Shown here piece after piece: positions 1 to 64,000 of a stretch of 64,000 bases of DNA. The stretch comes from Tepiditoga spiralis. GTDB lineage: Bacteria > Thermotogota > Thermotogae > Petrotogales > Petrotogaceae. Below the pieces are notes generated by a model. The model had not been told where the DNA came from and made no database searches. It saw only the letters and a list, made by a program, of their open reading frames with translations. The stretch covers positions 1,568,501 through 1,632,500 of the forward strand of contig NZ_AP018712.1 in NCBI RefSeq assembly GCF_014701195.1, given 5' to 3'. A program made the translations under genes and the position numbers. The stretch's first letter is position 1, and every line of letters starts with the position of its first letter.

Positions 1-1
1 G

Positions 2-190
2 AAAGTAGTTCTTGCTATGGAAAAGAAAGTAGAAAGAGAAGAAGTTTTAAATCTTTTATCAAATGCTTTTAAAGCAATTGATAAAGCTGCTTCAAAAGGG
101 GTTATTCATAAAAATCAAGCTGCTAGAAGAAAATCAAGAATACATATAAAAGTAAAAAAATATCTTGGTGAAACAGCAGAAAATAATTAA
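2..190 (+). CDS. rpsT: 30S ribosomal protein S20 (bS20), 3' part
   Basis: This is the C-terminal 62 codons of ribosomal protein S20, which binds 16S rRNA in the body of the small subunit. The diagnostic stretch is [20 protein letters not shown] followed by a basic tail. The 5' end lies outside the window. A strong terminator follows 8 nt after the stop, so this is the end of its transcript. Confidence 0.93.
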
Positions 191-197
191 ATCAATG

Positions 198-227
198 TCC
201 CGGCTCATTTTTGCCGGGATTTTTTTT
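198..227 (+). terminator. Rho-independent terminator after rpsT
   Basis: A perfect 7-bp GC-rich stem (TCCCGGC at 198-204 pairing with GCCGGGA at 213-219) is followed by eight T residues. It is one of very few GC-rich spots in this AT-rich DNA. Confidence 0.92.
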
Positions 228-250
228 AAGAAAGTTTTAGGAGGAATTTT

Positions 251-1186
251 ATGAAATATTTAAAATATTCTATAGATCCAAGAAAAGAAAAAAATGTTCC
301 AATAAATTGGGAAAAAATTTTTGAAAAAAAAGGTGAATTATACGTTGAAATAGGTTTTGGCGGTGGTGAATATATGGCTGAAATGGCTAAAAAAAATCCA
401 GAAGCTAATTTTATAGGATTTGAAACATCACTTACTGCTTGTGATAGAGCTCAAAAAAAGTTTTATAATTATAATTTAAACAATGTTAAAATTATAAATC
501 ATGATGCAAGATTTTGTATAAGAGAATTATTTGCCGATAATACGATTTCAAAAATAATAGTTAATTTTCCATGTCCTTGGCCAAAGAAAAAACATGAAAG
601 TAGAAGAATTTTTGTTGAAAAATTTAGAAAAACTTTATCTTCAGTATTGATGATTAATGGAAGTATGGAACTTGCAACTGATGTGGAATGGTATGCTAAA
701 GAAGTTTATGAAAACTTTAAATTGGATGATCATTTTGAAGTCGAAGAAATAGTAGAAAATTTTAATAGGCCAATTAAGACAAGATACGAAAAAAAATGGG
801 AAGAAGATAATAGAAATAAATATTTAGTTAAAATAAAAAAGATAAAAAATGGAAATGAAAACAGAATTATTTTGGAGGAAAATGATATGCCACATAGACA
901 CATAAAAGATATAAATATAGAAAAAATAACAGAATTATTAAATAAAAAGTTTCAATTTGAAAATGAAACATTTGTCATAAGAGAAATTTTTGAAAGTAAA
1001 ATAAAAGAAAGATATGTTTTGAAAGTATTTACATCGGATGATGATTTTACACAAGATTTTTTTGTTAATATAGTCAAAAGAGAAGAAGAATGGTTAATAA
1101 AATTAGAACAAATAACAACACCTTATAGAACACCTGCAGTAAAGTATGCAATTAATAAAATAGCAGAAGAAATTGAGGTGAAATAA
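251..1186 (+). CDS. trmB: tRNA (guanine-N7-)-methyltransferase, long form
   Basis: TrmB methylates G46 in the variable loop of tRNA using SAM. The SAM-binding motif is VEIGFGGGEYM near residue 32, and the family signature appears as NFPCPWPKKKHESRR near residue 105. Most TrmB proteins have Asp where this one has the first Cys (PDPWPK). At 311 residues it is about 100 longer than the usual 210-220; the extra part (roughly residues 215-311) is a separate basic domain with no motif I recognise. The ATG at 251 has an AGGAGGA site six bases upstream. gpsA starts one base after the stop. Confidence 0.9.
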   Translation: MKYLKYSIDPRKEKNVPINWEKIFEKKGELYVEIGFGGGEYMAEMAKKNPEANFIGFETSLTACDRAQKKFYNYNLNNVKIINHDARFCIRELFADNTISKIIVNFPCPWPKKKHESRRIFVEKFRKTLSSVLMINGSMELATDVEWYAKEVYENFKLDDHFEVEEIVENFNRPIKTRYEKKWEEDNRNKYLVKIKKIKNGNENRIILEENDMPHRHIKDINIEKITELLNKKFQFENETFVIREIFESKIKERYVLKVFTSDDDFTQDFFVNIVKREEEWLIKLEQITTPYRTPAVKYAINKIAEEIEVK

Positions 1187-1187
1187 T

Positions 1188-2162
1188 TTGAAGATAGCTA
1201 TTATTGGAAGTGGAAGTTGGGGTAGTGCCATGGCAAAATTACTTTCAATTAATGGACATAACGTAAAAATTTGGACTACAGATAAAAATGTATATAATAA
1301 TATTTTAAATGGAGAAAATCCAACGTATTTACCTGGAATTTCATTACCAAAATCAATAAAACCAATGTTTGATTTGGATAAAACAGTAGAAGATGTAGAT
1401 ATCATTGTTTTAGCTATTCCTTCACAAGCAATGAGAGAAGTTGTAGCTAAAATAAAAAATAGAAATGCAATTTTTGTTAGTTTAGCAAAAGGATTAGAAA
1501 TAAAAACAGGAAAATTAATGAATGAAATAATAAAAGATGAACTTGGAAATGTTAAGTATTGTGCATTAAGTGGACCAAGTCATGCAGAAGAAGTTGCAAG
1601 AGATATACCAACTAGTATAGTGGCTTCTGGAGAAAAAAAAGTAGTTGAAATTATTCAAAAAGAATTTAGTAATGTATCTTTTAGAGTTTATACAAATGAA
1701 GATTTAAAAGGTGTTGAACTTTGTGGTGCAGTAAAAAATGTTTATGCAATTGCATCAGGAGTAATAGATGGAATAGGTGGTTGGGATAATACAAAAGCAG
1801 CACTTATAACAAGATCATTAGTCGAAATTTCAAGATTTGTGGAAGCTTTAGGCGGAAAAAAAGAAACTATAATGGGCCTTGCTGGAATAGGAGATTTAAT
1901 AGTTACATGTACTAGTCAACATTCAAGAAACAGGCATGTTGGTGAATTTATTGGAAAAGGATATTCATTAGAAAATATATTAAATGATTTGAAAATGGTT
2001 GCAGAAGGTGTTTATACGGCTAAAGCCTTATATAATAACTTTAAAAAGGAACAAATAGAAATGCCTATTGCAGAGAAGGTATATAAGGTATTATACGAAA
2101 AAATTAATCCTAAAGAAGCAATAGAAGATTTAATGAATAGAAAATTAAAATCAGAAAATTGA
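1188..2162 (+). CDS. gpsA: NAD(P)H-dependent glycerol-3-phosphate dehydrogenase
   Basis: GpsA reduces dihydroxyacetone phosphate to sn-glycerol 3-phosphate, the backbone precursor of phospholipids. The N-terminus carries the Rossmann motif GSGSWG, and the C-terminal half has the catalytic-lysine region GAVKNVYAIASG and the substrate-binding GLAGIGDL. Length (324) is normal. The start is TTG at 1188 preceded by GAGGTGA. It is tightly packed between trmB and the next small gene, so the three are probably cotranscribed. Confidence 0.95.
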   Translation: MKIAIIGSGSWGSAMAKLLSINGHNVKIWTTDKNVYNNILNGENPTYLPGISLPKSIKPMFDLDKTVEDVDIIVLAIPSQAMREVVAKIKNRNAIFVSLAKGLEIKTGKLMNEIIKDELGNVKYCALSGPSHAEEVARDIPTSIVASGEKKVVEIIQKEFSNVSFRVYTNEDLKGVELCGAVKNVYAIASGVIDGIGGWDNTKAALITRSLVEISRFVEALGGKKETIMGLAGIGDLIVTCTSQHSRNRHVGEFIGKGYSLENILNDLKMVAEGVYTAKALYNNFKKEQIEMPIAEKVYKVLYEKINPKEAIEDLMNRKLKSEN

Positions 2163-2173
2163 GGAGTGATTTT

Positions 2174-2599
2174 ATGCAAGTAAATTTAGAACAAATTATA
2201 AATGTAATAATGGGTAAATTAGAAACATTAGAAATGTCATTAGAAGATGTAAAATTTAGAACTAATATTGCATTGAGAGTTTTAAGAAAGAATGATTTAT
2301 TAAAAGAAGAAATTATTAACGAAGCTGTTAAAGATGAATTTAAAGCACTTTTAGAAATGGAAGGAAATTCTGAAATAGATCTTCCAGAAGAAAAAATAAC
2401 AGAAGTTTCAAAAGGAATATTAAATTGGGTAGATAATGATTTAATAGAAATGAAAAATAAAATGAAAGAATACGAAGAAAAAATGAGAGAAATGCTTGAA
2501 AAAGAAAATGGACCTGATATAAGCATAGCCCCACCAGAACTCTTAAACCAATTAGATGGAATGAATAAAAATAAAGGAAATGGAAAGATAATATTATAA
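2174..2599 (+). CDS. Conserved-looking small protein of unknown function
   Basis: This 141-residue soluble protein is mostly helical and charged. An N-terminal helix (residues 1-60) is followed by a probable coiled coil around residues 90-118 (NKMKEYEEKMREMLEKE) and a Pro/Asn-rich tail. I recognise no family. I chose the ATG at 2174 because GAGGAGTGA sits at the right distance before it; a longer reading from TTG 2159 would run through that site. It is the last gene of the trmB-gpsA unit and ends in a hairpin terminator. Confidence 0.75.
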   Translation: MQVNLEQIINVIMGKLETLEMSLEDVKFRTNIALRVLRKNDLLKEEIINEAVKDEFKALLEMEGNSEIDLPEEKITEVSKGILNWVDNDLIEMKNKMKEYEEKMREMLEKENGPDISIAPPELLNQLDGMNKNKGNGKIIL

Positions 2600-2622
2600 A
2601 AAAGGCCTTAAGGCCTTTTTTT
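2598..2622. terminator. Bidirectional terminator between convergent genes
   Basis: AAAAGGCC, TTAA, GGCCTTTT forms a perfect palindrome with A and T tracts on its two sides. It can stop transcripts arriving from the gpsA side and from niaR on the other strand. Confidence 0.85.
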
Positions 2623-3121
2623 AATTTAATAAGATATTTAGTTCTTTTAAGTTGTTTAAAATACAATTAAATTGCTTTTCATTATCTACTTCTATTTTAT
2701 GTAAATGTACTCCATCATTTATTGAAGATAATGGTTTTGAAGTTTTCAATTTTGAAATAAAATCGTTAATTTCTTCGATAGTTTCAACATCTATTATTCC
2801 AGTGATTTCTCCATAAACTGGATGTTCTATTGTCACGTCTAAAATTTTTCCTCCACATTTTACAATTGTATATAATTCTTTTTCTATTAATTCATTGCTA
2901 TGTTTAACTGCAATAGATTTTATTAGTTTATTTGATTTATTTATATAGTATCCACGTGAATTAGAACGTATTAAAATTCCTTGAGCTTTTAAAATCGCAA
3001 TATCTTTTACAATAACTTGGCGAGTTACATTAAATTTTTTTGCAAGAACAGTTCCAGAAATTGGTTTTGTTTTTAAAGATAAGATTTCAATTATTTTTTT
3101 TTGCCTTTTTTCTTTATCCAA
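2621..3121 (-). CDS. niaR: NiaR-type niacin-responsive repressor (HTH plus 3H domain)
   Basis: NiaR represses niacin uptake and NAD synthesis genes when nicotinate is abundant. Residues 5-60 form a DeoR-like helix-turn-helix (LAKKFNVTRQVIVKDI), and the rest is a 3H domain. His74, Glu82, His139 and His141 lie where T. maritima NiaR (TM1602) has its metal ligands, as I recall His79, Glu87, His144 and His146, with a constant offset of five. The start is TTG 3121, directly after the niaP stop, with an AAGGAAGTGA site inside the end of niaP. The pair is therefore one operon and likely self-regulated. Confidence 0.85.
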   Translation of the reverse strand: MDKEKRQKKIIEILSLKTKPISGTVLAKKFNVTRQVIVKDIAILKAQGILIRSNSRGYYINKSNKLIKSIAVKHSNELIEKELYTIVKCGGKILDVTIEHPVYGEITGIIDVETIEEINDFISKLKTSKPLSSINDGVHLHKIEVDNEKQFNCILNNLKELNILLN

Positions 3122-4393
3122 TTAATTCACTTCCTTATTTAATGTTTCTGGTAAAAAGATATAGTTTAAAGTTCCAGTTATAAAAAATAATAATGAAATT
3201 CCAATTAATCCAATCATTATATTATTTTTTTCAAGAAAATAAGCAGTATAATAAGGGGCTAAGAAACCAGATAATCTTGTAATTGATCCAGATGTACCAT
3301 TTGCCGTTCCTCTAAAAGAAGTTGGATATAGTTCTGGAGTATAAGCGTATGTTAATCCCCAAGCTCCCATACAGAATATTGACACTACCATACTATATAA
3401 TAACACAGTAACATTTGTGTTTGCAAAAGCAAATAAAATAGAAGATATTCCAGTTCCAAATGTAAATAAAAGTATACTTTTTCTTCTTCCTATTTTTTCA
3501 ATTAAAAAAGCAGCTAATAAATAACCAGGTAATTGAGCTAAGTACATATAAAATAAATACCAATCTGTTTTAATAATACTTATACCTTTTTGGGCTAATA
3601 TTCCTTTAAACCATATAAAAACTCCATAGTAACCAAAGCTCATTACAAACCAAAGTAACCATACATTCAATGTTTTTGATAGATATTTTTTCTCAAATAA
3701 ATTTTTAATGGAAGATTTTGTAGATTTAGGAAAAATTATTTTTTCATTAAGAGTATATTTAAATAATTTTTCAAATTTTTTATTTTTATTTTTTAATAAA
3801 AGATATTTAGGTGATTCTGGTAAATATAAAATTATAAGAAACGGAATTAATCCTATTGAAAGAAACATATAATCATATTTCCATCCAAAATTTCTTCCAA
3901 TAATAATATGAAATAATGCAATCATTATACTTCCCAAAGCCCAGCTTGATTCCAACAATACTAAGTATTTACCTCTTATTGAAGTGTTTAAAAATTCTGT
4001 AAGATAAGTGTTTAATGCTGGTAATAATCCGCCAAAGCCAAAACCAGATATAATTCTAAAAATAATAAATAATGTAGGATTTGATGAAAATCCTGTTAAA
4101 ACAGAAAAAGTACTTGCAATAATGAGAAATAGTAAAGAGGCATTTTTTCTTCCTATAAAATCTGATATTAATCCTGCTATTAATGCACCTAAAAACATAC
4201 CAATAAATGTAGATGAAGATAAGGTTGTTGCAAATACTCTTGAAAGATGCCATTCATTCATTATCATTTTTTGTGTAAAAGGTAAAACCATTATTCCAGA
4301 TGCTACAAAAGCCCAGCCAAGTGCTGTTATGAATAACATGAATTTTCTTTGATTTTTGGATATTATCTTTTCAATAAGTGCATCTAAAGTCAT
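3122..4393 (-). CDS. niaP: Major facilitator family niacin transporter NiaP-like
   Basis: This 423-residue protein has the 12-helix MFS layout with the cytoplasmic loop motifs DFIGRKNA (loop 2-3) and EKIGRRKS (loop 8-9), and resembles the NiaP/sugar-porter branch. NiaP imports nicotinate, and sometimes nicotinamide, for NAD salvage. The substrate is inferred mainly from its position directly before niaR in the same transcript; the fold alone would also fit another organic-acid or sugar porter. The ATG at 4393 has a GGAGG site upstream. Confidence 0.8.
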   Translation of the reverse strand: MTLDALIEKIISKNQRKFMLFITALGWAFVASGIMVLPFTQKMIMNEWHLSRVFATTLSSSTFIGMFLGALIAGLISDFIGRKNASLLFLIIASTFSVLTGFSSNPTLFIIFRIISGFGFGGLLPALNTYLTEFLNTSIRGKYLVLLESSWALGSIMIALFHIIIGRNFGWKYDYMFLSIGLIPFLIILYLPESPKYLLLKNKNKKFEKLFKYTLNEKIIFPKSTKSSIKNLFEKKYLSKTLNVWLLWFVMSFGYYGVFIWFKGILAQKGISIIKTDWYLFYMYLAQLPGYLLAAFLIEKIGRRKSILLFTFGTGISSILFAFANTNVTVLLYSMVVSIFCMGAWGLTYAYTPELYPTSFRGTANGTSGSITRLSGFLAPYYTAYFLEKNNIMIGLIGISLLFFITGTLNYIFLPETLNKEVN

Positions 4394-4411
4394 TTTTAAC
4401 CCTCCTTTTTA

Positions 4412-4421
4412 TGTATATACA
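4412..4421 (-). promoter_or_regulatory. Candidate NiaR operator in the niaP leader
   Basis: TGTATATACA is a perfect 10-bp palindrome 18 bases before the niaP start codon. On the minus strand it lies just downstream of TTGTTACAAT, which contains a plausible -10 (TACAAT). Its placement over the transcription start would suit a repressor, but the site is short and AT-rich, so chance is possible. Confidence 0.3.
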
Positions 4422-4505
4422 GTAGCATTGTAACAAAAAAATGTTAATTTTAAATTAAATATTTAAAGTAAATTCTTTCAAGAAAAATGCTAATATAGAA
4501 ATGTG

Positions 4506-4514
4506 TGATATAAT
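4506..4514 (+). promoter_or_regulatory. Extended -10 promoter for nth
   Basis: TGATATAAT is an extended -10 element with no clear -35. It lies 26 nt before the nth start codon. Confidence 0.55.
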
Positions 4515-4540
4515 ATTGTATATAATGTTTGGAGGTATTT

Positions 4541-5152
4541 ATGAGAAATTTTAATGAAGAAGCTAGAATAATAATAAAAAATTACCCTTATTATCATGAA
4601 AATAGAGATCCATATGTTGTGCTTGTTTCAACTGTATTATCTCAGAGAACGACAGATGAAAATAAAGATTTAGCAACTAATAAAATTTTTAAAAAATATA
4701 AAAATGTTTTTGAAATTTCAAATTTAATTCCAGAAGATTTATATGAACTTGTCAAACCAGCGGGTATGTATAAACAAAAAAGTGAAAGAATAATAAAACT
4801 TTCAAAAATAATAGTAGAAAAATATAATGGAAAAGTACCAAATACAATTGAATCTTTAATAGAGTTACCAGGAGTTGGAAGAAAAACTGCAAATGTTGTT
4901 TTATATGTAGCTTTTGATATACCAGCTTTAGCTGTTGACACACATGTTCATAGAATAGCAAATAGATTGAAATGGATTAATACAAAAAAACCAGAGGAAT
5001 CAGAATTTGAACTTATGAAAATATTAAAAAAAGAATTATGGGGTCCAATTAACGGATCAATGGTGTCTTTTGGTAAACAAACATGTAAGCCAATAAATAC
5101 AAAATGCTTGGAGTGTCCTTTAAAAAATATTTGTCCAAGTAATAAATATTAA
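4541..5152 (+). CDS. nth: Endonuclease III (DNA glycosylase/AP lyase)
   Basis: Nth removes oxidised pyrimidines and nicks the abasic site in base-excision repair. The helix-hairpin-helix LPGVGRKTANVV carries the catalytic Lys115, and Asp133 lies in VDTHVHRI. Cys182, Cys189, Cys192 and Cys198 form the C-x6-C-x2-C-x5-C motif of the [4Fe-4S] cluster. I use ATG 4541 because GGAGG lies at 4531-4535; a longer in-frame TTG at 4529 would include this site. The 203-residue length is standard. It appears to be a single-gene unit. Confidence 0.95.
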   Translation: MRNFNEEARIIIKNYPYYHENRDPYVVLVSTVLSQRTTDENKDLATNKIFKKYKNVFEISNLIPEDLYELVKPAGMYKQKSERIIKLSKIIVEKYNGKVPNTIESLIELPGVGRKTANVVLYVAFDIPALAVDTHVHRIANRLKWINTKKPEESEFELMKILKKELWGPINGSMVSFGKQTCKPINTKCLECPLKNICPSNKY

Positions 5153-5168
5153 AAAATTATAATTTTTA

Positions 5169-5177
5169 TGGTATAAT
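5169..5177 (+). promoter_or_regulatory. Extended -10 promoter before cheA
   Basis: TGGTATAAT, with no recognisable -35, stands 38 nt before the cheA start. It is the first visible promoter of the 29-kb run of same-strand genes that follows. Confidence 0.65.
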
Positions 5178-5215
5178 CGTATTAAGAACAAATCTAACCC
5201 GTGAGGAGGGATAAC

Positions 5216-7267
5216 ATGGGAGATATGGATGTTTATTTGAGTGTATTTTTAGAAGAAGCAAGAGAAAATATTCAAAATTTAAATGATGCGCTTATGGCAA
5301 TTGAAAATGATCCTGAAGATGCCGAGAGAATAAATGAAATTTTTAGAATTATGCATACCCTTAAAGGTATGGCTGGTACATTAGGTTTTAATGAATTAGC
5401 AAAACTTTGTCATACTATGGAAAACACATTAGACAAAGTAAGAAATAATCAAATGAAAATAAATGAAGTTTTAATTGATTTGTTGTTTAAAGGTTTAGAT
5501 ACATTAGAAGAGTCATTAGACAATATTTCTGAAGGTGGAAATGGTCATACTGATTCTGTTAGTGATTTAACTAAATCATTTAACGATTTATTAGAAGGAA
5601 AATCACCAAGTGTATCTGAAAAGGTTGTAGCTGAAGAAAATAAAGAAGAAAACAAAGAAGAAAGTAATAATGAGAAAGAGGGAGAATTTTATTCTTTAGA
5701 GTTGGATGATATAACTAAAGATGCCTTAAAAGATGTTTATAATAAAGCAATAGAAAAAGATTTAAATTTTTTCTATGTTAGAATAAAATTAGAAGAAGGA
5801 ATACAACTAAAATTAGCTCGTGCTTATATGATTTTTCATAAATTTGAAGAATTAGGATGTGAAATAGTTTTTTCAAATCCTTCGACTGAAGATATTGAAA
5901 ATGAAAAATTTGATTTAATTCTTGAATTTGGTGTTGTTGTAAAAGCAGGAAGAGAAGAGTTAGCAGGAGCTATAAAGAGTATTTCAGAAATAGAATCAAT
6001 ATTAGTTGATAACTTTACTATTGAAACAATTAATGGAAAAGAAGAAGTTGAAGAAGAAAATAAAGAACCAAAAAATGTACCTGTTTCTAAAAAATCAGAA
6101 ACTAAGCCAAAGAAAAAAATAATGACTTCGCAATCTATAAGGGTTAATATAACTAAATTAGATGATTTAATGAATTTAATGGCAGAGCTTGTTATATCTA
6201 AAAGTAGAATTGCTGAAACTATGAAAAAATATACAATAAAAGAAATAGATGAAAGTTTATCACAACTTTCTAGAATAACGCTGAATTTACAAAGTATAGT
6301 TATGAATATAAGAATGGTTCCTATTGCATTTGTTTTTAATCGTTTTCCAAGACTTGTAAGAGATATAGCTAAAGATTTGAAAAAAGAAATAAACTTTATT
6401 ATGGAAGGTGAAGAAACAGAATTAGATAGAACTGTTGTTGATGAAATAGGAGATCCATTAGTTCATTTAATTAGAAATTCACTTGACCATGGAATAGAAA
6501 TGCCAGAAGAAAGAATAAAAAAAGGAAAATCAAAAGTAGGAACTATAAATCTTTCGGCAAGGCATGAAGGAAATAATGTTATTATAGAAATAAAAGATGA
6601 TGGGAAGGGTTTAGATAGAGAAAAAATATTAAAGAAAGCAATTGAAAAAGGATTAGTTGATGCAGATTCTGCTCATAATATAAAAGATGATGAAGTATAT
6701 AATTTAATATTTTTACCTGGTTTTTCAACAATGGATAAAGCAACAGAACTTTCTGGAAGAGGAGTTGGAATGGATGTTGTTAAATCCACAATTGAAGGTG
6801 CTAAGGGTACTGTTTTAATAGATTCTGTTAAAGATAAAGGTACTACAATTACAATAGTACTTCCGTTAACGCTTGCTATTATTACAGCTTTAAAAGTTAT
6901 GATAAATGGATATGTATATGCAATTCCAATTGCAAATATTGATACAACACAAAAAGTCACAGATGGAGAACTTAGAATAGTTCAAGATAGAGAAGTATTT
7001 TTACTTAGAGGTGAAGTTATACCAATAGTTAGAATGAGAAAAGTATTTAATTTAACTTCTGAACATAAAACAGAAGATGAAAATGTTGTTATAATAGAAA
7101 CTGGAAATAAAAAATATGGTGTTATAGTAGATAAGTTATTGGGTCAAGATGATATAGTAATTAAATCATTAGGTTCATTGCTTTCAGATGTTAAAGAATT
7201 TAGCGGAGGCGCTATACTTGGAGACGGAAGAATTGCATTAATACTTGATGTTGCATCATTATTTTAA
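5216..7267 (+). CDS. cheA: Chemotaxis histidine kinase CheA
   Basis: CheA phosphorylates CheY in response to receptors. The order is P1 Hpt with phospho-acceptor His47 ([13 protein letters not shown]), an acidic linker, a P2-like region around residues 150-270, the P3 dimerisation helices near 305-390, and a P4 ATPase with [15 protein letters not shown] and [11 protein letters not shown]-terminal P5 CheW-like domain completes it. ATG 5216 is preceded by AGGAGGG; the upstream in-frame GTG at 5201 would overlap that site. T. maritima places cheW between cheA and cheY as I recall, but here cheY follows directly. Confidence 0.96.
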
Positions 7268-7298
7268 TTAAAATAAACCTTAGGAGGTGTTTTCTTAA

Positions 7299-7664
7299 AT
7301 GGGTAAATCAATTCTTATTACGGATGATGCTGCTTTTATGAGAATGATTTTAAAAGATATTGTGACAAAAGGTGGATATGAAGTAGTTGGAGAAGCTTCA
7401 AATGGTCAAGAATCTGTTGAAAAATATAAAGAATTAAGTCCAGATTTTGTAACTATGGATATTACAATGCCAGTAATGGATGGTATTCAAGCAATAAAAG
7501 AAATAAAATCTGTAGATCCTAATGCTAAAATAATAGTATGTAGCGCTATGGGGCAACAAGCTATGGTTATTGAAGCAATACAGGCTGGAGCAAAAGATTT
7601 TATTGTTAAACCATTTCAACCTAATAGAGTTATTGAAGCTCTTCAAAAAATAGAGCAGGGATAA
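7299..7664 (+). CDS. cheY: Chemotaxis response regulator CheY
   Basis: CheY is the diffusible regulator that binds the flagellar switch when phosphorylated by CheA. It is a single receiver domain of 121 residues with all key residues: Asp9, Asp10, phospho-acceptor Asp54 (TMDITMP), Ser82 and Lys104 (VKPF). It has a strong AGGAGGTG site and is located between cheA and the flagellar export genes. Confidence 0.96.
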   Translation: MGKSILITDDAAFMRMILKDIVTKGGYEVVGEASNGQESVEKYKELSPDFVTMDITMPVMDGIQAIKEIKSVDPNAKIIVCSAMGQQAMVIEAIQAGAKDFIVKPFQPNRVIEALQKIEQG

Positions 7665-7667
7665 TAA

Positions 7668-8054
7668 ATGTTTGAATATGCAACAAATACTTCTACCTCC
7701 ACCACAAATATTGGTGGAGGAAGTTTGCTATTTTCTGGAGTGTTTTCAGTTATTTTTTTAACATTTATTTTAATAATATTTATTATACTTTATTTTTTTT
7801 TGATTAAGCACATGCGTGGAGGTAAAAAAAATAATAGTATAGGAATATTGAAAAAATATTATATAGACAATAATTTTTATATTGGAATTTTAAAAATATT
7901 TAATGAATATTATATGGTGTTATTTGGAAATTCATCTTCTGAAATAATAAAAAAAATGAGTTTTGAAGAAGTTAATGAAATAATTGGTGATGGCCAGAAA
8001 TTTTTTAATACTTTTACAAATTTTTTAAGTAAGGAGAAAGATAAAGGTGAATAA
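7668..8054 (+). CDS. fliO: Flagellar export-gate assembly protein FliO
   Basis: FliO helps assemble the FliP ring of the flagellar type III export gate. This 128-residue protein has a Ser/Thr-rich N-terminus, one membrane helix at about residues 22-48 followed by the basic KHMRGGKK, and a small cytoplasmic domain. Sequence similarity is weak, as is usual for FliO. The call rests mostly on topology and on its place directly before fliP, whose start it overlaps by 8 nt. Confidence 0.75.
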   Translation: MFEYATNTSTSTTNIGGGSLLFSGVFSVIFLTFILIIFIILYFFLIKHMRGGKKNNSIGILKKYYIDNNFYIGILKIFNEYYMVLFGNSSSEIIKKMSFEEVNEIIGDGQKFFNTFTNFLSKEKDKGE

Positions 8055-8802
8055 GAAAAAACTTCTGGCAACTTTATTTTTTATTTTTTTATCTATAGTA
8101 AGCTATACTGAAGACGTTATACCTGGAATTTCGATAAATATTAATCAAAATAACACAGGGACTTTGACGCCTACTTTGTTGATTATATTAATTATATCGG
8201 TTTTGTCAATTGCACCTGGTTTGTTAATGATGCTCACTTCTTTTACGAGAATAGTTATAGTAATGGGATTTTTAAGGCAAGCTATTGGAACAAGGCAAGC
8301 ACCACCAAATCAGGTTTTAGTTTCAATAGCATTATTATTAACTATAATGATAATGTATCCAACTTTTAATAATGTTTATGAAAAGGCAATAGTACCATAT
8401 AATAATGGCACTATTGGTTATGAGAAGGCTTTTGAAAATACTTGGACAGAGTTTAAAACATTTATGTTAAGAGAAATAACTTATCATAAAAATCAAGATG
8501 ATATATATATGTTAGCTTCATCTCTTAAGGTTAAAATAAAAGATATAAAAGATACTCCTTTTCAAATATTAGTTCCAGCTTTTGCTTTAAGTGAACTTGA
8601 AATAGCATTTAAAATGGGAATATTAATTTATCTTCCTTTTATAATTGTTGATATGGTTGTTGCAAGTGTTTTACTTTCTATGGGGATGATGATGATACCT
8701 CCAATATTAATTTCTTTACCATTTAAATTGTTGTTATTTGTTATAATAAATGGTTGGGATTTATTAATGGGAAGTTTAATAAATAGTTTTGCTGGAGGTT
8801 AA
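8047..8802 (+). CDS. fliP: Flagellar export-gate protein FliP
   Basis: FliP forms the core of the export pore with FliQ and FliR. An N-terminal cleavable-type hydrophobic signal (residues 5-20) is followed by the family hallmarks LMMLTSFTRIVIV, LRQAIGTRQAPPNQV and FQILVPAFALSELEIAFKMG. The start is GTG 8047 inside the end of fliO, with AAGGAGAAAG upstream, so translation of the two is probably coupled. Confidence 0.97.
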   Translation: MNKKKLLATLFFIFLSIVSYTEDVIPGISININQNNTGTLTPTLLIILIISVLSIAPGLLMMLTSFTRIVIVMGFLRQAIGTRQAPPNQVLVSIALLLTIMIMYPTFNNVYEKAIVPYNNGTIGYEKAFENTWTEFKTFMLREITYHKNQDDIYMLASSLKVKIKDIKDTPFQILVPAFALSELEIAFKMGILIYLPFIIVDMVVASVLLSMGMMMIPPILISLPFKLLLFVIINGWDLLMGSLINSFAGG

Positions 8803-8805
8803 TAA

Positions 8806-9072
8806 ATGACAGAAGAGGTTATAGTAGAAATTTTTACTAATGGAATAAGCATATTTTTATCTATAATAACTCCAATTTTGTTAATAAGTTTAGCAGTTGG
8901 ACTCATAATAAGTATTTTTCAAGCAGTTACTCAAATTCATGAGCAAACTTTAGTTTTTGCTCCTAAGATAATAATTACTTTTTTAGCAGTTTTATTTTTA
9001 TTTGGTTGGATGATGCAAAAACTAGGAGATTTTGCTTATGAACTTTTTACAAAATACTTAGGAATGATATAA
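8806..9072 (+). CDS. fliQ: Flagellar export-gate protein FliQ
   Basis: An 88-residue, two-helix membrane protein with the FliQ signature QAVTQIHEQTLVFAPKI between the helices. It packs around the FliP/FliR core of the export gate. GGAGG lies at the end of fliP. fliR begins immediately after its stop codon. Confidence 0.96.
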   Translation: MTEEVIVEIFTNGISIFLSIITPILLISLAVGLIISIFQAVTQIHEQTLVFAPKIIITFLAVLFLFGWMMQKLGDFAYELFTKYLGMI

Positions 9073-9840
9073 ATGGAATTTTTAAATGTAAAACTTTGGG
9101 TATTCTTTTTTGTTTTTATAAGATTACTTGGAGTTACTTTATTTATTCCATATTTTTCTATGAACTTAGTTCCAAAACCAGTAAAAATATTTATTTTAAT
9201 ATTTTTAAGTTATATAGTAGCTATAGGATTAAATGATACATTTCCAATTGATGGGAATTTTTTAATGATAGTTTATTTATTTATTGTTAATTTTTTGGTT
9301 GGGATGATAATAGGAATTATAATGCACATTATTTTTTATGCTGTGGAGTTGGCTGGACAATTTTTTGGAATACAAATGGGTTTTGCACTGGCAAATGTTC
9401 TTGATCCTATGTATAATACCCAAGTATCAATAATGTCTGAATTAGGATTTTTATTATCTACTTTTGTATTTTTTATTTTCAAAGGGCATATTTGGCTTTA
9501 TATGTTAACTATTGAAATGTTTAAAAAAATTCCAAGCGTTTTTATATTTAATGGAAAAGATTTAGGAATATTTGTTTCTAAAATATCAGAAGTTTTTGTT
9601 ATGGGTGTACAATTATCTCTTCCTGTAACGGCTTTTATGATTTTTACAACTTTATCACTTGGAATTGTAAATAGATTAATACCTCAATTAAATGCATTCA
9701 TTGTTGGAATGCCTTTAAAAATAATAGTTGGATTTTTAATTTTTATGGCGGTGATTCAAGTATGGCAAGAATATTTTACAAAAACATTTTTCGAACTGTA
9801 TCACTGGCTAGAAAAAACACTTATAATAGTTGTAAAATAA
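9073..9840 (+). CDS. fliR: Flagellar export-gate protein FliR
   Basis: FliR completes the FliPQR gate. The 255-residue protein has about six membrane helices and the conserved FFGIQMGFALANVLDP and LNAFIVGMPLKI stretches. The ATG directly follows the fliQ stop. Its last 79 bases overlap the open frame of flhB, in a different frame. Confidence 0.95.
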   Translation: MEFLNVKLWVFFFVFIRLLGVTLFIPYFSMNLVPKPVKIFILIFLSYIVAIGLNDTFPIDGNFLMIVYLFIVNFLVGMIIGIIMHIIFYAVELAGQFFGIQMGFALANVLDPMYNTQVSIMSELGFLLSTFVFFIFKGHIWLYMLTIEMFKKIPSVFIFNGKDLGIFVSKISEVFVMGVQLSLPVTAFMIFTTLSLGIVNRLIPQLNAFIVGMPLKIIVGFLIFMAVIQVWQEYFTKTFFELYHWLEKTLIIVVK

Positions 9841-10901
9841 AAATAAATTTACAACTTTTTGCTGATCCAGATAAAACAGAGCAACCAACGCCAAGAAAGT
9901 TACAAAAAGCAAGAGAAGAAGGAAATATTCCTCAATCAAAAGAGTTTAATATGGCAGTTACATTTTTAAGTTTATCTGCTTTATTATTAATTTTTAGTGG
10001 TACAATAGCTACAGATTTATCAAATATTTTAAGAGATTATTTGAGTTTAAATGTTGATAAGGTAGATATAAATATATTGAGTTATGGATTATTAAAACAT
10101 ACGGATTTATGGGTAAAAGTAATGATGTTTTTTGTTGTTGCTGCTTTAATATCATTGCTTTTGGGTATGATACAAACTCAATTTTTATTTACATTTAAAT
10201 CTTTGAAGTTTGATCTTTCAAAAATTGATCCCATAAAAGGTTTTAAAAATTTATTTTCTTTAAAGTCATTTATGGAATTTTTAAAAAATCTAATTAAAAT
10301 AATAATTGCAGGTTATTTTGGATATTCAATTTATATTGAAAAACAACCTTATATATCAAAATTAGCCTCGGTTCCTGTTTTGGAAGGAGTTAGATTTATT
10401 TCAAATATGATTATTGAAGTTTTATTTAAGATGGGATTAGCCTTATTGATATTGAGTTTATTTGATTTTTGGTTTCAAAGATTTGATTATAAAAGAAATT
10501 TAAAGATGTCAAAAAAAGAAATTAAAGATGAATCAAAAGATATTGAAGGTAATCCAGAAATAAAGAAAAAACAAAGAGAATTTATGATGAAAATAGTTAT
10601 GTCAAGAATGATGCAGCAAGTACCTTCATCCGATGTAATTATTACTAATCCAACTCATTATGCTGTTGCAATAAAATATGATGCTGAAAAAATGTCAGCA
10701 CCAAAGGTGGTAGCAAAAGGAGTAGATGAAGTTGCGTTTAGAATAAGAGATATTGCATCTGAAAATTATATTCCAATAGTTCAAAAACCCCCTTTAGCAA
10801 GAGAGCTTTACGCAACTACGGAAATTAATGAAGAAATTCCTGATAATTTATACAAAGCTGTTGCTGAAGTTTTGGCATATGTGTATAATCAAACGAAGTA
10901 G
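9762..10901 (+). CDS. flhB: Flagellar export switch protein FlhB (start uncertain)
   Basis: FlhB controls the change of export substrate from rod/hook to filament and cleaves itself at the NPTH site, present here as TNPTHYAVAIKYD. The N-terminal signature QLFADPDKTEQPTPRKLQKA and four membrane helices are present. The only standard start codon upstream of the signature is ATG 9762, inside fliR, with a GGTGA site before it. This adds about 28 residues that do not look FlhB-like. Homologues usually begin just before NLQLFA, where only ATA codons (9837, 9843) occur. The stop at 10901 is firm. Confidence 0.93.
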   Translation: MARIFYKNIFRTVSLARKNTYNSCKIKINLQLFADPDKTEQPTPRKLQKAREEGNIPQSKEFNMAVTFLSLSALLLIFSGTIATDLSNILRDYLSLNVDKVDINILSYGLLKHTDLWVKVMMFFVVAALISLLLGMIQTQFLFTFKSLKFDLSKIDPIKGFKNLFSLKSFMEFLKNLIKIIIAGYFGYSIYIEKQPYISKLASVPVLEGVRFISNMIIEVLFKMGLALLILSLFDFWFQRFDYKRNLKMSKKEIKDESKDIEGNPEIKKKQREFMMKIVMSRMMQQVPSSDVIITNPTHYAVAIKYDAEKMSAPKVVAKGVDEVAFRIRDIASENYIPIVQKPPLARELYATTEINEEIPDNLYKAVAEVLAYVYNQTK

Positions 10902-10909
10902 GTGTAAAT

Positions 10910-13003
10910 ATGAATTTAAAAAATATTGATACATTTGTTTCAGTACTAATTGTAGGATTAGTTGTTTTAATGGTTATTCCTATACCAACTTATTTGTTAG
11001 ATTTTTTACAATTTTTAAATTTATCGATTTCAATATTAATACTTTTATCAACTCTTTATATTAAAAGAGCTTTAGATATCTCTTCTTTTCCTTCATTGTT
11101 ACTTGTTACAACTTTGTTTAGACTTTCTCTCAATATTTCTTCAACAAGACTTATATTATTAAATGGTAAGAATTTTAGCGGTAAAGTTGTAAGAGCATTT
11201 GGAGACTTTGTTGTTGGAGGAAACTATGTTGTTGGTATAGTAATATTTTTAATTTTAGTTTTGATACAATTTTTGGTAATTACAAAGGGATCAGAAAGAA
11301 TATCTGAAGTTGCTGCAAGATTTACTCTTGATGCTATGCCGGGAAAACAAATGAGTATAGATGCTGATTTGTCTTCTGGTATAATTGGAGAAGAAGAAGC
11401 AAAAATAAAAAGAGAAGATGTTAGACGTGAAGCAGATTTTTATGGAGCTATGGATGGAGCTTCAAAGTTTGTAAGGGGTGATGCAATAGCTGGGTTGATA
11501 ATAACAATAATAAATATATTAGGTGGTTTATTAATTGGAATGTTTCAACAAGGATTGCCAGCTTCAGAAGCTTTTAGTACTTATACTCTATTAACAGTTG
11601 GAGATGGATTGGTTTCACAATTACCGGCTCTTTTAATTTCAACATCTGCTGGTATGATAGTATCACGTTCTGCTTCAAAAGAAAACTTTGGAACAGATGT
11701 TATTGCACAATTAACTGCTGATAAAAAGGTTAATATTTTAATGGGAGCAATGGTTCTTTCAATTGGAATATTTACGCCGTTACCAGCAATGCCTGCCTTA
11801 ATAATTGGTGGTGGAATAATATTATTATCATACTTAGAATTGAGAAATGAAAAAAAAGAATTATCTTATCAAACGGGTGGTGGAATATATACACCATCTG
11901 AAGAAAAAGTAGAAGAGCAAGTTTCAACTAAAGGAAGAATTTCTCCTCCTTTAACCACTCCCGAAGAAGTATCGGAAATAATTCAAAATGATACTATTGA
12001 AATAGATATAGGTTATGGGCTTATAGCACTTGCTGATCCATCACAGGGTGGAGATTTATTAGATAGAATTACTATTGTTAGAAAACAAATTGCTTATGAA
12101 CTTGGAATAGTTATCTCTCCAGTAAGAATAAGAGATAGTGTTTTATTGAGTTCTAATGAGTATATTATAAAATTAAAGGGTGTTGAAATAGGAAGATTTG
12201 AATTAATGCCAGAAAGATTATTGGCTATAAATTCTGGAATGGCATCTGAAGCAATTGCTGGTGTTCAAACACAAGAACCTTCATTTGGTTTGAATGCGTA
12301 TTGGATTGATGAAACATTAAAAGATGAAGCAATTACAAAAGGATATACTGTTGTTGATTCTCCAAGTGTTTTTGCAACACATCTTTCTGAAATGATTAAG
12401 AAGTATGCACATGAGATAGTTGGAGTAAAGGAACTTGAGATATTAATAGATGGATTAAGAGTTAAAAATGCAACTATAGTAGATACGTTAATACCAACTT
12501 TATTAAAAATTCATGAATTAAAGGCTGTAATTGAAGGTTTATTATTTGAAAAAATTTCTATTAGAAATATGCCAGTTATATTTGAATATTTAGTAGAAGC
12601 TGCAGATAAATATGGAAAAGATAATGAAAAATTAATAGAACATGTTAGAATAGGAATAGGTAGACAAATTTGCGAAGGGTTAAAATCATCAGATGGTCAA
12701 TTACACGTAATTGCATTAGATGCATCTGTAGAGAGAAAAATACTAGATTCAATAATTGATGGTGAAGAAGGGCGATATTTAGGTCTTGAACCTGAATACA
12801 TGAATATATTAATTGAAAAAATATCTAAGGCTTTAGAAGAAATAATGATGAAAGGTTATAGCCCTACACTTATATGTTCAAAAAGTATAAGATTTTTACT
12901 TTCAAATGTAGTATTAAGGTATGTTCAAAATGTAAGTATAATAGCTTATGAAGAAGTTCCAGGAGATATTGCATTGAGTGTTGAAGGTGTTTTAACAATT
13001 TAA
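10910..13003 (+). CDS. flhA: Flagellar export protein FlhA
   Basis: FlhA is the large export-gate subunit that docks cargo-chaperone complexes. The N-terminal half has about eight membrane helices and the hallmark RFTLDAMPGKQMSIDADL; the C-terminal half is the cytoplasmic docking domain, beginning after residue 330 (IGYGLIALAD). The 697-residue length is typical. It lies 8 nt after flhB. Confidence 0.97.
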   Translation: MNLKNIDTFVSVLIVGLVVLMVIPIPTYLLDFLQFLNLSISILILLSTLYIKRALDISSFPSLLLVTTLFRLSLNISSTRLILLNGKNFSGKVVRAFGDFVVGGNYVVGIVIFLILVLIQFLVITKGSERISEVAARFTLDAMPGKQMSIDADLSSGIIGEEEAKIKREDVRREADFYGAMDGASKFVRGDAIAGLIITIINILGGLLIGMFQQGLPASEAFSTYTLLTVGDGLVSQLPALLISTSAGMIVSRSASKENFGTDVIAQLTADKKVNILMGAMVLSIGIFTPLPAMPALIIGGGIILLSYLELRNEKKELSYQTGGGIYTPSEEKVEEQVSTKGRISPPLTTPEEVSEIIQNDTIEIDIGYGLIALADPSQGGDLLDRITIVRKQIAYELGIVISPVRIRDSVLLSSNEYIIKLKGVEIGRFELMPERLLAINSGMASEAIAGVQTQEPSFGLNAYWIDETLKDEAITKGYTVVDSPSVFATHLSEMIKKYAHEIVGVKELEILIDGLRVKNATIVDTLIPTLLKIHELKAVIEGLLFEKISIRNMPVIFEYLVEAADKYGKDNEKLIEHVRIGIGRQICEGLKSSDGQLHVIALDASVERKILDSIIDGEEGRYLGLEPEYMNILIEKISKALEEIMMKGYSPTLICSKSIRFLLSNVVLRYVQNVSIIAYEEVPGDIALSVEGVLTI

Positions 13004-13018
13004 GGAGGTATAAAAAAG

Positions 13019-14359
13019 TTGAAGGTAAAAAAATATGTTGTAGAAAATATATCTGAAGCAATGGAAAAAATCCGAACTGAATTTGGAGACGATGCTTATA
13101 TATTAAATACAAAAAAAATAAAAAAAGGTGGATTTTTAGGTTTAGGGGGTAAAAAATATTTAGAAGTAACTGTATTAAGTGAAGAAGAAAAAAAACTTCC
13201 TAAGCAAAATAATACACCTTCATTTGAAAATGAAGAAAAACTTTATTCATTAAAAGGTATTGTAGAAAGAAATAAAAGATTAGATAAGAGAATTGCAAAA
13301 GAAAGAAAACAAGAAATACCAACAAATACAGCTTCATATGGAAATCAATTAATGGAACTTATAAAGGAACAGAGAAAAGTTTCTATGACAATTGATAAAG
13401 ATGCAAAAGAATATTATGATAATAAACAAATAAAAAAAGACGAATTTCAACATTTTATTAAAAATTCTGATAATAAAATAATAGAAAAAAAATCAAAATT
13501 AGAAACTAAAAAAATAGAAACTAAAAGTGAAATAAGTGAATTAAAAAATATGATACAGAGTTTAAGTAAAAAGATAAATGGAAAAAATGATTATTACCAA
13601 GAATTTTTTAGAACTTTGAAATTTAATGATATTTCTGAAAAATTAGCAGAAGAAATATGCAATGAAGTTGAAGATATTAACTTTGATGAAAATTGGAAAA
13701 ATAATAAGTTATTGAAAGAAAAAGTTCAAAAAAAATTATTGGAAAATTTAAAAATAAAAAATATACCTTTAAAAGGAAGAATAATACTAATAGGTCCTAC
13801 TGGAGTTGGAAAGACAACTACTTTAGCTAAGCTTGCGGCTATTATGAAAAAAGAAGGGAAAAAAGTTGCAATAATAACTATTGATACATATAGAATTGCA
13901 GCAGCTGATCAATTAAAAATTTATGCTGATATAATGGGTATTCCAGCATATGTATGCTATACTCCTGAAGACTTAAAAATAACTTTAGAGTCTTTAAATA
14001 TGTTCGATACAGTTTTAATTGATACAGCTGGTAGAAGTCATAAGAATTCTTTACAGTTAAACGAGTTAAAGGTTTTTATAGATACTATAAATCCTGAATA
14101 TAGAATGTTAGTGGCTTCTGCTAATATGAGAACTAGTGATTTAATAAATATGTATGAAAGTTTTTCTCCAAGCAATCCGGATTCAATAATAATAACTAAA
14201 ATTGATGAGACATCATACTTTGGACAAATGTTTTCTATAATTAATCATTCAAATTTACCTATAAGTTTTATAACAAATGGGCAAAAAGTTCCAGATGATA
14301 TATTAATTCCTGATATCAATTATCTTGTTAATAAGCTAATTGAGGGGGTATTTAAATGA
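13019..14359 (+). CDS. flhF: SRP-family GTPase FlhF
   Basis: FlhF is an SRP-type GTPase that sets the site and number of flagella together with FlhG. An N-terminal basic domain (GGFLGLGGKKY near residue 40) is followed by a long charged linker and the NG domain: GPTGVGKTTTLAKL from about residue 260, then TIDTYRIAAADQL, DTAGR and TKIDE. The start is TTG 13019 with AAGGAGG upstream. It overlaps flhG by four bases. Confidence 0.95.
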   Translation: MKVKKYVVENISEAMEKIRTEFGDDAYILNTKKIKKGGFLGLGGKKYLEVTVLSEEEKKLPKQNNTPSFENEEKLYSLKGIVERNKRLDKRIAKERKQEIPTNTASYGNQLMELIKEQRKVSMTIDKDAKEYYDNKQIKKDEFQHFIKNSDNKIIEKKSKLETKKIETKSEISELKNMIQSLSKKINGKNDYYQEFFRTLKFNDISEKLAEEICNEVEDINFDENWKNNKLLKEKVQKKLLENLKIKNIPLKGRIILIGPTGVGKTTTLAKLAAIMKKEGKKVAIITIDTYRIAAADQLKIYADIMGIPAYVCYTPEDLKITLESLNMFDTVLIDTAGRSHKNSLQLNELKVFIDTINPEYRMLVASANMRTSDLINMYESFSPSNPDSIIITKIDETSYFGQMFSIINHSNLPISFITNGQKVPDDILIPDINYLVNKLIEGVFK

Positions 14360-15219
14360 GTAATAAATTAAATGAAGATCAAGCAACAGAGCTGAGAAAA
14401 CAATTTGAAAATGTTGATACTAAAATAATAGCAATTACTGGCGGAAAAGGTGGAGTCGGTAAGTCTTTGTTTTCTGTAAATATTTCTACAGAATTAGCTA
14501 AGAGAGGTAAAAAAGTATTATTATTCGATTCTGATGCTGGCTTTGCAAATGCATCAATATTATTTGGTAAAACAATAAAAAATACATTTGGCGATTATAT
14601 TAGTGGAAAAATAACTTTAAATGAGTGTATTCAAAGTTCAAAATATGGAGTAAATGTAATTACAACTGGTTTTGATTTTAAAGATTGGAAAATGTTTCAA
14701 AATGGATTTGACGAAATGATGATGGAAGAATTAATGACTTTATCAAATGGCCATGATTATGTAATTATAGATATAGGAGCTGGATATTCAGAAAAATTAA
14801 AACAATTTTATAAATTTTCAGATAAAATATATTTAATAACAGTTCCAGAACCTACTGCTATAGTAAATGCATATACTTTAATAAAAGCTTTATCTTATTT
14901 AGATGTTCAAGGAGAATTAGATATAATAATAAATCAAATTAGAACTGAATCAGAAATAAAAACTGTAGAAGATGTTTTAAAAAAGACAGTAAAAAATTTT
15001 TTAGGAAAAGAAATAAGCAATTTTTATTATGTAATGTATGAGAAAAATATTAGAGAAAGTATAAAGAGGCAAATACCTTATATAGTTTATAAAAGTAATT
15101 CTAAAATGGGAGAGATAATATCTAATATAGTTGATGATATATTGAATATTAATATTAAAAATAAAAAAATTAATTTTAAAAGGAAACTTAAAAATTTATT
15201 TGGAATAGGCGGAATTTAA
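14356..15219 (+). CDS. flhG: MinD-like ATPase FlhG (FleN/YlxH)
   Basis: FlhG stimulates FlhF GTPase activity and limits flagellar number. The deviant Walker A GGKGGVGKS lies near residue 28, followed by the Walker B/switch region LLFDSDAGFANA and IIDIGAGYS. The N-terminal DQATELRKQF helix resembles the FlhF-activating helix. It starts inside the stop of flhF (ATGA overlap), which fits their joint function. Confidence 0.95.
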   Translation: MSNKLNEDQATELRKQFENVDTKIIAITGGKGGVGKSLFSVNISTELAKRGKKVLLFDSDAGFANASILFGKTIKNTFGDYISGKITLNECIQSSKYGVNVITTGFDFKDWKMFQNGFDEMMMEELMTLSNGHDYVIIDIGAGYSEKLKQFYKFSDKIYLITVPEPTAIVNAYTLIKALSYLDVQGELDIIINQIRTESEIKTVEDVLKKTVKNFLGKEISNFYYVMYEKNIRESIKRQIPYIVYKSNSKMGEIISNIVDDILNINIKNKKINFKRKLKNLFGIGGI

Positions 15220-15220
15220 T

Positions 15221-15799
15221 ATGGAAAAAGATTTTATCTTTATTGTGTTGAAATTAGCTTTACATAGAGGTAATTTTATAGATATTAAGAGTAAAACCGA
15301 AGAGATAAAAACAAAAATAGTTGAATTTAAGAATAATAAATTAACTGTTATAAAAAAAAGTTTGGATGTAAAAATAGATGAAATAATAAATATAGAAATT
15401 TTTTATAATGGGTTATTTAAATTGATAGGAAAATGTGTTAAAGTTACCGATGATTATATAACTTTTAATATAGAAAATGATTTTCAATATATAACAAAGA
15501 GAAGAAATTTTAGAATACCAATATTTTTGCCTGTAATAATAAATGAAAAATATAAAGGAGTTTTGGTTGATTTTAATGGTAAAAATATTATTAGCATTAC
15601 TTTATTTTCAAATTTGATAAATAAATCAGAAAAAATAAATATTAAATTTTTAAATATAAATGGTATAATTATGATAGGGGAAATAATTTTAAAAAGAGAT
15701 GAAATATTTAATCTTGAAAGAATAGTAGTAAAATTAGATGAAAAAGAAAGTAGTAGTACAATAGAAATTTTTCAAAAAGTCTTTTCTAATTATTTATAA
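15221..15799 (+). CDS. Degenerate PilZ-type flagellar protein (YcgR-like)
   Basis: A 192-residue protein with the layout of YcgR: an N-terminal beta domain, then RRNFRIPI near residue 105, which matches the RxxxR half of a PilZ c-di-GMP site. The second half of the site, DxSxxG, is reduced to DFNGKNI, so c-di-GMP binding is doubtful. It directly precedes a second PilZ-type gene with an intact site, suggesting duplication and divergence. Identification as PilZ-like is inference from the pattern and neighbourhood. Confidence 0.6.
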   Translation: MEKDFIFIVLKLALHRGNFIDIKSKTEEIKTKIVEFKNNKLTVIKKSLDVKIDEIINIEIFYNGLFKLIGKCVKVTDDYITFNIENDFQYITKRRNFRIPIFLPVIINEKYKGVLVDFNGKNIISITLFSNLINKSEKINIKFLNINGIIMIGEIILKRDEIFNLERIVVKLDEKESSSTIEIFQKVFSNYL

Positions 15800-15813
15800 A
15801 TATGGAGGATATA

Positions 15814-16506
15814 ATGGCCGATTTTATAGAAAAAGTTTATGCTAAATCAAATATAGCTCCTAATTTACCTGCAGAGCTAGATATAAATGAGGAATTTTTT
15901 AAAGGAAAATATAAAACAATAATACATGATTATAATTCTTTAAATAATACAGCAGATATAGGTTATCCAATTTATAAAGGTGCTTATATAAAAATACCAA
16001 TGAATGTAAATATGAAAGTAAGAATTTTTTCTAAAACTTCTGTTTTTTTATTTAAAAGTAAGGTAATTGGAAAAGGTGAAGAGGGAAATATAAAATTTTT
16101 GACTATAACAGTGCCCTCAATAATCTTTAAAGTTCAAAGAAGACAATTTGTAAGAATTCCTATAATACTTGAAGGAAATTTTTTTATAAAAAAAGAGTAT
16201 GATGAACTTGAAATTCCTCCAAAATATAAATTTGTTACAAAAGATTTTAGTGCTGGTGGAATTTCAATGGTATCAAAGAAAAAATTAAATTCAGGAGAAG
16301 AAATATTAATAAATTTAAGATTAAATGAAAAAATAAATATTGAAAATTTTGAAGCAAGAATAATAAGAGAAATTGGAACTACTGATTTTGGTGAAACAAT
16401 TTATGGAGTAAAGTTTTTAAATGTAGATTCTATGTTAGAAAAAGATTTTGTAAAGTTTATTTTTAGATATGAAATAGAGGCTTCTAAAAAAAATAAAAAA
16501 ATTTAA
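15814..16506 (+). CDS. YcgR-type PilZ domain protein (c-di-GMP receptor)
   Basis: This 230-residue protein has a YcgR N-domain followed by a PilZ domain with both binding motifs: VQRRQFVRIPI (RxxxR) near residue 110 and DFSAGGIS (DxSxxG) near residue 150. Family members bind c-di-GMP and act on the flagellar motor. I start at ATG 15814 because GGAGGA at 15804-15809 precedes it; an in-frame ATG at 15802 overlaps that site. It sits between flhG and cheC in the motility run. Confidence 0.8.
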   Translation: MADFIEKVYAKSNIAPNLPAELDINEEFFKGKYKTIIHDYNSLNNTADIGYPIYKGAYIKIPMNVNMKVRIFSKTSVFLFKSKVIGKGEEGNIKFLTITVPSIIFKVQRRQFVRIPIILEGNFFIKKEYDELEIPPKYKFVTKDFSAGGISMVSKKKLNSGEEILINLRLNEKINIENFEARIIREIGTTDFGETIYGVKFLNVDSMLEKDFVKFIFRYEIEASKKNKKI

Positions 16507-16520
16507 GGAGGAATAAAATA

Positions 16521-17153
16521 ATGTCAATATATGATCGAATAGATAAAGTAAGATTGGATGCTTTAAAAGAAATGGGAAATATAGGTGCGGGAAATTCAGC
16601 AACATCAATTTCTATGATGATAGATAAAAAAGTTGATATAAATGTTCCAGAAGTAAAGGTTTTATCTCTTTCAGATTTATGGAAAGTATTTAAAGATCCA
16701 GAAGAAATTGTTGCTGGTTCAATGATAGGCGTGGGTGGAGATCTTGATGGAGCAATACTATTTTTAATGGGAACAGATTCTATAAAAAATATGTTGGAAA
16801 TGATGATGCTTCCAAAACCAGAAGATCTAACACAACTCGATGAAATAACAAGATCTGCAATAGGAGAAATGGGAAATATAATGTGTAGTTCTTATGTTGT
16901 TGCACTATCTAATTTTACGGGATTAAACATACACTCTCTTCCTCCAAATGTTGTTGTGGATATGATTACTGCCATAATTTCTGAAGTTTCTCTTTTAACA
17001 ACTGAAGGAGACGATTATATAATATTAATAGAAACCGATATAACTCTTGAAGATATATCTAAAAATATACCAGGATATATAATTTATATACCAGATCAAG
17101 CCAGTCTAAAAAAAGTTCTTTCCAAAATAGGGTTGGGGATAGATGATGAGTAA
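16521..17153 (+). CDS. cheC: CheY-P phosphatase CheC
   Basis: CheC dephosphorylates CheY-P and binds the deamidase CheD. Both copies of the phosphatase motif are visible: LKEMGNIGAGNSA near residue 15 and IGEMGNIMCSSY near residue 115, each with the Glu and Asn of E-x2-N. Length 210 is normal. The ATG has an AAGGAGG site upstream. cheD overlaps its end by 11 bases, consistent with a CheC-CheD complex. Confidence 0.95.
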   Translation: MSIYDRIDKVRLDALKEMGNIGAGNSATSISMMIDKKVDINVPEVKVLSLSDLWKVFKDPEEIVAGSMIGVGGDLDGAILFLMGTDSIKNMLEMMMLPKPEDLTQLDEITRSAIGEMGNIMCSSYVVALSNFTGLNIHSLPPNVVVDMITAIISEVSLLTTEGDDYIILIETDITLEDISKNIPGYIIYIPDQASLKKVLSKIGLGIDDE

Positions 17154-17631
17154 AAAAATAATAGGTATTGGAGAATACGCTAGTGTTAAAGGAGAAGAAG
17201 TTATAGTTACACTTGGTCTTGGATCATGTGTAGGTGTTTGTATAAGAGATAAGACTAAGAAGGTTGGTGGAATGGTACATGTGATGCTTCCAGATAGTGG
17301 AGGTAAACCTTCACCAAAACCAGGAAAGTATGCTGATACTGGGATAGATTTGGTATTAGATGAAATGAAAAAAAATGGTAGTTCATTAACTACTTTAGAA
17401 GCTAAAATAGCTGGTGGTGCTTCTATGTTTGGAAATACAAGTAAAACTATGGATATTGGAAAAAGGAATGCTTTAGCAGTTAAAGCAAAGCTAAAAGAAA
17501 AAGGAATAAGAATTATAGCTGAAGATACTGGAGGAAATAGAGCAAGAAGTATAGAGTATAATCCGTCAAATGGAGAACTTTTAATAAAAAAAGTTGGTGG
17601 AGGCGAAAAAGTAGAACTATATAAAATATAA
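17143..17631 (+). CDS. cheD: Chemoreceptor glutamine deamidase CheD
   Basis: CheD deamidates receptor glutamines and is inhibited by CheC. Thr23, Cys29 (GLGSCVGVCIRD) and His46 (MVHVMLPDS) form the catalytic set; they correspond to Thr21, Cys27 and His44 of T. maritima CheD as I recall, with a constant offset. Two ATG codons (17143 and 17146) are possible starts. It overlaps cheC. Confidence 0.95.
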   Translation: MMSKKIIGIGEYASVKGEEVIVTLGLGSCVGVCIRDKTKKVGGMVHVMLPDSGGKPSPKPGKYADTGIDLVLDEMKKNGSSLTTLEAKIAGGASMFGNTSKTMDIGKRNALAVKAKLKEKGIRIIAEDTGGNRARSIEYNPSNGELLIKKVGGGEKVELYKI

Positions 17632-17644
17632 TGGGTGATTAGTT

Positions 17645-18340
17645 ATGAAATATAAAATGAATACAGATCAAGTTGTAAAAAATTTTTTACCCAAAATAAA
17701 AATGATAGCTTTGAATTTAATAAGTGGTCTTCCTGCAAGTGTTGAAATAGACGATTTAATACAAGAAGGAGTTATAGGACTCTTACAGGCGTATGGACGA
17801 TATGATGCTCATAATGAAAGTGGAGCACAATTTTATACGTATGCAATGAGAAGAATTAGAGGAGCTATGTTTGATTATTTGAGAAAAATAGATTGGTTAC
17901 CAAAGGAAATAAGACATTTAATAAAAGGTTATGAAACATTAATTTCAACATCTGAGGAATTTTTAACAGATAAGGAAATAAAAGAAAAATTAAAAATAAA
18001 TCAAAAGGAACTAAATAAGATAAAGTTATTTTTAAGAAAAAGTCAAATTTTAAAACTCGATTATTATCTTACAGAAGATTCAGATGAATATATGTTTGAT
18101 GGAACAAGTGAGGAATATGATCCGGAAATAATAGCTTACAAATCTATTTTAAAAGATAAATTAAAGGAAAAAATTGAAAATTTAAAAGAAAAAGAAAAGT
18201 TACTTCTTTCCCTTTATTATGAAAAAGGATTGACATTTAAAGAAATAGGAGAAATTATGAATGTTAGCGAATCTAGAATTTCTCAAATTCATTCAAAGTT
18301 ATTAATAATCCTTAGAAAACAATTAAAAGAGGGTGAATAA
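17645..18340 (+). CDS. fliA: Flagellar sigma factor sigma-28 (FliA/WhiG type)
   Basis: FliA directs RNA polymerase to late flagellar genes. Region 2 (IDDLIQEGVIGLLQAYGRYD), region 3 (DWLPKEIRHL) and region 4 with its helix-turn-helix (FKEIGEIMNVSESRISQIHS) are all present in 231 residues. It closes the recognisable motility block. The following small gene starts one base after it. Confidence 0.96.
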   Translation: MKYKMNTDQVVKNFLPKIKMIALNLISGLPASVEIDDLIQEGVIGLLQAYGRYDAHNESGAQFYTYAMRRIRGAMFDYLRKIDWLPKEIRHLIKGYETLISTSEEFLTDKEIKEKLKINQKELNKIKLFLRKSQILKLDYYLTEDSDEYMFDGTSEEYDPEIIAYKSILKDKLKEKIENLKEKEKLLLSLYYEKGLTFKEIGEIMNVSESRISQIHSKLLIILRKQLKEGE

Positions 18341-18341
18341 G

Positions 18342-18650
18342 ATGCCATTACATGATTTACAAGTTCTTTTAACAAAAGAAGTTGACGTAGCAAATCAAGT
18401 ACAGGCTATAAACTCTTCTACAAGTTCTGCAAAAATGGTTGAATTAGTTAAGCAAGTTCAACAATTTGAAAGAAATATGAAAATGGTAAAAGATGGAGAA
18501 AAGTCAGAAAATAATATTATAGATGATCAAAAACAGAAGCAATCTAAACAAAATAAAAAAGAATTTAATAAAAAAGAAAATAATTTAAAAGAAAATGAAA
18601 AAGAGGTTATAGATGAATATAGAGGTCATATTATAGATTTACACCTTTAA
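18342..18650 (+). CDS. Small unknown protein following fliA
   Basis: A 102-residue hydrophilic protein. The first 55 residues look helical (MPLHDLQVLLTKEVDVANQV), then a Lys/Asn/Glu-rich stretch resembles a flexible linker, and the last dozen residues (DEYRGHIIDLHL) look ordered. I recognise no family. ATG 18342 follows GAGGGTGA at the end of fliA, so translational coupling is likely. Its place suggests a role in motility, but nothing in the sequence proves this. Confidence 0.65.
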   Translation: MPLHDLQVLLTKEVDVANQVQAINSSTSSAKMVELVKQVQQFERNMKMVKDGEKSENNIIDDQKQKQSKQNKKEFNKKENNLKENEKEVIDEYRGHIIDLHL

Positions 18651-18670
18651 TTTTTAAAAGGGGGTATAAA

Positions 18671-19168
18671 ATGATTGGTTATTTTTCAATATATAGATCT
18701 GACGATGAAAAATATGCAGGTGGAATACTTTCAATGAATGAGAAAGGTTTACCTGTATCTTTTAAATATACTACACCAATAAAACCCAATAAGATACAAA
18801 AAATAATATATGGAAAAAATTTAAAAAGTTATTTAGCCTCAGAAATAATAGGAAAACAATTAATAAATATTGTAAAAGATTTAGATATGATATTTGTAAA
18901 TGATACAGAAATTCTTGATTTTATACAAACTGATAAATTAATGGTACATTTAAATCTTACTTATGAACCTTTAGAGGAGTATTTAAAAGAAAAAGAAGGT
19001 TGTATTTCTTCAGGTGAAAATAGATCTATAAAATTAACTTTTTCAAAGGAACCGGGAGAAGAACTTTTTAAAAAAATATCAGAATTAAATGAATTTTTTG
19101 ATTTATTTGAACCTTTTCAAAGATTAAATGAGGCGTTGAAATATATATGCTCTTCGGAAGAAAAATAA
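18671..19168 (+). CDS. Unknown protein in the fliA-mfd interval
   Basis: A soluble 165-residue protein with good codon structure and an AAAGGGGG site. The N-terminus (residues 1-60) contains the ordered-looking AGGILSMNEKGLPVSFKYT and PIKPNKIQKIIYG; the rest is mixed alpha/beta. I do not recognise the family. It overlaps the next gene by 22 bases and is probably cotranscribed with it. Confidence 0.65.
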   Translation: MIGYFSIYRSDDEKYAGGILSMNEKGLPVSFKYTTPIKPNKIQKIIYGKNLKSYLASEIIGKQLINIVKDLDMIFVNDTEILDFIQTDKLMVHLNLTYEPLEEYLKEKEGCISSGENRSIKLTFSKEPGEELFKKISELNEFFDLFEPFQRLNEALKYICSSEEK

Positions 19169-19830
19169 TATTAAATGATTATGATATAGACTTTTATTAT
19201 AAAATAAAGAATGATAAATTTAATAATATGAAAATTGCGGACATAAAAGAAAGTAGTCCGCAATTTGTTTTAGTTGATTTTTGTGAAAAAATAGAACCTA
19301 AAATTATTTCAAACAAGTTTAAAAGTTTTGTTGATTTTGAAATAAAAGAATTAAATTCAAATTTAGAAATAAAAATACTTGAATTAAATAATTTTGAAAA
19401 TATATTAAATAACATTGAAAAAATGAAAACAGTAATAAAAGAAGAAAAATTTAAATTTGATTTTGAAGTATTAGAAATACAAAAATTGCATACTAAAATA
19501 AAAGAAGAAAATAAAATAAATATAAAAATAAAAGAAAAAAAATTAGAAAAAAAAATAATAAAAAAACCAGTAAAAAAATTAAAGAAGAATATTTCAAAAG
19601 AATATATCTTACAATTATTAAAAGAACTATTAAAAGAGGAAAATGTTTCTATACATGACATGGCTTTTTTAGCTTTTTACAGGGAAGTTCCTTATGGAAA
19701 GATTAAATATGAATGGAATGATAAAAATTTGAATTGTTATTTATTAGAAAATAATATAATCTATTTAGACGCTGTTGTTTTTATTAATAAAAATAATAAT
19801 GAAAAGTATCTTAAGTTCATCAGGAGGTAA
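19147..19830 (+). CDS. Unknown lysine-rich protein before mfd
   Basis: A 227-residue protein with an N-terminal domain (1-105), a very basic linker of Lys/Ile repeats (about 108-150), and a C-terminal segment (155-227) that begins SKEYILQLLKELL. No membrane segments, no known motif. The start at ATG 19147 lies inside the preceding gene. The three unknown genes from 18342 onward may be a lineage-specific set. Confidence 0.6.
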   Translation: MLFGRKIILNDYDIDFYYKIKNDKFNNMKIADIKESSPQFVLVDFCEKIEPKIISNKFKSFVDFEIKELNSNLEIKILELNNFENILNNIEKMKTVIKEEKFKFDFEVLEIQKLHTKIKEENKINIKIKEKKLEKKIIKKPVKKLKKNISKEYILQLLKELLKEENVSIHDMAFLAFYREVPYGKIKYEWNDKNLNCYLLENNIIYLDAVVFINKNNNEKYLKFIRR

Positions 19831-19832
19831 CT

Positions 19833-22721
19833 TTGTTTAATATTAAAAATTTAATAAATAAAATAGATAAAAATAAAAATAATGTGATTATTATACCAGA
19901 ATATTCAAAATTTGAAGTTGAAGATGAAGTTTTGTATTATCCTGATTCTGATATTTTTCCATTTGAAGAATTTGATATTTCTTCAGAAATAAAATCAAAG
20001 AGATTAAAAACTTTGTATGAATTAAAAAATAAAAAAAACAATATAATAATAACAACATTACATGCTATAACAAGGTATACAATACCATTAAAGCATTATT
20101 ATATAAAAAGGATAGAGAATAATTTTGAAGACATATTATATGAATTAGGATATACATATAAAAACGAAGTTAGAGAGTTTGGAGAATATTCTAAAAGAGG
20201 ATTTATAAGGGATATTTTTTTACCAATATCAAATAATCCAATAAGAATTGAATTGTTTGATAATGATATTGAAAGAATAAATCTTTTTGATAGTTTTACA
20301 CAAAAGTCTATTAAGAATGTTAGTTATTTTGATTTAATTCCAGGTTCAGAAGTGTATAGATTTAAAGAAAATATAGAACTTGTAGAAAATAGAATCAATA
20401 GAATTCAAAAAAATTTAAAAACGGATGATGAGGTATCAATTGAAGCCCTTTATTCTATTCCGGGAATTTTTCATAAAGATAAAAATACATTGTTTTCATA
20501 TTTAGAAAATAACACAGATTTTTATTTAATTAATAAAAAAGATATTTTAAAAAGTTTTTCTGAAAAAGAAAAAGAAAATATAGAAGTATGCGATACAAAT
20601 TTGAAAAAAGCAATATACAAAGAATTTTCTGGGATATCTATAGATTTTTTAAAAGACTTGAAGTATAAAGAATACAAAGTGAATTTTAAAAATAATGTAA
20701 TTTTAAAAAAAGAAAAAGTAAAGTATGATATGGAAGAAATTCCATTAATAGATTGGGAAGATTTGAAAGAAAATGATTATGTTGTGCACTCTGATTATGG
20801 AATAGGATTGTATAAAGGAATAAAAACTAAGGAAACAATTTTAGGGATAAGAGAGTATATAATAGTTGAATACTCTAATAGTTCAAGAGTGTTTGTACCA
20901 GTAGAACGTTTAGATAAACTTTCAAAATTTATTGGGGATACAAGTAAAATAAAGATTTCAAATCTTTCTGGAAAAAGATGGCAATCTAAAAAGAAAAAAG
21001 TAGAAAAAAATATAAGAGAAAAATTAAATGAGTTAAAAGAAATATATGCTAAAAGAGAAAATAGCAAAGGAATATCTTTAATTGGAGATAAAGAACTTGA
21101 AGAAAAATTTGTAAATACTTTTTCACATATTGAAACTGCAGATCAAATAAGGAGTATAAATGAAGTAAAAAAAGATTTAGAAAGTTTAAAACCAATGGAT
21201 AGATTATTAGTTGGAGATGCTGGATTTGGTAAAACTGAAATTGCTATGAGAGCTGCATTTAAAGCAGTAGTATCAAATTATCAAACTTTATTGTTAGCTC
21301 CAACTACTATACTGGCTAAACAGCATTATCAAACATTTAAGGAAAGAATGGATCCATTTGGAGTTAATATAGAGTTAATTACAAGATATAAAACTATTTC
21401 TGAAAAAGAAAATTTGTATAAAAAAATAAAAAATGGAAATGTAGATATAATAATAGGAACACATTCATTATTTTCAAAAAAAATAGATGTGAAAAATTTA
21501 GGTCTTGTCATAATAGATGAAGAACAAAAATTTGGTGTTTTACAAAAAGAAAAATTTAAAAAAATACAAATAGGAGTTAATATTCTAATGATGAGTGCAA
21601 CTCCAATTCCAAGAACTATGTATAAATCAATGAGCGGACTTCAAGAAATTTCAACTATTTCAACTCCACCGTTTGGAAGAATTCCAATACAAACTTATGT
21701 TGGCTTATACTCTAAAAAAATAGTTAGAAAAGCACTTTTAAGAGAAAAATCAAGAAGTGGGCAAAGTATATTTATACACAATAGAGTTCAAGATATTGAA
21801 AATATATACAGTGAATTAAAAAGTATTGTTCCTGAATTGAAAGTAAAATATGTACATGGAAGAATGAAAAAATCTAAGTTTATAGATATAATAAATGATT
21901 TTTATAGTAATAAAATAGATGTGCTATTAGCAACAACTATAATAGAAAATGGAATTGATGTACCAAATGCCAATACTTTAATAGTTGATGATTCTTTTAG
22001 ATATGGTATTTCACAGCTTTATCAAATAAAAGGAAGAGTAGGAAGAACTAATAAAAGAGCATTTGCTTATTTTATGTATAGAAATCAATTATTAAATGAA
22101 GATTCAAAAAAAAGATTAGAATCAATAAAGAGATTCAATGAACCAGGAAGTGGATTAAAGCTTGCGTTAAGAGATTTAGAAATAAGAGGATATGGAGATC
22201 TTTTAGGATTAGAACAGAAAGGTCATATAAATACTATAGGTTTGCATTTATATAAAAATATTTTAGAAAAAATAATGTTGGAAGAAAAAGTTACAGATGA
22301 TGAAAAGATTAATTTAGAGTTTACAGATATTATAGGTATAAAAGGAAATATGATAATACCTGAAAATTATATAAACAATTCAATTGAAAGAATGAGAATA
22401 TATAGAAGAATTTCAATTTGTAAATCAGAAAATGAAGTTATATCAATAAAAAATGAAATAGAAGACAGATTTGGAAGATTACCAAAAGAAATAAAAACCT
22501 TATTTGATTACGCAATAGTTAGAGTTAAAGCAACAAAATTAAAAATAGAAAAAATTGAAATAGGTAATGGATATATTTTATTCAAATATAATAAAGGTGC
22601 GATTCCTAAAATAGAAAATTTTTTAAAACATTCAAAATCTAAATTTCATAGTAAAACAAATGAAATTATATGTTACGGAACAGATGATGAAATAAAATTT
22701 CTTAACAAAGTATTGAGGTGA
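19833..22721 (+). CDS. mfd: Transcription-repair coupling factor Mfd
   Basis: Mfd removes RNA polymerase stalled at DNA lesions and recruits UvrA. Domains in order: a shortened UvrB-like module, the RNA-polymerase-interacting (CarD-like) domain near residue 313 (DYVVHSDYGIGLYKGI), the translocase with Walker A GDAGFGKTEIA near 460 and DEEQ near 562, and the C-terminal TRCF domain. At 962 residues it is shorter than E. coli Mfd (1148), mainly in the N-terminal half. TTG start with AGGAGG upstream. Confidence 0.96.
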   Translation: MFNIKNLINKIDKNKNNVIIIPEYSKFEVEDEVLYYPDSDIFPFEEFDISSEIKSKRLKTLYELKNKKNNIIITTLHAITRYTIPLKHYYIKRIENNFEDILYELGYTYKNEVREFGEYSKRGFIRDIFLPISNNPIRIELFDNDIERINLFDSFTQKSIKNVSYFDLIPGSEVYRFKENIELVENRINRIQKNLKTDDEVSIEALYSIPGIFHKDKNTLFSYLENNTDFYLINKKDILKSFSEKEKENIEVCDTNLKKAIYKEFSGISIDFLKDLKYKEYKVNFKNNVILKKEKVKYDMEEIPLIDWEDLKENDYVVHSDYGIGLYKGIKTKETILGIREYIIVEYSNSSRVFVPVERLDKLSKFIGDTSKIKISNLSGKRWQSKKKKVEKNIREKLNELKEIYAKRENSKGISLIGDKELEEKFVNTFSHIETADQIRSINEVKKDLESLKPMDRLLVGDAGFGKTEIAMRAAFKAVVSNYQTLLLAPTTILAKQHYQTFKERMDPFGVNIELITRYKTISEKENLYKKIKNGNVDIIIGTHSLFSKKIDVKNLGLVIIDEEQKFGVLQKEKFKKIQIGVNILMMSATPIPRTMYKSMSGLQEISTISTPPFGRIPIQTYVGLYSKKIVRKALLREKSRSGQSIFIHNRVQDIENIYSELKSIVPELKVKYVHGRMKKSKFIDIINDFYSNKIDVLLATTIIENGIDVPNANTLIVDDSFRYGISQLYQIKGRVGRTNKRAFAYFMYRNQLLNEDSKKRLESIKRFNEPGSGLKLALRDLEIRGYGDLLGLEQKGHINTIGLHLYKNILEKIMLEEKVTDDEKINLEFTDIIGIKGNMIIPENYINNSIERMRIYRRISICKSENEVISIKNEIEDRFGRLPKEIKTLFDYAIVRVKATKLKIEKIEIGNGYILFKYNKGAIPKIENFLKHSKSKFHSKTNEIICYGTDDEIKFLNKVLR

Positions 22722-22724
22722 AAG

Positions 22725-24068
22725 ATGATATATGATACAATAGCTGCAATTTCAACTCCAAATGGAACAGGAGCGTTGAGTATTATAAGAGTTTCAGGAA
22801 AAGATATTATAAAAATTATAGATAAAATTTTAAAAAAGAAAAATTTTGAATCGAAAAAAATGTATTATGGCTGGATATATGATAATGATGAAAAAGTTGA
22901 TGAGGTTACATGGGTTTATCATAAATCTCCAAATTCATATACTGGTGAAGAGATGCTTGAAATTTTTGGGCATGGTGGAAAATTAATAACCTATAAAGTT
23001 TATAAAACAATTTTAAAAAATGGAGCAAGACCAGCTGTTGAAGGAGAGTTTAGTAAAAGAGCTGTTTTAAATGGAAAGATGGATTTAATAAAAGCAGAAT
23101 CAATAAATGATGTTATACATGCAAATACAGAATATGCTTTAAAAGCTTCTTTTAAACAATTATCAGAAAATCTTTCAAAAAAAATTAATAATATTAAAGA
23201 AAAATTATTAAATGTGGCAGCAAGAATAGAAGTTGAAATGGATTATCCAGATGATTTTGAAGAAGATAATTATGATTTAGAAAAAAAATTAATAAGTATA
23301 AAAGAAGATTCTGAAAAAATATTGAAAAATTCAGATAATGGTATAATAGCTGTTCAAGGATTAAAAGTTACAATAGTTGGAAAGCCAAACTCTGGTAAAA
23401 GTACACTTTTAAATGCATTATTAAAGAAAGATAGAGCAATAGTTACGGATATACCGGGAACTACAAGAGATACTATAGAAGAAAGTTTAAATATCAAAGG
23501 TATATATTTAAAAATTATTGACACTGCTGGTATACGTGAAACTAAAGATATTGTTGAAAAGATAGGTGTGGAAAAATCAAAAAAATCTATTGATGAATCA
23601 GATTTAATTTTGTTTGTAGTTGATGGAACAAATAAAATTTCGAAAGAAGATAAAGAAATTTATGAATATATACAAAAAAAGAATAAAAAAAGAATAATTT
23701 TGATAAATAAAAAAGATGATGTTAACTTTAAAGAAGATTTATTAAATAAATTTAATAAGGAAATAGTTTTAAAAATATCAGCAAAAAATCAAAATGTTTC
23801 TGAACTAGAAGATAAAATATATGAAATGTATTATAAAGATTTAGATATAAAAGATCCAACATTAATAACTGAAAGGCAAAAATATACTTTTGAAGAAGCC
23901 CTAGAAAATATAAATTCTGCAATAAAAGGTATATCACAAGAAATACCAAATGATATAATTATGTATGATATTAAAAATTCTATAAAAAAGATAATGGAAC
24001 TTACTGGAGAAGATTATACAGAAGAATTATTGAATAAAATGTTTAGTAATTTTTGTGTTGGAAAATAA
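22725..24068 (+). CDS. mnmE: tRNA modification GTPase MnmE (TrmE)
   Basis: MnmE with MnmG adds carboxymethylaminomethyl groups to wobble U34 of certain tRNAs. It has the N-terminal folate-binding domain (YDTIAAISTPNGTGALSIIR), a helical domain split by a G domain with GKPNSGKST near residue 219, DTAG, and NKKD, and ends in the conserved FCVGK. Full length (447). Confidence 0.97.
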   Translation: MIYDTIAAISTPNGTGALSIIRVSGKDIIKIIDKILKKKNFESKKMYYGWIYDNDEKVDEVTWVYHKSPNSYTGEEMLEIFGHGGKLITYKVYKTILKNGARPAVEGEFSKRAVLNGKMDLIKAESINDVIHANTEYALKASFKQLSENLSKKINNIKEKLLNVAARIEVEMDYPDDFEEDNYDLEKKLISIKEDSEKILKNSDNGIIAVQGLKVTIVGKPNSGKSTLLNALLKKDRAIVTDIPGTTRDTIEESLNIKGIYLKIIDTAGIRETKDIVEKIGVEKSKKSIDESDLILFVVDGTNKISKEDKEIYEYIQKKNKKRIILINKKDDVNFKEDLLNKFNKEIVLKISAKNQNVSELEDKIYEMYYKDLDIKDPTLITERQKYTFEEALENINSAIKGISQEIPNDIIMYDIKNSIKKIMELTGEDYTEELLNKMFSNFCVGK

Positions 24069-24085
24069 AATTGGAGGGATTAGAG

Positions 24086-24811
24086 TTGAATATAATTATA
24101 CCTATAATACTTGGACTTATTCCATTAACGCAATTTTTTGTAAAAGGTTGGTTGTTTTTTGGTGTATCATTAATAACTTTTATAATTGGTTATAATTTAT
24201 TTAAAAGAAGTAGCAGTAAAGAATTTTTATCGTATAGTATTTCAATATTATTATCTCAAACAATTTGTACATTATTTAATATTTCTAATACAGCAATTTT
24301 TGTATACCTTTTAATAACAGCAATATTATTTTTTATAGGATCTTTAGATTTAAAAATTGTAGACAATTTAAAAAATTTTCTTAAAGAGAATAAAGTCAAT
24401 CTAAAAGAATGGGAGTTTGAAATGTGTTACTTTGGATATGGACAAGTTCAAGCAAAAGAAGATATAGAACATTTTGAATCTGCAGTAATAGGAATTGGAA
24501 AAGAAGGTATAGCTTTTAATGTGAAAATGGCTAAAAATAATGAATTTAAAAAATTTATTAAATATAACGAAATTAATGATTATGGAATGTATAAAAAGCA
24601 AAAAAAACAAGATTATTATGGATACGCTCCAAAAATAAGGGATATGTTTTTACCTTCTAAAGATATAACAACTTTACATAAACCATATTTAGATACATAT
24701 ATATTGACTATACAAACAGGAGAAGAAATCTATAGTTTTTATGAAAATGTAAAAATCATTGAAAATTTGGTAAAAATTATAGAAGAAAATATAAATGGGG
24801 GAAATGTATGA
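24086..24811 (+). CDS. Membrane protein of unknown function
   Basis: This 241-residue protein has about four hydrophobic helices in residues 1-92 and a soluble C-terminal domain of roughly 140 residues with no recognised motif (a small beta-rich domain is possible). The start is TTG 24086 with GGAGGG at 24073-24078; an earlier in-frame start would lie inside mnmE. It overlaps the following ABC-2 permease by four bases, so the two may act together. Confidence 0.6.
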   Translation: MNIIIPIILGLIPLTQFFVKGWLFFGVSLITFIIGYNLFKRSSSKEFLSYSISILLSQTICTLFNISNTAIFVYLLITAILFFIGSLDLKIVDNLKNFLKENKVNLKEWEFEMCYFGYGQVQAKEDIEHFESAVIGIGKEGIAFNVKMAKNNEFKKFIKYNEINDYGMYKKQKKQDYYGYAPKIRDMFLPSKDITTLHKPYLDTYILTIQTGEEIYSFYENVKIIENLVKIIEENINGGNV

Positions 24812-25986
24812 AAAAAACATTAAAAATAAGTAAGTTTGAAATAAAAAAAATATTTAGAAATCGTGGAATATTTTTATTAATGATTATTTTTCCAATAATA
24901 GTTGCATACCTTGGTGCTGAATTTTATCCTGAAAAACTTGTACAAAATTACAAGGTTGCAGTATATAACGAAGATAATTCATTTCTTGGAAGATTTGGAT
25001 TTTTATTTTTAAAACAATTCTTTAAATGGGAAAATGCTAAAGAAATAAAAAATAAAACACAATTAAAAGAAGTTATAAGAGAAAAAGAATTTGATTCTAT
25101 TTTAGTAATCCCAAAAGGTTTTATGGGTAATTTAAAAGATTATAAAGAAACAAAGTTATATTTGATACCAAATCCAGATAAACTTCAAGATAGTATGGCA
25201 ATTTATACGGTGTTTAATGCTTTATTTAAAGAACTTTCAGGTATTCCAGATATTGCAGGTGGATCTACAACAGAGTTTTTATTAAAAGGTGGAATAACAG
25301 TAGATAAAAATAGAAAAAAACCTAAACTTGAAGTTTTAGTACCAGATTTGAATGATGGAACAACTAAGAAAACTAATTCAATTGATTTGGGATTTCAAGA
25401 AATTTTTGCACCAACAATTTCAGTTATAATGGTATTATTATTTTCTATGATAGGTGTTGGAAATTCAATTGCTCATACAAAAGAAAGTGGATTATTCGAT
25501 ATATATAGGGCAAATGGATTAAAAACGTATCAATTTATAGGCATAAAATTTAATGCATATCTTGTGTTGGGTATTGTTGCGAGTTTTATATCTTGGTATA
25601 TGTATAGATTATTTGGAGTGGCTTCTCAAGGAAATGAATTTTATGTTATATTAATAATATTATCAACAGTATTTGCTTTTACAGCATTTGGTATATTGAT
25701 TTCATCTTTTGTAAAAAATGAAAGATCAGCAGCTTTTTTATTAACGGTAACAACAGGAGCAATGATTGTTTTTGGTGATGTTTTATTGCCCATACCATCA
25801 TCAAGTATAGTTAAAAATGTTTCATATGCTTTTCCAATAAAATATGCAGTAGATGCTTGGAGAAAAGTTTCTATACTTGGATTAGGAATGAAAGACATAA
25901 AATTAGAACTTTTGATATTAATTTTATTTGGAATAATTTCTCTTATTATAAGTAATTATGTTATAGGAATTGTAGAAAAGAAATGA
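24808..25986 (+). CDS. ABC-2 type transporter permease
   Basis: A 392-residue ABC-2 permease: one membrane helix near residues 20-38, a large extracytoplasmic domain (about 40-205), then five or six helices from about 208 to the end. Family members export drugs, polysaccharides or lipids. No ATP-binding subunit is encoded nearby, so the partner must lie elsewhere. It overlaps its neighbours by four bases on both sides. Confidence 0.8.
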   Translation: MKKTLKISKFEIKKIFRNRGIFLLMIIFPIIVAYLGAEFYPEKLVQNYKVAVYNEDNSFLGRFGFLFLKQFFKWENAKEIKNKTQLKEVIREKEFDSILVIPKGFMGNLKDYKETKLYLIPNPDKLQDSMAIYTVFNALFKELSGIPDIAGGSTTEFLLKGGITVDKNRKKPKLEVLVPDLNDGTTKKTNSIDLGFQEIFAPTISVIMVLLFSMIGVGNSIAHTKESGLFDIYRANGLKTYQFIGIKFNAYLVLGIVASFISWYMYRLFGVASQGNEFYVILIILSTVFAFTAFGILISSFVKNERSAAFLLTVTTGAMIVFGDVLLPIPSSSIVKNVSYAFPIKYAVDAWRKVSILGLGMKDIKLELLILILFGIISLIISNYVIGIVEKK

Positions 25987-27257
25987 AAAAAAAGAGTTTG
26001 GCAGTTTCTATATCATTTGAAATTGCTTTATCTGCAACTATATTCTTATTTATAATAATATTAATTTCTAAAGATTGGTGGGAAATGATATATCTACCAA
26101 TTATTTATATTTTCTTTAAAATTTTAGTTTATTTTAGTGTTGAAAAAAAATTATATAGTATAATAAACAGGGCAACGTCTAAAAAATATGGAAGAATTTA
26201 TAGTGGTATTTTTAGGGAGTTAGAAGAATTAATAGGTGGATATAAAACTATTATAGATAGAGAAAGAAATGATTTTAAAGATTATTATAGTAGATTCAAT
26301 ACAATTTTTAATAATATAAATTTTGGAATACTTTTTATAAATAATGAAATGAGAGTTGAAAGTATAAATAAAAAATTTAATGAATTATTTCATTTTATAA
26401 ATGTTAAACCAGGTATGTTATTCTTTGATATTTTAAAACAATCAAACATAAAATTTCCTTTAATAACAGGTAGATATGAAGTGTATTCTAAAAAAATGAG
26501 AAAGAATTTTAATGTTAGTGTTAATAAAAAAGAAGATTATATAATTATAATTTTTGATGACATAACAGATATAAAAAAAATGAAAAAAAGTCTTGAACTA
26601 TCTAAAAATTTTTCAAGAATGGGAGAAATAATAGGAGATATTTCTCATGGATTAAAAACGCCTGTTGCAAGAGTTAAAATGGCATATCAAATGTATTCAA
26701 TGTTTAAAGACAAAGAAAGTTTTGAAACTTTGGGAAAAGAAATAGATAATTTAAACACGTTCACCAAAAGTACAATAGAATTATTTAAAGAAGAGAATAT
26801 TAAAATGAAATTAGAAGAAATAGATTTAGAAAGTTTTATTAAAGTTATAGAAAGAGAATATAAAAAAAATTATTCAAATATATGTTTTGAATTTGTAACG
26901 AAAGAAAAAATTTTAAAAGTAAATAAGACTTTGTTTTCTTCATTTTTAAAAAATCTCATTCAAAATTCTATTGATTCAATACATGAAAAATATATTATAA
27001 AAAATTTTAATCCTAAAATAAAAATACTTATAAAAAAGAAAAAAGACAAAATTAAAATATTATTTTATGATAATGGAAAAGGAATGGATAAATATACAAT
27101 AGAAAATTATTTAAAACCATATTATACAACTAAAAAAAATGGAAGTGGTATGGGAAGTATATTTATTGAAAAGTTTATTGTAATGTATAATGGTAATATT
27201 GAAATAAAAAGCATTGTAGAAAAAATGACTTTGATAAAAGTCGAAATTAATGGGTGA
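25983..27257 (+). CDS. Membrane sensor histidine kinase with PAS domain
   Basis: Two membrane helices (about residues 8-52) are followed by a coiled linker, a PAS domain (about 100-195), a HisKA domain with phospho-acceptor His222 (GDISHGLKTPVA), and a HATPase domain with N-box LIQNSIDSI, DNGKGMD and GSGMGS. It is cotranscribed with an NtrC-type regulator starting just after it, which is its likely partner. The signal is unknown; the neighbouring permease is a natural target or sensor partner. Confidence 0.88.
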   Translation: MKKKSLAVSISFEIALSATIFLFIIILISKDWWEMIYLPIIYIFFKILVYFSVEKKLYSIINRATSKKYGRIYSGIFRELEELIGGYKTIIDRERNDFKDYYSRFNTIFNNINFGILFINNEMRVESINKKFNELFHFINVKPGMLFFDILKQSNIKFPLITGRYEVYSKKMRKNFNVSVNKKEDYIIIIFDDITDIKKMKKSLELSKNFSRMGEIIGDISHGLKTPVARVKMAYQMYSMFKDKESFETLGKEIDNLNTFTKSTIELFKEENIKMKLEEIDLESFIKVIEREYKKNYSNICFEFVTKEKILKVNKTLFSSFLKNLIQNSIDSIHEKYIIKNFNPKIKILIKKKKDKIKILFYDNGKGMDKYTIENYLKPYYTTKKNGSGMGSIFIEKFIVMYNGNIEIKSIVEKMTLIKVEING

Positions 27258-27262
27258 AAAAA

Positions 27263-28579
27263 ATGAGAAAAATACTTATAGTTGAAGATGATATTTCAAT
27301 AGGGTCAATGTTAAAAAAATTTATTGAATCCAAAGATATTGAAGTTGAAATTGCTGAAAACGGAATGAAAGCTAAGCATATTTCAAAAAAATTTTTTCCA
27401 GATATAATATTACTAGATTTAAAATTACCAGATATTTATGGATTTGATTTAATTGGAGATATAAAACAATATACAAAAGAAATAATAATAATAACTGCAC
27501 ATGGAGATATTGATGATGCAGTTAGAGCTACTAAAATGGGTGTATATGATTTTTTTGAAAAACCAATAGATTTTATAAAATTAGGAACATCTATAGAAAA
27601 CATATATAAGATGCTGGATTTAAAAGAAAAAGTAGAGAATAAAAAAAAGAATTCTAATAAAATTATAGGAAATAGCAATGCAATTAGAAGTTTAAAACTT
27701 AAAATAAAAAAAATTGCAGAAAAAAATATTTCTGTATTACTTTTAGGAGAAAGTGGAACTGGAAAAGAAGTTTTGGCAAGAAGTATACACAATTTAAGTA
27801 AAAGAAAAAAATTTGTAGCGGTAAATTGTGGCGCTATACCAGAAGAACTTTTTGAGAGTGAATTATTTGGATATGAAAAAGGTTCTTTTACAGGCGCTGA
27901 TACAGCTAAACCAGGTAAAATAGAAATGGCAGATGGTGGAACATTATTCTTGGATGAAATAGGGGATCTTCCTAAAAATATGCAAGTAAAGTTATTACGT
28001 GTACTTGAAACTAAAGAAGTAGAAAGAATAGGTTCAACAAAATCAAAAAAAGTAGATATAAGAATAATTGCAGCAACAAATAGAAAATTTGATGAAATGA
28101 TAAAAAATGGTCAATTTAGAGATGATCTTTTTTTTAGAATATCTGTAATAGAATTAATTATTCCACCTTTAAGAGAAAGGAAAGAAGATATACCAGAATT
28201 AGCAAATTATTTTGTTATGAATGCAAATGAAGATTTAGAAACAAATGTAAAAGAAATATCTAAAGAAGTTTTAGATTCATTAGTAAATTATGAATGGCCA
28301 GGAAACATAAGAGAATTAAGGAATATTATTTATGCAATGGTAGCACTTTCTGATGGGAATATTTTAACATGTGATATGTTACCTGTAAAACTAAAAAATA
28401 TAAATAAAAATAAAGAATTTTTAAAAATACCTTTAGGGTTAAATTTAGAAGAAGTTGAAAAAATTTATATAGAAGAAACACTAAAAAAAATTGGTAATAA
28501 TAAAACACAAGCGGCTAAAATGCTGGGTATAAGTAAAGTTACACTTTTTGCAAAATTAAAAAAGTGGAAAGAGGAATGA
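27263..28579 (+). CDS. NtrC-family sigma-54-dependent response regulator
   Basis: Receiver domain with Asp9, Asp10 and phospho-acceptor Asp52, then an AAA+ domain with GESGTGKE, a sigma-54-contacting loop GSFTGA (usually GAFTGA), and LFLDEIGDLP. It ends in a Fis-type helix-turn-helix (NKTQAAKMLGISKVTLFAKL). I start at ATG 27263; an upstream GTG at 27254 overlaps the GGGTGA site. Its presence implies that an rpoN gene exists outside this window. I saw no -24/-12 promoter by eye here. Confidence 0.92.
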   Translation: MRKILIVEDDISIGSMLKKFIESKDIEVEIAENGMKAKHISKKFFPDIILLDLKLPDIYGFDLIGDIKQYTKEIIIITAHGDIDDAVRATKMGVYDFFEKPIDFIKLGTSIENIYKMLDLKEKVENKKKNSNKIIGNSNAIRSLKLKIKKIAEKNISVLLLGESGTGKEVLARSIHNLSKRKKFVAVNCGAIPEELFESELFGYEKGSFTGADTAKPGKIEMADGGTLFLDEIGDLPKNMQVKLLRVLETKEVERIGSTKSKKVDIRIIAATNRKFDEMIKNGQFRDDLFFRISVIELIIPPLRERKEDIPELANYFVMNANEDLETNVKEISKEVLDSLVNYEWPGNIRELRNIIYAMVALSDGNILTCDMLPVKLKNINKNKEFLKIPLGLNLEEVEKIYIEETLKKIGNNKTQAAKMLGISKVTLFAKLKKWKEE

Positions 28580-28582
28580 TTT

Positions 28583-29209
28583 ATGGAAAATGAATTAATA
28601 GAGTATAAATCAATATTAAAAAATATAGAAATTATTTATAAAATTAAAAGATCAGAGTTTATAGGTAATAGTTTTTATGTTAAATCTGAAATAGATGCAA
28701 AAGAAAAAATTAAAGAAATTTCTTTTAAATATAAAAATGCAACTCATAATTGTTGGGCTTATAAAATAGGAAAAAACTTTAATTATTCAGATAATGGTGA
28801 ACCTTCTGGAACTGCAGGAAAACCAATATTAGGAAGCATTGAAAAATATGATTTGAATAATATTTTAATTATAGTAACAAGATATTTTGGTGGAATAAAA
28901 CTTGGAGTAAGAGGATTAATAGATGCATATTCAGAAACGGCAGAAAAAACTATAATATCTTCTAAAATAGCAAAGTATAAAAAATCGACTCTATATAGAA
29001 TTAAAGCTGAATATTCAAAGTATTCAGAAATAGAAAGAATGTTAAAAAGATATGATGGATGGAATATTAAAAAACAAACTTTTTCTGATTATGTAGTTTT
29101 TGAAATTTTGATAAATGATAATGAAAATATTTTTAATATATTAAAAAATAAATCAAAAGAAATGTTAAAGATAGGAATTGAAGAAATTCCAACTGAGGTG
29201 AAAGTATGA
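28583..29209 (+). CDS. yigZ: YigZ/IMPACT family protein
   Basis: A 208-residue member of the UPF0029/IMPACT family. The N-terminal domain shows the signature NYSDNGEPSGTAGKPIL and ILIIVTRYFGGIKLGVRGL, and the C-terminal part is the DUF1949-type domain. The molecular role in bacteria is not settled. It overlaps dnaX by four bases. Confidence 0.9.
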   Translation: MENELIEYKSILKNIEIIYKIKRSEFIGNSFYVKSEIDAKEKIKEISFKYKNATHNCWAYKIGKNFNYSDNGEPSGTAGKPILGSIEKYDLNNILIIVTRYFGGIKLGVRGLIDAYSETAEKTIISSKIAKYKKSTLYRIKAEYSKYSEIERMLKRYDGWNIKKQTFSDYVVFEILINDNENIFNILKNKSKEMLKIGIEEIPTEVKV

Positions 29210-30546
29210 ATTTGAGTTTGTATAGAAAATATAGACCTAAAACTTTTGATGAAATTTATGGACAAAAACATGTAAAAAAGTATTTTGAAAATGCAATATT
29301 AAAAAATGAAATATCTCATGCTTATATATTTAATGGTCCAAGAGGTACAGGTAAAACAAGTGTTGCAAGAATACTTGCAAAGGTTTTAAATTGTGAAAAT
29401 TTAGAAGAATATAATCCGTGTAATAAATGTTCTCATTGTGTATCTATAAACGAAGGAAGTTATATGGATGTAATTGAATTAGATGCAGCATCGAACAGAG
29501 GAATAGATGAAATAAGGCAAATAAGAGATTCTGCTAATTACAGACCTGTTTCTGGAAAGTATAAAGTTTATATAATAGATGAATTTCATATGCTTACAAG
29601 AGAAGCCTTTAATGCACTTTTAAAAACTTTAGAAGAACCACCAGAACACGTTATTTTTATTTTGGCTACTACAAATCTTGAAAAGGTTCCAGAAACAATA
29701 ATATCTAGATCTCAATTAATAAATTTTAAGAATATAGGATATGAAGATATTAAAAATATGATTAAATATGTTAGTAATAGTGAAAGTATAGAAATAGAAG
29801 AAAGTGCGATTAATATAATATCAAAGAAAGCAAAAGGTGGAATGAGAGATGCTCTTTCATTACTTGAACAAGTAATGAAATTTTCTGATAATAAAATAAC
29901 TTTAGAAGATACTATAAACGTATTAGGTTTGTTTGATGAAACATTTGTATTGGATTTTGTAAATGCAATATATTCAGGAAATATTGATAAAATATTAGAA
30001 ATATCTGAAAGTTTATTTTCTATGGGAAAAGAACCAGAAATTTTATTAGAACAGAGCATAGAATTAATTTTTGAAACAATAAAAGAAAACTTAAAAATGA
30101 TTAAAATAATGGAAAAACTATCTGAAATTTTAAAAGAAATCAAATTTAATGAAAATAAAAGATTAATGTTTGATGTTAGTGTATTGGCTTTAACTTATAA
30201 ATACGTAAAAAAAGAAGATAATGCCCTTAAGGAATTAGAAAAAGATTTTTTAAATCCTCAAAATGAAGAAGGACTTATAAGTTCTATTCTTAAGTATTAT
30301 ACAGAAGGTCAAAAAGAAAACTTAGCAATATATTATGTAATAAAATCATCTCAAATAAAAGAAAGTGAAGGGAAAATTGAATTTATTTTTGATTATAATA
30401 AAAAGTTAGAATACGATATGTTTCACAAATATGAAAATGAAATAAAAATAACTATATCTTTATTTTCAAATGATACGGTTGATGTAATAGCAACTTATAA
30501 AGGAAATAATGAAAAAAAAGAAAGTTTAAATTCAATCTTTAATTAA
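29206..30546 (+). CDS. dnaX: DNA polymerase III subunit gamma/tau
   Basis: DnaX is the motor of the clamp loader. It has Walker A GPRGTGKTS near residue 43, a C-x8-C-x2-C-x2-C zinc module (CENLEEYNPCNKCSHC), a DEFH box where DExH is usual, and sensor 1 SRSQ. At 446 residues it has AAA+ domains I-III plus a short tail and lacks the long tau-specific C-terminus. I see no convincing slippage site for a second product. Confidence 0.94.
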   Translation: MNLSLYRKYRPKTFDEIYGQKHVKKYFENAILKNEISHAYIFNGPRGTGKTSVARILAKVLNCENLEEYNPCNKCSHCVSINEGSYMDVIELDAASNRGIDEIRQIRDSANYRPVSGKYKVYIIDEFHMLTREAFNALLKTLEEPPEHVIFILATTNLEKVPETIISRSQLINFKNIGYEDIKNMIKYVSNSESIEIEESAINIISKKAKGGMRDALSLLEQVMKFSDNKITLEDTINVLGLFDETFVLDFVNAIYSGNIDKILEISESLFSMGKEPEILLEQSIELIFETIKENLKMIKIMEKLSEILKEIKFNENKRLMFDVSVLALTYKYVKKEDNALKELEKDFLNPQNEEGLISSILKYYTEGQKENLAIYYVIKSSQIKESEGKIEFIFDYNKKLEYDMFHKYENEIKITISLFSNDTVDVIATYKGNNEKKESLNSIFN

Positions 30547-30556
30547 GGAGAAAAAT

Positions 30557-31351
30557 ATGGTATATATTGTTATAGCAATGTATTCAGAAGCACTTCCAAT
30601 AATAAAAAATTTTAATTTAAAAAAAGAAAATAATGTCTATATAGGAGAAAATATAAGATTAATAATTACAGGCATAGGTAAAATAAATTCAGCAATTGAA
30701 ACAACAAAATTACTGATGAAGTATAAACCTAAAGAAAATGATATAATTATAAATTTAGGAACCTGTGGAACAAAATTAAAAAAGTACAAAGATGGAGATA
30801 TATTTTTATGTAATAAAATTTTAGATCATGACAGTAAAAAAATATATTATTTAGATATGTTGTTAAGTACTGAATTTAAGGAAGGATCAATTGAAACTTT
30901 TTCTAAAGTTGTAACTGAAAAAAATGAAGTAAAAGAAAACTTGGTTGATATGGAAAGTTCTGGCTTTTATAAAGCAGCTATAAATTTTTTTGAACAACAT
31001 AAAATATTTTTATTAAAGATTGTTTCAGATCATCTAACTGATGATATATCAAAAGAAGAAATTATAGATTTTATTGAAATGAATATAGAAAAAATTAAAA
31101 ACTTTATTGATAAAGTAAAAAACATTGAAATTAAAGAAATTTTTACAAAAGAAGAAAAAATATATATAGAAAAAATATGCGAAGATTTAAATTTTTCAGT
31201 TACACAAAAAAGAAAAATAATTAATACATTTAAATATTCAAAATTAAAAAATGGAAAAATTTTTAAGTTACCAAATTTAATAGATATACCTAAAAATAAA
31301 GTTGAAAGGAAGAAAATTTTTGAAAAGCTTGAACAAGAACTACTTAAATAA
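30557..31351 (+). CDS. MTA/SAH nucleosidase-like protein with C-terminal extension
   Basis: The N-terminal 180 residues resemble 5'-methylthioadenosine/S-adenosylhomocysteine nucleosidase. Glu11 (IAMYSEALPI), Glu133 (VDMESSG) and Asp158 (IVSDH) match the three catalytic residues Glu12, Glu174 and Asp197 of E. coli MtnN, and TGIGKINSA matches the phosphate-loop region. The middle is shorter than in MtnN. A charged helical extension (about 180-264) is extra. It overlaps the radical-SAM gene downstream by about 32 bases. The substrate may be 5'-deoxyadenosine; this is inference. Confidence 0.65.
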   Translation: MVYIVIAMYSEALPIIKNFNLKKENNVYIGENIRLIITGIGKINSAIETTKLLMKYKPKENDIIINLGTCGTKLKKYKDGDIFLCNKILDHDSKKIYYLDMLLSTEFKEGSIETFSKVVTEKNEVKENLVDMESSGFYKAAINFFEQHKIFLLKIVSDHLTDDISKEEIIDFIEMNIEKIKNFIDKVKNIEIKEIFTKEEKIYIEKICEDLNFSVTQKRKIINTFKYSKLKNGKIFKLPNLIDIPKNKVERKKIFEKLEQELLK

Positions 31352-32321
31352 ATATTTTTCTCATATATATATTGAAAAAGAAGCTTACAATTATAAAATT
31401 ACTGAATATATATTAAACAAATTTAATAAAGCTTCAAAAATTTTAATAAATAATTATAAAGAAATATTTAATAGAAACAAACAAAACTTTATAATGCAAA
31501 AAAAATCTCCAAAATTGATATTGGCGGTAAAAAAGAATAATTTAATATACAAAGGTGCAGAAGTATGCCATGATTTTAATAATGAAAACTTTTATTATAC
31601 ATCTTCAATATTTAATTGTGTGTATAACTGTAAATATTGTTATTTAGGGGGAATGTATACTTCTGCTAATATAGTTATATTTGTTAATATTGAAGATTAT
31701 TTCAAGAAAATAAAAAAATTAGAAAACCCATATATTAGTATATCATATGACACAGATCTTATGGCTTTTGAAAATATATATCCTTTTACTAAAAAATGGA
31801 TTGAATTTGCATCAAAAAATAAAGACATTAAGTTAGAAATAAGAACAAAATCTTCAAATTTTAAAAGTATAAAAGATATGGTTCCTCAACAAAATGTAAT
31901 ACTTGGCTGGACTGTATCACCACAAGAAATAATTGATAAATTTGAAAAACAAACTCCATCATTAGATTTGAGAATAGAATCAATAAATGAAGCAATAAAT
32001 AAAGGATGGATACCAAGATTATCTATTGATCCTATTTTAAAAATAGATGAGTTTGAAAGAATATATTCTGAGTTTATAGAATATTTATTTCAAAAAATAC
32101 CAGCAAATAAGATAAAAGATTTAAGCATAGGGGTATTTAGAATGCCTTTAGATTATTTAAAAAGAATGAGAAAGTCTTCTGATAACTTTATAGTGTACTA
32201 TCCATATGAGAATATAAATGGTGTTTATACATATAGTAAAGAAGAAAAAAGTTATATGATAAATTATGTAAAAAAAGAACTTAACAAATATATAGACAAA
32301 GAGAAGGTATTTGAAATATGA
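31320..32321 (+). CDS. Radical SAM protein of the spore-photoproduct-lyase family (SPL-like)
   Basis: It has the N-terminal SPL-type segment (HIYIEKEAYNYKITEYIL), the radical-SAM cluster motif C-x3-C-x2-C as NCVYNCKYCYL, and VNIEDYFKKIKK as in SPL. The position equivalent to the hydrogen-donor Cys141 of Bacillus SPL appears to be Tyr in ISYDTD, and no cysteine lies near, so classical thymine-dimer repair is doubtful. Possible TTG starts lie at 31302, 31320 and 31329; I chose 31320 because GGAAG is seven bases upstream. It is coupled to the nucleosidase-like gene. Confidence 0.8.
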   Translation: MKSLNKNYLNKYFSHIYIEKEAYNYKITEYILNKFNKASKILINNYKEIFNRNKQNFIMQKKSPKLILAVKKNNLIYKGAEVCHDFNNENFYYTSSIFNCVYNCKYCYLGGMYTSANIVIFVNIEDYFKKIKKLENPYISISYDTDLMAFENIYPFTKKWIEFASKNKDIKLEIRTKSSNFKSIKDMVPQQNVILGWTVSPQEIIDKFEKQTPSLDLRIESINEAINKGWIPRLSIDPILKIDEFERIYSEFIEYLFQKIPANKIKDLSIGVFRMPLDYLKRMRKSSDNFIVYYPYENINGVYTYSKEEKSYMINYVKKELNKYIDKEKVFEI

Positions 32322-33007
32322 AATCAGTTATTTTGACAGGTGCATCTAGTGGAATAGGTTTTGAGACTGCAAAAGTATTAATTGAAAATAATTATAAAGT
32401 ATATGGATTTGGAAGAGATTTTTCAAAAATAGAATATGAAGATAAAAATTTTATAAAAATAACATGTGATATTACAAATGTTCATTTATTAAATAATGAA
32501 ATAAAAAAAATAATAAAAAAAGACAATAATATAAAGGTTTTAATAAATAATGCAGGTTTTGGATTATTTGGAATGCATGAAGAATTAAATATAAAAGAAT
32601 TAGAAAAGATGATAGATACAAATTTGAAAGTACCTATAATTTTGTCAAAATTATTATTGAGAAGTTTAAAAAAAAATAATGGATATATAATAAATGTTTC
32701 ATCGGTAACTGCTTTTCATAATGCACCAAAAGGAGCTGCTTATTCTGCTACTAAAGCTGGATTAACGCATTTTTCTGAAAGCTTATTTGAAGAAGTTAGA
32801 AAGTATGGGGTTAAAGTTATTAGCATTAATCCAGACATTACAAAAACTAATTTTTATAATAATTTAAATTTTAAATATGTAGAAGATAAAAACTTTTATA
32901 TAGATCCAAAAGAAATAGCAAATATAATAAATTTTATTTTAAATCAAAACTCCATAATTACTCAAGTAACGGTTAGACCACAAAAAAATAAAATAGAAAA
33001 AAAATAA
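32318..33007 (+). CDS. Short-chain dehydrogenase/reductase
   Basis: A 229-residue classical SDR with the cofactor motif TGASSGIG, NNAG, the catalytic Ser in INVSS and YSATK (Tyr and Lys of the active site). The substrate cannot be told from sequence. It overlaps the SPL-like gene by four bases. Confidence 0.9.
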   Translation: MKSVILTGASSGIGFETAKVLIENNYKVYGFGRDFSKIEYEDKNFIKITCDITNVHLLNNEIKKIIKKDNNIKVLINNAGFGLFGMHEELNIKELEKMIDTNLKVPIILSKLLLRSLKKNNGYIINVSSVTAFHNAPKGAAYSATKAGLTHFSESLFEEVRKYGVKVISINPDITKTNFYNNLNFKYVEDKNFYIDPKEIANIINFILNQNSIITQVTVRPQKNKIEKK

Positions 33008-33017
33008 GGAGATAAAA

Positions 33018-33884
33018 ATGACAGGAGTAAAAAAGGTAGCTGCTATACATGATCTTTCGGGATTTGGAAGGTGTTCATTAACAGTGATAATTCCAACATT
33101 ATCAACACTTGGAATACAAGTATGTCCAATTCCAACTGCAATTTTATCAACACATACTGATGGATTTGGTAATGATTTTTCATTTGTAGATTTAACTGAT
33201 TCAATGAAAGAATATATAAAGCATTGGAAAACACTAAATTTAAAGTTTGATGGAATATATTCTGGTTTTCTTGGATCTGAAAATCAAATAGAAATAATAA
33301 GTGACTTTATAGATAAATTTAAAACTAAAAATACATTAGTTGTTATAGATCCAGTAATGGCAGACAATGGAGAATTATATCAAACAATGTCCAATTCAAT
33401 GGTTGAAAAAATGAAAAAACTGATAAAAAAAGCAAACATAATAACTCCTAACTTTACAGAAGCCTGTTACCTTTTAAATGAAACTTATAAAGAAAAAATT
33501 GAAATAAAAGAGATAAAAAATTGGCTTATAAGATTAACAAATGAAGGACCAGAAATAGCAATTATAACAAGTATTCCGATTGAAAGAGAAAAAAATACTG
33601 TAATAGCATATAGTAAAAATGATAAGAGATTTTGGATGATTAGTTCTGAACAAATTCCTGCTTTTTATCCAGGAACAGGAGATATATTTTCAAGTATAGT
33701 TACTGGAAGAATATTAAATGGTGATAGTTTACCAGTTGCAATTGATAGAGCTGTTATATTTATAAAAAATGCCATAAAAGAAAGTTTTGGATTTGATTAT
33801 CCGCATAGAGAAGGTATATTACTTGAAAAAGTATTGAATAATCTTAATTTGCCATATACAAATAGTAATTATAAACTTATATAA
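33018..33884 (+). CDS. pdxY: Pyridoxal/pyridoxamine kinase (PdxK/PdxY type)
   Basis: A ribokinase-fold kinase that phosphorylates pyridoxal or related B6 vitamers for salvage. HDLSGFGRCSLTV at the N-terminus, the VIDPVMADNGELY segment and the C-terminal anion hole with catalytic Asp in GTGDIFSS are characteristic. The 288-residue length fits. AAGGAGAT precedes the ATG. The choice between PdxK and PdxY is uncertain. Confidence 0.85.
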   Translation: MTGVKKVAAIHDLSGFGRCSLTVIIPTLSTLGIQVCPIPTAILSTHTDGFGNDFSFVDLTDSMKEYIKHWKTLNLKFDGIYSGFLGSENQIEIISDFIDKFKTKNTLVVIDPVMADNGELYQTMSNSMVEKMKKLIKKANIITPNFTEACYLLNETYKEKIEIKEIKNWLIRLTNEGPEIAIITSIPIEREKNTVIAYSKNDKRFWMISSEQIPAFYPGTGDIFSSIVTGRILNGDSLPVAIDRAVIFIKNAIKESFGFDYPHREGILLEKVLNNLNLPYTNSNYKLI

Positions 33885-33898
33885 AGAGAAGGGATAAA

Positions 33899-34702
33899 AT
33901 GAATTTTACAATTTTATGTAATGATGAAAAAAATGAAGATTTTTTTTCAGAACATGGTTTTTCTATATTAATAGAAAAGGATAATAAAAAACTTTTATTT
34001 GATACAGGTCATACAGATGTTTATATGAAAAATGCTAAAAAATTGAATTTAGATTTAAATGAAGTTGATGCAATAGTATTGAGCCATGGCCATTATGATC
34101 ATGCAGGTGGAATAAACTATTTATTAAAAGAAGAAAGTAAATTTAAAGTTTATATACATGAAAAAACAATGCAAAAAAAATATAGTAAAGATATATTTAA
34201 AGGTATAGACTTTACTAAATTAAGTAATTATAAAAATTTGATAAAAATAAAAAATAAAAAGATGCAAATAATAAAAGACATATATGTATTTGGTCCAGTA
34301 GAAATGAAAAATGATTTTGAAGAACCGTCAAAAGATTTTTTTGTAATAGAAAAAAATAAAAAAATAAGAGATTTTTTTGAAGATGAATTAAATATAGTTA
34401 TTGATACAAATGAAGGATTAATATTAATAACTGGATGTGCTCATAGAGGCATAGTAAATATAGCAACAGACACAATAAAAGAATTTAAAAAAGATATAAA
34501 ATTAATAATAGGTGGATTCCATTTAAAAGATGCAGATAGTACAAAAATAAATAAAGTAATTGAAGAATTAAATAAACTCAACATAAAATCAATAATGCCA
34601 TGCCATTGTACAGGAAACAGAGCTTTAAAATTATTTGAAAAAAAGTTCAATAATGAAGTAAAAAAATGTAATACTACAATAATACCTAAAAAAGATGTTT
34701 GA
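33899..34702 (+). CDS. MBL-fold metallohydrolase
   Basis: A 267-residue metallo-beta-lactamase fold protein with HGHYDHAGG near residue 65, a second metal-ligand region ITGCAHRG and GGFHL. It belongs to the group related to 7,8-dihydropterin-6-methyl-4-(beta-D-ribofuranosyl)-aminobenzene-5'-phosphate synthase (T. maritima TM0207 as I recall). The actual substrate in bacteria is not known. It is the last gene of the long plus-strand run, and its stop lies inside the terminator hairpin. Confidence 0.85.
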   Translation: MNFTILCNDEKNEDFFSEHGFSILIEKDNKKLLFDTGHTDVYMKNAKKLNLDLNEVDAIVLSHGHYDHAGGINYLLKEESKFKVYIHEKTMQKKYSKDIFKGIDFTKLSNYKNLIKIKNKKMQIIKDIYVFGPVEMKNDFEEPSKDFFVIEKNKKIRDFFEDELNIVIDTNEGLILITGCAHRGIVNIATDTIKEFKKDIKLIIGGFHLKDADSTKINKVIEELNKLNIKSIMPCHCTGNRALKLFEKKFNNEVKKCNTTIIPKKDV

Positions 34703-34721
34703 AAAACATCTTTTTTAGGTA
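34683..34721. terminator. Bidirectional hairpin terminator, 18-bp perfect stem
   Basis: Positions 34683-34700 pair perfectly with 34704-34721 around a 3-nt loop, with A and T tracts inside the stem. It overlaps the last codons of the MBL gene and faces pgeF on the other strand. It is the first terminator seen on the plus strand after cheA. Confidence 0.9.
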
Positions 34722-34728
34722 TTTAATT

Positions 34729-35517
34729 TTAATCAAAATAAATACATGAAATCATTCTTCCTGTATTTCCTTTATCTCTTCTATATGAAAAAAATAATTC
34801 TTTATTTTCGTATGTATCTAAATTTGACATAATAATATTATTTTTTAAAATTCCAGCATTTTGTAGTATAATATAATTAGTTAACCATAAATCTACAAAA
34901 TATTTATTTTTTATTTTTTTTACAGTTTTATATTTTTTAAATTTTATTGCAACATCCAAACTAACTTCAAAATTATTAGGACCAATTGATGGCCCTATTC
35001 CAACTAAAATGTCTTTTGGGTTTGAATTATAAGCATAATTCATTTTTTCAATAACCTTTCTGCCAATTTCTAATATAGTTCCTTTCCAACCAGAATGAGC
35101 TAATCCAATTATTTTATTTTTTTTGTCACAAAAGTATAATGGTACACAATCTGCATAAAATGAAATTAAAACAATATCTTTTTCATTTGTTATTATTGCA
35201 TCAGTATTTTTTTTGTTTTTATTAAATAAGAAGTTAGATGTTTTATGATAAGAATTTATAATAGCGATATTATCTTTATGTACTTGATCTGCTGGTACAA
35301 CATTTTTTATATCAATGTTATTGTAGTTAAAAAATTTATAAAAATTTTTTTCAACATTTTTAAATGAATCATTTGTATTCAATCCTAAATTTAGTGAATT
35401 TTTAGAATAATTACTAAAACCGCTTATCTTAGTTGAAAAAATAGCTTTGATTCCATATGTTTCAAATTCTGTAATTTTAAAATACTTAATATCTTTATTT
35501 TTAATTAATTCAAACAT
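34729..35517 (-). CDS. pgeF: Laccase-domain protein, peptidoglycan editing factor PgeF (YfiH)
   Basis: A 262-residue member of the YfiH/DUF152 family, in which PgeF removes wrongly incorporated residues from peptidoglycan precursors in E. coli; purine nucleoside activities are also reported for the family. DQVHKD, FYADCVPL and AHSGWKGT carry the His/Cys/His metal site. ATG 35517 follows GGAGGT. It converges on the MBL gene and diverges from the epimerase gene. Confidence 0.9.
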   Translation of the reverse strand: MFELIKNKDIKYFKITEFETYGIKAIFSTKISGFSNYSKNSLNLGLNTNDSFKNVEKNFYKFFNYNNIDIKNVVPADQVHKDNIAIINSYHKTSNFLFNKNKKNTDAIITNEKDIVLISFYADCVPLYFCDKKNKIIGLAHSGWKGTILEIGRKVIEKMNYAYNSNPKDILVGIGPSIGPNNFEVSLDVAIKFKKYKTVKKIKNKYFVDLWLTNYIILQNAGILKNNIIMSNLDTYENKELFFSYRRDKGNTGRMISCIYFD

Positions 35518-35558
35518 AGTACCTCCAAATTTATTTATTTTTTAATAGCTTTATTATA

Positions 35559-35566
35559 TTATAATA
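35559..35566. promoter_or_regulatory. Divergent -10 elements between pgeF and the epimerase gene
   Basis: TATAAT at 35560-35565 serves the plus strand, and overlapping ATTATA sequences upstream give TATAAT on the minus strand. The whole intergenic space is only about 70 bp, so both genes must start here. Confidence 0.5.
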
Positions 35567-35590
35567 CAAAATAATAAGGAGATGAAAAAA

Positions 35591-36571
35591 GTGATTTCTA
35601 TCACAGGTGCAACTGGTCATATAGGAAATGTATTGGTAAGAAAATTAGTTAATTCTGAAGAAAAGATAAGAGCTATAACAGCTCCTTTTGATAATACTCC
35701 ATCATTAAAAGATGTTGATGTTGAAGTAATAAAAGCAGATGTGACAAATTATGAACAAATATACAATGCTTTAAAAGGTTCAGACATAGTATTTCATTTA
35801 GCTGCTATAATATCAATTATGCCTGGAATGAAACAAAAAGTATTTAATGTGAATGTAAATGGTACAAAAAATGTTATAAAAGCTTGTTTTGAATTGGGTA
35901 TTTCAAAATTAATTTATACAAGTTCAGTTCATGCACTTGAAGAACCAGTAAAAGGTTCTAATATAGATGAAACTTTATGTTTTGATCCAAAAAAAACATC
36001 TGGTATATATGGGAAATCAAAGGCAGTGGCAGCACTTGAAGTTCAAAAGGCAATAAAAAAAGGTTTAAATGCTGTAATAATATGTCCAACTGGTGTAATA
36101 GGTCCTTATGATTTTAAATTATCAGAAATGGGAAGTATGATTTTTGATACAATGAATAAAAAAATGAAAATGTGTGTTAATGGATCATTTGACTTTGTAG
36201 ATGTTAGAGATATAGTTAATGGAGAAATAGAAGCTATGAAAAAAGGAAAAAATGGAAATGTATATATACTTTCAGGACACAAAATTAATTTTTATGATTT
36301 AGTAAATGAGATAAAAAAAATAGAAAACTTAGATTATAAAACTGTATTTTTACCAAAAAGTTTAACTAATATAATTAGTTGGTTTTCTCCATTTTATTAT
36401 AAATTATTTAAAAAAATCCCAAGATTTACACCATATACAATGCATACTATTTCAAGAAATTATACATTTTCATTTGAAAATGCTAAAAATGAATTAAATT
36501 ATTTTCCACAGCCTTTAGAAAAAACTTTAAAAGATACAATTGATTGGTTTAAAAAAAATTATAATACTTAA
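35591..36571 (+). CDS. NAD-dependent epimerase/dehydratase family protein
   Basis: An extended SDR of 326 residues with GATGHIGN at the N-terminus and the catalytic YGKSK near residue 140. It resembles the dihydroflavonol-reductase-like branch; the substrate is unknown. I prefer GTG 35591, seven bases after AGGAGAT; an ATG at 35582 lies directly on top of that site. The gene stands alone between a divergent promoter and a terminator. Confidence 0.85.
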   Translation: MISITGATGHIGNVLVRKLVNSEEKIRAITAPFDNTPSLKDVDVEVIKADVTNYEQIYNALKGSDIVFHLAAIISIMPGMKQKVFNVNVNGTKNVIKACFELGISKLIYTSSVHALEEPVKGSNIDETLCFDPKKTSGIYGKSKAVAALEVQKAIKKGLNAVIICPTGVIGPYDFKLSEMGSMIFDTMNKKMKMCVNGSFDFVDVRDIVNGEIEAMKKGKNGNVYILSGHKINFYDLVNEIKKIENLDYKTVFLPKSLTNIISWFSPFYYKLFKKIPRFTPYTMHTISRNYTFSFENAKNELNYFPQPLEKTLKDTIDWFKKNYNT

Positions 36572-36604
36572 AATAAATTGGGCTTTAAGCCCAATTTATT
36601 TTTC
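36571..36604. terminator. Bidirectional terminator between epimerase gene and tex
   Basis: A 14-bp perfect stem (36571-36584 with 36588-36601, core TTGGGCT/AGCCCAA) with a 3-nt loop and T/A tracts on both sides. It overlaps the ends of both convergent genes. Confidence 0.88.
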
Positions 36605-38734
36605 TATTTTTTTTAATTTAATTCTTTTTAATTCTTTGTCTATTTCAATTATTTCCACATTGACTATTTCATTTATTGAAACTATGTCAGATGGGTGTTT
36701 TACAAATTTTGTTGAAAGTTTAGATTTATGAATTAATCCACTTTCTTTTATTCCAAGATCAACGAATGCACCAAAATCTGTTATATTAGTAATTTTACCT
36801 TGTAAAGTCATTCCTTCTTTTAAATCTTCAAATTTTAATATATCTTCTTGGAGAATTGGTTGTGGCATATCATCTCTTAAATCTCTTCCTGGTTTTTTTA
36901 ATTCTTTTATTATATCATTTAAAGTATACTCACCAATATTTAGCTTTTTTGAATATTCTTTTATATCTATATTATCAAGTTTATTTCTTATCTTTGAAAT
37001 TTTAGTTGAATCTAAAATATCTTTAACTTCATATCCAATTTCATTTATTAAATTTTTGGCAACATCATAACTTTCTGGATGTATTCCTGTAATTTCAAGA
37101 GGATTCTTTCCATCAAATATTCTTAAAAATCCAGCTGCTTGTTCAAACCCTTTTTTTCCAAATCCTTTTACTTTTAATAGTTCTTTTCTTTGAGTATAAG
37201 CACCATTTTCTTCTCTGTATTTTAAAATATTTTTTGCAACCGTAGAAGAAATACCTGATATATACTTTAACAAAGAAGGAGAAGCAGTATTTAGATTTAC
37301 TCCAACATTATTAACTACACTTTCTACAGTGTTTTCTAATTTTTCTTTTAATAATTTTTGGTTTACATCATGTTGATATTGACCAACGCCTATTGCTTTT
37401 GGGTCTATTTTAACCAATTCTGCAAGAGGATCTTGAATTCTTCTTCCAATACTTATTGCACCTCTTACTGTAACATCAAAATCTGGAAATTCTTCTTTAG
37501 CAACTTTAGAGGCTGAATATACTGAAGCACCAGCTTCATTTGCAAATAAATATCTAAGTTTTAAATTATGTTTTTTTATTGTGTCAACTATAAATTGCTG
37601 TGTTTCTCTTGAGGCTGTTCCATTACCAATAACTATTAGATTTAAATCATGTTTTTTTATCATACTTAAAACTGTTTTTTCTGCACCGATAAAATCATTT
37701 TTTGGTGGAACTGGGAAAATAGTGTTGTATTCAAGAAATTTTCCAGATTCATCTAAAGCAACAACTTTACAACCTGTTCTAAATCCCGGATCTATTGCTA
37801 AAATTCTTTTGTTTTTCAAAGGTGGAGTCAATAATAGCTCCCCTAAATTTTTTGAGAATAATTCAATAGCACTTTCTTCAGCTTTAGAAGTTAAAGAGTT
37901 CCTAACTTCTTTTTCTATGGAAGGATTTAACATGTTTTTAAAGCCATATTCTAATCCTTCTCTTATTATTTTATCATTTGGTTCGTAACCTTTTAAGTAC
38001 TCTTTAAAAAGATTTTCAATATAATTTTTTTCTACTTCTAAATTAATATTTAAAATACCTTCAGATTCGCCACGATTTATTGCTAAAACTCTATAATTTT
38101 GTATATCTTTTATATTTTGAGAAAAATTATCATACATATCATATTTAGTTTTTTCTTCTTTGAATTTTTTCTTTTTATTTGAAAGTATTTTTCCATATTT
38201 TTCATAATAAATTCTTAATTTTTTTCTTATGTCAGTATCATGAGAAAAGATTTGTCCAATTATGAATTTAACTCCTTCTCTAACTTTTTCAACTGTTTCA
38301 TAATTTTCTACAGTAAATTTTTCAAAGATAGATAAATCAATTTTTTCAAGAAATATCTTATTTACAAGAGGTTCAAGACCAGCTTCAATAGCTTTGTCAG
38401 CATTTGTTTTCTTTCTTTTTTTATAAGGTAGGTAGATGTCTTCCAATTCGCTCATTTTTGAAGTGTTTATTATTTTTTCTTTCAATGAATCTGTTAACTT
38501 TCCTTGTTCTTCAATACTTTTTAAAACGGTTTCTTTATATTTTTCTAAATTAGTGTAGTATTTAAATAATTCTTCTATTTTTCTTATTTGTGTTTCATCA
38601 AGGTTATTGGTAACTTCTTTTCTATATCTACTAATAAATGGAACTGTATTACCTTCGTTTAAAAGTTCGATAGTATTTTTTACCTGCTTTTCATTTAAGT
38701 TCATTTCTTTAGTAATTGTTTTTAGAATTTCCAT
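36596..38734 (-). CDS. tex: Tex-family RNA-binding protein
   Basis: Tex is a broadly conserved transcription-associated nucleic-acid-binding protein. The N-terminal helical Tex domain (VPFISRYRKEVTNNLDE), the YqgF-like fold (ILAIDPGFRTGCKVVALD), HhH repeats (NLNTASPSLLKYISGI) and a C-terminal S1 domain (GKITNITDFGAFVDLGIKES) are in the standard order. At 712 residues it is full length. A GGAGG site precedes ATG 38734. Confidence 0.95.
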   Translation of the reverse strand: MEILKTITKEMNLNEKQVKNTIELLNEGNTVPFISRYRKEVTNNLDETQIRKIEELFKYYTNLEKYKETVLKSIEEQGKLTDSLKEKIINTSKMSELEDIYLPYKKRKKTNADKAIEAGLEPLVNKIFLEKIDLSIFEKFTVENYETVEKVREGVKFIIGQIFSHDTDIRKKLRIYYEKYGKILSNKKKKFKEEKTKYDMYDNFSQNIKDIQNYRVLAINRGESEGILNINLEVEKNYIENLFKEYLKGYEPNDKIIREGLEYGFKNMLNPSIEKEVRNSLTSKAEESAIELFSKNLGELLLTPPLKNKRILAIDPGFRTGCKVVALDESGKFLEYNTIFPVPPKNDFIGAEKTVLSMIKKHDLNLIVIGNGTASRETQQFIVDTIKKHNLKLRYLFANEAGASVYSASKVAKEEFPDFDVTVRGAISIGRRIQDPLAELVKIDPKAIGVGQYQHDVNQKLLKEKLENTVESVVNNVGVNLNTASPSLLKYISGISSTVAKNILKYREENGAYTQRKELLKVKGFGKKGFEQAAGFLRIFDGKNPLEITGIHPESYDVAKNLINEIGYEVKDILDSTKISKIRNKLDNIDIKEYSKKLNIGEYTLNDIIKELKKPGRDLRDDMPQPILQEDILKFEDLKEGMTLQGKITNITDFGAFVDLGIKESGLIHKSKLSTKFVKHPSDIVSINEIVNVEIIEIDKELKRIKLKKIEK

Positions 38735-38765
38735 ATTTTACCTCCAATCATTATGTTCTGATTTT

Positions 38766-38771
38766 ATTATA
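38766..38771 (-). promoter_or_regulatory. -10 element for tex
   Basis: TATAAT on the minus strand, preceded by TG, lies 31 nt before the tex start codon. The 13-nt block TATAATAAAATCA occurs again further upstream. The rest of 38735-38967 is featureless AT-rich leader shared with guaA; I see no riboswitch. Confidence 0.45.
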
Positions 38772-38935
38772 CACTTCAAATTTGATTTTATTATAAGATA
38801 TTTGTAAACTTTTTTAATACTTTAGTATAAAATATTTCTTATAAAAAATATTTTTAATAAATAGCTTTTTAATTTTAAATTTGATTTTTAACATAAAAGC
38901 AATATCTTTTTATTCTTTCAATTTAAAAAATAATT

Positions 38936-38941
38936 TATAAT
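38936..38941 (+). promoter_or_regulatory. Possible -10 element for guaA
   Basis: TATAAT, with only a weak TTCTTT 17 bases upstream, lies 26 nt before the guaA start. In a region this AT-rich the match could be fortuitous. Confidence 0.35.
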
Positions 38942-38967
38942 TAAAAAAACAAAAAGGAGGAAGTTCT

Positions 38968-40485
38968 ATGAAAAAAATATTAGTAATAGACTTTGGCTCT
39001 CAATATACTCAATTACTTGCAAGAAGAATTAGGGAAATAGGAGTTTATTCAGAAGTTGTGCAGTTTGATGAAAAAATTGATTTAAAAGAAATTGAAGGAA
39101 TAATACTTTCAGGAGGACCAGATAGTGTTTACGCAAAAGATGCGCCACAAATACCTAATTATGTATTTGACTTAAAAAAACCAGTGTTAGGTGTTTGTTA
39201 TGGAATGCAATCAATTACAAAATATTTTAATGGGAAAGTAAAAAAAGAAAAAGTTTCTGAATATGGAAGAACTGAAATAGAAATAAAAAACAACTCAAAA
39301 CTATTTGAAAATTTACCAAAAAAATTCAACACATGGATGAGTCATGGAGATTCAGTTGTTGAAGTTCCGAATGGTGCAAAAATTATTGCAAAAACTTCAA
39401 ATAATATAATTGCTTCATTTGAGTATGAAAATTACTATGCAATACAATTTCATCCAGAGGTTAGACATACTGAATTTGGGAATAATATAATTGAAAATTT
39501 TGTAGTAAATATATGTGGAATTTCTAATACATGGTCATTACAAGACTTTATAACTCAAAAAATAGAAGAAATAAGAAAAAAAGTAGGAAATGATAAAGCT
39601 ATAATAGCACTTTCAGGAGGGGTTGATTCATCAGTAGCAGCAGTACTTATGCATAAAGCTATTGGAAATAACTTAAAAGCTGTATTTGTTGATCATGCTT
39701 TACTAAGATTAAATGAAGAAAATGATGTTAGAAGTATATTTAAAGAAATAATGGGATTAGATTTAACGGTTGTAAATGCAAGAGAGAGATTTTTAACAAA
39801 GTTAAAAAATGTATCAGAACCAGAAAAAAAGAGAAAAATAATAGGTGAAGAGTTTATAAGAGTTTTTGAAGAAGAATCTAAAAAATTTAGCGATGCAAAA
39901 TATTTAATTCAAGGTACTATTTATTCAGATGTTATTGAAAGTGCAGCTTCAGGTAAAAAAACTGCTAAAATAAAAAGTCATCACAATGTTGGCGGTCTTC
40001 CAGAAGATATTAATTTTGAAATTATAGAACCTCTTAGAAATTTATTTAAAGATGAAGTAAGAAATGTTGGAGAAATTCTTGGAATACCAAAGCACATTTT
40101 ATATAGACATCCATTCCCAGGGCCAGGACTTGCAATCAGAATAATTGAAGATATAACAGAAGAGAAATTAGAAATATTAAAGAAAGTGGATAATATTTTT
40201 ATAGAAACTTTGAGAGATACTGGATGGTATAATAAAGTTTGGCAAGCTTTTGCAGTATTAACTCCTATTAAAACTGTTGGAGTAGTTGGTGATGAAAGAA
40301 GCTATGAATATGTAGTTTCTTTGAGAAGTGTTGATAGTGTTGAAGGTATGACTGCAGATTGGTCTAGAATACCTTTTGAAGTTTTAGATAAGGCATCAAG
40401 AAGAATTACTAATGAAGTTAAAGGTGTGGGAAGAGTTGTTTATGATATTACAAGTAAACCACCATCAACAATTGAATGGGAATAA
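38968..40485 (+). CDS. guaA: GMP synthase (glutamine-hydrolysing)
   Basis: GuaA converts XMP to GMP using glutamine and ATP. The N-terminal class I amidotransferase has the nucleophile Cys in GVCYGMQ and His/Glu in FHPEVRHTEFG. The ATP pyrophosphatase has the PP-loop SGGVDSSVAA. The C-terminal dimerisation domain ends in the conserved PPSTIEWE. Length 505 and an AAGGAGGAA site. It stands alone, with its own leader. Confidence 0.97.
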   Translation: MKKILVIDFGSQYTQLLARRIREIGVYSEVVQFDEKIDLKEIEGIILSGGPDSVYAKDAPQIPNYVFDLKKPVLGVCYGMQSITKYFNGKVKKEKVSEYGRTEIEIKNNSKLFENLPKKFNTWMSHGDSVVEVPNGAKIIAKTSNNIIASFEYENYYAIQFHPEVRHTEFGNNIIENFVVNICGISNTWSLQDFITQKIEEIRKKVGNDKAIIALSGGVDSSVAAVLMHKAIGNNLKAVFVDHALLRLNEENDVRSIFKEIMGLDLTVVNARERFLTKLKNVSEPEKKRKIIGEEFIRVFEEESKKFSDAKYLIQGTIYSDVIESAASGKKTAKIKSHHNVGGLPEDINFEIIEPLRNLFKDEVRNVGEILGIPKHILYRHPFPGPGLAIRIIEDITEEKLEILKKVDNIFIETLRDTGWYNKVWQAFAVLTPIKTVGVVGDERSYEYVVSLRSVDSVEGMTADWSRIPFEVLDKASRRITNEVKGVGRVVYDITSKPPSTIEWE

Positions 40486-40550
40486 AAAGAACTCCAAAAA
40501 TTTTATTAAAAAACTTTCACTAAAAATGTAGCAATTAATACATAGTTTAA

Positions 40551-40559
40551 TGGTATAAT
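40551..40559 (+). promoter_or_regulatory. Extended -10 promoter
   Basis: TGGTATAAT, 27 nt before the next gene's start codon, with no clear -35. It is the same nonamer as before cheA. Confidence 0.6.
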
Positions 40560-40586
40560 TTTAGTAAAAAATTTTGGAGGTGTTTT

Positions 40587-41138
40587 ATGGACTATAAAAA
40601 TTTTCATGATACATTTGTAAAAAATTCAATTTCAGAGGGTTTTATACATGATGATCATATACATCCAGTTATATTAATGTGGATTGAATTTACAGAAGAA
40701 AGTAAAAGATCATTTTTAAATTTAATAAAGAAAAATGATGAGGAATATGCTGAAGAAATGGAAGATTATTTAAAAGATTATGATATAAATACTGTCATTG
40801 TACCTGTATACTTCCCATTTGAAGCTCATGATGATGAAGAATTAAATAATTTTTTAAATTTTTTAACTGAAATTTCTAACATTACAAAAGTACACTCTTA
40901 TTCTGTTCTTTCAGAAATATCTTTACACGATGATGATGTTGATATGGATAACATTACTGAAGAAGACGAAGAAAACTTTGAGTTCCACCCATCAATATTT
41001 TCTGAAGGAGAAGATGGAAAGTGCTATATGGATGTATTAGACTATGAATCACATAAAAAGATAGAAGACTTATCAGGTGAATTTGATTGTAAGGATGAAT
41101 ATATATTAGATTTGAGACTTCCAATATTTAAAAAATAA
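40587..41138 (+). CDS. Acidic protein of unknown function
   Basis: A very acidic 183-residue soluble protein. It contains His/Asp-rich turns such as HDDHIHP near residue 21 and SLHDDDVDMD near residue 111, and a predicted alpha/beta core. I recognise no family. It has its own extended -10 promoter, a GGAGGTG site and its own terminator, so it is a genuine single-gene unit. Confidence 0.7.
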   Translation: MDYKNFHDTFVKNSISEGFIHDDHIHPVILMWIEFTEESKRSFLNLIKKNDEEYAEEMEDYLKDYDINTVIVPVYFPFEAHDDEELNNFLNFLTEISNITKVHSYSVLSEISLHDDDVDMDNITEEDEENFEFHPSIFSEGEDGKCYMDVLDYESHKKIEDLSGEFDCKDEYILDLRLPIFKK

Positions 41139-41167
41139 AAATTAGTATTAAAAAAAATTTCTTGAAA

Positions 41168-41201
41168 TAAAAAAATATCCCAATAACTGGGATATTTTTT
41201 T
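41168..41201 (+). terminator. Rho-independent terminator
   Basis: AAAAAATATCCCA pairs with TGGGATATTTTTT around a 5-nt loop, followed by more T residues. It ends the acidic-protein gene. Confidence 0.88.
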
Positions 41202-41278
41202 ATGCACTAAAATCAATGTATTTTAATTAAACATATTTTATTATTAAAGATAATAGTATTTCTAATAATTAAATTATT

Positions 41279-41959
41279 TTATTTTTTATTTTCAAATAAA
41301 TTAGAAATATAATCTTTATTTAAAATTTTTATTTCATTTTTCTTTTTTAAAATTATTCCTTCTTTTTCCAAATCTGAAAAAACTCTTGAAAGAGATGGTC
41401 GAGCTATTCCAAATAATTGAGATAATTCTTCTAAAGAATTTTGTAGAACTATTTTATCAGACATCTGTTGATTATAAAGTTGAATTAAATAATAAAATAT
41501 TTTCTCCCTTATAGTTTTTAAAGTGTTAATTTGTAATTTATTAGATAAAAAGTTTACTTTATTTCCTATATTTTCTAAAAAAATTTCTAAAAACTCTTTG
41601 TTTTTCATTAATAAAGAAAAAATTTCTTCTTTTTTTATAAATAAAATAGTAGTTTTTTCAACGGCAATAATATCCATAGGTAAAGAAACTTTTGAAAAAA
41701 TAAAACCAATAGCAGGGACAAATGGGGCTTTTATTTGTTCTATTACAAAAATTTTTCCATTAAAGTCTACTATTTCAGTTTGAATCTTTCCAAATAACAA
41801 AACAATCATATGATTTAAACAATCTCCACGCCCTTTTATTACTTCACCTTTTTCAAAAGATTTTATAATTGAATCTTTAAAAATATGTTGTTCGATTGTA
41901 TCTAAACTCAATGATTTAAATAAATTTATTTTAGAAATTTGATTTAAATAAGGATGCAT
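41279..41959 (-). CDS. hcpR: CRP/FNR-family regulator, HcpR-like
   Basis: A 226-residue CRP/FNR protein: an N-terminal cyclic-nucleotide-type beta barrel (about 20-120), a dimerisation helix, and a C-terminal winged HTH with SLEELSQLFGIARPSLSRVF. There is one Cys (GRGDC) and no FNR-type cysteine cluster, so an Fe-S sensor is unlikely; HcpR proteins elsewhere sense NO, in some species through heme. ATG 41959 is preceded by GGAGGTGA; a longer frame would include that site. Divergence from a hemerythrin protein, the shared palindrome and the nearby hcp support the HcpR assignment. Confidence 0.8.
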   Translation of the reverse strand: MHPYLNQISKINLFKSLSLDTIEQHIFKDSIIKSFEKGEVIKGRGDCLNHMIVLLFGKIQTEIVDFNGKIFVIEQIKAPFVPAIGFIFSKVSLPMDIIAVEKTTILFIKKEEIFSLLMKNKEFLEIFLENIGNKVNFLSNKLQINTLKTIREKIFYYLIQLYNQQMSDKIVLQNSLEELSQLFGIARPSLSRVFSDLEKEGIILKKKNEIKILNKDYISNLFENKK

Positions 41960-41978
41960 AAAAATCACCTCCATTATT

Positions 41979-41984
41979 ATTGTA
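41979..41984 (-). promoter_or_regulatory. Probable -10 of the regulator gene, inside the operator
   Basis: TACAAT on the minus strand overlaps the palindrome at 41981-41996. The start site would be about 41972, leaving a 12-13 nt leader that is essentially the ribosome-binding site. Bound regulator would block it, suggesting autorepression. Confidence 0.4.
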
Positions 41985-41996
41985 ACATATGTTACA
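41981..41996. promoter_or_regulatory. Operator palindrome (HcpR-like site 1)
   Basis: TGTAACATATGTTACA is a perfect 16-bp inverted repeat in the divergent intergenic region. Its centre (41988.5) is 41.5 bp upstream of the start predicted from the TATAAT at 42018. The same 14-bp core stands before hcp. Confidence 0.85.
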
Positions 41997-42017
41997 GATA
42001 AAATCTACTAAAAAAGT

Positions 42018-42023
42018 TATAAT
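42018..42023 (+). promoter_or_regulatory. -10 element of the DUF438-hemerythrin gene
   Basis: TATAAT with no TTGACA-like hexamer at the right distance (CAGATA is found). A promoter with a good -10 and poor -35 preceded by an operator at -41.5 is the usual form of a class II CRP/FNR-activated promoter. Confidence 0.65.
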
Positions 42024-42050
42024 TAATTAGAAATAAAAGGTGGTGAAAAG

Positions 42051-43241
42051 ATGAGTGAACTTTTTAATAATGAAGAATACTTAAAAAATTTAATAAAAAG
42101 ATTAGGGAATGAAGATAATGAAGAATTAAAAAAAGAATTAAAATCTACTATAAAATCATTAAGTCCAGAAGTTATTGCAAAGGTTGAACAAGAGTTGATT
42201 GACAAAGATGGAATAACAGTTGATGAAATACAATCTGTTTGTGATATACATCTTGATTTATTTAAAGATTTTACAAATGTTGAAAAAATAGAAGTTGAAA
42301 AAGATCATCCAATATTTATATTAATGAGAGAACATGATTATATTTTAAAAACAGTAGAAAAAATTAGAGAAATATCAAAAAATGTATACAAAAAAAATAA
42401 TATAAAAGAAGCTTTTGATGATTTTATGAAATTAAATAAAAATATAGAAAATATTGAAGCAGCAGAAAAATATTTTTTAAAAGAAGAGAATGTTTTATTT
42501 GCGTATCTTGAAAAACATGGAATAGAACAGCCTCCAAGGGTAATGTGGAAGGAACACAATCAAATTAGAAATTTTAGAAATAAATTATTAAAACTTAAAG
42601 ATAATAGAGATTTTGAAGATGCGAAGAAATCTTTATATGAAATTTCTTTAAACTTAAATGAATTATTTACTCATCATGTACAAAAAGAGCATTCTGTTTT
42701 ATTTCCAACTGCATTAAATTTAATAAATGATGAAGAATGGAAAGAAATAAGAAATCAATTTGATGAAATTGGATACTTTTGTTATTTCCCAAAAGCAATT
42801 GAAAAAAAGGATGAAAAAGAAAGTGGAGTTTTAGATGATAAAATTAAACTTCCTAGTGGAGAGTTTACAATTGAAGAATTAATTAATATGTTTAATACAT
42901 TGCCTATGGATATAACTTTTGTAGATAAAAATAACAGGGTAAAGTATTTCAGTGAAACCAAAGATAGAATTTTTGTTAGAAGTAGAGCAATAATAGGAAG
43001 AAAAGTACAAAATTGTCATCCTGCAAATAGTGTTGAAATAGTAAATAAAATAGTAAATGATTTTAAAACAGGCAAAAAAGATAAGGCTGATTTTTGGCTA
43101 AGAGTTGGAGAAAAATATGTGTATTTGAGATATTTTGCTGTTAGAAATAAGAATAATGAATATTTGGGTACAGTTGAAGTAACACAAGATATTGAACCAA
43201 TTCAAGAAATAAAAGGTGAAAAAAGAATATATGATGAGTAA
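42051..43241 (+). CDS. DUF438 - hemerythrin - PAS domain protein
   Basis: A 396-residue protein with an N-terminal DUF438 domain (1-85), a hemerythrin-like HHE domain (about 95-250) containing HPIFILMREHDYI, WKEHNQI and FTHHVQKEHSVLFP as likely diiron ligands, and a C-terminal PAS domain (about 275-385) with IIGRKVQNCHPANSV. Relatives are linked to oxygen or NO sensing and to repair of damaged iron-sulfur sites. The AAGGTGGTGA site precedes the ATG. Its stop codon lies inside the hcp operator. Confidence 0.88.
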   Translation: MSELFNNEEYLKNLIKRLGNEDNEELKKELKSTIKSLSPEVIAKVEQELIDKDGITVDEIQSVCDIHLDLFKDFTNVEKIEVEKDHPIFILMREHDYILKTVEKIREISKNVYKKNNIKEAFDDFMKLNKNIENIEAAEKYFLKEENVLFAYLEKHGIEQPPRVMWKEHNQIRNFRNKLLKLKDNRDFEDAKKSLYEISLNLNELFTHHVQKEHSVLFPTALNLINDEEWKEIRNQFDEIGYFCYFPKAIEKKDEKESGVLDDKIKLPSGEFTIEELINMFNTLPMDITFVDKNNRVKYFSETKDRIFVRSRAIIGRKVQNCHPANSVEIVNKIVNDFKTGKKDKADFWLRVGEKYVYLRYFAVRNKNNEYLGTVEVTQDIEPIQEIKGEKRIYDE

Positions 43242-43251
43242 CATATGTTAC
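43238..43251. promoter_or_regulatory. Operator palindrome (HcpR-like site 2) before hcp
   Basis: GTAACATATGTTAC is a perfect 14-bp inverted repeat identical to the core of site 1. Its centre (43244.5) is 41.5 bp from the start predicted from the TAGAAT at 43274, the same geometry as site 1. Confidence 0.85.
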
Positions 43252-43273
43252 GGATTAAATGAAATAAATTTAG

Positions 43274-43279
43274 TAGAAT
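43274..43279 (+). promoter_or_regulatory. -10 element of hcp
   Basis: TAGAAT lies 34 nt before the hcp start codon, with no good -35 (CGGATT at the expected place). The gap from the operator frame to the -10 is 21 nt, equal to that at site 1. Confidence 0.6.
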
Positions 43280-43313
43280 ATTAATGGATAAAAAATATAG
43301 GAGGTGCTTAATA

Positions 43314-44972
43314 GTGAGCATGTTTTGTTATCAATGTCAAGAAACAGCAGGAAATAAAGGTTGTACAGTAAGAGGAGTTTGTGGTAAAACCGAAGATGTT
43401 GCAAATATGCAAGATTTATTAATGTATGTTATGAAAGGAATTTCAATATATAGTACAAAGGCAAGAGAATTAGGTATTGAAAATGAAGAAGTTAATAAAT
43501 TTATTTACAATGGCTTATTTATGACAATTACAAATGCAAACTTTGATAAACAAAGATTTGTGGATTATGTAAAAGAAGGATTAAAATTAAGAGAAGAAAT
43601 AAAAAAGCAATTAGAAACAGCTGGTGGTAAGATAGAAGGTACTTTACCAGATTGTGCAACATGGTATGCAGAAAAAGAAGAAGAATTTGAAAGAAAGAGT
43701 TATTCTCCTGAAGTTAGTGTTTTAGCAACTGAAAATGAAGACGTAAGATCATTAAGAGAATTAATAACTTATGGATTAAAAGGACTTGCTGCTTACTTAG
43801 AACATGCAGTTAATTTAGGATTTGAAGATAAAGATTTATATAAATTTGTTCAAGAAGCTTTAGCAAAAACAACAGATGATACATTAACAGTTGATGAATT
43901 AGTTGCTCTTACACTTGAAACTGGTAAATATGGAGTTAATGCTATGGCATTACTTGATAAAGCAAATACAGAAACCTATGGAAATCCTGAAGTTACAAAA
44001 GTAAATATAGGAGTTGGAACAAACCCAGGTATTTTAATAAGTGGTCATGATTTAAAAGATATAGAAGACTTATTGAAACAAACAGAAGGTACTGGAATTG
44101 ATGTTTATACACATGGTGAAATGTTACCAGCTCATTATTATCCTGCATTTAAAAAGTATAAACACTTTGTTGGAAATTATGGAAATGCTTGGTGGAAACA
44201 AACGGAAGAGTTTGAAACTTTTAATGGCCCTATTTTATTCACGACAAATTGTATAGTTCCACCTAAAAAAGATGCTTCTTATGCAGATAGGGTGTTTACT
44301 ACAGGTGCAGCTGGATATCCAGGGTCAAAACATATTCCAGATAGGGAACCTGGGGAAATGAAAGATTTTTCCGAAATAATTGAAATGGCTAAAAAATGTA
44401 AACCACCAGTAGAAATAGAAAAAGGTGAAATTGTTGGAGGATTTGCACACAATCAAGTTGTAGCACTTGCAGATAAAGTTGTAGATGCAGTAAAAACTGG
44501 CGCAATAAAAAAATTCTTTGTAATGGCTGGTTGTGATGGTAGAATGAAGTCAAGAAGCTACTATACAGAATTTGCAGAAAAATTACCAAAAGATACAGTA
44601 ATATTGACTGCAGGATGTGCAAAATATAGATACAATAAATTAAATCTTGGAGATATTGGAGGAATACCAAGAGTTCTTGATGCAGGTCAATGTAATGATT
44701 CTTATTCATTAGCAGTTATAGCTCTTAAATTAAAAGAAATTTTTGAATTGAATGATATAAATGAATTACCAATAGCATACAATATTGCATGGTACGAACA
44801 AAAAGCTGTTATTGTATTATTAGCATTATTATACTTAGGTGTAAAAAATATACATCTTGGTCCAACATTACCAGCATTTTTATCACCAAACGTTGCAAAT
44901 GTTTTAGTTAAAAATTTTGGAATTGCAGGAATAGGAAAAGTAGAAGACGATATAGAATTATTTTTATCATAA
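43314..44972 (+). CDS. hcp: Hydroxylamine reductase / hybrid-cluster protein
   Basis: Hcp reduces hydroxylamine or NO through a hybrid 4Fe-2O-2S cluster and protects anaerobes from nitrosative stress. Cys5, Cys8, Cys17 and Cys23 (C-x2-C-x8-C-x5-C) are the [4Fe-4S] pattern of the strict-anaerobe type. Hybrid-cluster ligands occur in [27 protein letters not shown] and [13 protein letters not shown] 43314 is seven bases after AGGAGGTG and gives 552 residues, the normal length; an upstream ATG at 43284 would contain that site. Confidence 0.97.
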
Positions 44973-44988
44973 TTGATGAAGAATAATA

Positions 44989-45024
44989 AAAACACGATTT
45001 CTTTTAGAAGTCGTGTTTTTTATA
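44989..45024 (+). terminator. Rho-independent terminator after hcp
   Basis: AAAACACGA pairs with TCGTGTTTT, with an inner TTTCT/AGAAG extension, followed by a T run. It ends the hcp transcript. Confidence 0.88.
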
Positions 45025-45059
45025 AAAAATAAAATTAAATATTGAATTATTTTCTTAAT

Positions 45060-45318
45060 AAAAAAAGCGGAGCATTTAAGCTCCGCTTTCCTCTTTGGAT
45101 TATTTCATATACATTGTAAACTAGTTAAACAAATTACAAAAAACATTTTACTTAAACTCATAAAATAAAAGACATGTTTAAAAATACTCACTTACAAGGT
45201 ACAGAATAAATGGATCAACTTAAAAAATCTATTAATAAAAACAAAAAAACCTTTTGTTACTTGAAACAAATTACATATCCAAAGAGGAATAGTTATTTAT
45301 TCAGTAAAAAGGTTTAAC
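45060..45318 (-). ncRNA. Structured non-coding RNA gene 1 (6S RNA-like candidate)
   Basis: A promoter (45325-45353) predicts a start at G45318. The GC-rich terminator stem AAAGCGGAGC/GCTCCGCTTT (45064-45089) followed by seven U residues on the minus strand gives the end. In between, 45277-45289 and 45088-45100 are perfectly complementary over 13 bp (TCCTCTTTGGAT core), closing a 202-nt domain. No reading frame of note is present. A 202-nt RNA with paired ends suits 6S RNA, the polymerase-binding regulator, but I could not confirm a central bubble. SRP RNA, tmRNA and RNase P signatures are absent. Confidence 0.7.
45061..45089 (-). terminator. Terminator of ncRNA 1
   Basis: A 10-bp perfect stem with 6-nt loop, followed on the minus strand by seven U residues. 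It is among the most GC-rich segments of the window and overlaps the 3' arm of the RNA's closing helix by two bases. Confidence 0.92.
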
Positions 45319-45324
45319 ATATTA

Positions 45325-45353
45325 ATTATAACTCTGAATTTTGATTTTGTCAA
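45325..45353 (-). promoter_or_regulatory. Consensus promoter of ncRNA 1
   Basis: TTGACA (45348-45353), exactly 17 bp, then TATAAT (45325-45330) on the minus strand. This is the only perfect consensus -35/-10 pair I found in the window, as expected for an abundant stable RNA. Confidence 0.9.
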
Positions 45354-45400
45354 TTAATTTAAAGTAAATAAAAAATTAATTTTTAAAATTTGAATCTTTA

Positions 45401-45440
45401 AAAAAAAGTCCACTTTAAAAACTTTTGTTTTTAAAGTGGA
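45401..45440 (-). terminator. Terminator with 14-bp perfect stem
   Basis: 45409-45422 pairs perfectly with 45427-45440 (core CCACTTTAAAAAC) with a 4-nt loop, followed on the minus strand by eight T residues. It ends small RNA 2 and any read-through from guaD. Confidence 0.9.
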
Positions 45441-45489
45441 AAAAGTTGGGTTATGTAGCGAGACTGATATTTATGGTTTTTAAAACCAC
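45401..45489 (-). ncRNA. Small RNA gene 2, about 90 nt
   Basis: The predicted transcript starts at G45489 with a small hairpin (TGGTT...AACCA), then about 30 unpaired bases of unusually mixed composition (around 45441-45470, containing CTCGCTACATAACCCAAC). It ends in a 14-bp perfect terminator stem (45409-45440) with eight U residues. The promoter -10 and start block TATAATTAATATGT is identical to that of ncRNA 1. It could alternatively be the end of the guaD transcript or a mobile-element remnant. Confidence 0.5.
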
Positions 45490-45495
45490 ATATTA

Positions 45496-45501
45496 ATTAT
45501 A
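45496..45501 (-). promoter_or_regulatory. -10 element of small RNA 2
   Basis: TATAAT on the minus strand without a clear -35. The 14 bases from the -10 to just past the start equal those of ncRNA 1. Confidence 0.45.
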
Positions 45502-45693
45502 CAATAAAAATTGTTAAAATAAAAGTTTTAAGTAAAATTAAATTTAATTTTAAGTAAAATTTAATTTAAAAAACATTTTTTATTTACTATAAAAATTAAC
45601 AAAATATAAAAAATTATATATATATGCATATAAAATAAAACATACGATTAATTAATCTAAGATTAATTATTTTTTTCAGAGTTTTTTATATAA
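45502..45693. other. AT-only spacer downstream of guaD
   Basis: Part of the gene-free stretch 44973-45693. Apart from the RNA genes and terminators listed separately, it holds only low-complexity AT sequence. It includes the repeated TTTTAAGTAAAATT and an 8-bp hairpin (45650-45657 with 45661-45668) followed by T residues on the plus strand, possibly guarding guaD against antisense read-through. Confidence 0.4.
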
Positions 45694-46944
45694 TTAAAAA
45701 TTTATTTCTTTTCCATTTAAATATCTTTTTATAATATTTCTATCATCACCAATATATATGAATCTTTGAAGACGTTCTTTTAATGTTAATTCAGTTGTCC
45801 CAAGATTTGAATCGTCTATAATTAATGCATCAAATGAAAAATCAACATTAAATTCTCCTATTTTTCCAAAAAAATCTGATCCTTTTGTAGCCATAAAAAA
45901 AACTTCTTCTGTACTTAAAGGTTTTAAATTTTTATTGTCTTTATAAATTAATTTTGAAAGTTCTATTGCCATTACCATACTTCTTTTTATCGCAATTGAA
46001 TGACCAGCTCCTATATCACTTCCAAGTCCTATATTTAATCCTTCGTTTAAAAGTGTTCTAACTGGCATTATACCACTTGCTAAGTTTACATTTGATTGAG
46101 GACAATGGACTGCAATTACTCTGTTATTTTTCATTAATTCAATTCCTTTTTTTGTAAGGTATATACAATGTGCCATTAAAGTTGGCGTTTGACCAAATAA
46201 ATTATTTTCATTATAAACTTCAGAATAATTATGATTATATAATTCTTTAACCCATTTTACCTCTTTTTGGTTTTCTGAGAGATGAGATTGTATAGGAATA
46301 TTATACTTTATAGCTAATTCTCCGAGACCTTTTAATAATTTTTGTGTACTTGTTGGAGCAAATCTAGGCGTTATTATTGGTTTTGATTTTTTGTTATTTT
46401 TATAATTTAAAATTAATTCTTCGGTTTCTTTTAGAGATTTTTCTGTATTTTCTTTTAAAAATTCAGGACAATTTCTATCCATGTTTACTTTTCCAACATA
46501 TGTTTCAAGTCCATATTTCTCTAATACTTCAAATAATATTTCTGTGCTTTTTTTATGAATTGTTGCAAAAATGACAGCTCTTAATGTTCCGTGTTTTATT
46601 AGATCTTTTGCAAACTCATTGTATATTCTTTTTGCATATCCAATATCTTTAAATTTATTTTCTTCTTTAAAGGTATAAGTGTTTAACCAATCTAATAATT
46701 CTTTATCCATGCCAAGTCCTCTCATAGCATATTGAGGAGCATGTAAATGTAGATCAACAAATGGTGGAATTATTATTTTGTTTTTAAAATCAAGTATATT
46801 TAAATTTTTATATTTAGTTGGAACTTCTTTAAAAATATCTAATATCTTTCCATCATTTATTAGCAAATGAGTATTTTCTAAAAAAGATAGATTGTTTAAA
46901 TTTTTTGAAAAAATAAAGTTTCCTTTAATAATTTTTTTATCCAT
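45694..46944 (-). CDS. guaD: Guanine deaminase
   Basis: This zinc amidohydrolase converts guanine to xanthine and ammonia. The guanine-deaminase pattern DLHLHAPQYAMRG with LLDWLNTYTFKEE is clear. Further metal and substrate residues occur in QSHLSEN, MAHCIYL, HCPQSNVNLASG and GLGSDIGAG. ATG 46944 lies seven bases after AAGGTGG; an earlier GTG at 46956 is part of that site. At 416 residues it is normal. An extended -10 (TGGTAAAAT, minus strand) lies at 46995-47003. Confidence 0.92.
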   Translation of the reverse strand: MDKKIIKGNFIFSKNLNNLSFLENTHLLINDGKILDIFKEVPTKYKNLNILDFKNKIIIPPFVDLHLHAPQYAMRGLGMDKELLDWLNTYTFKEENKFKDIGYAKRIYNEFAKDLIKHGTLRAVIFATIHKKSTEILFEVLEKYGLETYVGKVNMDRNCPEFLKENTEKSLKETEELILNYKNNKKSKPIITPRFAPTSTQKLLKGLGELAIKYNIPIQSHLSENQKEVKWVKELYNHNYSEVYNENNLFGQTPTLMAHCIYLTKKGIELMKNNRVIAVHCPQSNVNLASGIMPVRTLLNEGLNIGLGSDIGAGHSIAIKRSMVMAIELSKLIYKDNKNLKPLSTEEVFFMATKGSDFFGKIGEFNVDFSFDALIIDDSNLGTTELTLKERLQRFIYIGDDRNIIKRYLNGKEINF

Positions 46945-46994
46945 TTTTTCTACCACCTTTATAGTAATATAATAGTAATATTATTCCTGTATAT

Positions 46995-47003
46995 ATTTTA
47001 CCA
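46995..47003 (-). promoter_or_regulatory. Extended -10 promoter of guaD
   Basis: TGGTAAAAT on the minus strand, about 50 nt before the start codon. The leader contains two copies of ATATTACTAT. Confidence 0.45.
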
Positions 47004-47043
47004 TAAAGTTAAATTAATATGAAATAATTATCTTGGAGAAAAT

Positions 47044-47079
47044 AAAAAAAACATTCTTTTTGATGAAAGAATGTTTTTT
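47044..47079 (-). terminator. Rho-independent terminator
   Basis: AAAAAACATTCTTT pairs with AAAGAATGTTTTTT around a short loop, with a further T run on the minus strand. It ends the MATE/C_GCAxxG_C_C transcript. Confidence 0.85.
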
Positions 47080-47488
47080 ACTTTGTTAAAATTAATTGTG
47101 AATTTAATAGTTCAACGGTACTTTTAATACAGTTTGTACATATTTTCTTTTTAAATTTATTTTTTTCTTCTTCTTCCGATAATTCGTTTGAGAATTCTAA
47201 AAGTTTAGTGCACGAAGTTTCACCATTAATTTTTTTAAATTCGCTTATAAATTTATTTACTTTTTTATAAACTATATCTTTTTTTTCATTCATATTTCTC
47301 ATTCCAATAACCATAATACCACCACTTACTGCACCACATATATTTCCACTTTTTCCCATTCCTCCACCAAAACCATATGATATAGCTTCAAGTATTTTTT
47401 CATCAATATTAAATTCATTTTTAAATGTTTTTACGATAGCTTGAGAACAAGTATATCCATTATTAAAATAATTTACTGCATCATTCAT
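47078..47488 (-). CDS. C_GCAxxG_C_C family cysteine protein
   Basis: A 136-residue protein with the family pattern: YTCSQAI, then GGGMGKSGNICGAVSGG, and later SCTKLL and CTNCI. The conserved cysteines suggest redox or metal binding. The family has no firm function. It starts inside the stop of the MATE gene (ATGA overlap) with GAGGTGA upstream, so the two are translated together. Confidence 0.88.
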   Translation of the reverse strand: MNDAVNYFNNGYTCSQAIVKTFKNEFNIDEKILEAISYGFGGGMGKSGNICGAVSGGIMVIGMRNMNEKKDIVYKKVNKFISEFKKINGETSCTKLLEFSNELSEEEEKNKFKKKICTNCIKSTVELLNSQLILTK

Positions 47489-48816
47489 TTTTTCACCTCA
47501 ATAGTAATATTTTTCATCCATTTCCACTTTAGATATCTTAATAAAAATAGAGTTCCTTTAAATATTTCTGCTAATAACATCGCGTACATCAATCCCGTTA
47601 TTCCTAAATGGAGAGTAAAAGCAAATAGTAATGAAATTGGAATTTGAATTATCCAAAAGCCAAATATAGTTATTCCTAAAATTGACCAAGTATCTCCACC
47701 ACTTCTAAGAATAAAAGGGAAAATTATATTTAGAGTTTGTGCATAAACTAAAAATATAATTATATTTAAAATTTTTTTTCCTTCTTGTATTGTTGTTTGT
47801 TTTAAATTGAATAAAGAAAATATTTGATTTTTAAAAATCATTACATTAGATATTAAAATAGTTACTATAATAAAAGAAATAAAGATTGTATTTATTGAAA
47901 TGCTTTTTGCATTTTCCTTTTTGTTTTTACCAAGTTCATTTCCAATTATTCCTATACTTGCTCCGGCAATTGCTGATATTGGAGTTAGGACTATTGTTTG
48001 GAATATTTTTATTACTTCAAATATTGCTGCTTCTGAAACACCTATTTTAAATATTATAGCAGTATTTACAGTTGTTGCAAATTGCCATACAGCACCATCT
48101 ATTGACATTGGGAGACTAATATTCACTAAATTTTTTAAAGAACTCATATTTACATAAATTTTTAATTTTATTTTCTCTACTTTCATTATATAAATTAAGA
48201 ATATGAATAAAATTAAAAATTCTAAAATTCTTGAAATTAAAGTAGCATAAGCAGCACCTTTTATTCCAAAATTAAATACGAATATCAATAAATAATCTAA
48301 AAATATATTTGTTATCATAGAAACAATTGTAGCAATCATAGAAAATTTATTTTTTTTAAAAGCATTGAATATTGAAGCACAGTTTGAAGAAAATAATAAA
48401 ACAAAAACTGAAGGGATAATTATTTTAAAATAATTATTTGCTAATGTTAAAGTATCCTCTTTTATTTTTATCCAAGATAAAAAACTTTTTGAATATGTTT
48501 CCAATGTTATTAATAAAAAAACACCAAATATTAATGATATAAAAAATGAAGTAGATATAATTTCTTCTAATTTTTTATTATTTTTTGACCCTTTATACTG
48601 AGATGCAAGTATAGTTAAGCCTGATGAAAAAGAAAAAAAGACTATTATAAATAAAGAAAATAATTGATTAGCCCCTCCAACAGCTGCTAAAGATTTCTCA
48701 CCAAGTTGCCCCACAAAGATTTTGTCTGTTGTTCCTAAAAACATTCTAAAAGTATTTTGTATGATTAAAGGAAATGAAATTAATAAAATTTCCTTAATAT
48801 ACATTTTTTTTAACAT
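47485..48816 (-). CDS. MATE-family efflux transporter
   Basis: A 443-residue, 12-helix MATE protein. The repeated halves begin with FPLIIQNTFRMFLGTTDKIF and SLPMSIDGAVWQFATTVNTA, each followed by the small-residue-rich motif (AAVGGANQL). MATE pumps expel drugs or metabolites using Na+ or H+ gradients. The substrate is unknown. Paired with the cysteine-motif gene downstream. Confidence 0.9.
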   Translation of the reverse strand: MLKKMYIKEILLISFPLIIQNTFRMFLGTTDKIFVGQLGEKSLAAVGGANQLFSLFIIVFFSFSSGLTILASQYKGSKNNKKLEEIISTSFFISLIFGVFLLITLETYSKSFLSWIKIKEDTLTLANNYFKIIIPSVFVLLFSSNCASIFNAFKKNKFSMIATIVSMITNIFLDYLLIFVFNFGIKGAAYATLISRILEFLILFIFLIYIMKVEKIKLKIYVNMSSLKNLVNISLPMSIDGAVWQFATTVNTAIIFKIGVSEAAIFEVIKIFQTIVLTPISAIAGASIGIIGNELGKNKKENAKSISINTIFISFIIVTILISNVMIFKNQIFSLFNLKQTTIQEGKKILNIIIFLVYAQTLNIIFPFILRSGGDTWSILGITIFGFWIIQIPISLLFAFTLHLGITGLMYAMLLAEIFKGTLFLLRYLKWKWMKNITIEVKK

Positions 48817-48857
48817 TTATATCACCTTTTTTGTAGTTTATATACATCTTTTGATTA

Positions 48858-48863
48858 TATAAT
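48858..48863 (+). promoter_or_regulatory. -10 element before the yitT-like gene
   Basis: TATAAT, 50 nt before the start codon, in the divergent space between the MATE and YitT genes. No clear -35. Confidence 0.4.
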
Positions 48864-48912
48864 TTATCTATTAAATAAAAGTTTCAGTAACTTAATTTTT
48901 GGAGGTTTTATA

Positions 48913-49767
48913 ATGAAAGAAAAATTAAAAGTTTTTAAATCTTATTTTATTATTACACTTGGAGTTTTTATAAACTCTATAGGTTGGACGGCATTTTTAA
49001 TTCCAGCAAAAATTGTAGGTGGAGGTTTGTATGGTGTCAGTTCTTTAATTAATTTTTCCACAGGTTTTCCTGTTGGATTAAGTTATTTATTAATGAATAT
49101 AATTCTTATTTTAATTGCAATAAAAACACTTGGTGGTGGATTTGGAATTAAAACTATATATGGAATAATTACATCATCATTTTTCATATCTATTTTTGAA
49201 AATATTTTTAAGCAGCCATTAGTTGATGATAGATTTTTAGTTGCTATTATTGGAGGAATTTTAAGTGGTGCGGGAGTTGCAATTTACTTTACACAAGGAG
49301 CAAGTACTGGTGGAACAGATATAATAGCTATGATTATAAATAAGTATAGAGATGTGAGCCCTGGAAGATCTATGTTTTTTATGAACTTAGCAATAATATC
49401 TAGCTCTTATTTTTTATTTCATTCAATTGAAAAAATAATTTATGGTATAGTTGTTATGGCTGTATCTTCATATTCACTCGATATGATACTTGAGGGAAGC
49501 AAACAATCAGCACAAGTAATGATTTTTTCAGAAAAATATAAAGAAATTGCAGAAAAAATTTCAACAGAAATAAGACGAGGAGTTACAGTTTTAGAAGGAT
49601 ATGGATGGTATACTAAAAATAAAAGGAATGTTTTAATGATAGTAATAAGAAAAAAGGAAGTTCCAATGATAATGTATGCAATAAAGAGTATAGACAAAGA
49701 TGCCTTTATCTCGATAGGAAATGTTATGGGAGTTTATGGTAAAGGCTTTGAAAAAATTAGGAGGTAA
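48913..49767 (+). CDS. YitT family membrane protein
   Basis: A 284-residue protein with five or six membrane helices in the first 200 residues, including the family motifs GGGLYGVSSL and GASTGGTDIIAMI. The C-terminal soluble DUF2179 domain ends in SIGNVMGVYGKGF. The function of the family is unknown. It lies two bases upstream of a chromate-transporter pair. Confidence 0.88.
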   Translation: MKEKLKVFKSYFIITLGVFINSIGWTAFLIPAKIVGGGLYGVSSLINFSTGFPVGLSYLLMNIILILIAIKTLGGGFGIKTIYGIITSSFFISIFENIFKQPLVDDRFLVAIIGGILSGAGVAIYFTQGASTGGTDIIAMIINKYRDVSPGRSMFFMNLAIISSSYFLFHSIEKIIYGIVVMAVSSYSLDMILEGSKQSAQVMIFSEKYKEIAEKISTEIRRGVTVLEGYGWYTKNKRNVLMIVIRKKEVPMIMYAIKSIDKDAFISIGNVMGVYGKGFEKIRR

Positions 49768-49769
49768 TC

Positions 49770-50300
49770 ATGTTTGAATTATTTTTTTCTTTTTTTAAAA
49801 TATCTGCTATGACACTTGGTGGTGGATATGCTATGGTTCCAGTTATGATAAAATTTTTGGAAAAAAAAGGATGGATGAGTGAAAAAGAATTTATGGAAAT
49901 ATTAACGATTGCTCAATCATTACCTGGACCAATAGCATTTAACACATCTCGTTTAGTTGGCGAAAAATTAAAAGGAACCAAAGGAGCTATTGTTTGTTCT
50001 GTTGCAGTTATAATCCCGCCTTTTTTTGTTATAATATTTGCATCTTATTTATTTAATAAGTTTTCTCAAAATATTTATGTTAAATATTATTTAAAAGGAA
50101 TATATGCAGCAGCTTTGGGATTAATTTTTGGAATAGTTATTAAAATATTTAAAAATCAAAAATGGAATTTTTTAAAGATAATATTATTAATAATAGGTGT
50201 TTTATCAATTCTTTTTAATAATAATTTTGTTTTGCCTGTGTTTGTTTTAATGGTTGTGTTAAATTATATATATGAAAATGGACGTGTTAAAAATGATTAA
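49770..50300 (+). CDS. Chromate transporter, first half-size subunit
   Basis: A 176-residue half of the ChrA-type transporter with the family motifs TLGGGYAMVP and QSLPGPIAFNTSRLVG. Split ChrA proteins work as pairs of oppositely oriented halves. Whether the natural substrate is chromate is uncertain in an anaerobe; sulfate-like anions are possible. GAGGT site before ATG. Confidence 0.85.
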   Translation: MFELFFSFFKISAMTLGGGYAMVPVMIKFLEKKGWMSEKEFMEILTIAQSLPGPIAFNTSRLVGEKLKGTKGAIVCSVAVIIPPFFVIIFASYLFNKFSQNIYVKYYLKGIYAAALGLIFGIVIKIFKNQKWNFLKIILLIIGVLSILFNNNFVLPVFVLMVVLNYIYENGRVKND

Positions 50301-50814
50301 AATGTTACTTATATTTTTTAAGATAGGTTTCTTATCATTTGGTGGCGGTTGGACAACTGTAGGTTTAATAAGAGAAGATTTAATTTCTAATGGGTATATG
50401 ACATTGGATATTTTTTCAAATGCAATTTCTATTTCTCAAATGACGCCTGGACCAATAGCTATAAATTTAGCAACATATGTTGGATATATTAATTTTGGTT
50501 TTTGGGGAGCATTGTTAAACACAATTTTTTTCTTAATTCCTCCAATTTTAATACTGTATTTTTTTAGACTTTTACAAAACAACATTTTAAAAATGAATAG
50601 AAATATATTAATGAACTCTTTAAAATTGGGAACTGCTATTTTAATTTCTATGACCTTAATTTCATTTTTGAAACCATTATTTAAAGAATTTGATTATAGA
50701 GTAGTTTTAATTGCGTTAACTTCATATTTTTTATTCAATAAAACAAAAATAAATCCCGCTTATACGATTTTATTATCTGGATTTGTTGGAATTATTCTTT
50801 TTAACTTTTTATAA
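50293..50814 (+). CDS. Chromate transporter, second half-size subunit
   Basis: The partner half with SFGGGWTTVGLI and QMTPGPIAINLATYVG. I place the start at ATG 50293, overlapping the first half by eight bases, with GGAC nine bases upstream; ATG 50272 is also in frame. It ends in a hairpin terminator. Confidence 0.82.
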   Translation: MIKMLLIFFKIGFLSFGGGWTTVGLIREDLISNGYMTLDIFSNAISISQMTPGPIAINLATYVGYINFGFWGALLNTIFFLIPPILILYFFRLLQNNILKMNRNILMNSLKLGTAILISMTLISFLKPLFKEFDYRVVLIALTSYFLFNKTKINPAYTILLSGFVGIILFNFL

Positions 50815-50846
50815 AGCAATGTATATTAGTATACATTGCTTTTTAA
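50811..50846. terminator. Bidirectional terminator
   Basis: A 13-bp perfect stem (AAAGCAATGTATA with TATACATTGCTTT) and a 4-nt loop between the convergent chromate-transporter and AbiJ-like genes. Confidence 0.85.
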
Positions 50847-51547
50847 TTTATCCAAAACTTTGAAATAATATAATTGACAAAAGCTGAACAAGTTACTAAC
50901 ATCAATCTAGCGTCCTCATAAGAAAGGTTTATGGAAAGATTTTTAAAGAAAAGCTTATAATTAGTATTTATTGGGATTTCATCTATTAAGGTATTTAAGG
51001 TACCTTCTTTATGAAAAACTATTTTACAAACTTCTTCAATAGCTTTTAAAGAACAGTCAATTGAATTTTCGTATGAATGATTTAAATAAGAATCTAATCC
51101 TTTGAAAATATTTTTTCTAACAGGCAAAAATAAATCTTCTGTTTCAAATACTTTGTCGATTTCTTTCATTTCATGTGAACTTATTAACTTTACAATTTGT
51201 TTTCCAGTTATTCTGTATTGTGCTTTTTCTTCTATAAAAATTTTGTTTATGCTATCTTTGAATTTGATTAAATCATAATTATGGTTTTTTAATATAAATT
51301 CTATTAATGAATAAACTTCATGAAATTCAAGTTTTTTAAATTCATTATTTATAAATTCAATAGAATTTTCTTTAAATTCATATAAATTAATTTTGAAAAA
51401 ATCATCCAATATTTTTTTTGTTAGTTTTTCATTTTCTAATAAAGGATAAATTTTGTTCCATAGCCTATTTCTTAGTTTTTTACTTATTTTATCATATGGA
51501 ATTTGGTTTTCTTTTATATATTTATATCTTTCTGAAAAAGTAGGCAT
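50843..51547 (-). CDS. AbiJ-like protein (candidate abortive-infection defence)
   Basis: A 234-residue soluble protein. The N-terminus (FSERYKYI...KLRNRLWN) has the pattern of the AbiJ N-terminal domain 4, found at the front of many abortive-infection proteins. The C-terminal third (YENSIDCSLKAIEEVCK, EDARLMLVTCSAFVNYII) resembles the domain that often follows it, possibly HEPN-like. I see no R-x4-6-H ribonuclease motif. It is a single gene with its own GGAGG site. Family recognition is from memory of the pattern. Confidence 0.7.
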   Translation of the reverse strand: MPTFSERYKYIKENQIPYDKISKKLRNRLWNKIYPLLENEKLTKKILDDFFKINLYEFKENSIEFINNEFKKLEFHEVYSLIEFILKNHNYDLIKFKDSINKIFIEEKAQYRITGKQIVKLISSHEMKEIDKVFETEDLFLPVRKNIFKGLDSYLNHSYENSIDCSLKAIEEVCKIVFHKEGTLNTLIDEIPINTNYKLFFKNLSINLSYEDARLMLVTCSAFVNYIISKFWIN

Positions 51548-51587
51548 TTTTTTCCTCCTTGTTTATAGTTTATAAAAAGTTGAATTT

Positions 51588-51626
51588 CACTAAATGTTTT
51601 TGTAACTTACACTAAATATTTTTGTA
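51588..51626. repeat. Two direct 17-bp repeats before bioY
   Basis: CACTAAATGTTTTTGTA (51588-51604) and CACTAAATATTTTTGTA (51610-51626) differ at one base and are spaced 22 bp apart, close to two helical turns. The second ends one base before the TATAAT at 51628. This looks like a tandem operator for a repressor of bioY or of the divergent gene. Confidence 0.6.
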
Positions 51627-51627
51627 T

Positions 51628-51633
51628 TATAAT
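51628..51633 (+). promoter_or_regulatory. -10 element of bioY
   Basis: TATAAT, directly after the second repeat and seven bases before the ribosome-binding site, giving a near-leaderless transcript that starts at about the GGAGGTG. Confidence 0.55.
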
Positions 51634-51651
51634 GATTTTGGAGGTGTTAAT

Positions 51652-52158
51652 GTGGATTATAAAAATATTTCAAAAGTAGGTGTTTTTACAGCACTATTGG
51701 TTGTTGCATCGTGGTTAGTTATACCTTTACCTTTTGGAGTGCCTTTTAGTTTACAACCTTTAGCTGTTTTTATAATTGTTTATATGCTCAAAAAAAATGC
51801 ATGGAAATCAATTTTAACTTACTTATTACTTGGTACTCTTGGATTACCTGTTTTTGCAGGATTTTCTGGAGGTATTGCTAAGTTAATAGGTCCAACAGGT
51901 GGATTTTTATTTGGGTTTTTATTAGCTTCTTTATTGGTTTTTATACCTAAAATAAATGATATTCTTCTTGGTTTTCTAGAAATAATAATAATTTATTTTA
52001 TGGGTATAGTGTGGTTCAAATTATATAAAGATATGAGTTTTTTTATAGCTTTTAAACTTTTGGTTCCACCTTTTATTTTGTGGGATATTATAAAGCTTTT
52101 TATAGCATATAGTATAACAAAAGCAGTTGAAAAAAGACTTCAAATAGAGAATGCATAA
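51652..52158 (+). CDS. bioY: BioY biotin-uptake substrate-binding membrane protein
   Basis: BioY is the S-component of ECF-type biotin transporters. This 168-residue, six-helix protein shows GVPFSLQPLAVF near residue 28 and LGLPVFAGFSGGIAKLIGPTGG near 65, both typical. The start is GTG 51652, five bases after GGAGGTG. No EcfA/EcfT genes are nearby, so it either shares a common energising module or works alone. Confidence 0.93.
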   Translation: MDYKNISKVGVFTALLVVASWLVIPLPFGVPFSLQPLAVFIIVYMLKKNAWKSILTYLLLGTLGLPVFAGFSGGIAKLIGPTGGFLFGFLLASLLVFIPKINDILLGFLEIIIIYFMGIVWFKLYKDMSFFIAFKLLVPPFILWDIIKLFIAYSITKAVEKRLQIENA

Positions 52159-52188
52159 ATAAAAAACAGCTTAGGCTGTTTTTTATTT
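52157..52188. terminator. Bidirectional terminator
   Basis: A 14-bp perfect stem (AAATAAAAAACAGC with GCTGTTTTTTATTT) around TTAG, between convergent bioY and the nitrilase gene. Confidence 0.87.
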
Positions 52189-52977
52189 ATAAAATTGAAT
52201 TTTTCTGTCTTCAAATATATTATTTTTTTCATTTATATTTTTGTTTCTTGAAAGTTTTTCATCGATAAAAAATGTTTCTACAATATTTTTTTGTGGTGGA
52301 AATCTTTTTATTATGTTTCCAAATGGATCTGTTAATTGACTCATACCAGTAAATGTATTTTTAATTTTATTATTTATTTCTTCTCCCCATGTGTTTGCTG
52401 TTGCAATGTATACTCTATTTTCAAGTGATCGAGTAATGTTTGCGTTTTGACAGTAAGGCATTACTAAATTTGCAGAATGTAATATTATATCAGCTCCCAT
52501 TAATGATAATGTTCTAAATGATTCTGGGAAAAACCAGTCAAAACATATTGCAAGTCCAATATTTACTCCTTTAATATTTTCTATAAAAAAACCAGTATTT
52601 CCATTTGAAAAAAATTTTTTTTCATTGTAAAAAAGATGAGTTTTTCTATAGATTTTAAAACTCCCATCTTTTTTTATTAAAATTGAAGAGTTGTAAAACT
52701 TATTTCTGTCTTCTTCAACAAATCCATAAACAATATTTACATTATTTTTTATACAAAAATCTTTAAATTTGTTAAAAGCATATCCTTTGTTAATTTTAGG
52801 GTTTTCAGAAACTTCTTTTACTTCTTCATTTTTTGAAAATGAATATCCGCTGAAGGCTAATTCAGGAAATAAGAAAAGATCTGTTTTTTCATTTTTAATT
52901 AAATTTATAGCGGTATCAACATTTTCTTTTATTTTAAAAAGTTTTGGTTTGAATTGAACTATTGAAATATTAATCAT
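52183..52977 (-). CDS. Carbon-nitrogen hydrolase (nitrilase superfamily)
   Basis: A 264-residue amidase of the nitrilase superfamily. The catalytic triad is Glu39 (FPELAFSGY), Lys112 (YRKTHLF) and Cys145 (AICFDWFFPE). Substrates in this superfamily vary widely (omega-amides, carbamoyl amines and others), and none can be assigned. It overlaps the start of its upstream partner's stop by four bases, forming a two-gene operon with the folate enzyme. Confidence 0.9.
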   Translation of the reverse strand: MINISIVQFKPKLFKIKENVDTAINLIKNEKTDLFLFPELAFSGYSFSKNEEVKEVSENPKINKGYAFNKFKDFCIKNNVNIVYGFVEEDRNKFYNSSILIKKDGSFKIYRKTHLFYNEKKFFSNGNTGFFIENIKGVNIGLAICFDWFFPESFRTLSLMGADIILHSANLVMPYCQNANITRSLENRVYIATANTWGEEINNKIKNTFTGMSQLTDPFGNIIKRFPPQKNIVETFFIDEKLSRNKNINEKNNIFEDRKIQFYK

Positions 52978-53543
52978 AAATTAAGACTTCCTTTTAATAT
53001 ATTTTTTTCTGTTACTATATAATCTATAGTTATATCGTGTTCTTCATAAGGCAATTCTTCTAATAATTGAAGTTCAAAACAAGGAGCAATTAGTTTTGTT
53101 TTTTTATTTATTGAAAAATATCTATCATAAAATCCTCCACCATATCCTAATCGATACATTGTTTTTGAAAAAGCAATACCAGGTATTATATAAATATCTA
53201 TTTCATTTTTAGTTTCTAAAGATATAGGTTCTGGAATATTGTAAGCTCCTTTTTTTAATTCTTTCATAGAACTTAATTTAAAAAAATTCATTTGATTGTT
53301 TAATATTTTTGGAAGATAAACTTCCTTTTGATTTAATAGTTGATTTTTTATTAAATCTAAAGAATTAACTTCTTTTTTTATTGGGTAGTATAGAGCTATT
53401 GTTTTATAGTCAAAATTACTTAATAAATTAAGTAATTTTTTATTTATTGTTTTTGATAACTCATCATATTTTGTTTTACTAATAGATTTTCTTATGGATA
53501 AAATATTTTGTCTTAGAATTTTTTTTATAATAATCACCTCCAA
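52974..53543 (-). CDS. 5-formyltetrahydrofolate cyclo-ligase
   Basis: This enzyme converts 5-formyl-THF to 5,10-methenyl-THF using ATP. The C-terminal signature RLGYGGGFYDRYF and the N-terminal LRQNILSIRKSIS are present. The frame is open to TTG 53543, but GGAGGTGA covers 53541-53534, so initiation should occur a few bases later. There only ATT (53531) or ATA (53528) exists, and ATA would give the family-like KKILRQN start. I give the outer limit. Length about 184-189. Confidence 0.9.
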   Translation of the reverse strand: MEVIIIKKILRQNILSIRKSISKTKYDELSKTINKKLLNLLSNFDYKTIALYYPIKKEVNSLDLIKNQLLNQKEVYLPKILNNQMNFFKLSSMKELKKGAYNIPEPISLETKNEIDIYIIPGIAFSKTMYRLGYGGGFYDRYFSINKKTKLIAPCFELQLLEELPYEEHDITIDYIVTEKNILKGSLNL

Positions 53544-53620
53544 TATTTATAATTTAATTTTAACATTTAATCTTTTTTTTTACAATAGAAAAATAAATAT
53601 ATTTAAAAGTAAAACAATTA

Positions 53621-53629
53621 TGGTATAAT
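53621..53629 (+). promoter_or_regulatory. Extended -10 promoter
   Basis: TGGTATAAT, 26 nt before the start of the next small gene. It heads the four-gene plus-strand unit up to the racemase gene. Confidence 0.6.
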
Positions 53630-53654
53630 TATTTTAGTTAAAAGGGGTGATTTT

Positions 53655-53855
53655 ATGATAAGTAAAGTTACTGGAATAGCCAACATACCTTTTCAAATAA
53701 AAAGTTATAAAGTTAAAAATAAAATTGAATATAAAAAAAGTACTTTTAAAGATACAAAAAGTACTTTTGATTTTGGTGTTTATGTACAAAAAGGATCAAA
53801 GTTAATCTTAAAAAAATTTATAAATAAAGGTGATAAATTAGATATCTTAATTTGA
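53655..53855 (+). CDS. Small basic protein of unknown function
   Basis: A 66-residue basic protein with alternating polar and hydrophobic residues that suggests beta strands (KVTGIANIPFQIKSYK, FDFGVYVQKGSKLIL). It has an extended -10 promoter and an AAGGGGTGA site, so it is probably expressed. I recognise no family. It is 12 bases upstream of the PHP gene. Confidence 0.55.
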   Translation: MISKVTGIANIPFQIKSYKVKNKIEYKKSTFKDTKSTFDFGVYVQKGSKLILKKFINKGDKLDILI

Positions 53856-53867
53856 AAGGAGAAACAC

Positions 53868-54695
53868 ATGCTAATAGATATGCACTCTCACAGTACATTT
53901 TCTGATGGTACTTATACACCTCAACAATTAATAGAAATGGCTGTTGAGAAAAAATTAGAAATATATTCAATAACTGATCATGATAATATTGGAGCACAAG
54001 AATTTGCAATTAATTTTTCAAAAGAAAAAAAATTAAACTATGTAACTGGTGTTGAAATCAGTTGCGAATTTAGTTCTATGTTAGATATACTTGGCTATAG
54101 AATAGATATAAAAAATATAAAATTAAATAAAGTATTAAATGAGATTCAAGATTTTAGAGAAAACAGAAATGTATATATGATTGAAAAGTTAAAAAAAATA
54201 GGTATTGAAATATCTATGAATGAACTAAAACAAGTAGCAGGTAGTAAAATAATTGGAAGACCTCATTTTGCAAGAGTTATGGTTAATAAAAATTATGTTA
54301 AATCATTTGAAGAAGCTTTTGAAAAGTATCTTGGTGATGGAAAACCTGGTAATGTACCTAAAAAAAAGATAAAACCATTAGAAGCAATTGAACTTATTAG
54401 AAATGCTGGTGGATATCCAGTAATTGCTCATCCTAGATATTTAAATTTAAATAAAGATAGATTTGAACAATTTTTGAAAGAAATGAAAAAAAATGGTTTG
54501 TGGGGATTGGAAACATATTATAGTAAAAATACGGTGTCTGAAAACAAATATTATTATGAAATAGCAAAAAAATATGAATTAATACCAACAGCAGGTAGTG
54601 ATTTTCATGGCTTAAATAAACCAGATATAAAAATAGGTATGGAAGTTACAGAAGAAATTACAAATAACATAAAAAAATATTTTTGGGGGGAGTAG
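53868..54695 (+). CDS. PHP-domain phosphoesterase (RNase AM / nucleoside bisphosphatase type)
   Basis: A 275-residue PHP-domain protein with DMHSHSTFSDG, TDHDN, GVEIS and GSDFHG supplying the metal ligands. This layout is that of YciV/RNase AM, which removes 5' nucleotides and hydrolyses 3',5'-nucleoside bisphosphates. The precise substrate is inferred from the family. AAGGAGAAA site. Confidence 0.85.
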   Translation: MLIDMHSHSTFSDGTYTPQQLIEMAVEKKLEIYSITDHDNIGAQEFAINFSKEKKLNYVTGVEISCEFSSMLDILGYRIDIKNIKLNKVLNEIQDFRENRNVYMIEKLKKIGIEISMNELKQVAGSKIIGRPHFARVMVNKNYVKSFEEAFEKYLGDGKPGNVPKKKIKPLEAIELIRNAGGYPVIAHPRYLNLNKDRFEQFLKEMKKNGLWGLETYYSKNTVSENKYYYEIAKKYELIPTAGSDFHGLNKPDIKIGMEVTEEITNNIKKYFWGE

Positions 54696-54697
54696 GA

Positions 54698-55426
54698 ATG
54701 AGTGACAATTATCCAATTATTGTTTTAGGGCACAGGGGATTTAGAAAACTTTATCCTGAAAACACATTAATAGCATATCAAAAAGCTATTGAATTTGGAG
54801 CAGATGGTGTAGAGCTTGATGTAAGACTCTCTAAAGATGGAAGCTGTGTTATAATGCATGATGATAATTTAGAACGAATTACTGGTATAGAAGGAAAATT
54901 AAAAGATATTGAATATAAAGAAATAAGGAAAATAAAGCTTCCTATGAATCAACATATTCCAACATTAGAGATGGTTTATTCTAAATTACCAGAAGATACA
55001 TTAATAAATGTTGAAATAAAAGAAGTAGAAGCTTCTTATACTGCATATCAAATTGTTAAGAGTTTTAATGCAATTGAAAGAACACTTTTTTCATCATTTG
55101 AAAAAGATGCAATTATAAAGATAAGAGAATTAGATGATAAAGCTTATGTATCCTACTTAATAGAAGAAAAAGAAAAATTAGATGAAGTTTTTGATTTGCA
55201 TGCTAAAATTAATTTATATTCAGTTAATTTACCGGCTGCAGGAATAAAATTAGTTGGTCTTGATAATTATAAATTATATGTTTCAAAGTTAAAAGAATAT
55301 GATATAAAAACAATTTTATGGAATTTTGATGAGATTTCTGATGTAAAAAAGTTAAAAGGATATTATGATGCCATTATAACAGATAATGTAGAAGATATAG
55401 TTAATGAATTAGAAAACAATTACTAA
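54698..55426 (+). CDS. Glycerophosphodiester phosphodiesterase
   Basis: A 242-residue GDPD that releases glycerol 3-phosphate from deacylated phospholipids. LGHRGFRKLYPENT (catalytic His), GADGVELDVRLSKDG (metal Glu/Asp) and VIMHDDNLERIT are all present. No signal peptide, so it acts in the cytoplasm. ATG 54698 follows a G-rich site; an in-frame TTG at 54683 overlaps the previous gene. Confidence 0.93.
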   Translation: MSDNYPIIVLGHRGFRKLYPENTLIAYQKAIEFGADGVELDVRLSKDGSCVIMHDDNLERITGIEGKLKDIEYKEIRKIKLPMNQHIPTLEMVYSKLPEDTLINVEIKEVEASYTAYQIVKSFNAIERTLFSSFEKDAIIKIRELDDKAYVSYLIEEKEKLDEVFDLHAKINLYSVNLPAAGIKLVGLDNYKLYVSKLKEYDIKTILWNFDEISDVKKLKGYYDAIITDNVEDIVNELENNY

Positions 55427-55437
55427 GGAGTGATTAT

Positions 55438-56505
55438 ATGTATCCTAAAATGTATATATATAAAAATAGAATAAAAGAAAATGCAATTGCTCTTAAGAAT
55501 ATATGTAGTAAAAAAAATATAAAAATATCTGGAGTAACAAAAGTTTTATGTGGAAATCCAGAAGTGGCTGAAGCTTTGAAAGAGGCTGGTATAGATTTTA
55601 TAGGCGATTCAAGAATAAGTAATATAAAAAAAATGAAGAATTTTGGTATTAATACAGAATTTATGCTTTTGAGAATACCTATGATTAGTGAAATTGAAGA
55701 ATTAATAAAATATGTAGATATTACCTTAATTAGTGAATTAGAAACATTAAAAAAAATATCAGAACAATCAATTAAATATAATAAAATCCAAAAAGTTATT
55801 TATATGGTAGATGTTGGGGATTTAAGAGAAGGTGTTTGGTATGAAAGTGCTATTAATGAAATTGAAGAAGCTTTAACTATAAAAAATATTAAAGTAATAG
55901 GAATAGGAACTAATCTTGGTTGTTTTGGCGGAGTTATTCCTACAAAAGAAAATATGAATTTATTAGTTTCTATTAAAAATAAAATAGAAGAAAAAAACAA
56001 TATAAAGTTTGAGCTTATAAGCGGAGGTAATACAGCGGCACTTCCTTTAATTGAAAATAATGAATTACCTAATGAAATTAATAATTTTAGATTGGGGGAA
56101 TCAATAATTTGTGGAACAGATGTTACTAATAATAAAAAAGTTTTAGGTGCAAGGCAAGATACAGTTATTTTAGAAGCTGAAATAATTGAATTAAAAGAAA
56201 AACCTTCTATACCTGTTGGTAAGATAGGTTTTGATGCTTTTGGTAGAGTTCCTCATTTTGAAGATAAGGGTATAAGAACAAAAGCAATACTTGCAATTGG
56301 AGAACAAGATATTTCTCCAAGTGGATTATATCCTTTAGATGAAGATATTGAAGTATTGCATTCTAGTAGTGATCACACAATAGTAGATTTAACAAATTCA
56401 AAAAATAATTATAAAATTGGTGATACTATTAAGTTTAAAATGAGCTATGGATGCATGTTAAAAGCATCAACAAGCCAATATGTTGAAAAAATTGTAATTA
56501 AATAA
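55438..56505 (+). CDS. PLP-dependent amino-acid racemase (Orr / YhfX family)
   Basis: A 355-residue alanine-racemase-fold enzyme with PLP lysine Lys35 (GVTKVLCGNPEV), GTNLGCFGG and GGNTAALP. The family includes ornithine racemase; T. maritima has a related enzyme that racemises lysine and ornithine, and its peptidoglycan contains D-lysine, as I recall. A role in making D-Lys or D-Orn is therefore likely but inferred. AAGGAGTGA site. Confidence 0.85.
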   Translation: MYPKMYIYKNRIKENAIALKNICSKKNIKISGVTKVLCGNPEVAEALKEAGIDFIGDSRISNIKKMKNFGINTEFMLLRIPMISEIEELIKYVDITLISELETLKKISEQSIKYNKIQKVIYMVDVGDLREGVWYESAINEIEEALTIKNIKVIGIGTNLGCFGGVIPTKENMNLLVSIKNKIEEKNNIKFELISGGNTAALPLIENNELPNEINNFRLGESIICGTDVTNNKKVLGARQDTVILEAEIIELKEKPSIPVGKIGFDAFGRVPHFEDKGIRTKAILAIGEQDISPSGLYPLDEDIEVLHSSSDHTIVDLTNSKNNYKIGDTIKFKMSYGCMLKASTSQYVEKIVIK

Positions 56506-56704
56506 ACTTGTCTATTATAAATTCCAATAATAATATTATTAAACTAATACCGAGAAATAATATTCCTTTTTTATCATTTTCGCGTATTAAAGTTTTATTT
56601 TTTGAATCAAACTTTCTGGCTTCTTTTGTACTTTTATGAAAATAGGATATGCTAATTAAAAAAAATAATACAAAGAAAAAAAATAAAATGTTTAAAAATA
56701 ACAT
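56498..56704 (-). CDS. Small two-helix membrane protein
   Basis: A 68-residue protein with one hydrophobic helix at residues 1-20, a charged loop (KSTKEARKFDSKNK), and a second helix at about 48-66. It has a GAGGTGA ribosome site and an extended -10 (TGGTATAAT) 32 bases further upstream, which support a real gene. Its end overlaps the racemase gene by eight bases. Function unknown. Confidence 0.6.
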   Translation of the reverse strand: MLFLNILFFFFVLFFLISISYFHKSTKEARKFDSKNKTLIRENDKKGILFLGISLIILLLEFIIDKFI

Positions 56705-56735
56705 TGTTTCACCTCAATTATAAATATTCTTGTAT

Positions 56736-56744
56736 ATTATACCA
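56736..56744 (-). promoter_or_regulatory. Extended -10 promoter for the small membrane protein
   Basis: TGGTATAAT on the minus strand, predicting a start near 56729. It is the fourth copy of this nonamer seen at a promoter position in the window. Confidence 0.55.
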
Positions 56745-56758
56745 CAAGGAGTGACTTT

Positions 56759-58135
56759 ATGAAAACATTGGATCTTATTCCACCAAATAGTCTTGAAGCA
56801 GAAGAATCAGTAATAGGTAGTGTTTTTTTAGATAGTGAAGTTTTAAATGATATATTAGAAGAAATAAGGTGGGAAGATTTTTATTATGAACCAAATAAAA
56901 TGATATTTAAAATATTTGAAACTCTTTTTGAAAAAGGTGATCCAGTTGATGTTGTAACTGTAATAGAAAAATTGAGAGTTTTAAATTTATTAGAAAAAGT
57001 TGGTGGAGAAGAAGGTATAATAAGGTTAGCACAAGCTGTTCCAACAACAGCAAATGTTATTTATTATTCTAGAATTGTAAAAGAAAAAGCACTTTTAAGA
57101 AATTTAGTAAAAGCATCATCTGAAATAGTTGAAGCTGTTAGAACAATTGGTGATGCTCAAGAAATACTCGAATATGCAGAAAAAAGAATTTTTTCAATAG
57201 CAGAAGCAAGAGCAACTAGAACATATGATTCAATACCTAATATAATTCATGGAGTTATAGATCAAATAGTAGAAACTAAAGAAAAAGCAGAAAAAGGTGG
57301 TATAGGATTAGTAACAGGAATTTCAACGGGATTCAATACTTTAGATAGATTAACATCTGGATTACATCCTTCTGATTTAATAATAATAGCAGCAAGACCA
57401 TCAATGGGTAAATCTTCTTTTGCTATGAATTTAGCAACTAATGTGGCTTTAAAAAGCGATAAAGCTGTAGCTATATTTAGTCTTGAAATGTCTAAAGAAC
57501 AATTAACAAATAGAATACTTTGTTCAGATGCAGGAGTAGATTTACAAAAGGTTAGAACTGGTCAAATTTCTGACGAAGAATGGAAAAAGATAACTCATTC
57601 AGCTGGTAAATTAATGAAATCAAAATTAATATTTGATGATGAACCTGGTTTGGATTCCCGTACATTAAGAGCAAAAGCAAGAAGAATGAAAAGAGAATAT
57701 GGAATAGATGTTTTAATAATAGATTATTTACAATTGATGAGTGGAGGAAAGAGAAGCTCAGAAAGTAGGCAACAAGAAATTTCTGAAATTTCAAGATCTT
57801 TAAAATTAATTGCTAGAGAATTGAATATTACAGTAATAGCGTTATCTCAACTCTCAAGAGCTGTTGAACAAAGAGAAGATAAGAGACCTAGATTATCAGA
57901 TTTAAGAGAATCTGGAGCAATTGAACAAGATGCTGATATTGTAATGTTCTTATATAGAGAAGCATACTATAAAAGAAAAAAAGAAGGAGATCAAGGAAAA
58001 CTAATATTAAATCAAATACATGATTCAGAGTTAATAATAGGAAAACAAAGGAATGGTCCTATTGGAACAGTTATTTTGAAGTTTAATCCAGTTATTGCTA
58101 CTTTCATGGATATTGATTGGAAGCATGAGGAGTGA
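56759..58135 (+). CDS. dnaB: Replicative DNA helicase DnaB
   Basis: DnaB unwinds DNA at the replication fork. It has an N-terminal collar domain (EAEESVIGSVFLD), a linker helix, and a RecA-type ATPase with Walker A ARPSMGKSS near residue 215 and VLIIDYLQLM. The arginine-finger region reads KQRNGPIGT. Length 458 with no intein. It leads a run of translation, RNA and membrane genes. Confidence 0.97.
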   Translation: MKTLDLIPPNSLEAEESVIGSVFLDSEVLNDILEEIRWEDFYYEPNKMIFKIFETLFEKGDPVDVVTVIEKLRVLNLLEKVGGEEGIIRLAQAVPTTANVIYYSRIVKEKALLRNLVKASSEIVEAVRTIGDAQEILEYAEKRIFSIAEARATRTYDSIPNIIHGVIDQIVETKEKAEKGGIGLVTGISTGFNTLDRLTSGLHPSDLIIIAARPSMGKSSFAMNLATNVALKSDKAVAIFSLEMSKEQLTNRILCSDAGVDLQKVRTGQISDEEWKKITHSAGKLMKSKLIFDDEPGLDSRTLRAKARRMKREYGIDVLIIDYLQLMSGGKRSSESRQQEISEISRSLKLIARELNITVIALSQLSRAVEQREDKRPRLSDLRESGAIEQDADIVMFLYREAYYKRKKEGDQGKLILNQIHDSELIIGKQRNGPIGTVILKFNPVIATFMDIDWKHEE

Positions 58136-58139
58136 TAAA

Positions 58140-60317
58140 GTGAATATAGAAAAAAAATTATTAGAAATTATAAAAGAAGAAGAATTAATTCAAAAAGAAA
58201 TTATTAAAAGATTTGGAAAAATAACAAATGAAGAAAAAAAAGAAGTTAGAAAAACTTTAAAAGACCTTTATAAAAAAGATGTAGTTTATAAGGACCAAAA
58301 AAACAGATATCATATAAAAACAGAACATAAAGTAGTTGGAACAATTGAATTTACAAGAAGAGGAACAATGGCTTTTGTAACTGGAAAAAGTGGTGAAGAA
58401 GTAGCAATTACAATTGAGAATGCAGGGAATGCAATGCATGGTGATAGAGTATTAATTGAAAAAATAGGTAAATGGAGAGATTTAGATTCAGGAAAGGTAG
58501 TAAAGATTTTAAAAAGGGGAACAAAAACATTAGTTGGACAAGTTCAAAAGAAAAAATCAACATGTTTTGTAATACCTATTGAAAGTAAAATAAATTCAGA
58601 CTTTTATATTCCAAAAAAATACGAAAAAAATGTAAAGAATGGACAAATAGTAAAAATTGAAGTTATAAAATATAAAACTAAGGTTAAAAATCCAGAAGCT
58701 AAAGTTATAGAAATATTGGGGAATGAAAATGAACCTAAAATAGATTTACCTATAGTATTGGCAAAACATGATTTACCAGAACCAAAAAAATTTAAAGAAA
58801 ACGTAATGAATGAAGCACGTTCAATACCAAATAAAATAATTAAAAAAGATTTAAAAGGAAGAAAAGACTTTAGAAATGATCTTATATTTACAATAGATGG
58901 AGATACAGCAAAAGACTTTGATGATGCTGTTGGTATTAAGAAATTAGATAATGGAAATTATGAACTCGGCGTACATATAGCAGATGTTTCAAATTATGTA
59001 AAAGAAAACAAACCACTTGATTTAGAAGCTTATAGAAGAGGAACAAGCGTTTATTTGATAGATACAGTAATTCCAATGTTACCTCATGAATTATCTGATT
59101 GGATTTGTTCATTAGTTGAAAATGAAGAAAGATTAACAATGTCTTTGATAATGGAAATAAATAAAAATGGTGATATTGTAAGTTCAAATATATATAATGG
59201 AGTAATAAAAAGTAAAAAAAGATTGACATATAAAAAAGTTAATTTAATATTAAATAATGAAGCAGATGAAAAATTAGAAAAAGAAATAGGCTGGTTAAGA
59301 CCTCAATTTGAATTAATGAAAGAATTGATGGAAATATTAAGAGAAAATAGGAAAAAAAGAGGATCTATTTTAGATATTGAAAGTGGGGAAATTTATTTTG
59401 AATTTGATGAAAAAGGTTTTGTAAAAGATATAATTCCTGTTGAAAGAGGGATATCTGAAGTTATAATAGAAGAATTCATGATAAAAGCAAATGAAGTAAT
59501 AGCAAGTTATTTTTTTGATAAAGAATTACCTTTTATATATAGAGTTCATGCAAATCCAGATCCTCAACTATTAATACAGCTTAAAAATTATTTAGATATA
59601 ATAGGTGTAAAAGTAGATTTACCTAATAAAATAACCTCTAATGTACTTCAAGAAATATTAAATAATACAAAAAATCATCCTTTATCTAAGAGTATACAAA
59701 AACTGTTAGTAAGAACTATGAAAAGAGCAATTTACTCTGATGAAAACATAGGGCATTTTGGGTTGGGATCTTCTGCTTATACTCATTTTACTTCACCAAT
59801 AAGAAGATACCCAGATTTAATAGTACATAGGATGCTAAAAAAATATATTAAAAATAATTATAAACTTACAAAAGAAGATATTGAAAAGTATAGAAAAATT
59901 CTTCCTGAAATTGCAGAGCAATCATCTAAAAATGAGAGAAATGCAAATGAAGCTGAATGGGATTTATATGATATGAAAAAAGCAGAATATATGCAATCAC
60001 ATTTGTCAGAAGAATTTGAAGTTTTTATAACAGGTATTACAAAATTTGGATTCTTTGTTGAAATACCAGAAAAGATGATAAATGGTTTGGTGCATGTTTC
60101 TGAATTAAAAGATGATTATTACAACTATCGTGAAAAAGATAATATGCTTATAGGAGAAAAAACGAAAAGAATTTTAAAGGTTGGAGACAAACTTAAGGTT
60201 AAAGCTGTTAAGGTTAATAAATTAAAAGCTGAAATAGACTTTATTCCAATTTTAGAAAAAAAATTAAATAAACCAAAAAAGAATAGAAAAAATAAAAAAA
60301 GCAAAAAAAGAAGATAA
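58140..60317 (+). CDS. rnr: Ribonuclease R
   Basis: RNase R degrades structured RNA 3' to 5'. N-terminal winged helix, cold-shock domains (GTIEFTRRGTMAFV), a catalytic RNB domain with IDGDTAKDFDDAVGI and FTSPIRRYPDLIVHR, and a C-terminal S1 domain before a Lys-rich tail. GTG 58140 is four bases after the dnaB stop with GAGGAGTGAT upstream. An ATG further up lies inside dnaB and overlaps that site. 725 residues. Confidence 0.96.
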   Translation: MNIEKKLLEIIKEEELIQKEIIKRFGKITNEEKKEVRKTLKDLYKKDVVYKDQKNRYHIKTEHKVVGTIEFTRRGTMAFVTGKSGEEVAITIENAGNAMHGDRVLIEKIGKWRDLDSGKVVKILKRGTKTLVGQVQKKKSTCFVIPIESKINSDFYIPKKYEKNVKNGQIVKIEVIKYKTKVKNPEAKVIEILGNENEPKIDLPIVLAKHDLPEPKKFKENVMNEARSIPNKIIKKDLKGRKDFRNDLIFTIDGDTAKDFDDAVGIKKLDNGNYELGVHIADVSNYVKENKPLDLEAYRRGTSVYLIDTVIPMLPHELSDWICSLVENEERLTMSLIMEINKNGDIVSSNIYNGVIKSKKRLTYKKVNLILNNEADEKLEKEIGWLRPQFELMKELMEILRENRKKRGSILDIESGEIYFEFDEKGFVKDIIPVERGISEVIIEEFMIKANEVIASYFFDKELPFIYRVHANPDPQLLIQLKNYLDIIGVKVDLPNKITSNVLQEILNNTKNHPLSKSIQKLLVRTMKRAIYSDENIGHFGLGSSAYTHFTSPIRRYPDLIVHRMLKKYIKNNYKLTKEDIEKYRKILPEIAEQSSKNERNANEAEWDLYDMKKAEYMQSHLSEEFEVFITGITKFGFFVEIPEKMINGLVHVSELKDDYYNYREKDNMLIGEKTKRILKVGDKLKVKAVKVNKLKAEIDFIPILEKKLNKPKKNRKNKKSKKRR

Positions 60318-60338
60318 ATATACTTGGAGGTGTAATTA

Positions 60339-60794
60339 ATGAAGGTTTTACTAAAAAAAGATGTAGCTAAAATTGGTAAAAAAGGCGAAATAATAAATGT
60401 GTCTGATGGATATGGGCGAAACTTTCTTATACCAAAAGGATATGCAGTTATAGCTGGAGAAGGAGAGTTAAAACATTTTAATACATTAAAAAAAAATGAA
60501 GAAAAAAAGAAAAAAAATATAAAAATAAAAAATGAAAAATTAGTAGAAACAATAGAAAAAAATACTTATGTAATAAAGGTAAATAGTGGAGAAAATGGAA
60601 AATTGTTTGGTGCAGTTACAGCTGCAGATGTAGCTAAAAGAATAGAAGAAATATCAAAAGTAAAATTTGATAAAAAATGGTTTGATGAAAAAATAAATAT
60701 AAAAGAAATCGGAAAATTTAAATTTAAAATAAAATTATCTCAAGGTGTAAGGGGATTTGTTGTTGTTGATATTGTTCCGATAGATAAAAAGTAG
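60339..60794 (+). CDS. rplI: 50S ribosomal protein L9 (bL9)
   Basis: The N-terminal rRNA-binding domain MKVLLKKDVAKIGKKGEIIN and VSDGYGRNFLIPKGYA, a long Lys-rich connecting helix, and the C-terminal domain with GKLFGAVTAADVA identify bL9. Length 151. GGAGGTG site. Confidence 0.97.
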   Translation: MKVLLKKDVAKIGKKGEIINVSDGYGRNFLIPKGYAVIAGEGELKHFNTLKKNEEKKKKNIKIKNEKLVETIEKNTYVIKVNSGENGKLFGAVTAADVAKRIEEISKVKFDKKWFDEKINIKEIGKFKFKIKLSQGVRGFVVVDIVPIDKK

Positions 60795-60805
60795 GAGGAT
60801 TTTCT

Positions 60806-61627
60806 TTGGAATTTATAATAAAATCAAAAGCCTTATATTCCACATGGGTTTTTTATAAACCAAATAGAGTTTTATTTGATTGTGGAGAGGGAATTAGTAC
60901 CATTCTTGGTAATAAAATATATGGAATAGAAAATATATTCTTAACTCATTCTCATATAGACCATATAGCAGGACTTTGGGGATTTGTTAATACAAGAAAT
61001 AATGCAATGGGAAGTAGAGAAAAAGATTTAAATATTTATTATCCAAAAGGATCAAGACAAATAAAAGAATATTTGAGTTTTATATTGAAAATGAATTCAA
61101 GACTAAGATATACCCTTAATATTCAAGAATTAGAAATAACTGATGAAGTAAAAATTTCTGAAAATAGAATAATGAAACCTTTTAAAACAAGACATTCACC
61201 AGGAGAAATTTCTTATGGATATAGAATACTTGAAAAGAGAAAAAAATTAAAAAACGAATATAGAAATTTTTCTCAAGAAGATATTATAAGAATAAAAAAA
61301 GAAAAAAAAATTTTTGAGGAGTATTATGGAAATATACTTACAATAAGTGGAGATACACAACCAATTTCTCCAGAATATGCTAAAAATGCAGATATTTTAT
61401 TGCATGAATGTACATTTATGATAGATGCAGATAGAAAAATTAGAAATCATACAACTTTGACAGAATTAAAAAAATTAATAGAAGAAGCAAAGCCTAAAAA
61501 GTTAATCGTTTACCATGTTTCAGGGCGTTATAATAGAATGATAAAAAAAGTAGAAAAACAATTAATTTTAGACTATCCAGATATAGATGTAAAAGTAATA
61601 AATACAGAGAAAACATATGAGTTCTAA
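60806..61627 (+). CDS. rnz: Ribonuclease Z, short Thermotoga type
   Basis: RNase Z trims the 3' end of tRNA precursors. The metallo-beta-lactamase motif THSHIDH, then RHSPGE, SGDT and VYHVSGRY are present. The N-terminus lacks the usual HxxR-type opening and the flexible-arm exosite appears reduced, as in the T. maritima enzyme, which cuts after an encoded CCA (known for that enzyme). The start is TTG 60806 with AGGAGGA upstream. 273 residues. Confidence 0.88.
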   Translation: MEFIIKSKALYSTWVFYKPNRVLFDCGEGISTILGNKIYGIENIFLTHSHIDHIAGLWGFVNTRNNAMGSREKDLNIYYPKGSRQIKEYLSFILKMNSRLRYTLNIQELEITDEVKISENRIMKPFKTRHSPGEISYGYRILEKRKKLKNEYRNFSQEDIIRIKKEKKIFEEYYGNILTISGDTQPISPEYAKNADILLHECTFMIDADRKIRNHTTLTELKKLIEEAKPKKLIVYHVSGRYNRMIKKVEKQLILDYPDIDVKVINTEKTYEF

Positions 61628-61639
61628 GGGGGTGAAAAA

Positions 61640-62074
61640 ATGGAACAATGGGGAATGTGGATAATACTTGCTATTATTTTTGCAGTAGCTGAACTTTTAA
61701 CTCCTTCGTTTTTCTTTTTATGGTTTGCTATTGGTTCAAGTATATCTGCAATAACTTCTATTTTTGTAGAATCTATTACAATAAACATAATACTATTTTT
61801 AATTACCTCATTTTTGCTATGGATTTCCACGAGAAAGATAGTAAAAAAACTTTATAAAAGTGGAGACAAAAGAAATTTATATCAGGAAGAATTAAATGGT
61901 AAAAAAGGAAGTGTAATATTAGTAAATAAAGATGAAGAATATATTTTAGTAAAAGTTGAAGGAGAAGAATGGAAAGCACATTGTGATGAAATAAATAAAA
62001 TGAAAATTGGTGATAAAGTTGAAGTAATAAAAAGGGAAAGTAATATATTAAAGGTGAAAAAGGAGGAGATGTAA
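61640..62074 (+). CDS. NfeD-like membrane protein
   Basis: A 144-residue short-form NfeD: two or three membrane helices in residues 5-70, then a soluble OB-fold domain (LNGKKGSVILV). NfeD proteins pair with stomatin-like SPFH proteins, and the SPFH gene starts at the very next base. AAGGGGGTGA site. Confidence 0.88.
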   Translation: MEQWGMWIILAIIFAVAELLTPSFFFLWFAIGSSISAITSIFVESITINIILFLITSFLLWISTRKIVKKLYKSGDKRNLYQEELNGKKGSVILVNKDEEYILVKVEGEEWKAHCDEINKMKIGDKVEVIKRESNILKVKKEEM

Positions 62075-62995
62075 ATGTTTTTGTTGATTATTGTTGCAGT
62101 ATTTTTAATATTAATAGTTGCAAGTAGTTTGAAAATTGTAAGACCTTATGAAAAAGCTTTGGTTGAAAGATTAGGGAAATTTCATAGAGAAATTGGACCA
62201 GGTTTAAACATAATAGTTCCATTTCTTGAAAGAATAACAAAAGTAGATATGAGAGAAATGTTAATAGATGTTCCACCACAAGAAGTTATTACAAAAGATA
62301 ATGTTATAGTTACAGTTGATGCAGTTATATATTATCAAGTAATGGAAGCATTTAAAGTAATATATAATGTTGGTGAATTTACAATAGCTTCTGTAAAATT
62401 AGCTCAAACGAACTTAAGAAATTTGATAGGTGAATTGGAATTAGATCAAACATTGACTTCAAGAGAAAGAATAAATACAAAACTTAGAGAAATATTGGAT
62501 GAAGCAACAGATAAATGGGGTATAAAAGTAACTAGAGTTGAAATAAAGAAAATTGATCCACCAAAAGATATAATGGAAGCTATGAGTAGACAAATGAAGG
62601 CTGAAAGACTTAAAAGAGCAGTTATTTTAGAATCTGAAGGATACAGACAATCTCAAATATTAAAAGCAGAAGGAGATAAACAATCTGCAATATTGAAAGC
62701 AGAAGGACAAGCTGAAGCAATAAAAAGAGTTGCAGAAGGACAAAAATATAAATTAAAAACAGAAGCAGAAGGACAAGCTGAAGCAATACAAAATGTTTTT
62801 AATGCTATTCATGAAGGAAATCCAACAAAAGATTTAATAGCGGTAAAATATTTAGATGCTTTAAGAGATATTTCTAATGGACAGGCAACAAAAGTATTTT
62901 TACCTTACGAAGTATCGGGTGTTCTTGGATCAATATCAACAATGATTGAAGCAGCTAAAACCGATGTATTTAAAAAAGAGAAAAAGGAAAAATAA
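62075..62995 (+). CDS. Stomatin-like SPFH protein (slipin/QmcA type)
   Basis: A 306-residue membrane-anchored SPFH protein: one N-terminal hydrophobic helix, the SPFH domain (RPYEKALVERLGKFHREIGP, VDMREMLIDVPPQEVITKDN), then an Ala/Glu-rich coiled coil with repeated KAEGQAEAI units. Such proteins build membrane microdomains with NfeD. GGAGGAGAT site. Confidence 0.94.
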   Translation: MFLLIIVAVFLILIVASSLKIVRPYEKALVERLGKFHREIGPGLNIIVPFLERITKVDMREMLIDVPPQEVITKDNVIVTVDAVIYYQVMEAFKVIYNVGEFTIASVKLAQTNLRNLIGELELDQTLTSRERINTKLREILDEATDKWGIKVTRVEIKKIDPPKDIMEAMSRQMKAERLKRAVILESEGYRQSQILKAEGDKQSAILKAEGQAEAIKRVAEGQKYKLKTEAEGQAEAIQNVFNAIHEGNPTKDLIAVKYLDALRDISNGQATKVFLPYEVSGVLGSISTMIEAAKTDVFKKEKKEK

Positions 62996-62999
62996 AAAA

Positions 63000-63512
63000 A
63001 TGTTAATTTCTGTATTAATAAATGGATTGGCAATTATTTTAGCATTTTATATAATAAAAATTTATACTTTAAATAATAAAGAGTTACCAATGTTCTTAAA
63101 ATATTTCGGCAATTATTTAATTGCCGGAAGTTTTTTAATTCTTTTTTATATTTATGGACATAAAAAAATGAATACAGTTCACTTTTTAAGTTTTTTAATA
63201 CTATTAGTATATTATATAAGACAGTTTAATGTAACTAGAAAAAAATTTCATGAAAACTTTAGATCAATGGTCATGTCTTTTGGATATACAAGAAAAACAT
63301 ATTTTAAATCATTTCTTTCAAAAAAACTTATTAAAAGTGGAATTGAATCTTTTTTTTATGCAAATGCAATGTATATACTGTTTCAAACTTTATCAAAAAA
63401 TATATATGAAGAATTAAATGGAATAAAACTAATAATAATCTTTTTACTGTTAATTTTAGCCTCCTATATAGATAGTTTTAATGAGGAAAAAATATACAAA
63501 AACGTAAAGTAG
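63000..63512 (+). CDS. Small membrane protein of unknown function
   Basis: A 170-residue protein with helices at about 3-20, 32-48 and 58-72, a basic cytoplasmic stretch (RKKFHENFRSMVMSFGYTRKT), and a C-terminal hairpin of helices at about 118-155. No family recognised. ATG 63000 with AAGGA upstream; the open frame extends back into the stomatin gene. It may work with the NfeD-stomatin pair. Confidence 0.6.
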   Translation: MLISVLINGLAIILAFYIIKIYTLNNKELPMFLKYFGNYLIAGSFLILFYIYGHKKMNTVHFLSFLILLVYYIRQFNVTRKKFHENFRSMVMSFGYTRKTYFKSFLSKKLIKSGIESFFYANAMYILFQTLSKNIYEELNGIKLIIIFLLLILASYIDSFNEEKIYKNVK

Positions 63513-63589
63513 ATTAAATATATCGGTGTTAGAATACCGTTGATGGGTATTAAAAAAATAGAAAATATATAAATTCAGGAGGTTACATT

Positions 63590-64000
63590 ATGGAAAGATT
63601 ACTTGATGAAAATACAGCAAAGCAAGTAAAAGAAGTATTAAATGAAATGGAAGGTTCAGTAAAGTGTTTATTATTTAAGGGAGATAATGAATATTCACAA
63701 GTTACTGAACAATTATTAAAAGAAGTTTCAGAAGTGAACGATAAAATAGTTATTGAATCATATGATATAAATGATCCACTCGCTGAAGAATTTGACATTG
63801 ATAAAGAATTAACTCCTGCAATGGTTATGTTAAATTCAAAAGGAGAAGATTTAGGAGTTAAGTTTTATGGAATTCCTTCTGGACATGAATTTTCTACACT
63901 TTTACAAGAATTAATAGCAATGTCAAAAGGTGGAAAAACAGAATTTTCTGAAGATGCAGTAAGTAAATTATCTTCAATAGATAAAAAATTAAGAATAAGA
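63590..64000 (+). CDS. Protein disulfide oxidoreductase / glutaredoxin-like protein, 5' part
   Basis: The first 137 codons of a protein disulfide oxidoreductase (AhpF N-terminal-like double thioredoxin fold). FYGIPSGHEFSTLLQELIAM at the end of the first fold is diagnostic. The first fold has a single Cys (VKCLLF) and no CxxC. The second fold, where the active CxxC is expected, runs beyond the window. T. maritima has the same kind of gene (TM0868) close to its stomatin and RNase Z genes and next to thioredoxin reductase, as I recall. Confidence 0.85.
   Translation, partial: MERLLDENTAKQVKEVLNEMEGSVKCLLFKGDNEYSQVTEQLLKEVSEVNDKIVIESYDINDPLAEEFDIDKELTPAMVMLNSKGEDLGVKFYGIPSGHEFSTLLQELIAMSKGGKTEFSEDAVSKLSSIDKKLRIR

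Follow-up and report, generated by a model that had tools for sequence, protein, structure and literature searches.

In bacteria, small RNAs that associate with Hfq and act in trans, such as Spot 42 of E. coli and FsrA of B. subtilis, are encoded in intergenic regions. The msr-msd RNA of retrons has complementary ends, which close an RNA of about 200 nt, and 6S RNA (RF00013, ssrS) also has a ~200-nt domain with paired ends. Ms1 RNA of Actinobacteria, which is ~300 nt long and has a paired core and extra hairpins, indicates that RNAs that bind RNA polymerase can fall outside the definition of 6S RNA (PMC9130861). In the transcriptome of T. maritima, only about a dozen putative ncRNAs have been found, and in none of these could a structure be defined (PMC3636130).

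The locus compared here with these systems lies in Tepiditoga spiralis. The DNA that was analysed, called the window, is a 64-kb stretch comprising bases 1568501-1632500 of the single-contig, 2,502,404-bp genome. The chromosome of strain sy52 is 25.8% G+C, and the organism, a member of the Petrotogaceae (Thermotogae), has a growth optimum of 48 C (PMC7734402).

A candidate small RNA gene between hcp and a guaD-like gene

An earlier note on this DNA had described a TTGACA-17-TATAAT promoter on the minus strand, followed by about 259 nt of non-coding sequence and a terminator. The promoter was indeed found at 45353-45325, and the sequence behind it contains no plausible ORF and runs to an intrinsic terminator. 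The parts of the unit and its two neighbours are as follows.

43284-44972, plus strand: hcp, convergent with the candidate RNA unit and ending at 44972
45060..45087, minus strand: intrinsic terminator with an 8-bp G+C-rich stem, a 6-nt loop and a U tract (sequence and pairing probability)
45088..45100, minus strand: 3' arm of the closing helix, ATCCAAAGAGGAA = AUCCAAAGAGGAA, directly adjoining the terminator
45101..45276, minus strand: U-rich 176-nt interior, 20% G+C (fold no better than shuffles)
45277..45289, minus strand: 5' arm of the closing helix, TTCCTCTTTGGAT = UUCCUCUUUGGAU (shuffles, pairing probabilities, repeat count)
45290..45318, minus strand: inferred start at G45318 and 29-nt leader GUUAAACCUUUUUACUGAAUAAAUAACUA (start-site G preference; pairing probabilities)
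45325..45330, minus strand: -10 box TATAAT, 17-nt spacer (sequence)
45348..45353, minus strand: -35 box TTGACA (sequence)
45694-46956, minus strand: guaD-like amidohydrolase gene, the upstream neighbour of the candidate RNA unit, ending at 45694

The terminator reads AGCGGAGC-TTAAAT-GCTCCGCT-T6, with its end at 45060. Because the guaD-like gene ends at 45694 and the convergent hcp gene at 44972, both flanking genes are separate from the RNA unit. Furthermore, inspection by eye reveals that hcp has a hairpin with a T tract of its own between its stop codon and the terminator of the unit; consequently, no overlap is predicted between the RNA unit and the neighbouring mRNAs. The unit is ~24% G+C and lies within an intergenic region of 13.5% G+C. 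These features of the sequence strongly support the existence of a candidate gene here and the boundaries assigned to it.

The only ORFs within the unit are 25-28 aa long and have TTG or GTG starts. Two of these, of 25 and 28 aa, would encode hydrophobic peptides rich in F, I and L (MFQVTKGFFVFINRFFKLIHLFCTL and MSIFKHVFYFMSLSKMFFVICLTSLQCI), as might be expected if the unit were the mRNA of a type I toxin or another small-peptide gene. However, A+T-rich DNA yields such peptides by chance, none of the 25-28 aa ORFs matched a Pfam family, and no opposed antisense promoter was recognised. In addition, the TTG/GTG starts are not preceded by a good Shine-Dalgarno sequence, whereas true T. spiralis genes have GGAGG-type sites. 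A peptide-encoding function is thus very improbable.

Just upstream of the RNA unit, also on the minus strand, there is another element (45398-45490) in which two perfect hairpins lie around a 31-nt unpaired stretch (AUAUCAGUCUCGCUACAUAACCCAACUUUUU, approximately). A T8 tract follows the second hairpin, the fold has a z of -5.7, and the only promoter candidates are weak (TTAACA-16-TAATAT). It may represent either a ~90-nt small RNA or the 3'-terminal part of the mRNA of the guaD-like gene.

The promoter class

When the pattern TTGACA-16..18-TATAAT was counted throughout the T. spiralis genome, with the pattern read backwards as the control, 49 full-consensus promoters were found versus 2 for the control (~25-fold). 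At least 11 of the 49 directly precede tRNA genes, others precede two CRISPR arrays, one TPP riboswitch, and one L10 leader, and most of the remainder sit shortly before protein genes. Given the excess over the control and the many members that drive tRNAs, CRISPR arrays, the TPP riboswitch, and the L10 leader, the class is real; it consists of working promoters, which often serve stable RNAs. The promoter of the RNA unit is among the few of the 49 that have neither a gene nor a known RNA behind them. In 53% of the 49 promoters, a G stands seven bases downstream of the -10 box, and the RNA unit has a G at this position as well; because of this preference, the start of the RNA is placed at G45318. 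The preferred G often lies within YGT, notably at the promoters of tRNA genes. The anatomy of the unit, together with a promoter class that often drives tRNAs and in which a start-site G is common, backs the earlier proposal of an unannotated, probably highly expressed, lineage-specific ncRNA.

It had also been stated that no other site in the window has a full-consensus promoter. This is correct for a 17-nt spacer, but there is a TTGACA-16-TATAAT at 8209-8182. This second promoter (8182-8209, minus strand, spacer 16) is antisense within the gene at 8047-8802 and has no evident transcript unit behind it; it may be a chance occurrence, with 0.23 expected per window. At another position in the T. 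spiralis genome, outside the window (G000:C1:663934-664053), a full-consensus promoter is followed by ~75 nt before a tRNA-Ser gene. This unit ends in a terminator-like hairpin, GGGUGUGCGAAAGCACCC, and the short G-rich RNA that it would specify (AGGGGGAAUGGGGG) matched no Rfam family.

Folding of the unit and comparison with 6S RNA

The perfect 13-bp helix (45289-45277 with 45100-45088) that had been said to close a 202-nt domain is present as claimed and sits inside the 260-nt promoter-terminator unit. When the 232-nt region was shuffled 300 times, no such helix arose. It is also the only perfect repeat in the 64-kb window with at least 13 bp, at least 5 G/C, and a loop of 50-300 nt, and simulated 64-kb windows contain 0.05 such repeats on average. 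The pair probability of the closing helix is ~0.97 at 48 C, that of the terminator stem is ~1.0 at 37-55 C, and the 29-nt leader is mostly unpaired at 48 C according to the pairing probabilities.

The whole RNA unit folds better than its shuffles (z -4.1), and the 176-nt interior folds just as its shuffles do (z -0.09). The z of the whole unit is therefore due to the closing helix and the terminator only, and the earlier description of a structured RNA is overstated. In addition, the G+C content of the interior (20%) compares with 44% for the T. spiralis tmRNA. A putative pseudoknot between leader and interior (AAACCUUUU/AAAAGGUUU) is not significant, since a helix of at least 9 bp was obtained in 97 of 500 shuffles. 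Taken as a whole, these folding predictions suggest that the RNA is a flexible loop held by a clamp and not a compact, structured molecule.

Given the paired ends and the size, it had been suggested that the RNA might be 6S RNA. Searches with RF00013 yielded no match in the window and none at E<=10 in the T. spiralis genome; as a control, the same library recovered the 6S RNAs of E. coli, B. subtilis, and others, with E. coli ssrS scoring 139.8 bits. Across 103 Thermotogota genomes, RF00013 found no 6S RNA at E<=1, and 6S RNA in this phylum is either missing or too diverged for the Rfam model. In a rod test, in which branching was forbidden and the best rod energy was compared with that of shuffled interiors, the RNA unit gave -36.4 kcal/mol versus -37.6 +/- 4.0 for the shuffles (z +0.29). 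E. coli 6S RNA under the same test gave -80.4 kcal/mol and a z of -4.99. Furthermore, the minimum free energy fold of the unit is branched; the next long arm comes after ~70 nt on the 5' side and after 3 nt on the 3' side.

These results bear on the idea that the unit specifies a diverged 6S RNA, which would bind RNA polymerase holoenzyme via a promoter-like central bubble. The size is about right, the helix pairs the ends, the promoter is strong, and a 6S RNA could be missing from a phylum in which the Rfam model finds none. However, two defining features of 6S RNA are not found, since there is neither a match to RF00013 nor a central-bubble rod better than that of shuffled sequence. In addition, the interior has a very low G+C content for an organism with an optimum of 48 C (PMC7734402), and the RNA is not conserved (see below), whereas a housekeeping RNA should be. 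Thus, the 6S suggestion is already largely refuted, and we consider it extremely unlikely. Another possibility is that the RNA is a lineage-specific, strongly expressed substitute for 6S RNA that would bind RNA polymerase by a different architecture, by analogy with Ms1. This idea is just as unlikely. The T. spiralis unit differs from Ms1 in that it matches no Rfam family, has no common synteny, and belongs to another phylum, and its binding to RNA polymerase would be hypothetical.

Relatives and the probable role of the RNA

A covariance search of the locus with the Rfam models for 6S, tmRNA, SRP, and RNase P RNAs yielded no family match. Because the genome has its tmRNA at G000:C1:2159685-2160038 and its RNase P and SRP RNAs at other sites as well, the unit is none of these three. 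For all other Rfam families, the matches at the locus up to E 10 fall far below gathering and lie mostly on the terminator. A mobile element was also considered and rejected, the unit being single copy and having no match among phages or plasmids. In contrast to a retron, no reverse transcriptase gene lies beside the unit, the neighbours being hcp and the guaD-like gene.

Searches of 20 family genomes, among which there is no other Tepiditoga species, revealed no homologue. BLAST in 61 genomes gave matches that are short, of low complexity, or confined to the terminator, and a search of 103 genomes for the pattern of paired arms gave four matches outside T. spiralis, which resemble coding sequence. 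A covariance model built from the single sequence likewise revealed no homologue in 21 family genomes; its best full-length match (G004:C6, 27 bits) covers the 3' end and the terminator of a gene for a binding protein. The hcp gene is present in 19 of the 21 family genomes (T. spiralis included), and in the closest of these genomes (71% identity), an araC-type gene follows it. A guaD-like gene occurs in one other family genome only, and no such RNA unit lies beside it. The hcp-guaD interval is thus not syntenic in the family. A scan for hcp in the named genome collection returned matches from unrelated phyla only.

With no homologue in any relative, there is no sign of purifying selection, and this counts against a functional sRNA, as does a whole-unit G+C content equal to the window average. 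It could be argued that the unit is decayed or neutral, with a promoter and a terminator that work and an RNA that has no function. Such a view would fit both the complete lack of conservation outside the species in the genomes searched and an interior that is no different from shuffled sequence. However, an exact 13-bp helix adjoining the terminator is unlikely to outlast drift in a 25% G+C genome, and the G+C content of the unit stands well above that of the intergenic region around it. A neutral unit is consequently rather improbable, and a species- or genus-specific sRNA gene is the most likely reading.

We favor, with moderate confidence, an independent intergenic gene for a non-coding sRNA of ~259 nt with clamped ends, which would act as a base-pairing regulator of the Hfq type. 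In this model, the housekeeping RNA polymerase would transcribe the unit from the full-consensus promoter, starting near G45318, and the transcript would end near 45060 at the intrinsic terminator. A 202-nt loop, rich in A+U and for the most part flexible, would then be clamped at both ends by the 13-bp helix, whose stacking on the terminator should have a protective effect on the RNA. This would leave three parts free for Hfq binding and for pairing with mRNA, namely the U tail, the 29-nt unpaired leader, and the U-rich loop. A general resemblance to bacterial trans-acting sRNAs is the basis on which transcription of the unit, binding by Hfq, and regulation through base pairing are inferred, and a base-pairing sRNA appears to be the simplest explanation because of the strong promoter, the clamped U-rich loop, the unpaired leader, and the U-tailed terminator.

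The genome encodes Hfq (PF17209, G000:C1:1565800-1565991, E 3.2e-26), and the marks of an sRNA gene are present at the locus, namely its own promoter, an intrinsic terminator, and no plausible ORF. The unit has these in common with the Hfq-associated sRNAs, along with the U tract of the terminator, the intergenic location, the presence of Hfq in the genome, and a narrow phylogenetic range. It differs from them in that it is longer than most, a long-range 13-bp helix joins its ends, and any target, seed, or Hfq binding of the T. spiralis RNA is putative. As a point against this reading, a search for predicted pairing between 113 gene starts (~5% of genes) and the leader or interior found no more than shuffled RNA gives; the test is underpowered, and real targets need few pairs.

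The same result, together with the large size of the U-rich loop and the resemblance of AGAGG and CCUCUUU in the two helix arms to SD and anti-SD sequences, respectively, might instead suggest a functional ncRNA that works by sequestering a protein, by antisense control of a neighbour, or as a sponge, rather than by Hfq-dependent pairing with mRNA. However, the hairpin and T tract of hcp leave no predicted overlap with a neighbouring mRNA, and no recurring protein-binding motif was recognised. A function of this kind is unlikely, if less so than the other alternatives above, and an Hfq-type base-pairing role is probably the correct one by analogy.

Taken together, the T. spiralis unit is, as judged from its sequence, a fairly ordinary orphan sRNA gene with signals of strong transcription. 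The blank obtained with the Rfam 6S model in the 103 genomes of the phylum is a useful negative result, and the T. spiralis RNA does not fill this gap. Very little is known about the regulatory RNAs of the Thermotogota, and the unit provides a clear candidate at a concrete locus.
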